Positions 1 through 51,616 of a stretch of 51,616 nt of DNA are shown here, in pieces. Position numbers and translations under genes: made by a program. How positions within the stretch are numbered: the first letter of the stretch is position 1; each line of letters begins with the position of its first letter. Source of the DNA: Klebsiella pneumoniae. Lineage in GTDB: Bacteria; Pseudomonadota; Gammaproteobacteria; Eutrophobiales; Eutrophobiaceae. Under the pieces are notes generated by a model. The model did no database searches, was not told where the DNA came from, and saw nothing but the letters and a program-made list of their open reading frames with translations. The stretch is taken from positions 1-51,616 of the forward strand of contig CAMBTO010000006.1 of the NCBI GenBank assembly GCA_945870865.1. Direction: 5' to 3'.

Positions 1-54
1 TACTGCATTACAGGCTTGTTATAAGACTTCTTTGGATGTGCTTGGATTTTGAAT

Positions 55-131
55 TGGTGGCTATGGGTGGAATCGAACCACCGACCCCAGCGTTATGAGT
101 GCTGTGCTCTAACCGTCTGAGCTACATAGCC
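55..131 (-). tRNA. tRNA-Met (anticodon CAT), elongator type
   Basis: Read on the minus strand this is a complete 77-nt cloverleaf. The acceptor arms GGCTATG (125-131) and CATAGCC (59-65) pair perfectly, the discriminator is A, and CCA is encoded in the DNA at 55-57. The anticodon CAT lies at 95-97 within ACTCATAA. The D-loop and the TTCGATTCC T-loop are normal, and the overall sequence closely follows the E. coli elongator tRNA-Met, so initiator tRNA or tRNA-Ile2 is less likely. Confidence 0.95.
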
Positions 132-194
132 AATATTGGGATAAACACGTCAGAAAACCGCATGTTCCGGACCGGGCAGTCCCGGGAAAGGCGA

Positions 195-223
195 ATTCTG
201 GTTACTCAGGCCCGGGTTGTCAA
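195..223 (-). promoter_or_regulatory. Promoter of the tRNA-Met gene
   Basis: On the minus strand a perfect -35 TTGACA (218-223) is followed after exactly 17 nt by a -10 CAGAAT (195-200). A GC-rich stretch with a cccggg run lies just downstream, as is usual for stringently controlled stable-RNA promoters. The predicted start is about 55 nt upstream of the mature tRNA 5' end. Confidence 0.6.
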
Positions 224-314
224 GTATGGATGCGGGGAATCTTGAGATCCCTCGGCTGCGCTCGGGATGACACACCCCTGATTCAGGCCTTCCACTGGCC
301 TTTATTGCCTGCGT

Positions 315-998
315 TTAAGGCGTTCCGAAGACGACGATCGATTTGCCCGAAACGTCGATCAGGTGATCCTCTTCCAGGTCTTTTAATACTCTGCCAACCA
401 TCTCGCGTGAGCAACCGACGATACGGCCGAGCTCCTGGCGGGTAATGCGGACCAGCATGCCGTCCGGGTGTGTCATCGCTGCCGGTTCCTTGCACAGGTC
501 GAGTAGTGTTCTCGCAACGCGTCCCTTCACATCGGTCAGGGCCAGCTGTGAGGCGATGGCAAACAGCAAATCGGGGAAAATTTCGTGCAGACTTTTCATC
601 CGATCGTAACTGATCTGGGCGATTTCACACTTTTCCTTGGCGCGGACGAAGGCACTGCGCTTTAGCGAGTCATCAAACAGGCCGAGCTCGCCAAAAAAGT
701 CTCCGGGATTCAGATAGGTCAGCACGATTTCGCGGCCTTTTTTGTCCTCAACTTGTACGGTGACGGAACCGCTGATTATATAGTAGAGGTCAGTAGACGG
801 GTCGCCCTCGCGAATAATCATCTGTTTAGATGGATAGGATTTCCGGTGACAGTGCTCCAGAAATCGCTGAGTCAAGTTATCTTGCAGTTTCAGTAACGGA
901 TTTACCGTCTTTCCCCCTGTTCGGTAGTTTAATACCCAGGATTGTTTATTACTAAGGTTATGATCGGGTACTATGTATCTCTTTTTACGCAAAATCAA
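315..998 (-). CDS. crp: CRP/Vfr-type cAMP receptor regulator with shortened C-helix
   Basis: This is a transcription regulator of the CRP family. The N-terminal cyclic-nucleotide domain keeps the phosphate cassette (FGELGLF, then KRSAFVRA), including the Glu, Arg and Ser that contact cAMP in E. coli CRP. The C-terminal helix-turn-helix (ITRQELGRIVGCSREMVGR) is almost identical to Vfr/CRP. Between them SQLA runs straight into LTDVKGR, whereas CRP and Vfr have about 14 more residues there, including the C-helix residues that touch cAMP. No ATG is available: the open frame begins with TTG at 998, and the codon lining up with the Vfr start is ACG (906-908), preceded by a GGGGGAAAG ribosome site. 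The gene is divergent from the OsmC gene, as crp and yhfA are in E. coli. Whether this protein is functional is uncertain. Confidence 0.85.
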   Translation of the reverse strand: MILRKKRYIVPDHNLSNKQSWVLNYRTGGKTVNPLLKLQDNLTQRFLEHCHRKSYPSKQMIIREGDPSTDLYYIISGSVTVQVEDKKGREIVLTYLNPGDFFGELGLFDDSLKRSAFVRAKEKCEIAQISYDRMKSLHEIFPDLLFAIASQLALTDVKGRVARTLLDLCKEPAAMTHPDGMLVRITRQELGRIVGCSREMVGRVLKDLEEDHLIDVSGKSIVVFGTP

Positions 999-1015
999 CC
1001 ATTTGGAGTTTCGGG

Positions 1016-1435
1016 ATGGAAGCTAAAGTAAACTGGATTGGTGGTGCCGCCTTTGTAGGTGAAACCGCGAGCGGTCATCGTGTGCTGATGGATGGCCCGC
1101 CGGAGAGTGGTGGCAGGAACCTCGGGCCACGGCCGATGGAGAACCTGTTGCTGGCGATGGGTGCGTGCAGCAGTTTCGACGTGGTCCATATACTGCAGAA
1201 GGCGCGTCAGGAGATTCAGGACTGCCGGCTTGAGATTTCAGCGAAACGGGCGGAGACCGACCCGAAGGTGTTTACTGATATACATCTGCATTTTGTCGTG
1301 ACCGGCAATAACCTGCAGGACAAGCAGGTCGAGCGTGCGATCACTCTATCGGCGGAGAAGTATTGCTCGGCCTCGATCATGCTAGGCAAGACCGCAAAAA
1401 TCACGCATACGCACGTTATCAATCCCGCTACCTGA
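1016..1435 (+). CDS. OsmC/YhfA-family protein
   Basis: A 139-residue OsmC-like protein, full length for the family. Members with the two-cysteine site reduce organic hydroperoxides; the YhfA branch is less well understood. The two expected cysteines are present at about residues 51 (GACSSFD) and 117 (EKYCSAS), and the family's central helix region (PRPMENLLLAMGACSS) is clear. The ATG at 1016 follows a TTTGGAG ribosome site. It starts 17 bp from the divergent crp frame, so the two genes probably share a promoter region. This is the neighbour arrangement found in E. coli. Confidence 0.88.
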   Translation: MEAKVNWIGGAAFVGETASGHRVLMDGPPESGGRNLGPRPMENLLLAMGACSSFDVVHILQKARQEIQDCRLEISAKRAETDPKVFTDIHLHFVVTGNNLQDKQVERAITLSAEKYCSASIMLGKTAKITHTHVINPAT

Positions 1436-1442
1436 GCGGCGC

Positions 1443-1462
1443 GACCGACTCCCTAGTCGGTC
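1443..1462. terminator. Hairpin between convergent genes
   Basis: A perfect 8-bp stem (GACCGACT/AGTCGGTC) closes a 4-nt loop. It lies just after the OsmC gene and contains the TAG stop of the convergent regulator pseudogene. There is no T-run on either side, so a role as a bidirectional terminator is inferred from position only. Confidence 0.35.
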
Positions 1463-2451
1463 GTGTGGACAAACAATCCCGCCGGCCCGGTGACGATCTT
1501 CTGGAACAGCGCGGGCAGGCGCTTGGTCTCGGTCTTCTGATAAATCCGTTTCAGATGCGTCCTTGCGGTTTGTAGGTGATACTGAGTGTAGCTGATATAT
1601 CTGCCAGATAAGGATTAAACACCAGACGCGAGGCAATCCTGGCCTCGGTGGGTGACAGCTTGTACATCGTGCGCACCAGATCCTCTATTCGTTGGGCATC
1701 GTTCACACTGTCAAACAGGAACAGAACAGAGCCCTGCACCGGCTTGTCCCGATCACCAACTCTCGCGACCAGCGGGAACAGTAAAAAATGCAGCGTATTA
1801 GCCTGGTGATTCAGCGTAAACACGGTGCTAGTTTTATCGCGTATTGAACGGATGATGTCCCTTTTCATGCGCGGACTGGCGCAGTCGAGCACGTTGTCCC
1901 CGATCGACAGCGCCGGATTATTCTCAAGGATGATGTCGGCAGAGCGATTACGGAAATACACCTGTAATTGATCGTTGATCATGATGAGCCGGAGACCAGA
2001 TGGTCCAGCGCCTCCGATAATATCGAATAATCGAGTCGGTTGCTGGCCTGTTCGTTGACCGAGTAATCCGTATCCTTGATCCCGGGCTGGCCGTCGGCGG
2101 AGGTACGTGCAAGCGCAATTTCGATATTGACCTTCAGATCCTTCGGTCGGATCGGTTTGTTGATAAACCCGTATGGCATTGATTGTTTGACCGCTGCCAG
2201 CGTTTTTTCATCCGAATAGGCGGTGACGTAGATCACCGGAACATGTTGCCGCTTCAATGCCATTGATGCCTTCGCCCAGATTGATGTCCATCAGAACCAG
2301 ATCCGGCAACTCCTGCTCAATAGCTTGCAGGGACTTTTCAGCGCTGTTCGCCAGCGCCGTTACCCAATAACCAAGATTCTCCAGATGCAGACGGATCAGG
2401 TTACCCGTGGTGGCGCTGTCATCAACTCCGAGTATATTTTTTTGCAGACAT
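1453..2451 (-). pseudogene. Broken response regulator (receiver, PAS-like middle, LuxR helix-turn-helix)
   Basis: One ancestral reading frame of about 330 codons can be pieced together. It starts at ATG 2449-2451 behind GGAGG. The receiver has an acidic pair (GVDDS), a phospho-acceptor Asp (LVLMDINLG) and a Lys (INKPIRP). A PAS-like middle (LIMINDQLQVYFRNRSAD) and a LuxR DNA-binding domain (KLSPTEARIASRL, then THLKRIYQKTETKRLPALF) follow. Four lesions break it: one A too many in the A7 run at 2437-2443; loss of about 14 or 17 nt near 2248-2259; one missing C near 1988-1990; and one missing A at 1569-1571 inside the helix-turn-helix. After the last lesion the true frame continues to TAG at 1453-1455. 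No intact protein can be made. Confidence 0.8.
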
Positions 2452-2539
2452 AAGGCCTCCGTTATTCAGCTAACAGTATTTACCCTAGTCATATATACAC
2501 GGCAAATCACGATGTAAACATCCTCTTTTTGGGGTATAT

Positions 2540-2806
2540 CTACACAACAGTCGGTTTTGCAGCACGGCGTATGTAAAAGTGTATGACTTCAGCTTTGGTG
2601 GCAGTGTTGAGGATCTCATGCCCGCTGCGCGCGCAATAGGCCTGAAAGTCAATACTGGCATGCGGGTCGGTTGCCTCGACATACAGCACCTCACCCGGCA
2701 GCATCTTGACCAGCGCAAACTTGGCCTTCAGGACCGGCAGGGGGCAGTTCAGTCCCCGGGCGTCCAGGTACTGCTGGTATTCGATATTGGCGGGATGGTC
2801 TGACAT
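2540..2806 (-). CDS. TusA-family sulfur-carrier protein
   Basis: An 88-residue TusA/SirA-type protein. These small cytoplasmic proteins carry persulfide sulfur on one cysteine for tRNA thiolation, molybdenum cofactor or sulfur oxidation pathways. The signature is clear: LDARGLNCPLPVLKAK with the acceptor Cys at residue 21, and the conserved C-terminal FYIRRA strand. The length matches the family. Genomes often hold several paralogues, so I do not assign it to TusA itself. It stands alone between the regulator pseudogene and the ZnuD-type operon. Confidence 0.85.
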   Translation of the reverse strand: MSDHPANIEYQQYLDARGLNCPLPVLKAKFALVKMLPGEVLYVEATDPHASIDFQAYCARSGHEILNTATKAEVIHFYIRRAAKPTVV

Positions 2807-2830
2807 GGGAAAGGATTATATCGCTTATAT

Positions 2831-2866
2831 AAAAAAGCCGATGCGGAATTGTGCCGCACCGGCTTT
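2831..2866 (-). terminator. Rho-independent terminator of the ZnuD-type operon
   Basis: On the minus strand AAAGCCGG..TGCGG pairs with CCGCA..CGGCTTT and is followed by a T6 run (2831-2836). It begins 12 nt beyond the receptor stop codon. Confidence 0.75.
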
Positions 2867-2878
2867 GGAGAGGTCAGG

Positions 2879-4966
2879 CTAGAATGTTACGCGCAATCCG
2901 AGCAGGCCGGATCGTCCTGCCAGAGGTGCAATATGCTTTACAAACGAGGTATGCCGACGTGCCTCTTCGTCGAGCAGGTTGGTCGCCCTGACAAACACGG
3001 TCAGTGCGGAGGCGGGCGAATCAAAGGTATAGGCCGCATACGCATTTAACATATGGTAGCCGGAAGTGGGATCTTCCAGTGGCGCCGTGTGGTCCTGCTT
3101 GCCGGTCAGTGTGTAGTCGAGATTAAATACCCAGGGACCGGATTCATAATCAACACTGGAACCAAGGCGCCAGGGGCTGATGCGGGGCAGGTTGGTGCCG
3201 TCAGTCAGTTCGGCGTCGACATAGTCGGTCCACAGGCGCAGATCCACTGAGTCCTGTTCGGTGTCGACCAGGCGGATGACCGTCTCCAGTTCAAAACCGA
3301 GAAACTGGGTGTCGTCCTGCGTATGAAACAGCAATAATGGTTCTTCTTCATTGGCTGGATCAAGTATTTCGGCAGGGTCACCACTGAAGTCGGCCTCAAC
3401 ACGGTCGGCAACACTGTCGCCATTCAGGTCCTGTTCCAGCTGGTAGACATAATCGTTTATGCGGTTGTAGAACAGGTTGACCATGAATGTCTGGCTATCG
3501 CCTTCGTGTTGCCAGTGCAGATCAATGTTCGTTGAAGTTTCATCGACCAGATCGAGGCTGCCCACCTCGAATGAATTGGTGGCCGCGTGTGGACCGAAGG
3601 CAAACAACTCCTCGATAGAGGCCCCACGTTGACTGCGACCAACCGAGGCACCAATCTGGTAACCTTCTATGTAGTCATAGTTCAGACCGCCGCTGAGGCT
3701 GACGAGATCGTGTTCGACACTGTCACCGTTGATATTATCGGTTTGCTGGTTTTCATAACGCGCCCCGAGATCCACATGCCATTGCCCAAAGTCGGCCTTC
3801 TCCACCAGGAACAGGGCAAGCGCATCCTGTTCGGAGGCCGGTACAAACGCCTCTTCGCCCACAGCTTCAAAATCACGCTGGTTCATATGTACACCGAACA
3901 CTCCATTCCAGTCATTGGCGCCGAGCGGTACGTGGATAAATTCAACACGGCCTTCCAGTTCTTCATTCATGAATCTGGTACCAATATCGCCGGTCGGTTC
4001 GATTTCTGCATGCTCGTAATCGTTGTATCCCCAGCGCGTCTTGATCTCGCTGAGACCGGACAGCGGATTTTTTACACTACCCAAAAAATCGTAGCGGACC
4101 TGTTCAAGGTCGATGCTGACACCGCCTTCTTCTTCCACTGTGGCTGGCACGGCCGCTTCCTCTATATGATGGCCAGGGATGCCATAGTTTGAGTTCAGGC
4201 CGCTGACTGCCACACCAAATGTGGCGGTATCACCTATAAAAGAAAGTCCGGCTGCTAAACTTTCGGTTTCCAGTGCGGAATTTTCGACAGTGCCGGGTTC
4301 CTCGCCTGCATCGGGCTCCAGTTCGGCAAAACCAGGGATATCATAGTCTTCCGCATCCCGTTTCATGCCATCCAGATGCAATACCAGATTGCTCTCACCA
4401 GCGTTTACACTGGCGGCAGTGGTATAGCCATTATTGACGGATTCGTACTGGGCCAGCGCATCGGCTTCCACACCTTCCGGCATCCGTACCGGTATACGAT
4501 TGGTGACCACATTGACCAGACCACCGCTGGCACCACTGCCATACAGCAGCGTGGCCGGCCCGCGCAGGATTTCAATCTGTTCTGCAAATACCGGTTCAGA
4601 CGTGGTTGCATGGTCGTTACTGACGGTGGAGGTATCCATTGTGCTGATACCACTTTCGAGTACTTTGACCCGACCGCCACCTAGTCCGCGGATGACCGGT
4701 CGACCCACCCCGGCACCAAAATCACTGGAGCTGACACCGAGCTCATGCGAGACGGTCTCACCGATGTTCTGGATGCTGCGTTTGTTCAAATCCTTCTTGC
4801 CGAGAATTCATGCGGGCTGGATCAGGTGGTTATCCACATTGCTGAGCGGGTCTGCGGTGATACGGATTTCTTCTATGTCTGAGCCCTGGGCAGACAGACT
4901 GTGAGCTAACCCGAACTGGGCGACGATCGACATCGCCATAACGAAGTAACGATTTAACATTTTCAT
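2879..4966 (-). pseudogene. znuD: ZnuD-type TonB-dependent receptor interrupted by an in-frame TGA
   Basis: The gene starts at ATG 4966 or 4960 behind AGGAG. A signal peptide ending LAHSLSAQ and a TonB box (IEEIRITADPLSNVDN) are followed by HLIQPA and then an in-frame TGA at 4808-4810. The same frame continues without a shift into ILGKKDLNKRSIQNIGETV, a full plug (RVKVLESGISTMDTSTVSND, EILRGPATLLYGSGASGG) and a complete beta-barrel ending in an aromatic residue (LLGLRVTF). The plug resembles ZnuD zinc receptors, which fits the Zur box upstream. The lower part is open for 636 codons from a TTG and shows no other damage, so the stop looks recent or is a sequence error. A product started after the stop would lack both signal peptide and TonB box. 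Confidence 0.75.
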
Positions 4967-4994
4967 CTCCTGAAATAAACGTACAGATGCAGCA

Positions 4995-5318
4995 TCACAC
5001 TGCATTGAATAAACGGTTTAGGGATACGACTTCAGGAGTAGCGGGGTGGCGCGCGCGGTTCGGAGCTGAGAGTAGGTAACGTTTGGCGATTGGGGTACTG
5101 ACAAATTCAATGACCGGCTCAGCCGTAATTTCTACTTTGAATACGAGAACCGGCGTCGGTGCGGCACCCTCGAAGTTTGAATGGTTAAGACAGACAAGGC
5201 AAGGTGTGGAGGTCGCGAGATTGGTATGGTCCGCCTCATGGACCAGCAGCGAAAACTGCCCGGCCAATAGCAGGCATACCAGTAGCCAGCCCGAGAGCAG
5301 TGCGCGTCTTATCTTCAC
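4995..5318 (-). CDS. Small exported protein with possible metal site, first gene of the Zur operon
   Basis: A protein of about 107 residues with an N-terminal hydrophobic segment (ALLSGWLLVCLLLAGQFSLL) and then a cluster of possible metal ligands: HEADH, a CLVC pair and a later His. It resembles the loosely defined DUF2946-like proteins often found beside metal receptors, but I cannot name a function. The start is GTG at 5318, since no ATG is available. It lies 29 bp before the receptor and downstream of the Zur box, so the two are probably co-transcribed. A periplasmic zinc chaperone is an inference. Confidence 0.6.
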   Translation of the reverse strand: MKIRRALLSGWLLVCLLLAGQFSLLVHEADHTNLATSTPCLVCLNHSNFEGAAPTPVLVFKVEITAEPVIEFVSTPIAKRYLLSAPNRARHPATPEVVSLNRLFNAV

Positions 5319-5341
5319 GTATTATAAGGATTCATTAAATT

Positions 5342-5364
5342 GTAATATTATACAATAACATTAT
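5342..5364 (-). promoter_or_regulatory. Zur box
   Basis: A near-palindrome around TTATACAATAACATT matches the gammaproteobacterial Zur consensus GAAATGTTATANTATAACATTTC at 17 of the 22 defined positions. It overlaps the -10 box of the minus-strand promoter. This fits zinc-dependent repression of the downstream small protein and ZnuD-type receptor. Confidence 0.75.
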
Positions 5365-5387
5365 AGGTCTAAATTACTGTTTGGCAA
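5360..5387 (-). promoter_or_regulatory. Promoter of the Zur-controlled operon
   Basis: On the minus strand -35 TTGCCA (5382-5387), a 16-nt spacer and a perfect -10 TATAAT (5360-5365). The -10 is embedded in the Zur box. Confidence 0.6.
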
Positions 5388-5409
5388 CTGGATTGCAAAG
5401 GACCAGCGC

Positions 5410-5919
5410 ATGCGCATATTTGTTTATGGATTCAAACCCTACGCTGATTACACCTCGAACATTACAGAGCAGGTGCTCGCACGAATAGATGAAACGCAGA
5501 TGTTGAAGAAGCGGGTTTTCGATGTCAGGTTTGATGCGGCGATGTTCAACGAGACCCTTGCGCGAATCAGACCTGACAGGATCATTGGTCTGGGGCAGCA
5601 TCCGCGGGCACGCAAGCTACGTATTGAGCGTAAGGCGAAGAACCTGCAACAGTCAGTTGGTAAGGCGCCGACTCCGATTATTGTGGGTGGCTCACGCGAA
5701 AGTTATGTCACGCTAACACTGCCGCAGAATGAACTGACGACGGTCACCTATGACGCCGGTACCTATGTGTGTAATTATTCGATGTATCTGATGGCCCAGT
5801 ATTGTCGTCAGACGGGCGCGCAGTCTGGTTTTGTACACATACCCGTTGATTATGATCTTCGCACACTGCGCCAATACCTGCATCAGGCTGTGCAACAGAT
5901 AGTCCATAGCAACCGCTAG
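5410..5919 (+). CDS. Pyroglutamyl-peptidase-like protein (peptidase C15 family)
   Basis: A 169-residue protein resembling pyrrolidone-carboxylate peptidase, which removes N-terminal pyroglutamate. A plausible catalytic triad is visible: Glu73 (LRIERKAKN), Cys121 (DAGTYVCNYSMY) and His143 (GFVHIP). It is shorter than typical family members (about 200-215 residues), mainly near the N-terminus. There is an AAAGGA ribosome site before ATG 5410. It is divergent from the Zur-controlled operon, so its promoter lies next to the Zur box; control by Zur is possible but not shown. The substrate may differ from classic members. Confidence 0.75.
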   Translation: MRIFVYGFKPYADYTSNITEQVLARIDETQMLKKRVFDVRFDAAMFNETLARIRPDRIIGLGQHPRARKLRIERKAKNLQQSVGKAPTPIIVGGSRESYVTLTLPQNELTTVTYDAGTYVCNYSMYLMAQYCRQTGAQSGFVHIPVDYDLRTLRQYLHQAVQQIVHSNR

Positions 5920-5939
5920 TCACAAATCCGGCCAGACTG

Positions 5940-7961
5940 TTATTTTTCCGGTCGCTTCTTCTTGAACTTTTTGCGCGGGCTCTTCAGTCCGAGTGTGGTC
6001 AGTTTTGCCGGCGGTTTGATGTGGTCCGGTGCGCGTTCAAAACCCTCTACCTTGCGGAGGTTCAGTTTTTGTCCGGCCAGTTGCACATTTTTTAGTTCAT
6101 GGTAAATGTCCTTGGGCATACCCTTGGGCAAATCGACGGTAGTATAGTGTTCAAAGATGGTAATTTGATCAATGTTGCGACTGGTCAGCCCTGCTTCCGA
6201 GGTAATCACGCCGACGATATTGCCAGGCTTGATCCCGTGCTTGTTGCCGATGTCGAGTCTGAACCGCTCCATGCCCGGTTTTGGGTGCGTGGAAACGGTC
6301 GGGACAGCTGAATCGGCGAGTGATTCGGTCCTTTCAGCCGTCACTGGTTTCTTATAGGAATCATCCGCACGTGGTGCCGGGCGCTCCGGCTTTTTAAAGC
6401 GTTCCTTGCGATCCGGACTTGCTGTCTTGTCAAAGTCCCGGGCCGGTGGACGTTTGCGATTATCGTCATCACGACGCGGTGTAGCGCTGGCTGGCCTTTC
6501 CTGTTTAACAGGGCTGCGCTCACGGTCATCTCGTTTGACGGACTTCTGATCATGCGACGGTCGCTCGCGTCTGCTATCGGCCGGGCGATCGCGCCTGGCG
6601 GGTGGGGCCTCGTGTTCACGGGTCTTCGCCGGTGCTTTCAGTAATAAGGGTGTGTCACCCTGGACCAGCTTGGCGAGTGCGGCGGCAATTTCGATTGCGG
6701 GTATGTTGTGTTCCTGCTGGTATTTCTCGATCAGCTGGTGGAAAAATTCGAGTTGTTCGGTCGCCAGTGTGTCAGTGATACGTTGGGTGAACTGACCCAT
6801 GCGTTTGTTATTCAGCATTTCGGTTGAGGGCAGTTCCATCAGTTCGATCTTCTGCCTTGTTGCCCGTTCTATCGCGCTGAGCATGTGTCTCTCACGAGGT
6901 GCGATAAACAGAATGGCCTCGCCTTTGCGTCCAAAACGTCCGGTGCGGCCGATACGATGTACATACGATTCGGTATCATTCGGGATGTCGTAATTGATGA
7001 CGTGACTAATACGGTCCACATCAAGCCCACGCGCAGCAACGTCGGTAGCGACGATGATATCGAGATGCCCCGATTTGAGACGTTCTATCGTGCGCTCGCG
7101 TTGCTTCTGCTGGATATCCCCACTCATTGCGGCAACCGAATAACCCCGGGCCGCTAGTTTTTCAGCCAGTTCGGTCGTCAGTGTCTTGGTTCGAACAAAC
7201 ACGATCATGCCGTCGAACGTCTCGGCTTCGAGGATGCGGGTCAGTGCATCAAGTTTGTGTAGACCGCTGACCAGCCAGTATCGCTGGTGTATCGATTCTG
7301 CCGTGGTCGTTCTGACCTTGATGGTGATCTCTTCAGGCGACTTCAGGTGTTTCTTGGCAATACGGCGGATGGCGTCGGGCATTGTGGCCGAGAACAGCGC
7401 AATCTGGCGGCCTGCCGGTGATTGATCCAGGATCCATTCGACATCATCAATAAAGCCCATGCGTAACATTTCGTCGGCTTCATCAAGTACCAGACAACGC
7501 AGCGAATCAAGTTTCAGCGTGCCACGGCGCATATGATCCATCACCCTTCCCGGCGTACCCACAATCACATGGACGCCACGCTTTAACTGTTTCAGCTGGA
7601 TGGTGTAGTCCTGGCCACCATAAATGGGTAATACATGGAAACCTTTCATATGTGAGGCATAGCGCTGGAACGCCTCGGATACCTGGATGGCCAGCTCCCG
7701 GGTCGGGGCCAGCACCAGTACCTGCGGATTCGAATTTTTCAGGTCGATACGCGATAATAGTGGTAGTGCAAATGCAGCGGTTTTTCCGGTACCTGTCTGT
7801 GCCTGAGCGACGATGTCCCGACCCGCCAGTACATGCGGTATGGTCTGGGCCTGGATCTGGGATGGGGATTCATATCCAACATCCTTGAGTGCATCGAGTA
7901 CGGCTTCTGCGAGTGACAGGGAACGGAAATCGAGGGAGGGACCAGCTTCTATATCTGACAT
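5940..7961 (-). CDS. deaD: DEAD-box RNA helicase DeaD (CsdA)
   Basis: A 673-residue ATP-dependent RNA helicase acting in ribosome assembly and cold adaptation. The motifs run in order: AQTGTGKT, PTRELA, VLDEADEML, SAT, ARGLDV and HRIGRTGR. A long low-complexity linker rich in Arg, Asp, Lys and Pro follows, then a DbpA-type RNA-binding domain (RFRLDIGNKHGIKPGNIVG) and a basic tail (KSPRKKFKKKRPEK). I chose ATG 7961, preceded by AGGAAG, because the protein from there starts as DeaD does. The frame stays open upstream to 8108, but that stretch looks like leader. A cold-shock gene lies next door, divergently. Confidence 0.93.
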   Translation of the reverse strand: MSDIEAGPSLDFRSLSLAEAVLDALKDVGYESPSQIQAQTIPHVLAGRDIVAQAQTGTGKTAAFALPLLSRIDLKNSNPQVLVLAPTRELAIQVSEAFQRYASHMKGFHVLPIYGGQDYTIQLKQLKRGVHVIVGTPGRVMDHMRRGTLKLDSLRCLVLDEADEMLRMGFIDDVEWILDQSPAGRQIALFSATMPDAIRRIAKKHLKSPEEITIKVRTTTAESIHQRYWLVSGLHKLDALTRILEAETFDGMIVFVRTKTLTTELAEKLAARGYSVAAMSGDIQQKQRERTIERLKSGHLDIIVATDVAARGLDVDRISHVINYDIPNDTESYVHRIGRTGRFGRKGEAILFIAPRERHMLSAIERATRQKIELMELPSTEMLNNKRMGQFTQRITDTLATEQLEFFHQLIEKYQQEHNIPAIEIAAALAKLVQGDTPLLLKAPAKTREHEAPPARRDRPADSRRERPSHDQKSVKRDDRERSPVKQERPASATPRRDDDNRKRPPARDFDKTASPDRKERFKKPERPAPRADDSYKKPVTAERTESLADSAVPTVSTHPKPGMERFRLDIGNKHGIKPGNIVGVITSEAGLTSRNIDQITIFEHYTTVDLPKGMPKDIYHELKNVQLAGQKLNLRKVEGFERAPDHIKPPAKLTTLGLKSPRKKFKKKRPEK

Positions 7962-8449
7962 AAGGACTTCCTGAAAGTGGACGTATTCTATCCCTATAAG
8001 GCAGCATTTGCATATGTTATTACCCGACAACGGGATACTAAGGGTGCCATTAGCATAATCATATTGCAGGTCTTCGACTTGAATCACCTCTGGGACCGTT
8101 GATATCAAAGCATTTAATGCCCGCTGAGTGCGTCAGCCCGTTAACCGGATGGCATAAAGTAATTAGTTTATAAAAAACAAAGAGTTAATTATTATGCAGG
8201 GTGGCGGAAGGCGAGGAAGATTGGCAGTTGACTCTGACGGGTTTCAGCATGAAACAGCGTAATTCCGTTGTTTTTTTGGCTTAAAAAATCCGTAGCGTGT
8301 TGATTAAATATCATATATCGTATTTTTTCAGTGCATTTTAACTAGTAGATTCGGCTGGTTCCCCGCAGTGTATAGAGAGCAGACTCACCGTAATATCTCA
8401 GTATCAATCTGCACAGTACACATTAATTTCAACTTTGAGGTTATCAACC
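7962..8449. other. Divergent intergenic region between deaD and the cold-shock gene
   Basis: A 488-bp non-coding stretch with an AT-rich centre (about 8160-8200 and 8270-8350) where both promoters probably lie; I could not fix clear -35/-10 pairs. Long untranslated leaders are usual for deaD and csp transcripts. A small CCCG/CGGG hairpin lies near 8025-8036 in the presumed deaD leader. I see no canonical cold-box sequence and no further gene. Confidence 0.4.
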
Positions 8450-8653
8450 ATGGCATCAGGTACAGTAAAGTGGTTTAACGCAAGCAAGGGTTATGGTTTT
8501 ATTACACCGGATGGTGGTGGCGATGATGTATTCGTGCACCACAGCGTGATCCAGGCTACTGGATACAAGACCCTGGCTGAAGGCCAGAAGGTTACCTTTG
8601 ACACCGAGCGTGGTGCAAAAGGCCCAAGCGCTGTAAACGTCGTACCGCAGTAA
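8450..8653 (+). CDS. CspA-family cold-shock protein
   Basis: A 67-residue single OB-fold nucleic-acid-binding protein. Both RNA-binding motifs are intact: KGYGFITP (RNP1) and DDVFVHHS (RNP2). The start is KWFN-type ([10 protein letters not shown]) at ATG 8450 with a GAGG ribosome site ten bases upstream; an in-frame TTG at 8435 gives only a short spurious extension. The family members act as RNA chaperones at low temperature or in general growth. It has its own strong terminator and a long leader, so it is probably monocistronic. Confidence 0.95.
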
Positions 8654-8669
8654 ATAACCCACCACGGAC

Positions 8670-9527
8670 TTACGTATAGACCCCGCCTTCGTGCGGGGTT
8701 TTTTTTCTGCTGTACTCACACATCAATATCAGTTTTTTGCGTGCGCTTTCCCAGCGATAGTCCCCGATGACACCGGTATTGCGAATTACACGGTGGCAAG
8801 GGATCAGATAGGCCAACTGGTTCGCGCCCACGGCCGTACCGACTGCACGCGAGGCATCCGGTTTTTTGACTTTGATGGCGATATCACCGTAACTGACCAG
8901 GTGGCCCGCCGGAATCTTCAGTAGCGCACGCCAGACCTGCAACTGGAATTGCGTCCCTTTCACATATGCCCGCAATGGAGTGTTGTCCATGACGGATTCC
9001 AGGTTAAAAATCTGTTGTATCAGTCCGAGTGCGCTGTCTGGTTTGTGTGTAATCGTGGCCTTGGGCCAGAGTCGATGTAATTCTTCCTGTAAGGCTTCAG
9101 TGTCCTGGCCAGCAACAAAGGCCAGATAACAGATCCCACGCGGGGTGTCGGCCAGCAGACATTCGCCAAATGGGGTGGGTCCAAATCCGTAATGGATGGT
9201 AAGGCCGAGTCCGCCACGACTGATCTCGCCCGGTGTTGCAGCCTCCAGTTTGACGCAGAGGTCATGCAGTCTGCCGGGGCTGGAAAGGCCGGTTGCCCAG
9301 GCCGTCTCTTCTACCTGTTTGCCATGAGTGAGCATCTCACGTGCCTGTTCGAGTGTCAGGTTCTGCAAAAAGGCCTTTGGTGATACACCGGTCCAGGCCG
9401 TAAATTTACGCTGGAAATGCCCCGGACTCAGTCCTGCCTGGTCTGCCAGTGTCTGGAGATCAGGTTGTTCCAGCGCGTGATCAAACAGATAAGAGATCGC
9501 GCGCGCAATTTTCTCGTAATCATTCAT
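8670..9527 (-). CDS. AraC-type HTH fused to methylated-DNA cysteine methyltransferase (Ada-like)
   Basis: A 285-residue fusion. Residues 1-105 form an AraC-type DNA-binding domain. Residues about 110-270 form an O6-alkylguanine-DNA alkyltransferase with the acceptor Cys244 in IPCHRVI and the family GTQFQLQVWRALLKIPAG helix. It repairs alkylated guanine and probably also regulates transcription. It lacks the zinc N-terminal domain of E. coli Ada that senses methylphosphotriesters, so it is the shorter Ada-like form. The last residues (SRKKTPHEGGVYT) are encoded by the terminator of the convergent cold-shock gene, so the tail is probably not functionally important. Confidence 0.88.
   Translation of the reverse strand: MNDYEKIARAISYLFDHALEQPDLQTLADQAGLSPGHFQRKFTAWTGVSPKAFLQNLTLEQAREMLTHGKQVEETAWATGLSSPGRLHDLCVKLEAATPGEISRGGLGLTIHYGFGPTPFGECLLADTPRGICYLAFVAGQDTEALQEELHRLWPKATITHKPDSALGLIQQIFNLESVMDNTPLRAYVKGTQFQLQVWRALLKIPAGHLVSYGDIAIKVKKPDASRAVGTAVGANQLAYLIPCHRVIRNTGVIGDYRWESARKKLILMCEYSRKKTPHEGGVYT
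8680..8706 (+). terminator. Rho-independent terminator of the cold-shock gene
   Basis: A perfect 7-bp stem ACCCCGC/GCGGGGT with a 6-nt loop is followed by T8. It lies inside the last codons of the convergent gene on the minus strand. Confidence 0.9.
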
Positions 9528-9759
9528 GTTTAAAAACTAGCACAGAGCCGGGACTTATCCCACCCGGATCTTGCGATCTGCACTGGTGTAATAGTTATCC
9601 ATTCAGAATCCATCATATTTACATAGTTGCGGGTTACAATACTGACATGTATGTAAGACCGTCCGGGTTATCCTGGCTCCACCGCCCAAATAATCCGGAA
9701 AATTTGCTACAGGTTTGCTACAGTTTTGAGCGGGGTTTTAATCAGATGAGGGTCAGCAG

Positions 9760-10707
9760 ATGACTACAGTCATGTCAGGATTATTCAGGGGAAGGTTGAT
9801 AGTTAACGGATTGCTGGCAACATTGCTGCTGGTGCCGGGTTTCAGTCAGGCCGATGCGTCGAGTCAGGCGCAGGATCTCATTATGATGGCAGCACAGAAG
9901 GCAGGCAAGTCTGCCTGGGACGGCATGTCCACGCTGGTTGTCCATGAGTCGCAGGCACGCAATACCGATACCGGGCTATTGCAGATGGAACTTGACCATA
10001 CGATGGACATCAAGGGCCATGGCTACCGGATGGAGATCAGCAGCAGCAAGGGCAAACAGATTTACGGCTGGGACGGTAAAGAATTCTGGGCTGTCGTTGA
10101 TGGCAAACCCGGTGATGCCGATCAGGTCAAGGAAGCGAAACGTCTGATCTCGGATGCCTTCTACCGGTTCAGTCTGCCTTTCATACTTGGAGATAGTGGC
10201 CCTGCCATCAGCTACGAAGGCAAGGATGCTGTTGATGGTGTACCAACTGAAGTGGTGAAAATCACCTACAAAGGCGGGCCAGTAGACAGTTACTGGAGCA
10301 AGGCCGAAGAGGGTGATCATGCAGAACATGCCGGGCATTCAGCCGGGGAGCATGAAGAAGCGAAAGCTGAACACCAGGTAGAAGCCAAAGCCGAACATCA
10401 GAATGAGAATACTGAAAAGCATCAGCACAATGCCGAGGCGGCCGGTGATCATCCTGGGCACGGTAGCAGTCAGGTGTACTTTTATCACTTCGACAAGGAC
10501 TACCATATCGTCAAGATCTATTTTTCCCATCATGGCGATGACAGCTACGAGACCTTCCTGCTGGGAGATTTTACGGCTGTTAACGGTATCAGCCGCGAAC
10601 AGTCGCGCAAGCTGATACGTGAGGACGGGAATACGCTTTACGATACCCGGTTCACAGCTATCGAGTTCAGGAAAGACGGTGATGAGAGTCTTTATCATTC
10701 ACCCTGA
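9760..10707 (+). CDS. Exported protein with a histidine-rich insert
   Basis: A 315-residue protein with a signal peptide (LLATLLLVPGFSQADA). The body resembles a LolA-type sheet (GHGYRMEISSSKGKQIYGWD, then VPTEVVKITYKG), but I do not recognise a named family. Residues of roughly 186-235 are a His/Glu-rich low-complexity insert (for example HAEHAGHSAGEHEE and EKHQHNAEAAGDHPGHG), followed by more beta structure with HFDKDYHIVKIYFSHHGDD. Metal binding in the periplasm is a reasonable inference. It is followed by 278 bp without a gene and then the HEAT-repeat operon on the same strand. Confidence 0.7.
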   Translation: MTTVMSGLFRGRLIVNGLLATLLLVPGFSQADASSQAQDLIMMAAQKAGKSAWDGMSTLVVHESQARNTDTGLLQMELDHTMDIKGHGYRMEISSSKGKQIYGWDGKEFWAVVDGKPGDADQVKEAKRLISDAFYRFSLPFILGDSGPAISYEGKDAVDGVPTEVVKITYKGGPVDSYWSKAEEGDHAEHAGHSAGEHEEAKAEHQVEAKAEHQNENTEKHQHNAEAAGDHPGHGSSQVYFYHFDKDYHIVKIYFSHHGDDSYETFLLGDFTAVNGISREQSRKLIREDGNTLYDTRFTAIEFRKDGDESLYHSP

Positions 10708-10985
10708 TAACAGGATGTTCAGGATATTTCAGTGACACTTTTTTAAAAATGAAAGTCCATTTTATTGATGGAAAATTACTGAATAATCCGCTAGAGTCTG
10801 CGACGGATAAAAACGGCCTTGTATCGAAACAGTTGCCTGACCGATATGATGATGCAGTTAGTAACTGATACTAGGAGTTTATCTCCGTTTCGCGCATGCA
10901 ACGTTTTTTGGAACCGCGCCGTGTATGTAGAGAATAAAAAAAGTTTCCTTCCAGAACCCGTCCAGGGATAGTAGCGCTATTGTTC

Positions 10986-12530
10986 ATGAAAATTTCCGGA
11001 ATCCTGAAGTATTCAGTTTGTCTGTATTTGCTTGCAACCACCTCTGTATTTGCAGCGGTCAATGTCGAAAGACAGATCACAGCACTGGATCACCCGCTGT
11101 GGACCGCACGTCGTGATGCAGCAGATAACCTTGCCTCTGCCGGCAAGGATGGCGCAGCTGCTGTACCCAAACTTGTCGTATTGCTGGGAGATGTCGAGAA
11201 GGAAGTGCGACGGGCCAGTGTGCGTGCGCTTGTGGCTACAGGAGAGGGTTCTGCCGAGGCGGTGAACGGTCTGGTTGGCGCATTGCAGGATAGCGACTGG
11301 GTTGTCCGTCGCAGTGCAGCGCTCGCACTGGCAACCTTGCGTACTACAGCAAATGCTGCCATCCCCGAGATCCGCAAGTTGCTAACGGTTGAATCCGTTG
11401 ATATTCGTAACGCAGCGATACTGGCGCTGACAGGTCTGGCGCCTGACAGCAAACAGGCATTGCCTGATCTTATCAAGGCCTTGTCGGATCCGGACTGGAA
11501 AATTCGCTCGGGTGCGGCAGATGCACTGGGCAATCTTGGCTCCGATGCGAGCGAAGCCGTGACCCAGCTTGCAATAAATCTACGCGACCCGGACTGGCGA
11601 GTGGCCGAGCAGGTTGTAGAGGCGCTGTCCAAGATCGGTATAACGGCAGTGCCTGTATTGATAGAAGGTTTAAAGGCCGATAGTGTTCCGGTCAGATGGG
11701 GCTCTGCACGTGCGCTGGGTACAATGGGCGAAGGTGCGATTGAAGCGGTTCCGGCGCTGGCAGCTGCACTGGGGGATCCGGTCATGCAGGTACAGTGGGC
11801 CTCCGCCAGGGCCTTGTGGGCGATTGGTGAGCAGACAGACCACCAGACTGATCCCGAAACCATCCAGCTAATGATACAGATAATGAATGATGAGGACTGG
11901 GTCGTGCGCTGGGCTGTTGCCCGTGCGCTGGGCGTGGTAGGCGATCCTTCCGCAGGTACTATTGTAGGTGCACTGACAAACGCACTGGCTGACAAGGATT
12001 CGCGCGTTTGTGAAGCCGCTTCGTTTGCGCTGGAGCAAATGGGTCCTGCTGCGCAGGATGCGATACCGGCACTCGCCATCGCAGCAACCAAGACCGGTAC
12101 AGCAGGCATCGAAGCATGCAAGGTGATTGATGCCGTTGGCGAAGCCTCTGAAAAACTGGTAATCGGTACTGGCTGGACGGTGCGCTGGACTGCCACGCGG
12201 GCACTCGGTGTGGTTGGTTCGGAAAGCGAGACTTCGCTGTCACCGCTGATGGAAGCACTGAAGGATGCAGAGTGGCAGGTGCGAGGCGTCGCTGCACTTG
12301 CACTTGGTCAGCACCGTGCGCAGGTGTCTGCCGAGGTGGTGTCGGCCTTGTCTGACAGTCTGAAGGACGAGCAGGCCGGTGTCAGAATGGCAGCGGCGAT
12401 TGCACTCGGTCAGCTGGGCCCGTCTGCCGGCGCGGCCTTGGCGACATTGCAGGAATCCACAACTGATACAGAGCAACGTGTGCGCGAGGCTGTCGACGCG
12501 GCGATTGTGAAGATATCAGGGAAGGGATAA
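10986..12530 (+). CDS. Exported HEAT-repeat protein
   Basis: A 514-residue protein with a signal peptide (VCLYLLATTSVFA). The rest is about 14 HEAT-like repeats of roughly 30-35 residues with the pattern D-x-x-W-x-V-R-x-x-A-A-x-A-L-G. Clear units include DSDWVVRRSAALALATL, DPDWKIRSGAADALGNLG, DEDWVVRWAVARALGVVG and DEQAGVRMAAAIALGQLG. Such solenoids are protein-binding scaffolds. I chose ATG 10986 over the TTG at 10980 because it gives a normal signal peptide. It is nine bases upstream of the next gene and starts a six-gene run. Confidence 0.85.
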   Translation: MKISGILKYSVCLYLLATTSVFAAVNVERQITALDHPLWTARRDAADNLASAGKDGAAAVPKLVVLLGDVEKEVRRASVRALVATGEGSAEAVNGLVGALQDSDWVVRRSAALALATLRTTANAAIPEIRKLLTVESVDIRNAAILALTGLAPDSKQALPDLIKALSDPDWKIRSGAADALGNLGSDASEAVTQLAINLRDPDWRVAEQVVEALSKIGITAVPVLIEGLKADSVPVRWGSARALGTMGEGAIEAVPALAAALGDPVMQVQWASARALWAIGEQTDHQTDPETIQLMIQIMNDEDWVVRWAVARALGVVGDPSAGTIVGALTNALADKDSRVCEAASFALEQMGPAAQDAIPALAIAATKTGTAGIEACKVIDAVGEASEKLVIGTGWTVRWTATRALGVVGSESETSLSPLMEALKDAEWQVRGVAALALGQHRAQVSAEVVSALSDSLKDEQAGVRMAAAIALGQLGPSAGAALATLQESTTDTEQRVREAVDAAIVKISGKG

Positions 12531-12539
12531 ACGGAGGGA

Positions 12540-13316
12540 ATGATGATGACAAAATTGAACAGAATGGCACTACAGATGGTTTCGATCTTAGTGTTGCTCG
12601 CAAGCGGACAGGTGCAGGCGCACATATTGAATGAAACCAGCCAGTTTCCGGACATCAAGACCTCCGAGGCCCGGTTTGACATCGTATTGCTCGTTGGTGC
12701 GGGGGTTATTCCGGAAACGCCGCAGTTTGAACCTGAAAAAAAGTTTTCACGAACTGATCTCGCCGCCTGGGCCGCACACACAGCCGGTTTGCTGAAGTCC
12801 GCAGACAAAGCGGATATAAAGGCACTGGCAAGTGCCGCGCTGGAACAGGGGCTGGTAACCTCGCTGGAAGGTGATGCTAGCTATGCGGACATCAATACGG
12901 TATTCATGCAGGGTAAAGGCACCGCCGCTCAGGCCGAAGCGACACCAACCCGGGCCCAGGCTGCCAGTTATCTGGTTGCTGGTCTGGCTACACAGGTTGT
13001 CGGTTCATTACTTGAAAAGACAGCAGCATTACCCGGGCCCACAGGTGTAGTCACCAGTATTGAATCGAAAACTAATCCGGATGGCGGTAGCAGCCAGTTC
13101 CTTGCAATCGGTGATACCACCCTGCCGGTATATACGCATGCCAAGGTCGGTAACGGATCATCCAGTCTCGCCAAGTGGAAAGGTCTGACCGTCAGGCGAT
13201 CCTACATCCGTAAGATGGGTGATATATCGGTCTGGTTGTATCTGGAAGCTGAAACGGTGGCTGGTCAGACGGCAGAGCCGGTACATGAACATTCCACGCA
13301 TAAGCATGCAGAATAA
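12540..13316 (+). CDS. Exported SLH-like protein, paralogue 1, with His-rich tail
   Basis: A 258-residue exported protein. After the signal peptide comes an S-layer-homology-like module (FPDIKTSEARFDIVLLVGAG, then FSRTDLAAWAA). The C-terminal domain of about 90 residues starts with TGVVTSIESKTNPDGGSSQF and is shared with the next gene. It ends in a possible metal-binding tail, HEHSTHKHAE. SLH modules usually anchor proteins to cell-wall polymers, but this one is divergent and its ligand is unknown. It lies 9 bp after the HEAT-repeat gene. Confidence 0.75.
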   Translation: MMMTKLNRMALQMVSILVLLASGQVQAHILNETSQFPDIKTSEARFDIVLLVGAGVIPETPQFEPEKKFSRTDLAAWAAHTAGLLKSADKADIKALASAALEQGLVTSLEGDASYADINTVFMQGKGTAAQAEATPTRAQAASYLVAGLATQVVGSLLEKTAALPGPTGVVTSIESKTNPDGGSSQFLAIGDTTLPVYTHAKVGNGSSSLAKWKGLTVRRSYIRKMGDISVWLYLEAETVAGQTAEPVHEHSTHKHAE

Positions 13317-13362
13317 CGGCAACCGAAGATATCTAACGATCAGTAGAAGGACTTAATCCGGC

Positions 13363-14244
13363 ATGAGTAGTATAACAAGACAGGCAGGATCACTCTTATT
13401 TGCAGCGCTGTTACTGGCAGTTGTAATGGGCAGCACTCCGGCGCTGGCGCACATCAAGAACGATGCCAGTCAGTTTCCCGACATCGAGTTTTCAGACGCG
13501 AGATTCTACATCGTAATCCTGGTTGGAGCGGGCATTATCCCGGAGACACCGGTATTTGAACCCGATGCGCCGTTGTCACGAGCTGATCTTGCAGTCTGGG
13601 CGGCGTTATACAACAACCTGGGGGAAGGTGGTGAGACACCGGATACTGAAGCGTTGTCGAAGGCGGCACTCGAGCAGGGCGTGATTGCGGCACTGGATGG
13701 TCCTGCAAGCTATACGGATATCAACAACATTTTTTTTCAGGGACATCTTGTGCTCGATCAGCCAGATGCCGGTTTGACCAAGGCTGAAGCGGCGAGCTTT
13801 ATCGGCGGTCATTTTGCTACCACCGAAGGTGTTGCGCTGTTGCAGAAACGCGGACTGGAATCCGGTCCGACCGGCCAGATTTCACAGGTGGAATCACGCA
13901 CGAACCCTGACGGCGGCAGTAGCTATTTCATCACCGTAGGTGGAACCACGATGCCGATGTATTCGCATGGTCGCGTCGCCAACGGACCTACCGATCTCGT
14001 ACAATGGCAGGGCAGGACTATCAGAAAGTCCTTTGTACGCAAACAGGCTGAACTGACCTTGTGGATGTATCTTGAGGCAGAGCCTGTGCAGGCCGTTGTT
14101 GCTGACACGGCATCCCAGGCAGCACTGGACAGTGCAAACGCCGAACCGGTCATCCAGACCAATCGTAGTCTGCTATACGGACTGACTGGTGGCGTATTGA
14201 TTCTGGGCATTATATTGTTTTTCAAGCGCAAGCGGATCGGCTGA
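13363..14244 (+). CDS. Exported SLH-like protein, paralogue 2, with C-terminal membrane anchor
   Basis: A 293-residue paralogue of the preceding gene. It has the same signal peptide, SLH-like module (FPDIEFSDARFYIVILVGAG, LSRADLAVWAAL) and C-terminal domain (GQISQVESRTNPDGGSSYF). In place of the His-rich tail it has a linker, one hydrophobic segment (YGLTGGVLILGIILFF) and a basic end (KRKRIG). That topology puts the domains outside the cytoplasmic membrane with a single C-terminal anchor; the shape also resembles sorting tails. Tandem duplication is likely. Codon use is like that of its neighbours. Confidence 0.78.
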   Translation: MSSITRQAGSLLFAALLLAVVMGSTPALAHIKNDASQFPDIEFSDARFYIVILVGAGIIPETPVFEPDAPLSRADLAVWAALYNNLGEGGETPDTEALSKAALEQGVIAALDGPASYTDINNIFFQGHLVLDQPDAGLTKAEAASFIGGHFATTEGVALLQKRGLESGPTGQISQVESRTNPDGGSSYFITVGGTTMPMYSHGRVANGPTDLVQWQGRTIRKSFVRKQAELTLWMYLEAEPVQAVVADTASQAALDSANAEPVIQTNRSLLYGLTGGVLILGIILFFKRKRIG

Positions 14245-14278
14245 TCCGGCTGTAATTTAATGACAAGTAGAGGAGGGG

Positions 14279-14986
14279 CTGGCCATCGACATCGTACTTG
14301 AACACGTACACAAACGTTATGAGAACGCGGGGTTTACCGCGCTTGATAATGTTTCGCTGAAGATAGGGTCCGGGGAGTGGGTGTTTCTGGTCGGTGCATC
14401 CGGCATGGGTAAATCCACCTTGCTGAAACTGTTGTACAAGGAAGTGGTGGCGGATCAAGGCAAGGTCCTGATCGGTGGTGAGGATGTGGCGCGCACACCG
14501 GGCAGTCGCCTGCGGCGCTCGATGGGGATCATCTTCCAGAACTTCCGTCTGCTTGAGAAAAAAACTGCATTTGAGAATATCGCCTACGGCGCAGAAGTGC
14601 TGGCGATGCCGCCCGCAGAAGTCCGTCGCCGAACTATGGAAATTCTGGAGCTGGTGGGGTTGCACGAGAAGGCTCATCGCTTGCCGAGTGAGTTGTCCGG
14701 CGGCGAACAACAGAGGGTTGCTGTTGGCCGTGCACTGATTAACCGGCCAAAGATGCTGATTGCCGATGAGCCAACCGGTGATCTGGATCCGGAAAATACC
14801 GACCGCGTACTTGATATTTTTGATCGGGTATACCGCGAACACAAGACCACCATCGTATTTGCCACCCATGCTGTAGATGTAGTTAACCGGCTGTCTCGCC
14901 GCGTAATACGCATGAAAAATGGCCGGGTCGAGAGTGATACGATGGGTGGTTACTGGGCAGAAGACAAACAGGCAGGTGCGAAATGA
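14279..14986 (+). CDS. FtsE-like ABC transporter ATPase with non-ATG start
   Basis: An ABC ATPase of the FtsE/LolD type. The Walker A (VGASGMGKST), Q-loop (IIFQNFRLL), signature (LSGGEQQRVAVGRAL), Walker B (MLIADEPTGDLD) and H-loop (VFATHAVD) are all intact. The homologous N-terminus (IVLEHVHKRYENAGFTALD) begins well upstream of the first GTG (14381). No in-frame ATG, GTG or TTG lies between the upstream stop (14261-14263) and there, so initiation is probably at CTG 14279 (Met-Ala-Ile) behind AGAGGAGG, or at ATC 14285. It overlaps the permease gene by four bases (ATGA), so they form one unit. It is probably a paralogue rather than the division FtsE. Confidence 0.85.
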   Translation: MAIDIVLEHVHKRYENAGFTALDNVSLKIGSGEWVFLVGASGMGKSTLLKLLYKEVVADQGKVLIGGEDVARTPGSRLRRSMGIIFQNFRLLEKKTAFENIAYGAEVLAMPPAEVRRRTMEILELVGLHEKAHRLPSELSGGEQQRVAVGRALINRPKMLIADEPTGDLDPENTDRVLDIFDRVYREHKTTIVFATHAVDVVNRLSRRVIRMKNGRVESDTMGGYWAEDKQAGAK

Positions 14987-15858
14987 GTCTCTGGGCAATT
15001 TTCTACAGGTTAAGAGAGGCGCGTGAAGGTATCGCGCGTAATACATGGGCCAGTGTGGCCACGGTCGTTTTGCTGACGTTGACGCTGCTGATGTTTGGTG
15101 GCTTCCTTTGGCTGAATGCGAACATCGCCCAGGTGGCAACGATGCTGGAGCGACAGGTGCAGGTCCGGGTGTTCCCAGCGGACGGTACCGCCGCTGAAGT
15201 CCTGGTTCCGCAAATCCAGGCGCTGCCCGGTGTTGCCGGAGTAAAGGTGCTGGAAGGTGAGCTGGTATACGAACAGTTGGCGCCGGTCTTCGGTCGGCAG
15301 ACGCTAATGAATGCATTACCGGCGGATGCGTTTGCCGACAGCCTTTCCGTTGAACTGAAAGATCCGACCCAGGCCACACCGACGGTTGAGGCAATTCGTG
15401 GGATGAGCGGTGTGGGTGATGTAATCTGGGGCCAGGGATTTGCCGAGGTACTCTACCGGATTTCAAACGGTATCCAGAAAGGTGGTGTAATCCTGATCAT
15501 CGGTTTCTTTATCGCTGCTTTACTGATGAGTCTGACAGCGATGCAGCTGGCCGTACTTAATCGCGAAGTTGAAATCCAGATCCAGCGCTGGGTCGGCGTT
15601 GGGCCGTGGGGTATCCGTGCCCAGTTTCTGGTTGAGGCGTTTTTGCTGGGTACGTTTTCATCTATCCTTGCCGGGGCGGCTTTTCTATATCTCGGTGAAG
15701 TGATCCAGCAGGTCATTATTTCGCTGGTACCCTTCATGTCGAACCAGCTGACATCACCCATGCTGGTTATCGGTGTGGTGCTGGTGACCGGCCCTGTGCT
15801 TGCCCTGCTTGGTGGCGGTCTCGCCAGTCAGCGCGCTATTGGTATGGGAGACAAATGA
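14983..15858 (+). CDS. FtsX-like ABC permease
   Basis: A 291-residue protein with FtsX topology: a transmembrane helix near residues 23-44, a periplasmic domain of about 120 residues, then three helices near 168-190, 212-238 and 258-282. FtsEX complexes do not transport. They pass ATP-driven movement to a periplasmic partner, such as EnvC, that activates cell-wall hydrolases. It overlaps the ATPase gene upstream and the coiled-coil gene downstream by four bases each, the expected layout for an FtsEX-partner unit. The genes usually beside the division ftsEX (ftsY, rpoH) are absent. Confidence 0.85.
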   Translation: MSLWAIFYRLREAREGIARNTWASVATVVLLTLTLLMFGGFLWLNANIAQVATMLERQVQVRVFPADGTAAEVLVPQIQALPGVAGVKVLEGELVYEQLAPVFGRQTLMNALPADAFADSLSVELKDPTQATPTVEAIRGMSGVGDVIWGQGFAEVLYRISNGIQKGGVILIIGFFIAALLMSLTAMQLAVLNREVEIQIQRWVGVGPWGIRAQFLVEAFLLGTFSSILAGAAFLYLGEVIQQVIISLVPFMSNQLTSPMLVIGVVLVTGPVLALLGGGLASQRAIGMGDK

Positions 15859-16895
15859 ACAAGGCCCGCCTGTTACTGGTACTGTCGCTCGTCCTTGTGA
15901 CCGGGCTGCTGGTACCGCGTGCGTTTGCCCACCTGTCTGGCGTGTTTGCGTATTTTGTGCAGGACATTAACGAGCCGTCGGCCAGCACTCGTATGCTGCA
16001 ACAGCAACTGGACAGTGTAGGCGGGCGTATTGCCGCACTCGAACCTGAAGTAGATAAGGCACGTGCTGATTATGATACCCAGGCAGATTCTGCGGTGCAG
16101 CGAATCCGCTTTTATGATGTTTATGTTGGCAGTGCACTGGGTGCCCTCTGGGCGGGCGCGCAGGACCCGATAGACGTATTGGCCAGTACCGAGTTGATGC
16201 AGAAACGTCTGGGTGAAGATCTTGACGCACTGGCAAAACTGGCTGATTCATACAACAAGCTGCAGGGCCAGGAAGTTTCGCTGCGTCGCTATGCAGATCT
16301 GCTGGTTCCGTTTCGTACCGCTTCGCAGGCCAGGGATGAGAAGCTGGCGAACGTACCGGAAGGACTGGTCTCGCCGTTTGCAGAACCTTATATCGCCTAC
16401 CGCATTGCGGAAGACTGGGAAGAGTTACGCGGCACAACCTTTACGCTGTTCTTTAACTGGGCCGCGAGTAAGATAGCCGATCAGGGCGTCGGTGCGGTAC
16501 TCGACAAGATGGATACGACCGGGCATACCTGGCAGTTGACAGAGGAAAACCTGAATGCGCTGGTTGGTGGTGACGGTTTTCCGTTCATGAAGGATGTACG
16601 TTTCTATATCCGGGCGGACCATCTGAATTTATCTGCCAGGTTGATTTCTTCCCGCAATGAATACAATTTGCTCACTGTAGGCCAGATTGAACGTACCGGA
16701 CCGGCGAGCGTGCAATACCGCATAGAGGGTATTTTTATTGATGGCATGCCGATCGATCCGAACGACCCGGATATGCAACGTGAGGTTTATCGCGGCCAAT
16801 TAATGGGTATTAATATTGAGTCGCTGAAGCCGCCAGAAGCGACCGTTGCGGCATTTGAACAGCAGAACGGTTACCTGCAGTTTCGGTTCCAGTAA
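15855..16895 (+). CDS. Exported coiled-coil protein, candidate partner of the FtsEX-like complex
   Basis: A 346-residue protein with a signal peptide (LLLVLSLVLVTGLLVPRAFA). A helical stretch (MLQQQLDSVGGRIAALEPEV to about residue 130) is likely to form a coiled coil. The C-terminal domain is mixed alpha/beta (from about MKDVRFYIRADHLNLSARLI onwards) and I do not recognise it. There is no visible LytM, NlpC/P60 or CHAP hydrolase domain. The four-base overlap with the FtsX-like gene and the coiled coil place it where EnvC- or PcsB-type partners occur in other FtsEX systems. That role is inferred from position. Confidence 0.7.
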   Translation: MNKARLLLVLSLVLVTGLLVPRAFAHLSGVFAYFVQDINEPSASTRMLQQQLDSVGGRIAALEPEVDKARADYDTQADSAVQRIRFYDVYVGSALGALWAGAQDPIDVLASTELMQKRLGEDLDALAKLADSYNKLQGQEVSLRRYADLLVPFRTASQARDEKLANVPEGLVSPFAEPYIAYRIAEDWEELRGTTFTLFFNWAASKIADQGVGAVLDKMDTTGHTWQLTEENLNALVGGDGFPFMKDVRFYIRADHLNLSARLISSRNEYNLLTVGQIERTGPASVQYRIEGIFIDGMPIDPNDPDMQREVYRGQLMGINIESLKPPEATVAAFEQQNGYLQFRFQ

Positions 16896-17393
16896 CGGAC
16901 GACAGTCAACCGGTATGCTGTTTTTCCATATTCCGGATTATGGCAATGTGAAGGATATTTTAGACTTCCGCGCCGGATGTTTGCCTTATTTTTTGTAAGG
17001 CTGTAGTATTTATTTCATTTGTTGTTAGCAAGGTAACTGCGTTGAATACCAAGCAGCCTTACCGCTCTGCCTGATCACAGATCTTTAACCGCACAGGTTC
17101 TGTACGAAAGTGACTGTCAGTATGGCTATGTCATATCAATAAGTTGTCCATGGCAGTGATTTGCCCTGGAAAAAATGGCCTGGGGGGCTGAATGGGGAGC
17201 AGTGTACAGAATATTCAATATGGGTACTGTCATATGCTGCCCGTCTTTCATAAATATATTACTGATACAGAGTGACCCCGGAGAGTTGTTATACGATTTT
17301 TGTGGGTAGTGATCATGCTGCTGGTTCATATCTACACAGGATGAACCTTGTTGCCTCGACTGATACTGATTATAAAATTGAGAGATAAGTGCA
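16896..17393. other. Intergenic region between the FtsEX-like run and the MoxR run
   Basis: A 498-bp stretch without a convincing gene on either strand. A weak promoter-like pair, TTGCCT (17351-17356) and TAAAAT (17373-17378) with a 16-nt spacer, lies just before the MoxR gene, but it would leave a very short leader. AAGGCTG (about 16998) and CAGCCTT (about 17054) could pair across a long loop. No strong terminator is seen after the coiled-coil gene. Confidence 0.35.
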
Positions 17394-18410
17394 ATGAGTA
17401 CTATGGATTTTGAACGGGCTATAAAACTGACTCGGGACTTGAGAGACAATCTGGGCAAGGTTGTAAAAGGCCATGAAACCGGCGTAGATTTACTCGTTAT
17501 AGCCCTGACGGCAAAGGGACATGTATTGCTGGAGTCTGTCCCTGGCGAAGGAAAGACATTGTTATCAACCGCACTGGCCGCTTCGATTGAAGGTATGTCC
17601 TCAGGACGTATCTCGGGTCAGCCCACCTTGAAACCGTCCGATTTGCTCGGTGCGGAGGTTGCCGCTGGCGAAGGCAACGACAGGTTTGAACTGATCAAGG
17701 GGCCCATCTTTAATAATATCGTTTTGTTTGACGAGTTAAACAGAACCGATCCGCGGACGCAGTCTGCCCTGCTGGAAGCGATGCAGGAGCATCAGGTTAC
17801 GATAGGCAGCAGCTCACACAAGTTACCGCAGCCATTTAATGTCATTGCCACACAGAACCCGCTTTCACATGAAGGTACGTGGGAACTGGACGCCGCTGCA
17901 AAACAGCGCTTTATGGTCAAGATTGAATGGACATTTTCTTCACGCGAGATCGAATTCCAGATTGCACGTGAAGCAAAGGCCTCGCTGAAAGAGAACCTGG
18001 AAAAAATCAAACCTGTGATTAGTCGAACCGAATTTGCTGACGTTCAGCAACTGATTCAGAAAGAGGTCACAATTTCGGATGCGATTGTACATCTGATGAA
18101 TGCTGTTACCGTTGCAACCCGTCGTTCCGACCCATCCTATCCGGCGGATGCATTTGACCAGGCAGGTTTTGGTCGTGAGGTCATCAGCCCGGCCGGTGGC
18201 GCAAGTTCGAGAACTACGAGTTTCTGGCCGCCGTTCCTGCGTGCACATGCCTTTTTCCATGGCCGTCGTCACGTGGTGCCGTATGACGTGTTTGCCACCG
18301 CCGTGCCGGTACTTAACCACCGTATTGAAACCAGTTATCCAGTCGACACCACGAAACTGATTAATCTTATCCTGAGTGAAAGGGGCTATGCCTACAACCT
18401 CACCGCATAA
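17394..18410 (+). CDS. MoxR-family AAA ATPase
   Basis: A 338-residue MoxR-type AAA+ ATPase. It has Walker A (VPGEGKT, residues 49-55), Walker B (IVLFDELNR), sensor 1 (NVIATQNP) and the family lid with an arginine pattern. MoxR ATPases act with vWA-domain proteins as chaperones for maturation or metal insertion. This one leads a six-gene run whose order matches mxaR, S, A, C, K, L of methylotrophs, where the set is needed to make active calcium methanol dehydrogenase. The ATG at 17394 follows a GAGAG ribosome site. The next gene starts inside its 3' end. Confidence 0.9.
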   Translation: MSTMDFERAIKLTRDLRDNLGKVVKGHETGVDLLVIALTAKGHVLLESVPGEGKTLLSTALAASIEGMSSGRISGQPTLKPSDLLGAEVAAGEGNDRFELIKGPIFNNIVLFDELNRTDPRTQSALLEAMQEHQVTIGSSSHKLPQPFNVIATQNPLSHEGTWELDAAAKQRFMVKIEWTFSSREIEFQIAREAKASLKENLEKIKPVISRTEFADVQQLIQKEVTISDAIVHLMNAVTVATRRSDPSYPADAFDQAGFGREVISPAGGASSRTTSFWPPFLRAHAFFHGRRHVVPYDVFATAVPVLNHRIETSYPVDTTKLINLILSERGYAYNLTA

Positions 18411-19299
18411 CGATTCCGCCATGGCAGCAGACCGCCACGCGCTACAGGCGCTGGGTGTGTTGATGCCAATCCGGCTTTCACCGCTGAAATTCCTGCCGGG
18501 CAGGCACCCGCTCGGCCGTGCAGGTAGCGGTCTGCGTTTTTTGCGCACACGACGATTTATACAGGGAGAGGACAATCCCCGCGATATCGACAAGTTTAGT
18601 CCACAGAACGATCGTCAGGTTATAGAGTGGGAAGAAGAGGCGCAGGCGGCAGTGATGGTGCTTGCAGATGTCTCTGCATCCATGGCAACGCCTTCCAAGG
18701 CATCCTTACGCAACACCGCAGTGTTACAGTTGACCTATTCATTGTGGCGTGCGGGCGATCGCATCGGGACGATTTTTTTCAGCTCTGGACTGCATCAGGA
18801 AATCAGGGCGGCTAACCTGAAAATGCAGATGGAGCGTTTGACCACGGCGTTATCCGGTCTGGGCAGCTACCCTGATACGGACATCCTTACCGTGCTTAAA
18901 CGCTATATGAGCCAGTCCACACGTAACCGGCCAGACATCCTGTTTGTAGTATCGGACTTTGTTTCGATGAGCCAGCACAATCTGCAACTGGATGCGGAGT
19001 GGTATCCGGTACTCAACAAGTTAAGGAATAACCTGATACCTGTAATCATCACATTTGCCATCCCGTCCGGAATACGCGGGATGCTTAAACTGTGGGACCC
19101 GGAACGCCAGGCCAGACGTCTTGCGTGGTTTTCTTCCAGCCGGGTCAAACAAATCAACCAGGAAGAAAAAGATCGTGTTGCAGCCCTGACAAGCAAGTTC
19201 AGGGCGGCCGGGCTGGATTATCTGGTTATATCCAGTCAGCGAGAAATTTATCCCCAATTAGCCCAGTTGGCACGACAGCGTCGAGGCAGGAAAAACTGA
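18388..19299 (+). CDS. DUF58 protein with vWA-like metal site (MxaS-like)
   Basis: A DUF58 protein of 303 residues. The N-terminal part holds the family run GRHPLGRAGSGLRFLRTR and DNPRDIDKFSPQND. A vWA-like domain follows with an intact DxSxS metal site (LADVSAS). DUF58 proteins are usual partners of MoxR ATPases. I chose ATG 18388, which sits behind AAAGGGG, over the in-frame GTG at 18376. It overlaps the MoxR gene by 23 bases, which suggests translational coupling. Position two in the run corresponds to MxaS. Confidence 0.85.
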   Translation: MPTTSPHNDSAMAADRHALQALGVLMPIRLSPLKFLPGRHPLGRAGSGLRFLRTRRFIQGEDNPRDIDKFSPQNDRQVIEWEEEAQAAVMVLADVSASMATPSKASLRNTAVLQLTYSLWRAGDRIGTIFFSSGLHQEIRAANLKMQMERLTTALSGLGSYPDTDILTVLKRYMSQSTRNRPDILFVVSDFVSMSQHNLQLDAEWYPVLNKLRNNLIPVIITFAIPSGIRGMLKLWDPERQARRLAWFSSSRVKQINQEEKDRVAALTSKFRAAGLDYLVISSQREIYPQLAQLARQRRGRKN

Positions 19300-19300
19300 T

Positions 19301-20299
19301 ATGTTAAAAACATTACTGAAGTCAGCTTTGTTACTTGTAATCTCAACCAGTGTGTACGCACTTGAATATGTCCCGGAGGTTTACAAGGACGATTATGTCG
19401 TTGTGCGATCCGGCGTGATGGAATCAGGCAGTCAGCCGATTAATCTCGGCGATCAGTTAAACCTGACCATTGAAATTGATTTCAAAACGGATGAAGTTCT
19501 GGTGGAAAACCTGAGTGAGGATATCTTCCGTCGTAACTGGGGAACTGAAAAAGGTCTGGTGCTGAATAACCCGCCGCTAGTTACAGTGACAACTGTAAAT
19601 GACCGGATCTCGACATTACGTGCAGTGTATCCGTTTGAGGTACTCGATTGCCCGGGTGAAGTGATTTCCTGTCCTGGACACAAGATGTATACCTTGCCGG
19701 TGATCACGCTGGGCTACCAGATTCTGGACAACAGTGGCGCGGTGGTGAATAACAAATCTATCCGTTTTAACAGCTGGCCCGGTTCGCTGGTGGTCACGCC
19801 GGTATTGCATGTTGATCATGAAGGATTGGGGGAGTTTGCAAGTTATTTTCCTGACGGTGCCTACAGTGGCAGTGTGGGGTATACCGACATCTATACTGGA
19901 GGGCTGTGGACGGCACTTTTTGGTGGTCTGCTGGTACTGACCAGTTTTGCTCCTGCCCTGTTTGCCAGTCCTGCGCCTCGTCGCACTGAAGTATCCAGAA
20001 AATCCGGCAAACGCTGGGAAAATGTACTGGCCTTGTTGCAGGACAATCCAGACCGGTTTACGGATGAAGAATGGTCGGATCTGATCAGGCGCAGTGCTGT
20101 CTGGTACTGTATGGATGAATATGCCTTTAACCCGTATACATGGCTGACCGATCCGTCTTCGGGAAACACCCAGACCTTGCAGACCTTCAGGTCCTATTTT
20201 ATTGATGTGATGAATGAAGAAGGCATAGACAAGGCGCATCGCTCAGGATTTGTGTCCCGGTTTCGTGAGCTTGCCGGTTTATCCGGTACCGGCCAGTAG
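19301..20299 (+). CDS. Exported MxaA/BatD-like protein
   Basis: A 332-residue protein with a signal peptide (LLKSALLLVISTSVYA), a periplasmic beta-rich domain, one transmembrane segment (LWTALFGGLLVLTSFAPALF, about residues 203-222) and a cytoplasmic helical tail. A Cys pair (DCPGEVISCPG) lies in the external domain. This layout fits MxaA/BatD-like partners of the vWA proteins. Similarity is judged by topology and gene order, since the sequence itself is weakly conserved. It starts one base after the DUF58 stop codon. Confidence 0.7.
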   Translation: MLKTLLKSALLLVISTSVYALEYVPEVYKDDYVVVRSGVMESGSQPINLGDQLNLTIEIDFKTDEVLVENLSEDIFRRNWGTEKGLVLNNPPLVTVTTVNDRISTLRAVYPFEVLDCPGEVISCPGHKMYTLPVITLGYQILDNSGAVVNNKSIRFNSWPGSLVVTPVLHVDHEGLGEFASYFPDGAYSGSVGYTDIYTGGLWTALFGGLLVLTSFAPALFASPAPRRTEVSRKSGKRWENVLALLQDNPDRFTDEEWSDLIRRSAVWYCMDEYAFNPYTWLTDPSSGNTQTLQTFRSYFIDVMNEEGIDKAHRSGFVSRFRELAGLSGTGQ

Positions 20300-20310
20300 G
20301 GTGTGGCGGC

Positions 20311-21366
20311 TTGATTGATTGGGGCAGTTTTCATTTTGAACGGACCTGGCCTGTCTGGCTGGGACTGTGTACGGCATTGATATTGTTCGCGATATGGTAT
20401 TTTCATCGAAAGACCCATTTCCCGGACATGATGCTGGTCACCAACACGGTCCGGTTTCGGGGTATCACTGACCGCTTGCCGGTCATTCTGGGCGGAATTG
20501 TTCTTGCCCTGCTGGTGATATCGTTGATGGAGCCATCGCTGGTCAGGACAGTGACGGTGGATCAACGGGCGCGGGATTTTCTGGTTGTGGTGGATACATC
20601 GAGATCGATGCGCCACGATGCGAATGTTAAACGCGACTCGGTAGAGTTGAGATATGAAAGGCGTGCCGGAACCTTTGCATCGAATGTGGATGATCCGAAC
20701 AAGTTGCCATTGCTGGCGCGTTATGAGCTGGCACGCGAGAGTCTGCTCAGCTTCCTTGAGCAACGCAAGGCACAGGACAGGGTAGGCATGATTTATTTTA
20801 ATGACAATGTCTTTACCATGTCAGCGCCAACGGCGAATATTGATTTTGTGACCGAACAGCTCGGTTCGATGGATGAATACGTTAACTGGGGAACCGACAT
20901 CGCACTGGCGATGCAGTCAGGTCTGAACCTGCTGGAGCGGTATCCGGACCAGAACAAGAAGGCAGTTATCCTGTTGACCGACGCAGAAGCGGCCTATACA
21001 AAAGAAGTAGAGGAACAACTGGCCAGGGTAGCCAGCATGGGGATCTCCTTTTATCTGTTGTGGATTACAACGGATGAGAAAAACATGGCGAACGAGGAGA
21101 TCACCAAGTTTCTGGATTACGCAAGGTCAGTGGGCACTGTGATTACACTGGAGAATCTGGATAGCAGAAATCTGGAAGATTCGTTGCGTGATATAGGGAT
21201 GCTGGAAGATTACAGTTATAAGGAAGAAAAAAGGCAACGGCTGGATCTGTCGCAACCATTCCTGGATGCTGCCAGATACCTTTTGCTGATCTGGCTGTTG
21301 CTGGTGGCCACGATTTTTCATCCGGGAACTTCAGACAGGAATATTTTCAAGCGGGGTAAAATATGA
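20311..21366 (+). CDS. Membrane vWA-domain protein (MxaC/BatA-like)
   Basis: A 351-residue protein with two N-terminal membrane helices (about residues 12-30 and 55-75), a vWA domain and a third helix near the C-terminus (YLLLIWLLLVATIFHP). The metal-ion-dependent adhesion site is intact: DTSRS, a Thr in NWGTDIAL and an Asp in LLTDAEA. The start is TTG at 20311, since no nearby ATG is in frame. In methylotrophs MxaC occupies this position and is needed for methanol dehydrogenase maturation. The last four bases overlap the next gene. Confidence 0.82.
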   Translation: MIDWGSFHFERTWPVWLGLCTALILFAIWYFHRKTHFPDMMLVTNTVRFRGITDRLPVILGGIVLALLVISLMEPSLVRTVTVDQRARDFLVVVDTSRSMRHDANVKRDSVELRYERRAGTFASNVDDPNKLPLLARYELARESLLSFLEQRKAQDRVGMIYFNDNVFTMSAPTANIDFVTEQLGSMDEYVNWGTDIALAMQSGLNLLERYPDQNKKAVILLTDAEAAYTKEVEEQLARVASMGISFYLLWITTDEKNMANEEITKFLDYARSVGTVITLENLDSRNLEDSLRDIGMLEDYSYKEEKRQRLDLSQPFLDAARYLLLIWLLLVATIFHPGTSDRNIFKRGKI

Positions 21367-22298
21367 GTGATGCGTCATTACAAGGTGTTGCTGGCAAGCA
21401 GGTTGCCTTGCTGGATATGGTCCGGACAGCAGTAGCAGGATACGGCCTGCGGGCCTTGAGGATACCGGGAATTATAGTACTCGTCGCCGGGTTGCAAGCC
21501 TGGGGTTTTTACAATCATTTTGTACCGACACTCACTGATGCCAATGCCGATCTGGATCAATTGATGAATGAGGTCTCATCCAACACCCAGATGGACAAGG
21601 TGCTGCGTGAGCTGGACAACTTCCGCCGGGTCGCGGGAGATGAAGGCCTGCAAAAAGAGGTCGTCGTCGTATATGAAAGATTCATCAAGGAATTTCTGGA
21701 AAATCGTACCCAGGGTCTTGATGCCTTTGCCAAGGCGGTAAACGCATTTCCGGCGCCCGCCGCGACGCTGGGCGCAGAATCACTCGCCCGGGTCAAGACT
21801 GAACTTGAGCAGGTACGCGAGATATACGGTGATCATTATTCCGGGTTACTGGCAGACCTGGACAGCCCGCCAATTTATCTGCAACCAACCGCCTCCATAC
21901 TCAAAAAGAACAACCCGCTGGTGCAGAAGGTCAGGTTTAACCATGCCGTTTATAACTCAATCGTGGGTGATATGGCCGTTGCCAATATCACATTTAACGA
22001 GCTGAAGCAGGAAGTGAAAGACCCTGAGTTCTCCTCTGTCATCCATTTTGCACAGGCTCGTATGCAATACACCGCGTTCAAGTCTGAAGGCAAGTTTGAA
22101 TATTTCCAGCAGTCTATCCAGAACCTGCAACAGAGTATGCGTCTTGATTCATATTATGGTCTGCCAAAGATGTTGCTTGAGTATCTGTTGTCCGTAGAGG
22201 GTGGTGCATCGTCCCAAAGCTCGTCAGTACAGGGCGAGGGTACAGGTGAGGCAGAAGGGGAACGTGGGGTAATATCCTCTGCGCCATCGAATTTCTAG
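21363..22298 (+). CDS. MxaK-like membrane-anchored helical protein
   Basis: A 311-residue protein with one N-terminal membrane segment (IPGIIVLVAGLQAWGF, about residues 34-50) and a mostly helical external part that may form TPR-like repeats (FSSVIHFAQARMQYTAFKSE, then the IQNLQQSMRLD region). The C-terminus is low complexity (Ser, Gly, Glu). I recognise no catalytic motif. Its place between the two vWA genes corresponds to MxaK. It overlaps the upstream gene by four bases, and the next gene starts immediately after its stop codon. Confidence 0.65.
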   Translation: MSDASLQGVAGKQVALLDMVRTAVAGYGLRALRIPGIIVLVAGLQAWGFYNHFVPTLTDANADLDQLMNEVSSNTQMDKVLRELDNFRRVAGDEGLQKEVVVVYERFIKEFLENRTQGLDAFAKAVNAFPAPAATLGAESLARVKTELEQVREIYGDHYSGLLADLDSPPIYLQPTASILKKNNPLVQKVRFNHAVYNSIVGDMAVANITFNELKQEVKDPEFSSVIHFAQARMQYTAFKSEGKFEYFQQSIQNLQQSMRLDSYYGLPKMLLEYLLSVEGGASSQSSSVQGEGTGEAEGERGVISSAPSNF

Positions 22299-23267
22299 GT
22301 GAACAGTCAGGCAGTTATGTTCTGGTGTGTGTTGGCCACAGGTGTGGCTGTCACCGCCTATTGGGTTTTTTTTGCCGATCGTACCGCCGATACCCGTCGC
22401 CCCTCGGGGTTGATATCAGCGCTGGTAGTTGCGTCATTTGCATTGACCTTCTGGTCGGCCTGGCTTGAACGTCCGTCATACAGTTATAATGCAGATGTAA
22501 ACCCGATAGCGATATCGATAGCGTTTGACCTTTCCCCAAGCATGCTTGCTATACCGGACCCGGCATCCGGCTCCGATCTGACACCACGTTACCAGCGGGG
22601 CATAAATTCACTGCTTGAATTACTGGCTGAGTTGGAAGACCGCCAGATAGACGTGCTGGTTTCAATGATCGGTTTTACCCAGAAGGCAGAAGTGATTATG
22701 GGCTGGGAGAGTAATATTTCCCAGATACGTGAGATGCTGCAATATGTAGTATCTCCAGAGTTGTTCACCAGTACCGGTACCAGTATCGAAGAGGCCACCA
22801 AGGGCCTGATCCAGTCATTCAATACGTTACCGGACAACCTCAAGCAGGACACCACCAAGGTAGGAATACTCGTCTCGGATGGTGAGGATACCTCCACCTA
22901 CTCCTTCCTCGAATATGTGATGGAAGAGCTCGAAACCAACGAGTTTGACATGATTACCTTGCAGACCGGTTTGCTCGATCAGAGTGAAGGGGTCCCACGT
23001 TATGGTGAGTTTGGCGAATTTGTCGATTTCGAGCCGATGGGAGGCAAATTATATACGGTACCAGATGTCGAAACGATGACGCGGCTTTCAGATGTGCCGA
23101 ATCATCGCGGGCTATATGTGCGTGCCGAGTCGACGGGGGCACCGGCACAGATGTTGAATTTTATATCGAGTTCAGGCCCGCTGGATTCCGGACTGGATCA
23201 GAAACTCGGAGTGATACTCGCGCTGTTTCTGGTCATCAGTATGCTCTATGCCAGACAGGTGATGTAA
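22299..23267 (+). CDS. Membrane vWA-domain protein (MxaL-like)
   Basis: A 322-residue protein with two N-terminal membrane segments, a vWA domain and a C-terminal helix (LGVILALFLVISMLYA). The metal site is intact with a slight variation: DLSPS, TSTGTSIEEA and LVSDGEDTS. The start is GTG at 22299, directly after the preceding TAG, so translation is probably coupled. As the second vWA protein and last gene of the run, it corresponds to MxaL. The pair of vWA proteins probably forms a heteromeric complex that the MoxR ATPase acts on. Confidence 0.82.
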   Translation: MNSQAVMFWCVLATGVAVTAYWVFFADRTADTRRPSGLISALVVASFALTFWSAWLERPSYSYNADVNPIAISIAFDLSPSMLAIPDPASGSDLTPRYQRGINSLLELLAELEDRQIDVLVSMIGFTQKAEVIMGWESNISQIREMLQYVVSPELFTSTGTSIEEATKGLIQSFNTLPDNLKQDTTKVGILVSDGEDTSTYSFLEYVMEELETNEFDMITLQTGLLDQSEGVPRYGEFGEFVDFEPMGGKLYTVPDVETMTRLSDVPNHRGLYVRAESTGAPAQMLNFISSSGPLDSGLDQKLGVILALFLVISMLYARQVM

Positions 23268-23285
23268 TATCATCCAACTTGAGGG

Positions 23286-24257
23286 TCAGGGCCACTCAGT
23301 CCTGAGTAATGGCCCCCAGGATGCAGGTAACAACAAGGCCACAGAATCAATGCTGAGTGTCAGAAGTACTGCCCCGAATAGCGATATCCCAATCCCGAAC
23401 AGCACCTGAAAATCAAAAAACTCATGGTCGCGATTCAGTATCCAGCTGAATATCAGCCGGAACACCGGTGATAATCTTTGTATCGACACGGCAACCGAGA
23501 TCGGTGCAACCGCCAGAGACATGTAGCGAAACAACTGCGAGAAAAATACCAGCACACCGGAGATCAGAAACCATTTTCCGGCCTCGCGATCGAGTCCGCG
23601 CATAAAGCCAAATCCGCCGGACAGCAGAACCAGCGTAATAATCATAATCGTGGCCGCACTATAGGAGATCAGGCCGCCAGCAATACTGTCTACCAGGCCA
23701 CCGTCCTTGCCGAGACCGTTCATAATGAACAGCGGGCTGGCACCATAGGCAAACGCACTGATGATGCCCCAGAAAAAACCTTCACCGTAGCGCGGGGTAA
23801 ATCCGGATTTGGTCTTTTTGGGAGTGTTGTCCTTGTTTTTCCTGATAGTGATCGCCGGGCCAAACATGACCAGCATGAAACCGGTGAAGCTCAGCGGGTT
23901 CAGTGTTTCATCAAGATAGATCATGGCCAGCACGATCGAGATCGGCACACTGAGTTGTTGCACCGGGCTCGACAGGTTGGCGCCGAGTGCCTGGGTAGAT
24001 CGGTAGTTACCGTAGCGGCCTATCAGAAAGTGGACCACCCCGGCCAGGCACATCCAGTACCAGGAGGAAATGGAAAATGCAGCCAGCGCATCCATTCCAC
24101 CAAAAGGCAGACAGGCCAGCGCGAACAAGGGCACACCCATTGGTACGGTGATCATCATCGCCTGGACCACACTGCCGGTCAGCACCCCCCGACGGATAGA
24201 GGCGTTATTAAAACCGAAGGTTGCCGCCGATGCGAGGGCGAGCAACGCACCTAACAT
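23286..24257 (-). CDS. EamA/DMT-family transporter
   Basis: A 323-residue protein with about ten membrane helices in two EamA repeats. The first repeat starts MLGALLALASAATFGFNNAS and the second at FFWGIISAFAYGASPLFIM. The family mostly exports or imports small metabolites and amino-acid-like compounds; the substrate cannot be read from sequence. It converges on the vWA gene with only 18 bp between them. It lies at the edge of the catabolic island and may belong to it, since the two cupin genes follow the same strand upstream. Confidence 0.85.
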   Translation of the reverse strand: MLGALLALASAATFGFNNASIRRGVLTGSVVQAMMITVPMGVPLFALACLPFGGMDALAAFSISSWYWMCLAGVVHFLIGRYGNYRSTQALGANLSSPVQQLSVPISIVLAMIYLDETLNPLSFTGFMLVMFGPAITIRKNKDNTPKKTKSGFTPRYGEGFFWGIISAFAYGASPLFIMNGLGKDGGLVDSIAGGLISYSAATIMIITLVLLSGGFGFMRGLDREAGKWFLISGVLVFFSQLFRYMSLAVAPISVAVSIQRLSPVFRLIFSWILNRDHEFFDFQVLFGIGISLFGAVLLTLSIDSVALLLPASWGPLLRTEWP

Positions 24258-24303
24258 GAAGGTGCTCCATAGTTTGCAAACATTGAGAAATCACAACCAA
24301 CCG

Positions 24304-24336
24304 ACGTAGACCTGCCGGTTACAGGCAGGTCTACGT
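24304..24336. terminator. Perfect 13-bp hairpin between transporter and cupin genes
   Basis: ACGTAGACCTGCC (24304-24316) and its exact complement (24324-24336) flank a 7-nt loop. It lies just after the cupin gene at 24370 and before the transporter gene on the same strand. No T-run follows on either strand. It may terminate or attenuate the cupin transcript or protect a 3' end. Confidence 0.4.
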
Positions 24337-24369
24337 GGGGAGACAACAGAAGATCTGGCAGAGGCAGGG

Positions 24370-24969
24370 TTACTTGTTCCGGATAAATGCGCGGACCATC
24401 TTCGGTGTCAGTTTGACGCCGGGCTTGTATTCCGGTGCATCCTCAATTTGTTCCAGATCGTTCAGACCGCTGTATTTGAAGATACGGTTGATTGAGGAAA
24501 TCAGGCGTGCAGGACGCTCCGGGTCCGCATTAACATGCTGATGGATCGTGTTTGGTGGTATATAGATGATATCACCGGCCTCCCACTCGAATCGTTTGAC
24601 CTCGTCCTGCGGTTTCCAGGTATAGACATCGACGATTTCAATATCACAGTCCTGGTGCAGATCGTAGCCCTTGCCTTCAAGCACATACAGACATTCCTCC
24701 GCCAGATGGCGGTGTTTACCGGAACGGCTGCCCGGAGGGATGATCTGCATATAGGCATCCACAGTCTCCATGCGGGTGTTCATCTGATCGTTGATCAGGT
24801 GTTTCAGCACGCCCTGACGAGCCATTTCCCAGGGCATCTCGTCCGGGGTGACTACTTTCTTGCGTTTACTATTACGTACCGGTGCATTTGCAGCATCATC
24901 AAGCAGATTCTGGTACAGCGGATTGTTTATTTCACCATCCAGCCAGACTTTTGATTCGTCCCATGCCAT
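24370..24969 (-). CDS. Single-domain cupin protein (half of a split pair)
   Basis: A 199-residue cupin. The metal-site motifs are present: PGSRSGKHRHLAEECLYVLE and GDIIYIPPNTIHQHVNAD, giving three or four His and one Glu ligands. It resembles gentisate-dioxygenase-type and related ring-cleavage cupins. It ends the two-gene cupin pair; only two bases separate it from the upstream cupin. The two together match the length of the two-domain cupins at 35.6 and 46.0 kb, so they may form a heterodimer. The reaction is not known. Confidence 0.78.
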   Translation of the reverse strand: MAWDESKVWLDGEINNPLYQNLLDDAANAPVRNSKRKKVVTPDEMPWEMARQGVLKHLINDQMNTRMETVDAYMQIIPPGSRSGKHRHLAEECLYVLEGKGYDLHQDCDIEIVDVYTWKPQDEVKRFEWEAGDIIYIPPNTIHQHVNADPERPARLISSINRIFKYSGLNDLEQIEDAPEYKPGVKLTPKMVRAFIRNK

Positions 24970-24971
24970 GA

Positions 24972-25577
24972 CTAGTATCCTCCCTTTGGATGATTAAGAT
25001 CTTCCTCGGCTTCCCGGGCAGTAAAGTTTTCTCCTCCCGGTGCGGCGTGGGTATGGCGGGGCTCTACCGTCTTCTGGAACAACATGTTCATGAACAGGTA
25101 CATCGGCTTGGTCTTGATGACCAGGGCCCTGGCCGGTTTGGTATTACTCGCATTAAAGTGCTGATGTACACAATTGTTATGCACAATGGCAACGTCGCCG
25201 GCCTTCCAGTCGTAGCGGATTTCATCGTGTACTTCATAACCTGTGCCATCGAGGATATAAAATGCCGCCTCGTTGACATGGCCGTGCTTCTGCGACTTGC
25301 CTCCTGGACCATATTCTTCCAGGTGCAGGTGGAAGGTCTGGGTAATACCGTCTTTTGGTTCGACGTAGTGACGACTGTAAGCCTGTGGGCCGTCGACAAA
25401 CTTGATTTCACTGGCCTTGCGGACACGGGGCAGGGCACGTAAGCGCTTTAATTCTTCGGTCAGGTTGTACGCACCCTGGATTCCGCGGACAAATATGCGT
25501 TCCTTGTTACTATGATAATAACCTGCTGGATCGGCAGGTGTGGGGCTGGCGGAACCTGGCGGTTTTTTCTGATCCAT
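24972..25577 (-). CDS. Single-domain cupin protein (partner of the downstream cupin)
   Basis: A 201-residue cupin with ligands in GGKSQKHGHVNEAAFYILDG and NNCVHQHFNAS. The start is ATG 25577 behind AGGGAG; an in-frame TTG two codons upstream is less likely. It is followed two bases later by a second cupin of the same size. The N-terminal domain of the bicupin at 46.0 kb has similar motif spacing, so this pair may be an unfused version of that enzyme. It is divergent from the secreted hydrolase gene and shares an intergenic region of about 190 bp with it. Confidence 0.78.
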   Translation of the reverse strand: MDQKKPPGSASPTPADPAGYYHSNKERIFVRGIQGAYNLTEELKRLRALPRVRKASEIKFVDGPQAYSRHYVEPKDGITQTFHLHLEEYGPGGKSQKHGHVNEAAFYILDGTGYEVHDEIRYDWKAGDVAIVHNNCVHQHFNASNTKPARALVIKTKPMYLFMNMLFQKTVEPRHTHAAPGGENFTAREAEEDLNHPKGGY

Positions 25578-25771
25578 GATCAAACTCCCTGATGAAATAG
25601 ATGCGCCAAGTCTAACATATCAAGGTGCTGAAATGAATGTTCTGCACGACATACGGTCCGATATGAGTGCATAATATATCAGCTGCCAGCGTGTCCCCGT
25701 TCGTAACAGCAGCCGTCATGTAAATGACCGGTTTAATCGAGTTAAAATCAGATATCAAGAGGAAAAGTGGC

Positions 25772-27265
25772 ATGAACAAAGACATACGATCCGGCTTGTT
25801 GGCCGGCATGACTAACGCGACCTTCATTATAATCATGCTGGGTTACAGCTCGATAATAGCCGCGGCTGGTTACAAACCGCCAACAGAGTTTTCAGAGGCC
25901 GAAACGATCTCCAGCATTAAAAAGTTCATGGAGCAGCCGGATATTGAGCTGAAGGGTGGTGACAAGGGGTATGTAGAGGACATCATCCGGGTCAATGCGG
26001 TCGGGATGGACTGGGACCTCGGTATGTCAGTCCATGAACCGGCGGATCCCTCGCGAATCCCGAGAGGGGCGGATGGCAAGAAGATTGGTATTTTCCTGTT
26101 GCACGGCGGCGCGGGAGATTTCAAGGCGATGCATAAGCAGGCCAATCTGCTGGCAGAAAAGCTCGGGTACAAGGTGGTCAGCATGAGTTACCCCGGTGCG
26201 CATGCATTCCATACCGAAAGCCGCGACTGGCCGGGACGCAACGTGACAGCTTACGATCACCACAAGTATTCGCTGGAAGTGCGTACCCCTATCTGGTTAC
26301 AAGGCGAATATATTACCCCTGATCAGTACGATGTAATCAAGGACTACAGTCAGCGTCCGCGTTACGGTATCCGTACATTGGCAAGGGCGAAACCAGGCAC
26401 CAATTTTTATAACCGTATGGCCGGCTGGCCGATGGCGTTTGAGCAGGGGGGCATCGCCGCGATACGCAAACATTTTCCTGAAGGCGAGTTCACTGCCTAT
26501 CTGCACGGTCATTCTACTGGCGGACCGTTCACCATGATGCTTTCCCAGCGGGTGCCGAATATTGCCGGTATTCTTGCGATTGAAAACTCCTCGTTCGGGT
26601 ATATCTACCGTGCCCAGTCTGCCTGGGGTGGTCAGCTCGGCAAGATAGAAGGTTTTGAGCGTGTTGATGAAGAGGTCCAGCTGGAATCCCGTTCTGATCC
26701 GTTTAATGAGCTCTATATCCGCAGTTGGCGTGACGATGCTCGCTATGTCGGTCCGGAGTTACTCGGACAGGAAGGCCCGGCTGCACTGATGCGTCTGCCG
26801 ATGATCATGGAAGATATTCTGGAGGAGTGGGGTGATGTCCAGTTGCGTCCGGAATTCAAGTCCGAATATGTTGTTACCCACGGTATTGAGGCTTCGCTGA
26901 CCGAGGCCGCTACAGTATCAGCACGGCGGATGAATCTGAATGAGGCAGATACAAAGGCATTGATTGCCCGTTATATCGGACTGACCCGTGAACTGACGGG
27001 ACCAGGAGTCAAGCCGGTACCGCCGGTAATGTTCCAGATCACGGCGCACAGCCGCGACCACAGCAAGGAAGTCTACCATGCGGTAGTTATCCCGCTGTTC
27101 AAGAAGATGCAGCCGGCACCGAAGGTGTCTTTGACCCAGTTTGCATTCGGCACCCACGGCTATATGAAGGGTGAAATTGTCGAAGGGATCAATCTTGGCG
27201 TGGGTCCGGCGGTATTCCAGCAATGGGACGATGCCATCAAGGGTGGATTTTTTGTAAAGGATTAA
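25772..27265 (+). CDS. Exported alpha/beta-hydrolase-fold protein
   Basis: A 497-residue protein with an N-terminal signal or anchor segment (TNATFIIIMLGYSSIIAAAG). The hydrolase fold is shown by an oxyanion-hole motif (LLHGGAGDF) and a nucleophile elbow GHSTGG (about 26504-26520). His-rich stretches near the end (TAHSRDHSKEVYHA, FGTHGYMKG) could hold the catalytic His. I chose ATG 25772 behind AAGAGG over the TTG/ATG frame starting at 25724. It is large for the family. Its place beside cupins and an aromatic-ring oxygenase suggests it releases a substrate from an ester or amide outside the cytoplasm; that is inference. Confidence 0.75.
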   Translation: MNKDIRSGLLAGMTNATFIIIMLGYSSIIAAAGYKPPTEFSEAETISSIKKFMEQPDIELKGGDKGYVEDIIRVNAVGMDWDLGMSVHEPADPSRIPRGADGKKIGIFLLHGGAGDFKAMHKQANLLAEKLGYKVVSMSYPGAHAFHTESRDWPGRNVTAYDHHKYSLEVRTPIWLQGEYITPDQYDVIKDYSQRPRYGIRTLARAKPGTNFYNRMAGWPMAFEQGGIAAIRKHFPEGEFTAYLHGHSTGGPFTMMLSQRVPNIAGILAIENSSFGYIYRAQSAWGGQLGKIEGFERVDEEVQLESRSDPFNELYIRSWRDDARYVGPELLGQEGPAALMRLPMIMEDILEEWGDVQLRPEFKSEYVVTHGIEASLTEAATVSARRMNLNEADTKALIARYIGLTRELTGPGVKPVPPVMFQITAHSRDHSKEVYHAVVIPLFKKMQPAPKVSLTQFAFGTHGYMKGEIVEGINLGVGPAVFQQWDDAIKGGFFVKD

Positions 27266-27287
27266 TCACTTTGAAGGGCTGAAAAAG

Positions 27288-27413
27288 ATGATGGAGATCT
27301 ATGACAGTCACGAGATGCGCAAATACACGGTCGAACATTTTTATGACGACAGCTTTGTATGGGAACTGGACGAAAGTGGATATATCGACAGCCTGTACAA
27401 AGATAAAAAATAG
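27288..27413 (+). CDS. Small acidic protein of 41 residues, unknown
   Basis: A short frame starting ATGATG 22 bases after the hydrolase stop, behind GAAGGGCTGAAAAAG. The product (MMEIYDSHEMRKYTVEHFY and so on) is charged, aromatic-rich and without a hydrophobic segment. It reads like a real folded or partner-binding peptide rather than chance sequence, and its position suggests co-transcription with the hydrolase. I do not recognise a family. Confidence 0.5.
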   Translation: MMEIYDSHEMRKYTVEHFYDDSFVWELDESGYIDSLYKDKK

Positions 27414-27758
27414 GTTTCCAGTTACAGCACCGTGAATTGCAGCCGCACAGTTGCTGTTGGTATTCACCAGTAACGAACCTTGCCAACTGTCCACCAGCCA
27501 CGCACCCGAAAAGGGTACGTGGCTGGAATCTCTCGATCTGCCCTTTCGCTGTGAGTTTTCCTTTTACGGCTTTCTATAAACACTTACCCCTGATGTCTGC
27601 ATGTATACACGTCGCTCCTGTCATTAAACGTGCGCAGCAACATAAAAAAGGACTTGACAGTAAGCGGGGTTTGGACAAAATTAGCCACAAAATTAGAGAC
27701 CTAATATTATTCGGTAAACGTTGTTCTGCTAACGTTATAGAAGACAGGAGAAAACTCG
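27414..27758. other. Intergenic region before the Rieske oxygenase gene
   Basis: No gene is seen here. It holds a hairpin at 27494-27526 (CCAGCCACG..ACCC pairing with GGGT..CGTGGCTGG across a GAAAA loop, no T-run) that may end the upstream transcript. A perfect -35 TTGACA lies at 27654-27659, with only a weak AAAATT 17 nt further on. A 14-bp palindrome ATTAG-AGAC-CTAAT at about 27689-27702 and two AACGTT copies near 27717-27736 are possible operator sites for the oxygenase gene. Confidence 0.4.
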
Positions 27759-29066
27759 ATGCTATCCCACGAAGATAATTATCTGATGTGCCGTGTTGAA
27801 GGTGATGCGCCTATGGGCAAGATCATGCGTAGCCACTGGTTACCAGCCTGTCTTTCCGAAGAGGTGCCGGAAAATGACGGCAAACCGGTCCGGGTTCGAC
27901 TGCTGGGTGAGAACCTGGTTGCGTTTCGTGACTCGGATGGCCGGGTTGGTGTCCTCGACGAGCTTTGTCCTCATCGCCGTGCCTCGTTGGCGCTCGGCAG
28001 GAACGAGGAATGCGGTTTGCGCTGTCTTTATCATGGCTGGAAAGTGGATGTGGAGGGCAATGTGGTGGATATGCCATCCGAACCAGCGGAATCCCAGTTT
28101 ATGGGTAAGGTTAAACACAAGGCCTATACCACGCATGAGGCGGCCGGTTTTATCTGGGTCTATATGGGTGATCAGGCCGCTATACCGGAATTCAAGGCGC
28201 CGGTGTTTCAGCGCGATGAACATACCAAGATTGCGATAGGCAAGACCAAAATAGACTGTAACTGGGCGCAGGCGCTCGAAGGTGCGATAGACTCTGCCCA
28301 TTCTTCTACATTACATTCGACCGATATGGTTCCGCACCGAAAGATGCAGGCCGAGGCGTCGGATTCACTGTGGTATCGTCCTTCGACTGACCGCTCTCCA
28401 CGTCTGCAAGTCGAGGCGACGCCTTTTGGCTTTCGTTATGCGGCCATCCGTCGTCCCATCAAGGACGCTGAAACACACGAGTATGTCCGCACCACCCTGT
28501 TTATCGCGCCTTATACCGTGCAAATCCCGCCGAACAACCGCTATAGTGTGGCGATACTGCATGTACCGATAGATGATACCCATACCGCGTTTCATTTTAT
28601 CGCCTGGGGTTCGGCCGATACGACACCGGATACCGAGACCTGGCGCAAGTTTCTCGGACTGCAGATTGGACTCGACGTGGATGTCTCGTTCAATCGTTAC
28701 AATACCTCTGCCAATGACTATGGCCAGGACCGTACGCTGATGAAAACCGGGCAGAGTTTTACCGGAATCAAGGGCATACCGAACCAGGATATTGCGATGT
28801 GGGAAACGATGGGGCCTATCGCGGATCGTTCCGAAGACAAACTGGGTGCCAGTGATTTGGCCATCGTCGAGTTTCGGCGCCAGATGGTACGTGCCGCAAA
28901 AACGGTTGCAGCAGGTGGCGCGGTCATTGGAACGGAAGAGCCGCGTGTTACCCAGAATGCGCTGTTGTCGTTTGAGGGTATTATGCCGAAGAGTACTGAG
29001 TGGCGTGATATCGGTCGTGCCTCCGAAGAAGCACCACTGGACCAGCAGAAAACGAAGGCCGGCTGA
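27759..29066 (+). CDS. Rieske non-haem iron aromatic-ring oxygenase, large subunit
   Basis: A 435-residue oxygenase of the phthalate 4,5-dioxygenase/vanillate demethylase type. The Rieske [2Fe-2S] ligands are Cys70/His72 (ELCPHRRASL) and Cys89/His92 (RCLYHGWK). The mononuclear iron site has His181 and His186 (IDSAHSSTLH) with bridging Asp178. These enzymes insert oxygen into aromatic carboxylates or remove methyl groups. The partner reductase is at 32.9-33.9 kb in this window. ATG 27759 is behind AGGAG. The next gene, a Pht5-like protein, starts 41 bases after the stop, so they are probably one operon. Confidence 0.9.
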   Translation: MLSHEDNYLMCRVEGDAPMGKIMRSHWLPACLSEEVPENDGKPVRVRLLGENLVAFRDSDGRVGVLDELCPHRRASLALGRNEECGLRCLYHGWKVDVEGNVVDMPSEPAESQFMGKVKHKAYTTHEAAGFIWVYMGDQAAIPEFKAPVFQRDEHTKIAIGKTKIDCNWAQALEGAIDSAHSSTLHSTDMVPHRKMQAEASDSLWYRPSTDRSPRLQVEATPFGFRYAAIRRPIKDAETHEYVRTTLFIAPYTVQIPPNNRYSVAILHVPIDDTHTAFHFIAWGSADTTPDTETWRKFLGLQIGLDVDVSFNRYNTSANDYGQDRTLMKTGQSFTGIKGIPNQDIAMWETMGPIADRSEDKLGASDLAIVEFRRQMVRAAKTVAAGGAVIGTEEPRVTQNALLSFEGIMPKSTEWRDIGRASEEAPLDQQKTKAG

Positions 29067-29106
29067 TACCGGACACTATTCACCCATTAACCAGGGACAG
29101 GAAGGA

Positions 29107-30096
29107 ATGAAACTGAATCTCTCTGTTGCCGTAGGCAACTATGACCGCATGCGTCCACTGGTGGACGGTGAGGTCCAGATAGACGGGGTAGACCCGGTAT
29201 ACATGCTGCAGGAACCGGAGGAGATGTTCTTTCGTGCATTCCGTCATGCCGACCACGACATTACAGAACTGTCGATGAGCAGCTATTCTGTCAAGACATC
29301 AAAAAATGACTGTCCCTATATCGGTGTGCCTGTATTTCCCTCGCGTGCCTTTCGTCATACATCAATCTACATTCGTACCGACCGTGGGATCGAGACCCCG
29401 GCCGATCTGAAAGGCAAGCGTATCGGTGTGCCGGAGTACCAGTTGACCGCTAATGTCTGGGTGCGTTTGTTCCTGGAGGAAGACTACGGTCTGAAGCCCA
29501 GCCACGTCACCTGGTATCGCGGTGGATACGAAGAGGTCGGTCGGGTGGAGAAGATCAATCTGAACCTGACGGACGGGGTGCAGGTTATCAACATACCGGA
29601 AAATGAAACACTCAGTCATATGCTGGCGGAAGGCGAGCTGGATGCGGTCATCGGTCCGCGGGCACCCTCCTGTTATACCAATGGCCATCCCCATGTAGGG
29701 TATCTGTTTAAAAATCCGCAGCAGGAGGCGCAAAACTGGTACAAACGCACCGGGATTTTTCCGATCATGCATCTGCTCGGTATCCGTAAAACACTGGTCG
29801 AGCAACATCCGTGGTTGCCGTTTTCAGTCTACAAGGCATTTGAGCAGTCCAAACAGATAGCGCTGACTCGCCTGACCGATACCTCTGCCACCAAGGTCAC
29901 CTTGCCCTTTGTAGAAGAACAGTTGCTTGCTGCACGCCGCCTGATGGGTCAAGACTTCTGGTCGTATGGTTTTGAGGCGAATCGCCATGTCATTGAACGG
30001 TTCCTGATCCAGCACCATGCCGAAGGCCTCTCCAGTCGACTGGTGAAACCGGAAGAGTTGTTCCATCCGGCGAGCATGGAGTCGTTCAAGATATAG
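29107..30096 (+). CDS. 4,5-dihydroxyphthalate decarboxylase-family protein (Pht5-like), copy 1
   Basis: A 329-residue protein of the Pht5 family, which has a fold like that of periplasmic binding proteins and decarboxylates 4,5-dihydroxyphthalate to protocatechuate in phthalate degraders. Family blocks seen here and in both other copies are [39 protein letters not shown] and RTGIFPIMH. No signal peptide, so it is cytoplasmic and an enzyme rather than a binding protein. The start ATG 29107 is behind GAAGGA; the frame is open much further upstream, but that overlaps the oxygenase. The exact substrate is uncertain. Confidence 0.82.
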
Positions 30097-30181
30097 GCCT
30101 GCACTTGTCATATACTGTTCCAGCCGGCCTATGGGCGGACAGCCATACAAAATTGAACAAGCCCGACTTGCGGAAACTACC

Positions 30182-31036
30182 ATGTATACAATGAACCCGA
30201 CCGACCTTGAGTCTGCAATAAAATCAAATGTGGCCAACGCCCTGGCCGAAGACATAGGCACGGGCGATATCAGCGCTGCATTGATACCGGCAGAGCGTAT
30301 TGCCTCTGCACAGATCCTGTTCCGCCAGTCTGCAGTGCTCTGTGGCCAGGCCTGGGTCAATGAAGTCTTTCGTCAGCTTGATCCTGCTGTTGTCCTGCAC
30401 TGGAATTTCAGCGACGGCGAGCGTATCCACCCGAACAGTGTCGTCGTGAAAATGTCCGGCAATGCCCGGTCCTTACTCAGCGGTGAACGCGCGGCACTGA
30501 ACTTCCTGCAGATGTTGTCAGCGACGGCCACCCGCACGGCGTATTTTGTGGACCAGGTACAGGGCACAGGCGTGCACCTGCTCGACACACGCAAGACGCT
30601 GCCCTGTTTGCGACTGGCACAGAAATATGCCGTCCGTTGTGGTGGTGGCGAAAACCATCGCATGGGCCTGTACGATGCGTTTCTGATCAAGGAAAACCAT
30701 ATCGCCGCCTGCGGCAGTATTGCGGCGGCAGTAAAGGCCGCGCGCGCGCTGGCCCCGAACAAGGTGATCGAGGTTGAGGTGGAGACGCTGGATGAACTCG
30801 ATCAGGCACTGGCCGCCGGTGCCCCAATGATCCTGCTGGATAATTTCAGCCTGGCAGACACCCGTGAGGCAGTAAAGCGTACGGCAGGTCGGGCAAAACT
30901 GGAGGCCTCCGGCGGTATAAACGACGACACACTGAAAGTTACAGCCGAAACCGGTATTGATTATATCTCGATGGGGACCTTGACGAAGGACCTGCGATCT
31001 ATCGACTTGTCGATGCGCCTGTCTATTGGTTCCTGA
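30182..31036 (+). CDS. nadC: Nicotinate-nucleotide diphosphorylase (quinolinate phosphoribosyltransferase)
   Basis: NadC converts quinolinate and PRPP to nicotinate mononucleotide in NAD synthesis. The hallmark block [20 protein letters not shown], then [20 protein letters not shown], is intact, with the quinolinate-binding His-Arg and Lys. The barrel end ([21 protein letters not shown]) is also normal. I chose ATG 30182, which fits the family N-terminus; the frame stays open to ATG 30131. It lies inside the catabolic island, 85 bp after a Pht5-like gene, rather than with nadA or nadB, which is unusual and discussed in the findings. Confidence 0.92.
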
Positions 31037-31077
31037 GTAAAGGTATTACTAAATAGCTGTTTCGGGTTCGTGGTAGC

Positions 31078-31189
31078 ATCAGCCGTCTGCCTGTAATCGT
31101 TCCAGACACGCTGTGAATACATCCATGTACGCTCGAGCGCCGCATCCATGCGGCTAACGGTCTGTCACAATCACAGGCAGACGGCTGAT
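31078..31189. repeat. Palindromic interspersed repeat, copy 1 (112 bp)
   Basis: The element has 17-bp perfect terminal inverted repeats beginning ATCAGCCGTCTGCCTGT. Inside are three adjacent palindromes: TACATCCATGTA, CGCTCGAGCG and CCGCATCCATGCGG. The copy at 37.7 kb is in opposite orientation and shares a 60-bp identical core (31104-31163). It contains no gene. It is probably a MITE-like or REP-type element and may also act as a terminator for nadC and the convergent MarR gene. Confidence 0.8.
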
Positions 31190-31220
31190 TCCGAACAATA
31201 GTGCAAGCTGAAACAGTGAT

Positions 31221-31757
31221 TTAAAGACTCCGCCGTGCGCCTGATTTTTTTCGGCGGGTAGCCGAGGCCACCTTCACCGTATCTTTATTGTCCTCTGCCA
31301 GATTTTTGATCATTGCCAAAAGTGTCCGGCGGGTAGCCGCCTTGTCAGCGGTGCTGACGCCTGCCAGGGCGATGTGGTTTATGTCCTCGGCCAGCGGTGT
31401 CAGCCTGTCTTTCAGCTGGCGTCCCTTGTCGGTAAGGTAGATATGCATCTTGCGCTGGTTACCGTTCAGACGTCGGCGCTCAATCAAACCGTTTGCCTCC
31501 ATCGCCTTTAGCGCAGTAAACGTCGTCGGTTCCATTACATCCGCCTCTTCACTCAGTTCGCGCTGGGTCAGTCCTTCGGTTACCCACAGAATGCGCAGAA
31601 AGGTCCAGTGCCCAAAACTGACATCATGATCCGTCAGACGTGATTGCAGGCTTTTGGCGAGGAATCGACCGGCGATACGGACCAGATGCGCCATGCGATC
31701 ATTCGGTACATCGGTGCGCCAGTCTGACCGTGTTATCGCTGCCTGTTTCTTTACCAT
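31221..31757 (-). CDS. MarR-family transcription regulator
   Basis: A 178-residue winged-helix regulator. The DNA-binding region is visible as LTQRELSEEADVMEPTTFTA followed by LNGNQRKMHIYLTDKGRQL. MarR proteins usually repress nearby catabolic or efflux genes and release DNA when they bind an aromatic ligand. It ends with a basic tail (RRKKSGARRSL). Start ATG 31757 lies eight bases after the stop of the upstream oxidoreductase on the same strand, so it is the last gene of a three-gene operon (reductase, dehydrogenase, MarR) and is likely its own and its operon's regulator. Confidence 0.88.
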   Translation of the reverse strand: MVKKQAAITRSDWRTDVPNDRMAHLVRIAGRFLAKSLQSRLTDHDVSFGHWTFLRILWVTEGLTQRELSEEADVMEPTTFTALKAMEANGLIERRRLNGNQRKMHIYLTDKGRQLKDRLTPLAEDINHIALAGVSTADKAATRRTLLAMIKNLAEDNKDTVKVASATRRKKSGARRSL

Positions 31758-31764
31758 CGTTAGT

Positions 31765-32961
31765 TTATCCGTGCCGGATGACGGCACACTGGTGTTGCAT
31801 GTTAATCGTAGTGCCGGTGCGTGCAGACTCGAGTATGGCGAAACACACCTCCATCGTGGCCTTGCCCCAGGCCCCGGAGTGGATGGGCGTGATACCTGCA
31901 CGAATCGCCAGTACCAGTTCATCAATCACCTCGCGGCGCGGGATGTCCGGGGCGGGCAGGGGGATGACGCGGTGGGAAGCGTGACCATACACTCCGATGC
32001 CGGACGGTGTGGGACGCAGGTCGGCGAGGTCACAACTGACCAGAACCAGCCCGAAATGATTGTGACCTGTGCCCTTTAATGTTGTATCAGCCAGCCCCAG
32101 TGTGGTGCCATAGGCGCGGCTGTTTTTTAAGGCGGCCTCCGCCTGCGGGTCTTGCACCTGTGCAAGCGCGGCGCGGGCACGACCATACTCGTCCGGCCCA
32201 CGGGCCTGGCCGAGTTCACCAGACCAGTTATTAAATTCATCGCTGTCAAAATGGGCATAACCGCTATAGGTCATGCTGGCGAACGCGCCATTGGCAAACG
32301 TCAGCAGTGCGCTGTAGGCACCTTCCGTCCTGCGAGCGGGATCCCAGCTTCCAGTCTGTGCCGTGACTCGCGTCACCTCACCACCGCCGAGCAAACGGAC
32401 GATGTCGACCTGATGGGCCGCTTGGCTGTAAACCACACCGCCGCCTTGCGCTGTGTCCAGTTCTTCCGATCGGCGTGGGCGGTAGAGAAAGTCTGTGTAG
32501 TTAAGCGAGTTGATCATACGCACCTGACCGACATCACCACTGCCGATCAGGCTGGCTGTCCTGAGGTATGGGGTATCAAAGCTGTGGCTATGGCCGACCA
32601 CCAACTGACAGCCCGCCGCCGCCATCACATCGATCATCGCCTGGCAATCGTCCAGGGCAAGAGCCATCGGCTTTTCCACCAGCACATGTTTGCGATAGTG
32701 TGCGGCGATTGCCACCTGGCCGCGGTGGAGCTGATGGGGTGAGGCAATATAGACCGCGTCAATCGCGTCACATTGGCACATCTTTTCAAAGTCATCAAAG
32801 GTCTGGCCATTAAAGTCCGCTTCAAACTGTCGCCGTGCATCTGCACGTGGATCAGCGGCGGCGGTCAGGCGGATATCCGGATGGGCGGCGAGCGTGGGCA
32901 GCAGCAACATGAAACCGCGCCCCAGCCCGGATATACCCAGACGGATCGGCGTGTTTGTCAT
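31765..32961 (-). CDS. Gfo/Idh/MocA-family dehydrogenase (Pht4-like)
   Basis: A 398-residue NAD(P)-dependent oxidoreductase. The Rossmann motif GISGLGRGF is at the N-terminus and the family EKP motif (VLVEKPMAL) is intact. In phthalate degraders Pht4, of this family, oxidises the cis-dihydrodiol made by the oxygenase. The neighbours, a Rieske oxygenase with its reductase and Pht5-like proteins, support a similar role here. Its start overlaps the reductase stop by four bases (ATGA). The family is broad, so the substrate is inferred only. Confidence 0.85.
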   Translation of the reverse strand: MTNTPIRLGISGLGRGFMLLLPTLAAHPDIRLTAAADPRADARRQFEADFNGQTFDDFEKMCQCDAIDAVYIASPHQLHRGQVAIAAHYRKHVLVEKPMALALDDCQAMIDVMAAAGCQLVVGHSHSFDTPYLRTASLIGSGDVGQVRMINSLNYTDFLYRPRRSEELDTAQGGGVVYSQAAHQVDIVRLLGGGEVTRVTAQTGSWDPARRTEGAYSALLTFANGAFASMTYSGYAHFDSDEFNNWSGELGQARGPDEYGRARAALAQVQDPQAEAALKNSRAYGTTLGLADTTLKGTGHNHFGLVLVSCDLADLRPTPSGIGVYGHASHRVIPLPAPDIPRREVIDELVLAIRAGITPIHSGAWGKATMEVCFAILESARTGTTINMQHQCAVIRHG

Positions 32962-33929
32962 TCTGGCAGGCCGATGACCAGTTCACCACCGGCAGATCGC
33001 GACACACAAATCATCAGATACCGGGCTTGCTCGTCATCCGAGAGGACCAGATCGCGATGTTCTGCCTTGCCTTCGATCAATCGGCAACGGCAGGTCCCGC
33101 AGGTACCACTCTCACAGGAGGAAGGCACCTTGTATCCATTCTGGCGTAGCACTTCGAGTATGGATTGATTCGGCGGCACTTCCAGTGCGTCATTGCTGCC
33201 GACGACACGTACACTGAATGGTTTATCATCCGGCCGGTGGGCGACATCACCTTGACCAAAGTCCTCGAAATGCACACTGCTGCCTGGCCAGTGGCCGGTC
33301 ATGTCTCGCACACTTTTCATCAGGCCGCGTGGGCCGCAACAATACAGGTGTGCACCCTTCGCCTGTTCGAGGACGGGCCACAAATCGTAGGCCTGATCCG
33401 GGTCGCCCTGATCATGGTGAATGACCACTTTGCCACGATATTCAGGTCCTTGCAATTCTTGCAGAAAGGCGGTCTGTTCGGGACTGCGCGACAGATAGTA
33501 CAACCTGAACGGTTTGCCCCCTGTCTCCATCAAGGTCTTCATCATTGAATAGATCGGGGTGATGCCGATACCGCCGGCGATAAAGATATAACGTAGCGGA
33601 TTGCCCTTTAACGGGAAGTCATTTACCGGTGTGGAAATACGCAATTGCATACCGATAGTCGTGTCATCAATCAGGCTACGGGAACCGCCCTTGCCGTTAT
33701 CCTCGCGTTTGACCGCGATAACGTATCGATCAGTAATGTCCGGCCCCTGACACAGCGAATATTTGCGTATCTGACCGTTCGGTACCTCTACCTGGATATG
33801 TGCACCGGCCTCGGCCGCAGGCAGTGTTATCCCTGCGGGTGGTGCCAGCTCAAAACGCATAATCTGGTCGGTCACAGCCAGCTTCGCCACTATCGTGACG
33901 GTCAGGGTCAATTCCGCGTTTGCTGTCAT
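32958..33929 (-). CDS. Phthalate-dioxygenase-reductase-type flavoprotein
   Basis: A 323-residue electron-transfer protein with an FMN domain, an NAD domain and a C-terminal plant-type [2Fe-2S] ferredoxin. An FMN-binding RKYSLCQGP strand, the NAD-binding AGGIGITPIYSMM and CCGPRGLM, and the iron-sulfur cysteines (SCESGTCGTCRC plus the Cys in MICVSR) are all seen. It should pass electrons from NADH to the Rieske oxygenase at 27.8 kb. That oxygenase is about 5 kb away on the other strand, so the two are not in one operon. It is first in the minus-strand operon, divergent from the CMD-like gene. Confidence 0.9.
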   Translation of the reverse strand: MTANAELTLTVTIVAKLAVTDQIMRFELAPPAGITLPAAEAGAHIQVEVPNGQIRKYSLCQGPDITDRYVIAVKREDNGKGGSRSLIDDTTIGMQLRISTPVNDFPLKGNPLRYIFIAGGIGITPIYSMMKTLMETGGKPFRLYYLSRSPEQTAFLQELQGPEYRGKVVIHHDQGDPDQAYDLWPVLEQAKGAHLYCCGPRGLMKSVRDMTGHWPGSSVHFEDFGQGDVAHRPDDKPFSVRVVGSNDALEVPPNQSILEVLRQNGYKVPSSCESGTCGTCRCRLIEGKAEHRDLVLSDDEQARYLMICVSRSAGGELVIGLPE

Positions 33930-33954
33930 GGGGGCTGCACTGCCTCTACAATAA

Positions 33955-33970
33955 ACTTATTTATCTAAGT
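33955..33970. promoter_or_regulatory. Candidate operator in the divergent promoter region
   Basis: ACTTA (33955-33959) and TAAGT (33966-33970) form a perfect inverted repeat with a 6-nt spacer. A perfect -10 TATAAT (33970-33975) for the plus-strand gene at 34054 touches it. This is a plausible site for the MarR protein encoded at the end of the divergent operon. Confidence 0.4.
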
Positions 33971-34053
33971 ATAATGAGGCCACAGCCACAAATACAAGCG
34001 ATCCGGCGATAACGGATATCCATACTGAACTAGCGCGAGGCAAGGAACAGACC

Positions 34054-34611
34054 ATGAGTAAGCGAATACCACGGCTGGAGATGGATCAACTGGAACCACA
34101 ACTGCGCGAATTCCTGCGTCCGCGCGTCGAGCGTCTGGGTTATCTCGGCGAGTTTTTCAAATGTGCAGGCCATGCGCCGGATGTACTGCGCCATTTCATG
34201 GAAATGACCGAGGCACTAAAAAAGGCCGTCCCTGATCGGGTGACGGAGGCGGTATCACTGACCATTGCGGTCAGTACCGGTAATGACTATGAAAGAAACC
34301 AGCATGAAAGGCTGTGTCTGAAACTGGGTTACGGCCATGACTGGGTGAGTGCTGTCGAGATGCTTGACCCTGAAAGCCAGGCGCTGATGTCGGAGGCGGA
34401 ACGTGCGGCACAGGCCTACGCGCTGGTGGCGATGCGCCGCTACGGGAAAGATTGTCAGCAGGAATTTAGCCGGGTACTGGATGCCCTGCCGGTGTCCGAG
34501 GCGGTCGGTGTGCTGATGCTGACGGGCAGATATATTACCCATGCGATCGCTGTGAACACGCTGGCACTGGTGCCACCGAAACTGTCCATCTTCGAGGAGC
34601 AGAACGGATGA
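34054..34611 (+). CDS. Carboxymuconolactone-decarboxylase-like (AhpD-type) protein
   Basis: A 185-residue helical protein resembling the CMD/AhpD family. The block DRVTEAVSLTIAVSTGNDYE, then NQHERLCLKLGYG, matches the family helix that bears the active site, with the conserved His. The CxxC pair of AhpD is absent, so a redox role is unlikely; a decarboxylase or isomerase role is possible. It begins a four-gene plus-strand operon; the next gene overlaps its end by four bases. Confidence 0.72.
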   Translation: MSKRIPRLEMDQLEPQLREFLRPRVERLGYLGEFFKCAGHAPDVLRHFMEMTEALKKAVPDRVTEAVSLTIAVSTGNDYERNQHERLCLKLGYGHDWVSAVEMLDPESQALMSEAERAAQAYALVAMRRYGKDCQQEFSRVLDALPVSEAVGVLMLTGRYITHAIAVNTLALVPPKLSIFEEQNG

Positions 34612-35603
34612 GCAACAGTGACGCCTTGTGGATTACCGAAGCGGAAGTCGTCGATCTGATATCGTTGCCGGATGCCATCTCGGCGCTGGAGCGGGGGTTG
34701 GCACAGGAAAGTGCCGGCAAGGCAAACAACATGGGCAAGACCCATGTGTCCTGGAACCAGGACAAAAGTACACTGCATGCGATAGGTGCAGTCATGGAAG
34801 GTAACGGTGTCGTCGGCACCAAGACCTGGGCTCACACATCTGGTGGGGCCTGCCCGCTGCTGATCCTGTTCAGTGCAGACACCGGTACGCTGTTGGCCGT
34901 CATTGAGGCGTTTGCCCTCGGGCAGATGCGTACAGCGGGCATCTCCGGTGTGGCCACCCGCTGGATGGCGGCGGAAGATGCCGGGGACATGGCTCTGATA
35001 GGCACGGGTAAACAGTCTCTGGCACAGGTTGCCGGCGTGTTTGCGGTCAGGCCGCTAAAGCGTCTGCGTGTGTACAGTCCAAACCGGGAAAATCGTGACG
35101 CCTTTATCAGCAAGGCGCGTAAACAGTTTCCGTTTGAAATCGTCGGGGCCGACTCGGTTGCCGCCGCGGTGGATCAGGCTACTATCGTCACACTGGTCAC
35201 CCGCGCGCGTGAGCCGTTCCTCGCCGCAGACATGCTGACCCCGGGTTGTCATATCAATGCTGTCGGTGCGATCACGCCCGAGCGTCAGGAATTCAGGCAG
35301 GACATTTTCGGTCGGACCGGCCTGGTCGCGGTGGACACGGTCGATTCGGTCCGGCGCCTCAGCAGCGAGTTTATGGAATATTATGGTAACGAAGATGTGC
35401 GCTGGGGCAGCGTACAGCCGCTTTCAGCGCTGGTGGCAAGACGTGCAGGTCGCCCGGAAGGTACTGACCTTACCTTGTTCAAGGCGATGGGCATGGGACT
35501 GTCTGATCTGTCACTCGGTGTAGAAATTCTTGGACGCGCCAGGAGCAGTGGTGCTGGCAGGACTGTACCTACGCCGGTCAAGGTTCCAGCACGTCTGGTT
35601 TAA
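34608..35603 (+). CDS. Ornithine cyclodeaminase/mu-crystallin-family protein, copy 1
   Basis: A 331-residue NAD(P)-binding protein of the OCD/mu-crystallin family. The nucleotide motif is LIGTGKQSLAQV, and the family substrate-loop residues are visible in GVVGTKTWAHTSGG. Members include ornithine cyclodeaminase, ketimine reductases and alanine or tauropine dehydrogenases, all acting on C-N bonds. A second member lies at 48.4 kb. Its presence among ring-oxidation genes suggests the substrate contains nitrogen. Four-base overlap with the CMD-like gene. Confidence 0.84.
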   Translation: MSNSDALWITEAEVVDLISLPDAISALERGLAQESAGKANNMGKTHVSWNQDKSTLHAIGAVMEGNGVVGTKTWAHTSGGACPLLILFSADTGTLLAVIEAFALGQMRTAGISGVATRWMAAEDAGDMALIGTGKQSLAQVAGVFAVRPLKRLRVYSPNRENRDAFISKARKQFPFEIVGADSVAAAVDQATIVTLVTRAREPFLAADMLTPGCHINAVGAITPERQEFRQDIFGRTGLVAVDTVDSVRRLSSEFMEYYGNEDVRWGSVQPLSALVARRAGRPEGTDLTLFKAMGMGLSDLSLGVEILGRARSSGAGRTVPTPVKVPARLV

Positions 35604-35633
35604 ATATCATCCGCACTACAGGAGGGAGTAACC

Positions 35634-36752
35634 ATGTCATCCACTATGAACAGTAAGATATCTGCAGACAGCGCCGCACGCCCGTTTGTCGATGCGACCG
35701 GCAGTTCGCCTGTCGCCCCCGAGTTGTGGGAGCCCTATCTCGTTACAAAAGAAGAAATTGATGCGGAGGTTGCCCGACTGACCGCCCTGCCGCGACCCGC
35801 CAATGGCCGTCGCCGGTCGCTGATCGTGCATCCGTCTTCCCGCGCACCGGGACTGGGACTGGCGCCGGGGATCCAGCTCAGTCTGGACGTGTTGTTGCCG
35901 GGCGAGAGCACCGCGCCGATACGTCATAACTCCACCCAGGTGAACTTCTGTATCCTGGGTGCCGGACATACAATCGTGAATGGAGAGCGTATTAACTTCA
36001 ATCGTTACGATGTGTGGAATCATAATTCCTTTGCTACCTACACACACCATAATGATACGAGTGACGTCCAGGTGCGTCTGACCTATTCCAATGCGGCCCT
36101 GCTGGAAAAGATGCAGGTGCATATCGTCGAGGAAAACCCGCCGGTCGGCGCCATGGCCGCGCACAAGGAAGAGGCAATCGATGACCCGAAACGCAAGAGC
36201 CCGTTTGGCACCTTCCAGCTGACCGCGCAGGGCGCCTGGCTGATGCCGTATGAAATCCTGATCAGTCCTCCCAGCGTGGAATCAAGAAACCTGCATTGGC
36301 CCTGGGAGCGGGTACAGGAAAATCTGAACAAGCTGACTGCGCTCGGCAAGGACTATATTGGTCGGCGCTTGTATCTGCTGTTTAATCCGATGACCGGACG
36401 TACCAACGGGACGACGCCCAGTTTCTTTGCGACGATGACCATCCGTCCGCCGAAGATCATCGACCGCCCGCACCGGCATGTCTCCGCCGCTATCAATTAT
36501 TATTTCCAGGGCAGTGGTTATTCCGTCGTGGAGAAGAAACGTTATGAATGGAAGGCGGGTGACCTGATGTTGTCTGCGCCGGGTTGGGCGGTCCATAATC
36601 ACGCCTCGTACGATGAACCGGTGTATGAGTTGACCGTGCAGGACCAGCCGTTGAATATCATTATGGAAAGCCTGTTGTGGCAGGAGGCGATGAACCAGCC
36701 AGCCGTCATCCTCGGACAACAAACCGGATTTTCGACCAACCGATCGGAGTAA
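35634..36752 (+). CDS. Two-domain cupin (gentisate-dioxygenase-like), copy 1
   Basis: A 372-residue bicupin. The N-terminal cupin has RHNSTQVNFCILGAGHTIVN. The C-terminal one has the better metal site, RPHRHVSAAINYYFQGSGYS with later HNHASYDEPVYEL. The family includes gentisate, salicylate and 1-hydroxy-2-naphthoate ring-cleaving dioxygenases, so ring opening of the oxygenase product is the natural guess. It lies 30 bp after the OCD-like gene behind GGAGGGAG and three bases before the DapA-family gene. Confidence 0.8.
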   Translation: MSSTMNSKISADSAARPFVDATGSSPVAPELWEPYLVTKEEIDAEVARLTALPRPANGRRRSLIVHPSSRAPGLGLAPGIQLSLDVLLPGESTAPIRHNSTQVNFCILGAGHTIVNGERINFNRYDVWNHNSFATYTHHNDTSDVQVRLTYSNAALLEKMQVHIVEENPPVGAMAAHKEEAIDDPKRKSPFGTFQLTAQGAWLMPYEILISPPSVESRNLHWPWERVQENLNKLTALGKDYIGRRLYLLFNPMTGRTNGTTPSFFATMTIRPPKIIDRPHRHVSAAINYYFQGSGYSVVEKKRYEWKAGDLMLSAPGWAVHNHASYDEPVYELTVQDQPLNIIMESLLWQEAMNQPAVILGQQTGFSTNRSE

Positions 36753-36755
36753 AAC

Positions 36756-37646
36756 ATGAATATTGATAATATCAGGGGTTCCATCCCGCCAGTAATCACG
36801 CCGTTCCGTGGCAATGAGGTTGATTACGATGCGTATGCGGTACTGATCGAAAGACAGGTGATACAGGGTTCTCATGGCGTACTGGTCAATGGCACCACGG
36901 CGGAACCAAGCACGCTAACACTGGAAGAACGCAACCGGCTGGTTGATATTGCCATTGAGGTGGTAAAAAAACGTGTGCCGGTCGTGGCCGCGACCGGTTC
37001 GCAGAGTCTGGCCGACACGCTGGTACTGACCGAATATGCGAGCAAGGCCGGCGCGGATGCACTGCTGGTGGTCACTCCGTATTACATCCGTCCGCCGCAG
37101 CGTGGACTGGTTGCCTATTACAACGAAGTCTGTAGTCGCACGGATCTGCCGGTCATGATTTACCATATCCCCGGACGCACAGCGATCAGTGTCACGCTGG
37201 AGACGGTTGCCAGCATCCGTGACAAGTCACCGAACATGATAGGTATCAAACATGCGGTCAATGACCTCGGATTCTGTTCTGATCTGTTGAAAGAGTTTGG
37301 TGATAATTTTCGGATCTTTGTCGGCCTTGAAGAACTGAGCTTCCCGATGATGGCGGTCGGCGCCTGCGGCCTGATGAATGCGGTCAGTAACCTGATGCCC
37401 GGGCCGGTTGCACAGATGTGTGAGCGGGTATTTGAAAATGATCTGGCCGGTGCAAAAAAGATTCACTACGACCTGTTTGAACTGAACAAGTCGGTGTTTT
37501 TTGATACCAACCCGATAGCGATCAAATACATGATGAAGCGGATGGGTATTATCCCGGACAACTCCCACCGCCTGCCGATGGTACCGGCCACGCCGGAACT
37601 GGAAAAACGGCTGGACAAGGTGCTGTCTGATGCGGGACTGATATAG
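36756..37646 (+). CDS. DapA/N-acetylneuraminate-lyase-family enzyme
   Basis: A 296-residue class I aldolase of the dihydrodipicolinate synthase superfamily. The Schiff-base Lys is in MIGIKHA and the catalytic Tyr in MIYHIPGRT; the TTAEPSTLT loop replaces the GTTGE motif. It probably splits or forms a C-C bond with pyruvate, as for ring-cleavage products (compare trans-o-hydroxybenzylidene-pyruvate hydratase-aldolases). It is more likely catabolic than true DapA because of its neighbours. Last gene of the operon; the repeat at 37.7 kb follows. Confidence 0.86.
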   Translation: MNIDNIRGSIPPVITPFRGNEVDYDAYAVLIERQVIQGSHGVLVNGTTAEPSTLTLEERNRLVDIAIEVVKKRVPVVAATGSQSLADTLVLTEYASKAGADALLVVTPYYIRPPQRGLVAYYNEVCSRTDLPVMIYHIPGRTAISVTLETVASIRDKSPNMIGIKHAVNDLGFCSDLLKEFGDNFRIFVGLEELSFPMMAVGACGLMNAVSNLMPGPVAQMCERVFENDLAGAKKIHYDLFELNKSVFFDTNPIAIKYMMKRMGIIPDNSHRLPMVPATPELEKRLDKVLSDAGLI

Positions 37647-37677
37647 AAATCTGTTTCAGATTCCAACACAGTTTGGA

Positions 37678-37789
37678 ATCAGCCGTCTGGTTATAATTGT
37701 GAAAGACCGTTAGCCGCATGGATGCGGCGCTCGAGCGTACATGGATGTATTCACAGCGTGTCTTGAACGATTATAACCAGACGGCTGAT
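37678..37789. repeat. Palindromic interspersed repeat, copy 2 (112 bp, inverted)
   Basis: Same length as copy 1 but in opposite orientation. Its terminal inverted repeats are 20 bp and perfect (ATCAGCCGTCTGGTTATAAT). The 60-bp core (37704-37763) is identical to the reverse complement of copy 1. The arms differ from copy 1 at three positions, and each change is matched in the opposite arm. It sits between the convergent DapA-family and Pht5-like genes, so it could act as a two-way terminator. Confidence 0.8.
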
Positions 37790-37854
37790 CTTGCAGGATT
37801 TACAGAGCAGTTATCCAGATTCAGCCCCGAAGTGCATACATGTCTGCGGGATAA

Positions 37855-38910
37855 TTATACCCGAAAACTGGCGTGAACTTCCTTTGGAAACAGCTCCTCT
37901 ACAGCCAGGTGGCGACTGGCAACACCCTGTTCGTACGCATAACGGCAGAAGGCCTCCAGCGTTGCGCGATTGTGTTCAATACCATATGGCCAGAAGTCCT
38001 CACCAAACGCAGAAATGACTTCTTCCACAAAACCAGTCTGCCAGGGCAAAGGTATACCGGAGGCGGTAATGTCTTTCAGTCGTTCCAGACTGCGGTTTTT
38101 AGATTCTTCAAATGCCTTGAACAGACTCATCGCTATCCAGCGGTTCGCTTCAAAGGTATCGCGGCGCATGGCAATCACATGCATGATCGGGAACACGCCG
38201 GTTTGATGGTAAAACTTGCGTTCTTCCTCACGTGAGTCGGCAAACATACGGACCACGCCCGGCTCACCGGAATGAAAGGCCAATGGAGGACGCGCGGTGA
38301 TGGCCACATCAATCTCGCCAGTCACCAGCATATCGTTCAGGCTCTGGTCTGGTCGCGTGCTGTAGTTGATGCCGTCGGGAAGGTTCAGTTTTACCTTTTC
38401 CTTGCGGCCGGGCTGGTTGACCCCGGCCTGAATCCATTTAATGGTTTTCAGATCAATACCGTAATACTGTGACAGCATACCCCTGACATAAACACCGGCC
38501 GTCTGAGCCCATTCCGGTATACCGACCGTTTTGCCCTCCAGCTGTTGTGCATCGGTAATGCCACTTTGCTGGCGGACATAAAATGCGGAGTGTCGAAATA
38601 CGCGCGAAGGGAACACGGGGATCGCAACCATCGGCGCATTACCGGCGGCCGTCAGCGCAATATATTTGGCGAAGGACATCTCCGACACGTCCCACTCGAG
38701 GTTATTGGTGAAACGGTAGAATATCTCCTCGATTTGCAGGATCTGCGGCGTCAGTATGATCCCGTCCGCTCGAACCACGCCGCGGGTTAAATCACGCAGG
38801 TGGTCGTTATCATTCACCGCCAGCGACAGATGCAAGCGCGTAATGCCGTCCTGTTCAATAAAATGAGGCTTTACCGGAGAGGCTTGCTGTTTGTTCATAC
38901 GGGTCTCCAT
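37855..38910 (-). CDS. Pht5-like decarboxylase-family protein, copy 2
   Basis: A 351-residue member of the same family as the proteins at 29.1 and 49.5 kb. Shared blocks are LSLAVNDNDHLRDL, VFPSRVFRHSAFYVR, LEGKTVGIPEWAQ and TGVFPIMHVIAM. It is the most divergent of the three and has about 20 extra residues at the N-terminus. A shorter start at the second Met is possible (38898). It is transcribed alone on the minus strand, and no signal peptide is seen. Separate substrates for the three copies are likely. Confidence 0.8.
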   Translation of the reverse strand: METRMNKQQASPVKPHFIEQDGITRLHLSLAVNDNDHLRDLTRGVVRADGIILTPQILQIEEIFYRFTNNLEWDVSEMSFAKYIALTAAGNAPMVAIPVFPSRVFRHSAFYVRQQSGITDAQQLEGKTVGIPEWAQTAGVYVRGMLSQYYGIDLKTIKWIQAGVNQPGRKEKVKLNLPDGINYSTRPDQSLNDMLVTGEIDVAITARPPLAFHSGEPGVVRMFADSREEERKFYHQTGVFPIMHVIAMRRDTFEANRWIAMSLFKAFEESKNRSLERLKDITASGIPLPWQTGFVEEVISAFGEDFWPYGIEHNRATLEAFCRYAYEQGVASRHLAVEELFPKEVHASFRV

Positions 38911-39002
38911 AAGTTCGGATTGCTGGTGTGCGTTAAACTGCCCCGGTATATCCGCGACAGCCAGTGTGGCCGGATAATCTTATCAGATCACAGAGTTGTT
39001 GC

Positions 39003-39228
39003 ATGTCCCACTTCCAGACAGGACTTCCGGCCTTCTATTACAGTAAGGGTGAGGTAGTCAGCGACAGTGTAAAGTTTCGTGATGCAATCAAGCGGGGTGT
39101 TGCGCACTCCGGCGGAAGGCCGACCCTATATGCTTGATGTGAAGACACGCACATGGGGGCTGGGGTCGGATCTGACCGAGTATCAGAAGTTTTCAGTGGC
39201 GAAAGATCTGCGTACGCGGGATGTATAA
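39003..39228 (+). pseudogene. C-terminal remnant of a TPP-dependent enzyme
   Basis: Two frames join into one plausible protein end. The first, from ATG 39003, reads GEVVSDSVKFRDAIKRGVAH. The second picks up after an extra A near 39114-39118 as GRPYMLDVKTRTWGLGSDLT and ends at TAA 39226-39228. The block around AIKRGVAHSGG..RPYMLDV resembles the C-terminus of acetolactate-synthase-like, thiamine-diphosphate enzymes. Only about 75 residues remain, so the gene is truncated and frameshifted. Confidence 0.5.
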
Positions 39229-39447
39229 TCTGTGTTGAAACGGATATTGCGTCGTTCGGGCCACCACTGTCTGATTTTTGCAAAAGCACGTTGCTAAAAG
39301 CTGAATTTGTTTTATATTATGAACAGAACATGCGTACTTGTATTCGGCTATGTTGATAGTCGGGTGATTTGTAGAAGTAATTTTTAGGGAAGATGTAACC
39401 GGGGTTTAGCTTGTAAATTGTTTTACTCTTGAGGGGGGATATAAGTA

Positions 39448-42042
39448 ATGGCTATCAAGCATCATGCGTCGACCATAATGGGTCTGACAGTTCTGGTATT
39501 ACCGTTTTCTGCGCCGATAACACTACATGCGCAAGGTCTTGAAGAAATCATCGTAACCGCGCAGCGCCGCGAGCAGTCGCTGCAGGAAGTTCCCATTTCC
39601 ATCGAGACCTATAGTGGTCTGGAGATCTCCCGTCAGGGTTATCGCGATATGCAGGAGCTGGCAGTTTATTCACCTACCGTTACCGTCGAGCCGGACATAT
39701 TACGTAACAGTATCACCATACGTGGACTCGGTGCTGCCAGTGCCGATGCGTTGACGATTGAACAATCCAGTCCGACGTTTGTTGACGGTATACATTATGG
39801 TCGTACCTCCCAGATCAAGCTGGCGTTCCTGGATGTACAGACCGTCGAGGTATTGAAAGGACCACAGCCGGTCTATTTTGGCCAGAATGCCATTGCCGGC
39901 GCGTTTAACCTGACCACCCGCAAACCCACCCCGGAATGGGAGGCCAACCTGAATTCAGAAATCAGCAATTTTGATTCGCAGAAGGTGGAGTTCGGAGCAG
40001 GCGGTCCGATTAATGATGCCTGGGGTATCCGTGTTGCCGGTTCGTTCGAGCGATCGGACGGGTATCTTGAAGATATCGTCACCAATGACAAATTCCCCTC
40101 GTACAAGAATTACGGCGGGCGTGTCATCCTGCAATATGCACCGACCGAGAACTTCAAGGCGACCTGGAAACTGGAGTCGTCTGATCAGAAGAAAGGTGCA
40201 GAAGGCAAACACATCTGTGTGGTGGACAATCCACCGGTGCTGGGTACCGCGTTGAACTCGCTGCATGAACCGCAATATGTACTACTGGATCCCCCGTACG
40301 GTGTAGGCTGGAACGTGGAACACGATCCGTTAGGCGCCTGTTACGAAAGTAATGACGGTATCCTGGTGTCCGGTGCGTTACCGGTACCGACGACACCTTT
40401 CCCGAAGCAGATTGCGGAGGCCGGTAGTACAATATTATTGAATATCAATGGACTTCAGGGAATGATTCGTCCAATCAGCGGTACGGACGGTTTTCGTCAG
40501 ACCAATGACCCGTACGACTTTGAGCCACACGAGAACATCAACCCATGGAACACCTATCTGAACCTCAGTTATACGCTGGGTGGTGACGGCTTCCTTGACG
40601 GTGTCGAACTGACCTCGCTGACCGGGTATGACTATTATTATCGTGAATACATGCGTGATAATCGCGGCACCCCGTTCATCGCAAACTTCCAGAACCGTGC
40701 CGAGGACCAGTGGTCGTTCAGTCAGGAAATACGTGCAACTTCACCGACTGGTGGTACGCTGGAGTGGATGGTCGGTGCGTATTACCAGGATGTCGATTAT
40801 GACTTCTACTCGGACTCCATCCGCCCGAACAACCGCACCGGTCGCCGTTACAATGAAGGCTGGGAAGATGCGAAGTGGAAGAGCGCATTCGGTAACATCA
40901 CCTGGAATTTCTATGACAATAAGGCCTCGATCGATGTCGGTGCGCGTTACAGCAACTCCTCGAAATCAACCTTTATCCAGAGCTGGGGCGCGCAGTGGAT
41001 CATGTTTGACGGGTTTGTGTTCCCCTGGAACCAGCGGCGAGGACCCGACAATGGTACCCCGGTAGGGGCACAATTTGCACTGTACAACGGAACCAGTCCG
41101 ATTGGCATGACCAGACTGGCGACGCTGACAAAGGCTGAAATACCAGGCCCGTATCTGGGAGAGGCCGACCAGACCGAACTGAATCCGCAGATCGTGCTGC
41201 GCTATCGTCCCAGTGATTCGATGTCGATGTATGCAAAATACGCCGAGTCATTCAAGGCCGCCGGTTTTAATACCGGGCAGGCGACCTTGCCACCAACACT
41301 GGCGGAATACAGCTTCGGGCCGGAATATGGCATCAACTATGAGGTCGGTATCAAAGGTGATTTGTTCGATGGCAATGCGCGGTATACCGTGTCGCTGTTC
41401 TCGAACAAGATCAAGGACCTGCAGCTGGCGGCGGCCACGCCAAACGTCGACAACAACCTGCTGGATTTCCAGAATGCCGGTGCCCAGCGGGTACGCGGAA
41501 CGGAAATTACCTTTGACTGGATACCGACGGAGCAACTGACACTGAATTTTTCCGGTGCCATTATGGACGGTGTCATGCTGGACTATCAGGGCGCCGCCTG
41601 TACCGAGGCGGAGTTTGCCAAGCCGGCGGAATCCGGTTGTGATACCTCGGTAACAAATGGTTCGATAGATCGTTCCGGTACGCAGGCGCCCAATACGCCC
41701 GACTGGAAATTTGTGTTGAACGCTGACTATGTCATTCCCTTGTCAAACGGATATGAGCTGGGCCTGAATGCGAAGGGATATACCTCTGATGGTTATATCA
41801 CCGACACGAATGGTTTCAGTCAGGTGCTGAAGTTTAATCAGCATGAGGACCTGGGCTTGAGTGCAGCCTATGGCCCGCAGGACGGTAACTGGAAGCTGAC
41901 CGCGTTTGCCCGCAATCTGCTGGAGGCTTCACCGTCCTACAATGCCGAGTTTGATCTGTTAGTGGAGGCGATACAATCTCCGGTCGTATACAGGAGCAGC
42001 TATACCAGCTACGGCCTGAGTTTCCGCTATACCTATGACTAG
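39448..42042 (+). CDS. TonB-dependent outer-membrane receptor
   Basis: An 864-residue receptor with a signal peptide (LTVLVLPFSAPITLHAQ), a TonB box (LEEIIVTAQRREQSLQEVP), a plug (VEVLKGPQPVYFGQNAIAGA) and a 22-strand-type barrel ending in aromatic residues (YGLSFRYTYD). The plug resembles those of receptors for plant-derived or xenobiotic compounds more than siderophore receptors, though this cannot be settled by eye. It is likely to import the substrate of the surrounding pathway. The start is ATG 39448 behind GAGGGGGG. A strong terminator follows. Confidence 0.92.
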   Translation: MAIKHHASTIMGLTVLVLPFSAPITLHAQGLEEIIVTAQRREQSLQEVPISIETYSGLEISRQGYRDMQELAVYSPTVTVEPDILRNSITIRGLGAASADALTIEQSSPTFVDGIHYGRTSQIKLAFLDVQTVEVLKGPQPVYFGQNAIAGAFNLTTRKPTPEWEANLNSEISNFDSQKVEFGAGGPINDAWGIRVAGSFERSDGYLEDIVTNDKFPSYKNYGGRVILQYAPTENFKATWKLESSDQKKGAEGKHICVVDNPPVLGTALNSLHEPQYVLLDPPYGVGWNVEHDPLGACYESNDGILVSGALPVPTTPFPKQIAEAGSTILLNINGLQGMIRPISGTDGFRQTNDPYDFEPHENINPWNTYLNLSYTLGGDGFLDGVELTSLTGYDYYYREYMRDNRGTPFIANFQNRAEDQWSFSQEIRATSPTGGTLEWMVGAYYQDVDYDFYSDSIRPNNRTGRRYNEGWEDAKWKSAFGNITWNFYDNKASIDVGARYSNSSKSTFIQSWGAQWIMFDGFVFPWNQRRGPDNGTPVGAQFALYNGTSPIGMTRLATLTKAEIPGPYLGEADQTELNPQIVLRYRPSDSMSMYAKYAESFKAAGFNTGQATLPPTLAEYSFGPEYGINYEVGIKGDLFDGNARYTVSLFSNKIKDLQLAAATPNVDNNLLDFQNAGAQRVRGTEITFDWIPTEQLTLNFSGAIMDGVMLDYQGAACTEAEFAKPAESGCDTSVTNGSIDRSGTQAPNTPDWKFVLNADYVIPLSNGYELGLNAKGYTSDGYITDTNGFSQVLKFNQHEDLGLSAAYGPQDGNWKLTAFARNLLEASPSYNAEFDLLVEAIQSPVVYRSSYTSYGLSFRYTYD

Positions 42043-42060
42043 AAATCAATCTGTGTATTC

Positions 42061-42092
42061 ACGGGGCACCCTCAAGCTGCCCCGTTTTTTTT
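42061..42092 (+). terminator. Rho-independent terminator of the TonB receptor gene
   Basis: A perfect 8-bp stem ACGGGGCA/TGCCCCGT with a 9-nt loop is followed by T8. It lies 18 bases after the receptor stop codon. Confidence 0.9.
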
Positions 42093-42295
42093 ATGTCGGT
42101 TGTTCGATATGAACCACTGCTTGATCCCGGCATAGTTTGCCCTGTATGAGGCTTGTTGATATTATCGTTTGATTGCTCGTATTTTTTTAATGCGAGCCTG
42201 TCAATAGTGTTCAGCGCCCTGAAAACTGTCAATAGCTGACTGACAGTCCATGGGTCGCAAGATACAACTGGTTGCGAAATCAAGGGGGGGAGTTC

Positions 42296-43816
42296 GTGCT
42301 TGATGATCTGTGGAACGGCATACTGATTTTTTCCAGTATGAAGGTGTTGCTGGCAATGGCAGCGGCGGTGCCGCTCGGTCTGGTATTCGGAACGATGCCG
42401 GGTATCGGTGGTCTGGTTGCGCTGGCCATCGTATTGCCAATGGTTTATGGAATGGAACCGGCAGTGGGTCTCGCTTTCCTGCTAAGTTGTCATGCCATGA
42501 TTGCCACCAGTGGCGCGGTACCCGCGATACTTCTGGGTATTCCACCTTCCGTCGGGGCGTCTGCAACAGTGATCGATGGATATACACTCGCACGGCGCGG
42601 CAGGGCCGGTTATGCGATGGGTGCGGCGCTGGGTTCGTCTGCCCTGGGTGGGCTGATCGGGGCTGTGGTCCTGATCGTCCTGTTGCCTATCATACAGCCA
42701 GTCGTCATGTCATTTGGTTCCCCCGAAACCTTTTTCCTCGCCTTGCTGGGTCTGAGTTATCTGGCTTTGATGGGAGGGAGTTCGCCGATCAAAGGTCTGG
42801 CTGCGGCTGGACTGGGTTTGTTTATGGGAACATTCGGATACCACAGTCTTTCAGGTATACCGCGGTTCTGGATGGATTTTGATTATCTGCTGGACGGCTT
42901 TCGCATCATACCGCTGGCGCTGGGATTGTTCGCCATACCGGAAATCATCGAATTGATGTCAGGCCGCAGTATCGCCGCAAAAAATCCGGACGGCTCGAAT
43001 ATCACAATGACGTTCAAACAGGTCTGGCTCGGTGTGATGGCCAACTTTGTACGCCTGCCGGTGTTGGTACGTTCATCACTGATGGGTGTGTTTATCGGTA
43101 TGGTTCCTGGTGTGGGCAGTGAAACAGCACCGTTCATCACCTATGGAACTGCGAAGCAGACTTCAAAACGTAAACACCTGTTTGGCAAGGGGTCAATAGA
43201 AGGAGTCATCGGCCCTGAAGGTGCGAATAATGCAAAGGAAGGGGGTTCACTCGTCCCCACGCTGGCCTTTGGCGTACCCGGCAGCAGTGCGATGGTTTTG
43301 TTGCTTGGCGGGTTTTTGATGCTGGGTCTGCAACCCGGACCTGAATTTCTGAAAAACCATATGGATATGGCCTATGGTCTGGCATTTGTGCTGATCGCCG
43401 CCAATTTTGTTGGCGCATTGGTGCTGATACTGCTCGCAAAACATCTGGCGAGGATTACGCAGATACCGGGACATGTGCTGATGCCAATACTGGTCAGTCT
43501 GGTTGTGCTGGGTGCCTATGCCAGCGAGAGCCATTTTGAAGATGTGTTGTTCGTGTTTGTCTTCGGTGCATTGGGTGTGATAATGAAGCGATATGGTTAT
43601 GCCCGTCCTCCCTTGTTACTCGGGTTTGTGCTGGCGCCGTTGCTTGAAAACTACCTCGTCATTTCGTTAAGTACCTATGGCCCGACTTTTTTCATGCGTC
43701 CCATCTCGCTCGTTATCGTCGGACTGATCCTGATTGGTGGATTACTGCCATTAATACGTTATATAGGTGAGCGCAGGAACGGTAACGCGGAAATGGTGAA
43801 GGAGGTACGCAAGTGA
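42296..43816 (+). CDS. tctA: Tripartite tricarboxylate transporter, large permease (TctA)
   Basis: A 506-residue membrane protein with about 12 helices. The TctA signatures are clear: GLVFGTMPGIGGLVALAIVL and FIGMVPGVGSETAPFITYG, and GIEGVIGPEGANN-type loops (here SIEGVIGPEGANNAKEGGSL). It is the channel-forming subunit for sodium- or proton-driven uptake of carboxylates. The start is GTG 42296 behind AAGGGGGGGAG; a TTG eight codons upstream is less likely. It overlaps the small subunit gene. The binding protein is at 47.2 kb. Confidence 0.93.
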   Translation: MLDDLWNGILIFSSMKVLLAMAAAVPLGLVFGTMPGIGGLVALAIVLPMVYGMEPAVGLAFLLSCHAMIATSGAVPAILLGIPPSVGASATVIDGYTLARRGRAGYAMGAALGSSALGGLIGAVVLIVLLPIIQPVVMSFGSPETFFLALLGLSYLALMGGSSPIKGLAAAGLGLFMGTFGYHSLSGIPRFWMDFDYLLDGFRIIPLALGLFAIPEIIELMSGRSIAAKNPDGSNITMTFKQVWLGVMANFVRLPVLVRSSLMGVFIGMVPGVGSETAPFITYGTAKQTSKRKHLFGKGSIEGVIGPEGANNAKEGGSLVPTLAFGVPGSSAMVLLLGGFLMLGLQPGPEFLKNHMDMAYGLAFVLIAANFVGALVLILLAKHLARITQIPGHVLMPILVSLVVLGAYASESHFEDVLFVFVFGALGVIMKRYGYARPPLLLGFVLAPLLENYLVISLSTYGPTFFMRPISLVIVGLILIGGLLPLIRYIGERRNGNAEMVKEVRK

Positions 43817-44289
43817 TGCTTAAAGGCAGGATCGGAAACCTGGTTATACCGGCCGTACTGTTACTGTTTATCAGCACATTTCTGTTACTCGGCAAGTATC
43901 ATTGGGACTATGCAGTCAGCGTCATCCTGTTCCCACTGGTGGTGGGTACGCTGGTAATCATCTGCGCCATCTGGTTGATGTTTCGTGCTGCCGTGGCACC
44001 GGTTGACACGTTGTCAGAGGAAGGCGAGTCTATAGGTGCAAGTGATGACCCGCGCACCAGTCTGCCCAAACGCCTGTTATGGGTCGCCAGCGTCTATCCA
44101 CTGAGCTATCTATTGGGATTGGTAGCGGGTCTGATGTTGTTTACATTAAGTTATACAAGTTACCATCGTCTGCCGTGGGCGCAACGTTTGACGGCCACCG
44201 TGATAGTGTTCGCACTTGTTTATATCGGATTCTATAAACTGCTTGGTGTGTCCAGTCTGCCAATAGCACCGCTGTGGATGCGAAATTAA
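43816..44289 (+). CDS. tctB: Tripartite tricarboxylate transporter, small subunit (TctB)
   Basis: A 157-residue membrane protein with four predicted helices, the normal size and topology of TctB. It is recognised chiefly from its position: the start overlaps the TctA stop codon. The start is ATG 43816, or the GTG just before it. Sequence conservation in TctB is low, so position counts for most of the call. Confidence 0.82.
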   Translation: MLKGRIGNLVIPAVLLLFISTFLLLGKYHWDYAVSVILFPLVVGTLVIICAIWLMFRAAVAPVDTLSEEGESIGASDDPRTSLPKRLLWVASVYPLSYLLGLVAGLMLFTLSYTSYHRLPWAQRLTATVIVFALVYIGFYKLLGVSSLPIAPLWMRN

Positions 44290-44348
44290 GCGGCGTTCCC
44301 GCCAACCCTGTTAAATTGATTTAACCTGATTTACTGGAGAACTATTGC

Positions 44349-45857
44349 ATGCAGTTGCATGATGATTTCGGTCATGACCATACCCACACCAGTGAGGCCG
44401 ACCGACAGGCTGTCGCCCAATCCATCTGGCGACAGGAGACCGTTGTGCTGACCACTGCCGGTATTGATATAGGCAGTTCCACCTCACATCTATTGTTTGC
44501 CCGCATTACTTTGCAGCGACGTTCGCAGGGGCTGTCCAGCCGTTTTGAAGTGACTGGACGGGAGGTCATCTTCAGTTCACCGATTATGCACACCCCGTTT
44601 CTGGCCGATGGAACTATTGATGCCCATCGTCTGGAACATTTTATAGCAGATGCCTATGACCAGGCCGGATTCAAACGCAGTGACATTGATAGTGGCGCCG
44701 TAATCCTGACTGGAGAGGCTATAAAGCGCAAGAACGCCCGCAAGATAGCGGATCTGTTTGCCGAGGAGGCGGGCAAGTTTGTCTGCGCCACTGCCGGACA
44801 CAAACTCGAATGCACACTGGCAGCGCATGGGTCCGGTGCAGTGGCCTTGTCGAAGGCGCGGGGGATCTGTCTATTGCATGTGGACATCGGTGGGGGTACT
44901 ACCAAGCTCGCGTTAATTGACCACGGCAAGATCATCGGTGTGTGTGCGTTTGCCGTGGGTGGTCGACTGCTGGCACAGGATGAGTCTGGCCAGTGGACAC
45001 GTGTGGATGACTCGGCAAAACTTGTGGCCGACGAACTCGGTCTGAAAACCGACCCGGCGACACTTGCGGACCCGGCAGTTCGTTTGCAGATTGCCAGCCG
45101 GCTAGCCCGTGTGGCGGTTGATTTTATTCGGGTTGGCGCACTTGATCGTCTGGGCATGGCACTGCAGTTGACTGAAGACCTGCCTCGTACTGTGGTTCCG
45201 AGCGCACTGACCTTTTCCGGTGGGGTGTCTGAATTTTTGCTGCACAATGAAGACAAGGATTACGGGGATATTGCTGGCCAACTAGCGGATGAATTGAAGC
45301 AGCAGCTTGCGGCGAAGGTTGATATGCCGATCTATAACCCCGGTCATGGTATCCGGGCCACTGTCATTGGTGCATCACAGTTTACGGTACAGGTCAGCGG
45401 TAAGACCATATATCTGTCCGATCAGAAGGCGCTGCCTGTCCACAATGTCCCGGTAGTTCATGTTGCCCTCGACCTGAGCGGTACGATAGATGCGAGGCAG
45501 GTCGCGACAGAAATACGTGCAGCGGCTTTGCGTATGGACCTGCCGCCGGAATCACAGATGGCCGTTGCCTTTACCTGGGAAGGTGACCCCGAGTTTTCCC
45601 GACTGAATGCGATGGGCCAGGGCATCGTTGCAGCCGTTGCACCGGATGGACGGCGCGACGGTCCATTATTGCTGATGATAGACGGTGACATAGGTAACAG
45701 CCTTGGCCACTTGTTATGCCGCGAACTTGGCCTGCCGGGTAGCCTGATCTCGGTTGATGGGGTGCAGTTGCAGGAACTCGATTATGTTGATGTCGGCGAA
45801 TTGATTGATCCGCCCGGGGTAGTCCCTGTGGTGATTAAATCCCTGTTGTTTTCCTGA
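44349..45857 (+). CDS. eutA: EutA-like reactivase
   Basis: A 502-residue ASKHA-fold protein resembling EutA, which reactivates the adenosylcobalamin enzyme ethanolamine ammonia-lyase. Phosphate and nucleotide motifs are GIDIGSSTSHLLFAR and LLHVDIGGGTTKLALIDHG, followed by FSGGVSEF. The N-terminal DDFGHDHTHTSEADR resembles EutA starts. The lyase genes eutB and eutC are not in this window. It sits between the transporter's membrane and binding-protein genes, so it might reactivate another radical enzyme. Confidence 0.82.
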   Translation: MQLHDDFGHDHTHTSEADRQAVAQSIWRQETVVLTTAGIDIGSSTSHLLFARITLQRRSQGLSSRFEVTGREVIFSSPIMHTPFLADGTIDAHRLEHFIADAYDQAGFKRSDIDSGAVILTGEAIKRKNARKIADLFAEEAGKFVCATAGHKLECTLAAHGSGAVALSKARGICLLHVDIGGGTTKLALIDHGKIIGVCAFAVGGRLLAQDESGQWTRVDDSAKLVADELGLKTDPATLADPAVRLQIASRLARVAVDFIRVGALDRLGMALQLTEDLPRTVVPSALTFSGGVSEFLLHNEDKDYGDIAGQLADELKQQLAAKVDMPIYNPGHGIRATVIGASQFTVQVSGKTIYLSDQKALPVHNVPVVHVALDLSGTIDARQVATEIRAAALRMDLPPESQMAVAFTWEGDPEFSRLNAMGQGIVAAVAPDGRRDGPLLLMIDGDIGNSLGHLLCRELGLPGSLISVDGVQLQELDYVDVGELIDPPGVVPVVIKSLLFS

Positions 45858-45883
45858 AAAACTAATTCAGGGTTCCGAGTTAC

Positions 45884-45918
45884 ATCAGCGGTCTGGCTAT
45901 AGTTGTTCCAGACACGCT
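45884..45918. repeat. Fragment of the palindromic repeat (copy 3)
   Basis: About 35 bases match the left end of copy 1 in the same orientation (ATCAGCGGTCTGGCTATAG, then TTCCAGACACGCT), and then similarity stops. It lies between eutA and the bicupin gene. It looks like a truncated remnant. Confidence 0.6.
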
Positions 45919-46016
45919 CCCGGACTGGCAGTTGTCAATTTCTCGGCATATAATCCGGAATAATGATTTAATATTAGATATCAAAGTTTATTCAGATGAC
46001 GATGGGAGGACCAGCA

Positions 46017-47129
46017 ATGACTGAACCGGAAAAGCTGCCAAGATACGGCGTGGATTTTTATATGGACTGGGTGAAGCAGGAAGGACTTCCGGTCACTGAA
46101 GATTACGGAGTAGACCTGTTCACCGTGCCTTTGTCTGACTGGCCGCGTTATGGTTGCAAGGGTGCGGCAGTGCATCTGAAAGGCCGTTGTGACTTCAGCA
46201 ATATGTTCCTGTTCGAGATAGCCCCCGGCGCTTCAACCATCCCGCAAAAGCACCTGTACGAAGACGTATTCTATGTGCTGGAAGGCCGTGGGAGCACCCA
46301 GGTGGAATTTGCGGATGGCAAGAAACATACGTTTGAATGGGCACCAAAAAGCCTGTTTGCGATCCCGCTGAATGCGAAGCACAGACATTTCAATGCCAGT
46401 GGCAAGGATCGCGTGTTGCTGGTCAGTACGACCGATATGCCTCTGGTCATGAATACGTTCCACAATGAGGCGTTTGTATTCGAGAATAACTTCGACTTCA
46501 TGGAGCGTAGTGGCAAGGAGAAGTATTACTCCGGCGAAGGCGACCTGATCACGGTGCGACCGGGTAACCACATGTGGGAAACAAATTTTGTACCGGATCT
46601 CTCGGGTATTGAACTGAAGTCATGGGGTGATCGTGGCGCAGGTGGTACTAATATCATGTTTGTACTTGCAGACGGCACCATGCATGCGCACATATCGGAA
46701 ATGCCGGTAGGGACGTACAAGAAAGGACACCGACACGGTCCGGGCTACCACGTTATGTGTGTAACCGGCCATGGCTACTCATTACTCTGGTTTGAAGGTG
46801 AGCAGGACTTCCTGCGTATCGACTGGAAACATGGCGTGGTCTTCCCCCCGGCAGACAGACAATTCCATCAGCACTTCAATACCAGCCAGAATCCGGCGCG
46901 TTATCTGGCTACCGGTGTCGGTGGCCTGCGTTATCCGCTGACGACAGACAAACGCCGGTCACTGCTCGGTCTGAAACCCGGTGAGAAAGGTGCGGTATCT
47001 CTCAGCATGAAAGAAGGCGGCGATCAGATGGAATATGAGGATCAGGACGCGCGTATCCACAATATCTGGCTGGAAGAAATGGTGAAGAACAATGTGGTAC
47101 CGAAAATGGACCAGTTCAAAATCGCATAA
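46017..47129 (+). CDS. Two-domain cupin, copy 2
   Basis: A 370-residue bicupin. The first domain contains QKHLYEDVFYVLEGRGSTQV and AKHRHFNASGKD. The second contains KKGHRHGPGYHVMCVTGHGY and RQFHQHFNTSQN. Each has the His-rich double motif needed for a metal. ATG 46017 is behind GGGAGG; two ATGs further upstream overlap the ribosome site. It resembles the pair of single cupins at 24.4-25.6 kb and probably does a related reaction, but which one is unknown. The binding-protein gene follows 28 bp later. Confidence 0.8.
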   Translation: MTEPEKLPRYGVDFYMDWVKQEGLPVTEDYGVDLFTVPLSDWPRYGCKGAAVHLKGRCDFSNMFLFEIAPGASTIPQKHLYEDVFYVLEGRGSTQVEFADGKKHTFEWAPKSLFAIPLNAKHRHFNASGKDRVLLVSTTDMPLVMNTFHNEAFVFENNFDFMERSGKEKYYSGEGDLITVRPGNHMWETNFVPDLSGIELKSWGDRGAGGTNIMFVLADGTMHAHISEMPVGTYKKGHRHGPGYHVMCVTGHGYSLLWFEGEQDFLRIDWKHGVVFPPADRQFHQHFNTSQNPARYLATGVGGLRYPLTTDKRRSLLGLKPGEKGAVSLSMKEGGDQMEYEDQDARIHNIWLEEMVKNNVVPKMDQFKIA

Positions 47130-47157
47130 TTTAACGTGATACATACGGGGGGGTGAC

Positions 47158-48285
47158 ATGGTGAAGCTTGTAACAGCGAATAACGCCATATCCGCGATAT
47201 CAAGAGCAATACTGGCCGTAGCTCTGCTCATAGGTGCCGCATGCAGTGGTGAGTCCGGGTCAGAAACGTTCGGCACAGCAGTGGACACGGTTGCAACCGG
47301 ACCAGACGCAAAATCCTTCTACCAGACAGAAGTGCTGCACATTGTCGTCGGTTATAACCCCGGCGGTGGCTTTGATGAATATGCGCGGATGATTGGCATC
47401 GAGATGGCCACACGCACCGGCGGTACAGTCGTGGTGGAAAATCAGCCCGGTGGTGGTGGATTACTCGCGCTGAATCGGCTGGTGCAGGAAAAGGGTGATG
47501 GTACCCGCATTATGTTACTCGGTGGTGAGTCCGCCGTGCTGGCGCAGTTGACCGGCCGACCGGGTACGCGCTTTGATATCACAAAGTTGAACTGGCTGGG
47601 TCGTGCACAGATAGATACACCGATTGTATTGTGGAGCATGACCAACCCCGAGCGTACCTTTGCCGAGGTGCTGAACACTATCCAGACGCAGGGTGCTATC
47701 TGGGGAGCAACCGGTCTGACCGATAATATCTCGGATGCAGAATCGGCGATGGCGCATGCGTTGGGGCTGAGCCCGGAGAAAATGGGCATCGTTATGGGCT
47801 ATGCCGGCAGCAGTGAGGTTGCCCTGGCGGTTGTCCGCGGTGAGGCAGACGGTATCGTCGTCAGCAACAGTTCGGCGATCAACTACGTCGGTACGGCCGA
47901 GAGCCAGAGTGTGGTACCGATAGTGACATTGAGCCGCCAACGCGAGACTACATTTTTCCCCGATGTACCTACCATTTTCGAAGTGGCACAGCTGAATGAG
48001 GAAGGCCAGTGGTGGATAGACTTCCGTTCCAGTATCACCGAGGTAGGACGCACGTTTGTCACTCATGGCGATGTGCCCGCTGATCGTGTTGCCTACCTGC
48101 GCCAGCTGCTGGGCGAGATACTGACCGACCCGACGTTTATTGCGATGGCGACCGAACATCAACGACCGATTAACTACATGTCCGCCGAGGACCAGGAGCA
48201 GCTGGTCCAGGGTATATTCAGCGGCCTCAGTCCGGAACGTGTGCTGGAGGTAAAACATGTCCTTACCGAGAAATATATCCGTTAA
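47158..48285 (+). CDS. tctC: Tripartite tricarboxylate transporter substrate-binding protein (TctC)
   Basis: A 375-residue exported binding protein of the TctC/Bug type. The hydrophobic leader ends in LLIGAACSGESG, which looks like a lipoprotein site with a weak -3 position. Family blocks are LHIVVGYNPGGGFDEYARM, VENQPGGGGLLAL and the C-terminal FIAMATEHQRPINYM. It should deliver a carboxylate to TctA and TctB, whose genes lie 3 kb upstream separated by eutA and a bicupin. GTG or ATG starts are both possible; ATG 47158 follows GGGGGGGTGAC. Confidence 0.9.
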   Translation: MVKLVTANNAISAISRAILAVALLIGAACSGESGSETFGTAVDTVATGPDAKSFYQTEVLHIVVGYNPGGGFDEYARMIGIEMATRTGGTVVVENQPGGGGLLALNRLVQEKGDGTRIMLLGGESAVLAQLTGRPGTRFDITKLNWLGRAQIDTPIVLWSMTNPERTFAEVLNTIQTQGAIWGATGLTDNISDAESAMAHALGLSPEKMGIVMGYAGSSEVALAVVRGEADGIVVSNSSAINYVGTAESQSVVPIVTLSRQRETTFFPDVPTIFEVAQLNEEGQWWIDFRSSITEVGRTFVTHGDVPADRVAYLRQLLGEILTDPTFIAMATEHQRPINYMSAEDQEQLVQGIFSGLSPERVLEVKHVLTEKYIR

Positions 48286-48369
48286 TACCGTGCCGGGCAG
48301 GGATATCAGGTATGACACACTGAGGTAGCTGCATTCCTGACTGGCCGCACCCACTGCGGGAGACTGTCC

Positions 48370-49491
48370 ATGTTGTTTCTGAATAACGATGATGTACAGT
48401 CGGAACTGACGATGCCGGATTGTATCCGGGTACAGGAACAGGCCTTTCTGGGTCTGGAGGACGGGCACTCGGCACACCGCCCGCGCATAGACATGTATGT
48501 ACCGTGTGAACGGGATGACGGTTACTGGCGCTGGGGGACGATGGAAGGTGCCACCAGTGTGCCCGGACCCTATTTTGCGATCCGGATGAAATCGGACGTG
48601 ATTACCTGGACGCCTGATGCCCACAGCGGTCAGTTACGTGAAGATAAATACTGTGTAACACCCGGTACGTTTTGTGGCCTGATCATGCTGTTTTCCAGTC
48701 TGAATGGTGAGCCGTTGGCGATACTGAACGACGGCTATCTGCAGCATATGCGTGTCGGAGGAGGCGCCGGGATTGGTGTCAAATATCTGGCCAGACAGAA
48801 TGCAACCCGGGTGGGAATTCTCGGCTCCGGTGGAATGGCAAGGACCTATCTGGATGCATTTTGTCAGGTGCGCGATATCCGTGAGGTGAAGGTCTACAGT
48901 CCGAACCCGATCAACCGCGAGGCCTTTGCAGCGGAGATGTCGGAACAGTTTGGAATTGTGGTGCGCGCCGTTGCCAGCGCCGAAGAGGCGGCAGCGGATG
49001 TCGATATTCTCGCTACCTGTACCAGCAGCATGGTCCCCACGATCAAGGCGGAGTGGCTGCAGCCGGGCATGCATATTACCAACCTGGGTCCATTTGAACT
49101 GACCGAGGATATATTCAGGGCGGCCGATATAGTCGTGCGCCAGGGCATCGGTGGGGCCGAAATTGCGAAGGCAGATGCCGGGCCACGGGTCAGGTCGGGC
49201 GTCGGTCACAGTCCGCTGGCTTATATTGCTGGAACGTCTGAACAGATGATGAGATTACCGGAACCCCGTCCACAGACCTTGTTCCGCCGTGATTTCCCTG
49301 ATTTCAACGATATCGCCTCCGGGCGTAGCCCGGGCAGGACCAGCGCAGATCAGATTACCGTGTATATCAATGTAGGTAACCAGGGGCTGCAATTCGCTGC
49401 GGTCGGTGGTCTGGTTTATGAGGCCGCCCTCGCCAGACAGTCGGGGCGCACTATACCGACAGACTGGTTCCTGCAGGATATCCGCGACTGA
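48370..49491 (+). CDS. Ornithine cyclodeaminase/mu-crystallin-family protein, copy 2
   Basis: A 373-residue member of the same family as the gene at 34.6 kb but longer. The nucleotide-binding motif is GILGSGGMARTYLDAF, and YLQHMRVGGGAGIGVKYLAR is the typical helix before it. It is expected to reduce or deaminate an imine or amino acid. It lies 84 bp after the TctC gene. Copies 1 and 2 differ enough that they probably act on different intermediates. Confidence 0.84.
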   Translation: MLFLNNDDVQSELTMPDCIRVQEQAFLGLEDGHSAHRPRIDMYVPCERDDGYWRWGTMEGATSVPGPYFAIRMKSDVITWTPDAHSGQLREDKYCVTPGTFCGLIMLFSSLNGEPLAILNDGYLQHMRVGGGAGIGVKYLARQNATRVGILGSGGMARTYLDAFCQVRDIREVKVYSPNPINREAFAAEMSEQFGIVVRAVASAEEAAADVDILATCTSSMVPTIKAEWLQPGMHITNLGPFELTEDIFRAADIVVRQGIGGAEIAKADAGPRVRSGVGHSPLAYIAGTSEQMMRLPEPRPQTLFRRDFPDFNDIASGRSPGRTSADQITVYINVGNQGLQFAAVGGLVYEAALARQSGRTIPTDWFLQDIRD

Positions 49492-49534
49492 AAACGGATT
49501 CCTTTTATCACCTGAAATTAAAGAATATTTATCA

Positions 49535-50530
49535 ATGTCCAGACTAAAACTGACGATGGCCTGTGGAAACTACGACCGCACGCGGGCGTTGATTGATGGT
49601 ACGGTGCAAGCGGAAGGAGTTGATCTGAATTATCTGCCGATGGTCCCGGGCGAGACCTTCTGGCGCATGTTGAACAACGCCGAATTTGACGTGGCCGAGA
49701 TGTCGCTATCGTCCTACACCATCTTGCGTTCGAGAGGGGACGAACGTTTTATCGCACTACCGGTTTTTACCTCACGCATTTTTCGACATTCTGCAATTTA
49801 TATCAATGCCGACGCCGGTATCAGCGTGCCCACCGATCTGAAAGGCAAACGCATCGGCGTGGGAGACTATCAGATGACCGCCGCTGTCTGGGTGAGAGGC
49901 CTGTTACAGGATGATTACCAGATTAGGCCCGAAGACCTGTCATGGACTGTCGGTAAAGCTGTGCAACAAATCGAATTACCAAAAAATGTATCGGTAAGGT
50001 CTGCGGGACAGGATGCCCCGGAGACGCTGCTGGAGCGCGGTGAGCTGGATGCACTGATCTCGGTCATGTTGCCGCGCACATTGAACCAGCCGGGCAGCCA
50101 GATACGCAGGCTGTTCCCGGATTTTCGGCAGGTGGAAACGGACTATTATCAACGCACCGGCATTTTTCCGATCATGCATACCGTGGTCATACGCACCGAC
50201 CTGTATCAGGCATATCCCTGGCTGGCTATCAGTCTGTACAAGGCACTGGTTCGGGCGAGACAGCTGTGTTTCTCCCGGCTGTATAACACCGATGCACTCG
50301 GAGTTTCATTACCATGGTTGATAGACGAGTTGGAGAAGACGCGTCAGTTGATGGGTGAGCACTACTGGGATTATTCCATACAAGGTAGCTTGCCGACTTT
50401 GCAGGCGCTGACCCGGCATCTGCATGAGCAGGGACTGACTACCCGACAGATGCCACTTGAACAGTTGTTCGTCAGTAATATCCAGGACGGCTTGCACCAG
50501 TATCTGCATGGTACGGGGGAAGACCGTTAG
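49535..50530 (+). CDS. Pht5-like decarboxylase-family protein, copy 3
   Basis: A 331-residue protein closer to copy 1 than to copy 2. Shared blocks are [50 protein letters not shown] and [15 protein letters not shown]. No signal peptide is seen. The start is ATG 49535; the frame is open upstream into the OCD-like gene, but that part is spurious. It follows the OCD-like gene by 43 bp and probably shares its transcript. Confidence 0.82.
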   Translation: MSRLKLTMACGNYDRTRALIDGTVQAEGVDLNYLPMVPGETFWRMLNNAEFDVAEMSLSSYTILRSRGDERFIALPVFTSRIFRHSAIYINADAGISVPTDLKGKRIGVGDYQMTAAVWVRGLLQDDYQIRPEDLSWTVGKAVQQIELPKNVSVRSAGQDAPETLLERGELDALISVMLPRTLNQPGSQIRRLFPDFRQVETDYYQRTGIFPIMHTVVIRTDLYQAYPWLAISLYKALVRARQLCFSRLYNTDALGVSLPWLIDELEKTRQLMGEHYWDYSIQGSLPTLQALTRHLHEQGLTTRQMPLEQLFVSNIQDGLHQYLHGTGEDR

Positions 50531-50766
50531 TGATGACAGGTGTCTTCAACGCCGGGTTTGCAATCAGTTATGCAACATTCTAAAAGCAGTTGACAACACC
50601 AGATAGCAGCCACACACTTGTGCAGCAATTTTTCCTGATGGGGGGACAATGTTGTGTCATATCAATCGGAATATTTATACGCCGACCAACGACTGTCATC
50701 CCTTCCATACCCACGCTTAGGCGGGGGATATTTACCAATCACCCATAGTGCACTGGAGAGAGCGAG

Positions 50767-51522
50767 ATGAGACAGGGTATTTTGATGTCAGTGTTCGGTT
50801 CAATCATGATGTTGCTGTCGTTGCCGGGTTGGACGCAGGACATATCGACGTTACCAGCGGCGGTCATACAATATGCCGACGCGGTGTATATCAATTCAAC
50901 GATCGTCACACTGGATGATCATGCGATGAACGCGAATCCGGGGACGATCGCCCAGGCGATGGCGGTACGCGATGAGAAGATTATCGGGCTCGGCACGAAT
51001 GAAGAGATGCTGAAGTATGCAGGGCCTGAGACGAAGGTGGTCGACCTGCTGGGCAAGATGATGATCCCGGGCATTGTGGAGAGTCATGTGCATCCACAGG
51101 GTGCCGCGTTGAACATAGCGCGGGAGAAGTACAAGTTGCGCAGTACACCGGAGGGGTTTGCCCTCAGCATGGATGTCGGCGCGAACACAGACGAGACGAT
51201 GGCGAAGGTGGCGAAAGCGATGGAGTTGTTGCTGGCGAATGCAGAGCCGACGCCGGAGGAGTGGATCAATATCTCGCTGGTACACAATCCGGAACTCGGG
51301 TTTGCCTCACCGGCGGATGTGTCAACGTTGATGAGTGCACCGAAGCTGGCTGACGTGGCGATCAACAAGTCTGATATTTCGGAGATTGTGCCGAACTATC
51401 CGTTTGTGTTATCGAGCGCGTCGTCGATATTGTCGGCACCGGAGAAGAATGTGTGGGTACATATCACCCGGGGTCCGGACGGCGAGCCGGTGGTGAAGAC
51501 TGTGGTCAAACTGCAGGAATAA
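50767..51522 (+). CDS. Half-length exported amidohydrolase-like protein
   Basis: A 251-residue protein with a signal peptide (MSVFGSIMMLLSLPGWTQ) and the N-terminal part of an amidohydrolase: a first beta-sandwich (ADAVYINSTIVTLDD, KIIGLGTNEEM), then MIPGIVESHVHPQG with the HxH metal motif. The remaining barrel ligands expected in a 500-residue family member are missing. It ends VVKTVVKLQE and a TAA, with no frameshifted continuation obvious in the 94 bases left. Start at 50767 behind GAGAG. Another exported gene begins 20 bp later. Confidence 0.7.
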   Translation: MRQGILMSVFGSIMMLLSLPGWTQDISTLPAAVIQYADAVYINSTIVTLDDHAMNANPGTIAQAMAVRDEKIIGLGTNEEMLKYAGPETKVVDLLGKMMIPGIVESHVHPQGAALNIAREKYKLRSTPEGFALSMDVGANTDETMAKVAKAMELLLANAEPTPEEWINISLVHNPELGFASPADVSTLMSAPKLADVAINKSDISEIVPNYPFVLSSASSILSAPEKNVWVHITRGPDGEPVVKTVVKLQE

Positions 51523-51542
51523 CGGGATTGAGGGACGAGAAA

Positions 51543-51616
51543 ATGAAGACGAACAATATGATAAAGGGTGGGCTCGGGATCATGGTGTTGCTGGCCCTCA
51601 GTATGACCGCGCAGGC
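51543..51616 (+). CDS. Start of a further exported protein (cut by window end)
   Basis: An ATG behind GAGGGACGAG opens a frame that begins MKTNNMIKGGLGIMVLLALS and continues to the end of the window with a signal-peptide-like ending (MTAQA). Only about 24 codons are visible, so the product cannot be named. It closely follows the half-length amidohydrolase and could be a paralogue or partner of it. Confidence 0.6.
   Translation, partial: MKTNNMIKGGLGIMVLLALSMTAQ

Follow-up and report, generated by a model that had tools for sequence, protein, structure and literature searches.

Type VII ABC complexes convert the binding and hydrolysis of ATP into periplasmic motion, and the function of each is defined by its partner (PMC12646458). 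In the FtsEX-EnvC complex, two periplasmic FtsX domains bind the antiparallel coiled-coil hairpin of EnvC near its tip, at a site made up of the end of the first and the beginning of the second long helix (PMC7668044). Well-studied FtsEX complexes control peptidoglycan hydrolases, either directly or via an adaptor (PMC11627006, PMC10694151). MoxR proteins with VWA partners serve in the remodelling of targets and in metal insertion (PMC13036017). No described system that combines FtsEX, a MoxR-VWA module and HEAT proteins was found in the open-access literature.

The window, i.e. the whole stretch of 51,616 nucleotides analysed here, corresponds to positions 1-51,616 (forward strand) of contig CAMBTO010000006.1 of Klebsiella pneumoniae assembly GCA_945870865.1 (GTDB lineage Bacteria; Pseudomonadota; Gammaproteobacteria; Eutrophobiales; Eutrophobiaceae). 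The earlier note on this DNA had singled out six close or overlapping genes at 10986-16895, and both their coordinates and their spacing agree with our reading: the six genes lie on the same (+) strand and are tightly packed, with intergenic distances of 9, 46, 40, -4, and -4 nt, in order, and stop/start overlaps are found at the ftsE2-ftsX2 and ftsX2-hairpin junctions. As the limits of the locus, however, these positions are too narrow, because the block shared by the five genomes of the genus extends from 9760 to 23267 and contains the following genes.

9760-10707, +: His-rich exported protein, 315 aa; same place in 5/5 genomes
10986-12530, +: HEAT-repeat exported protein, 514 aa; PF13646 (1e-70), signal peptide by sequence; 5/5 genomes
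12540-13316, +: SLH-like protein 1 (SLH1), exported, 258 aa, with a His-rich tail; 45% identity to SLH2
13363-14244, +: SLH-like protein 2 (SLH2), 293 aa; predicted helical SLH-like part, beta-barrel (OB-like) at 165-239 and C-terminal TM segment
about 14285-14986, +: FtsE-like ABC ATPase (FtsE2), 233 aa; apparent ATC start
14983-15858, +: FtsX-like permease (FtsX2), 291 aa, with the FtsX periplasmic domain
15855-16895, +: hairpin protein, exported, 346 aa; no hydrolase domain; 5/5 genomes
17394-18410, +: MoxR-type AAA+ ATPase; PF07726 (1.9e-43); syntenic in 5/5 genomes
18376-19299, +: DUF58/VWA protein with a DxSxS motif; PF01882 (1e-9); 5/5 genomes
19301-20299, +: exported, membrane-anchored protein of the MoxR operon, without a family match
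20311-21366, +: membrane-anchored VWA protein with a BatA/B-like layout; PF13519 (3e-12), TM segments
21363-22298, +: protein of the MoxR operon, 311 aa, without a family match
22299-23267, +: second membrane-anchored VWA protein; PF00092 at 21.8 bits, below the cut-off of 23.8; TM segments

The gene order is the same in 5/5 genomes of the genus, namely His-rich protein, HEAT, SLH1, SLH2, FtsE2, FtsX2, hairpin, MoxR, DUF58, anchored exported protein, VWA, the protein without a family match, and VWA; in one genome (G003), the block is split across two contigs with overlapping ends. The flanks vary, with EamA and cupin genes directly after the block in three genomes and amidohydrolase-like genes in two. 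Identity to the window proteins remains at 70-81% for FtsE2, FtsX2, and the hairpin protein, and drops to 38-58% for the others (exported proteins of G002 and G003). In the comparison of G000 with G001, the dN/dS values of the eight genes tested ranged from 0.009 to 0.086. The lowest were those of FtsE2 (0.009), FtsX2 (0.016), the hairpin protein (0.040), and MoxR (0.040), which we count in favour of the second FtsEX-type complex proposed below; HEAT, SLH1, SLH2, and the first gene gave 0.064-0.086. For FtsE2, the full range of values was 0.009-0.030. Judged by these ratios, the tested genes are under strong purifying selection for function, and the order kept in five genomes together with the low dN/dS values indicates that the association of the genes is more than chance. 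A promoter and terminator scan gave signals no more than chance.

The distribution of the block is narrow. Among 193 relatives, the hairpin protein occurs in the five genomes of the genus and in none of the other 188; the anchored exported protein of the MoxR operon was detected in 5 of 144, likewise members of the genus only. The genus consists of lake-dwelling gammaproteobacteria. The hairpin profile matched none of the 397 other Pseudomonadota genomes (398 sampled across the phylum), no other genome among the 369 sampled in the class was positive with the SLH-like profile, and no relative was found on plasmid and viral contigs. Other phyla were covered by one contig scan with the hairpin protein, the sensitivity of which reaches close relatives only. 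At E <= 1e-12, the FtsX2 profile matched six genomes of one distant genus outside the group (about 25% identity where aligned); in the five loci read among these six, no relative of the hairpin, HEAT, SLH, or MoxR genes adjoins. At the search sensitivity used, every genome of the genus shows the linkage and none outside it does. The co-occurrence proposed as a check of the locus is therefore borne out in 5/5 genomes, but, because the block was not found outside the genus, it is genus-wide rather than broad.

The FtsEX-like label given earlier to the two central genes agrees with the profile scores. FtsE2 matched ABC_tran (Pfam) with 125 bits and carries intact Walker A, signature, and Walker B motifs. 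FtsX2 matched FtsX_ECD (PF18075) with 35.7 bits (cut-off 23.5) and FtsX (PF02687) with 31.1 bits, also over the cut-off; no MacB-type domain match was obtained with Pfam. Hydrophobic segments lie near residues 24-42, 169-187, 215-249, and 260-278, and the pair has the layout of a Type VII ABC complex, i.e. a separate ATPase and a four-TM permease of the FtsX fold with a periplasmic domain between TM1 and TM2. Membership of FtsE2 and FtsX2 in these families is, on such scores, certain. FtsE2 reached 235.7 bits against the FtsE equivalog TIGR02673 (cut-off 264.85) and FtsX2 108 bits against the FtsX equivalog TIGR00439 (cut-off 255), whereas the other FtsE and FtsX of the genome scored 276 and 339.1 bits, respectively. 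The latter two are encoded in a separate ftsY-ftsE-ftsX-rpoH locus on another contig of the same assembly. FtsX2 shares 22% identity with the division FtsX of its own genome; its top-scoring FtsX model is of the Gram-positive type, and the solved structure closest to FtsX2 is the FtsX chain 8idb_C (3e-15), which we take to be from a mycobacterial FtsEX. Elsewhere in the genome, gpmM and a ctpA-like gene flank an envC gene whose product has a peptidase-M23 (LytM) domain; the gpmM-envC adjacency is the E. coli neighbourhood as well. Because a separate pair passes the equivalog cut-offs and the window pair fails them, FtsE2X2 is, by profile evidence, not the cell-division ftsEX, and the possibility raised earlier that these are the only ftsEX genes of the genome, with an EnvC-like role, does not hold.

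Directly behind ftsX2, the hairpin gene encodes a protein that was modelled at low confidence (pLDDT 55) as two long helices (43-99 and 105-164, forming a hairpin at 43-164) and a C-terminal alpha/beta domain (225-346). It gave no match over the cut-off in Pfam, none of note in NCBIfam and none meaningful among PDB sequences; a fold search with the model returned generic long-helix matches only, with poor E-values. No LytM, NlpC/P60, CHAP, or amidase domain was present according to Pfam and NCBIfam, and the PDB sequence search likewise gave no hydrolase-related domain, as the earlier note had stated. The same note called the protein coiled-coil; the predicted helical hairpin agrees with this, but heptad periodicity was not significant and, with the low pLDDT of the model, the label is weak. 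No homology to FtsX-binding coiled coils was detected, nor any to EnvC (BLASTP E 1.5; hhalign 0.3%). In a block-shuffle test, 4 of 200 shuffles scored at least as high as the observed alignment, but that alignment fell on the start of the first helix instead of the tip, so that a by-eye likeness between residues 85-119 and the tip of the EnvC hairpin is unsupported. As a control, the real EnvC coiled coil of this genome also lacks a Pfam match over the cut-off, so that such profiles say little here.

An arrangement of FtsX2 and the hairpin protein like that in FtsEX-EnvC is nevertheless our best guess, because of the FtsX-specific domain, the overlapping hairpin gene, and the joint constraint on these genes. 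Binding and hydrolysis of ATP by FtsE2 would, by analogy with the family, move the periplasmic domains of FtsX2. Gene order, the overlap, and the anatomy of EnvC suggest that FtsX2 grips the hairpin and may swing or release the C-terminal alpha/beta domain. The lack of detected EnvC homology, the low confidence of the model and the lack of a significant heptad signal count against this arrangement.

The same motion could instead serve non-septal control of peptidoglycan hydrolysis, in which FtsE2X2 moves the hairpin protein and its C-terminal domain activates, in the manner of EnvC, a hydrolase encoded elsewhere. The precedent of the well-studied FtsEX complexes, the Gram-positive-type model that FtsX2 matches best, and the five M23 proteins per genome, which are potential targets, all speak for this alternative. 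Nevertheless, we regard it as unlikely, though it is the alternative that survives best: the hairpin protein carries none of the hydrolase domains listed above, no hydrolase gene was found within the conserved block, and, to our knowledge, MoxR and HEAT neighbours are not typical of FtsEX loci that control hydrolases.

In all six core products except the ATPase, a signal peptide or TM segments were recognized from the sequence, as had been noted earlier. The HEAT label also stands, since the match to PF13646 (HEAT_2) reached 234 bits and the identity of this protein is certain from its repeats. The SLH-like label used for two of the proteins fares less well. The match comprises one repeat at 18.1 bits, below the Pfam cut-off of 20.8, and was obtained weakly in three of the nine SLH-like members; SLH1 has no Pfam match of its own. 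No SLH match at E <= 0.01 and no CsaB-family pyruvyl transferase (PF04230), the enzyme behind the pyruvylated wall polymer expected with SLH cell-wall anchoring, was found in the five genomes of the genus, and control genomes were positive in both searches. SLH2, whose C-terminal TM segment lies at 269-287, was modelled with a pLDDT of 74.5; the fold search placed no SLH structure among the best matches and gave weak OB-fold matches for the C-terminal barrel. The SLH designation of both proteins is thus weak and sub-threshold. Searches of Pfam, NCBIfam, and PDB sequences gave no match for the His-rich product of the first gene, and a relation to LolA was unsupported (comparison probability 1.5%).

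Histidine is a recurrent feature of the exported proteins. In SLH1, SLH2, and the hairpin protein alike, cleavage of the signal peptide seems to yield a mature protein that begins with His (AxA|H), with H30 and H26 invariant, and His-rich stretches are present in the first gene product and SLH1. A third SLH-like copy, found in two of the five genomes, has a His-rich tail and lies beside genes for a TonB receptor, DUF2946, a YtkA-like protein, and a di-haem peroxidase, a setting that we take to be copper-related. The locus could accordingly be read as one for metalloprotein maturation, in which the SLH/OB-like and His-rich proteins bind metal, possibly copper, and FtsEX2 and the MoxR-VWA proteins, a pair of the kind known to insert metals, load an envelope enzyme. 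This reading is improbable, however, as the N-terminal His could stem simply from signal-peptide usage and the third SLH-like copy is confined to those two genomes. A role in lipid or lipoprotein extraction, comparable to that of LolCDE-LolA or YbbAP-TesA and using the product of the first gene as a LolA-like carrier, would fit the exported-protein gene upstream of the ABC genes and the lipid-like substrates of other Type VII ABC systems (PMC12646458); given the negative LolA comparison and a permease whose periplasmic domain is FtsX-specific, without a MacB-type match, we consider it very unlikely.

Downstream of the six-gene core, the region 17394-23267 encodes a MoxR-DUF58-VWA module. The features that define MoxR-VWA modules were found in it, namely matches to PF07726, PF01882, and PF13519 and DxSxS metal-site motifs read in the sequence. 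In the window, moxR is separated from the hairpin gene by 498 nt, a gap that holds no remnant of an M24 peptidase gene; in G002 and G003, such a gene lies at this position. Because either this gap or the M24 gene intervenes, the MoxR module is possibly transcribed on its own. A paralogous MoxR operon without ftsEX is also present in 5/5 genomes of the genus, and FtsEX-type and MoxR modules can therefore work apart. The MoxR protein matched PF20030 (bpMoxR) at 29.0 bits (cut-off 27), as might be expected of a MoxR-vWA defence or conflict system, but such ternary systems are defined by a third component and an effector (PMC7159879), and with neither a third component (VMAP, iSTAND, FtsH, or beta-propeller) nor an effector found in Pfam, NCBIfam, and PADLOC searches, PADLOC matches limited to generic HEAT and ATPase hits, a fixed position, and strong purifying selection, this reading is scarcely credible.

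Returning to a second FtsEX-type complex with a role in the envelope, the block probably encodes a machine dedicated to the envelope and distinct from that of division, because it joins a second FtsEX to a new exported partner and to envelope and chaperone genes that form a fixed set. By this proposal, the C-terminal alpha/beta domain of the hairpin protein, set in motion by FtsE2X2, would act on the SLH/OB-like pair, one member of which is membrane-anchored, on the periplasmic HEAT scaffold, and on the His-rich exported protein. The MoxR-DUF58-VWA module directly downstream, of a kind that remodels targets and inserts metals, would be dedicated to the same task, and the likely end is that an envelope complex specific to the genus is assembled or matured at the expense of ATP. 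The proposal follows from the precedents of Type VII ABC complexes, the EnvC hairpin, and MoxR-VWA modules. We hold it, with slightly better than even confidence, that the locus encodes a second, non-divisional FtsEX-type Type VII ABC complex for this purpose. More tentatively, and at a level that we would place below even, we suggest a hitherto undescribed FtsEX-type mechanotransmission machine without any control over peptidoglycan hydrolases, in which a new hairpin adaptor is driven and the MoxR-VWA proteins help to assemble or metallate an envelope complex present in this genus only. The earlier note had likewise proposed a part in the assembly or movement of an envelope structure rather than in cell division; a separate envelope role is supported by the division ftsEX and EnvC that the genome possesses in addition, but nothing found here supports movement. 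In the literature found, FtsEX acts on peptidoglycan hydrolases. If the proposal is true, the FtsEX motor has been redeployed to another envelope task, and MoxR-VWA modules gain a testable periplasmic working partner.

No named system with this gene set, as the earlier note had remarked, is described in the open-access literature searched, although each constituent is of a known kind and the combination plausibly works like FtsEX. With FtsEX-EnvC of E. coli, the locus shares an FtsE-type ATPase with intact motifs, an FtsX periplasmic domain, and an exported partner for which a long helical hairpin is predicted. It differs in that the pair is a second copy scoring below the division cut-offs, that the hairpin partner has neither a LytM domain nor detectable homology to EnvC, and that HEAT, SLH-like, and MoxR genes are present instead of ftsY and rpoH. 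The Gram-positive and mycobacterial complexes with PcsB, CwlO, or RipC resemble it in their permease, since the Gram-positive-type model is the one nearest to FtsX2 and the FtsX of 8idb its nearest solved structure. PcsB, CwlO, and RipC are themselves hydrolases, whereas the partner in the window has no hydrolase domain. YbbAP-TesA, LolCDE-LolA, and MacAB-TolC are likewise ABC complexes whose work depends on a periplasmic partner, but the permease here is of the FtsX type and the block contains no relative of TesA, LolA, or MacA/TolC. Finally, the downstream genes are like the MoxR-VWA modules NorQD, RavA-ViaA, and the Bat operons in grouping MoxR and DUF58 with two membrane VWA proteins within one compact operon, and differ from them in that this module is kept beside an FtsEX-type complex throughout the genus.

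In the window, ftsE2, the gene for the FtsE-like ABC ATPase, seems from its sequence to start with an ATC codon (14285-14287), as it does at the equivalent site in G001-G004, the four other genomes of the genus (loci L010, L011, L012 and L013). ATG, GTG and TTG are all absent between the upstream in-frame stop codon and this conserved ATC in all five genomes, and GCC GTC are the sole codons of the interval in two of them. The ATC is preceded, at a distance of 8-9 nt, by a purine-rich stretch that resembles a Shine-Dalgarno sequence.

SLH1, SLH2 and the hairpin protein (genes from 12540, 13363 and 15855, respectively) are apparently matured to an N-terminal histidine (AxA|H), which is invariant throughout the genus. 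The hairpin protein (96% identity) and the whole conserved block are also encoded on MAG contig CAMDWI010000007.1 (L008), and the title 'Klebsiella pneumoniae' of this contig therefore looks wrong.

Genes varying at the edge of and inside the block are as follows.
L010:16064-18244, L075:4645-6822 and L012:3944-6199, exported protein of 726-752 aa with a below-cut-off match to a carboxypeptidase-regulatory-like domain
L011:2912-4252 and L010:7843-9204, M24-peptidase-like gene between the hairpin gene and moxR in two species

The former lies immediately 5' of the His-rich first gene in G002, G003 and G004, a position that it does not occupy in the window, and its G002 copy contains CxxCH. No remnant of the M24-peptidase-like gene was found in the window.

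A third SLH-like copy was detected in two of the five genomes.
L028:3147-4004 (G000:C12), copy with a His-rich tail
G001:C11:77963-78766, the corresponding copy in G001

Next to it are genes for a TonB receptor, DUF2946, CCP_MauG and a YtkA-like protein; this may be a copper locus.

All five genomes also contain a second MoxR-DUF58-VWA operon, paralogous to that of the window (25-69% identity).
L050-L054, paralogous operon (G000:C37, G001:C10, G002:C1, G003:C42 and G004:C4)

Every copy lacks ftsEX, the G000 copy being cut by the contig end. Genes for EamA-like transporters and amidohydrolases accompany the operon, as do cupin and Rieske genes wherever sequence covers them; relatives of these neighbours occur beside the window's operon.
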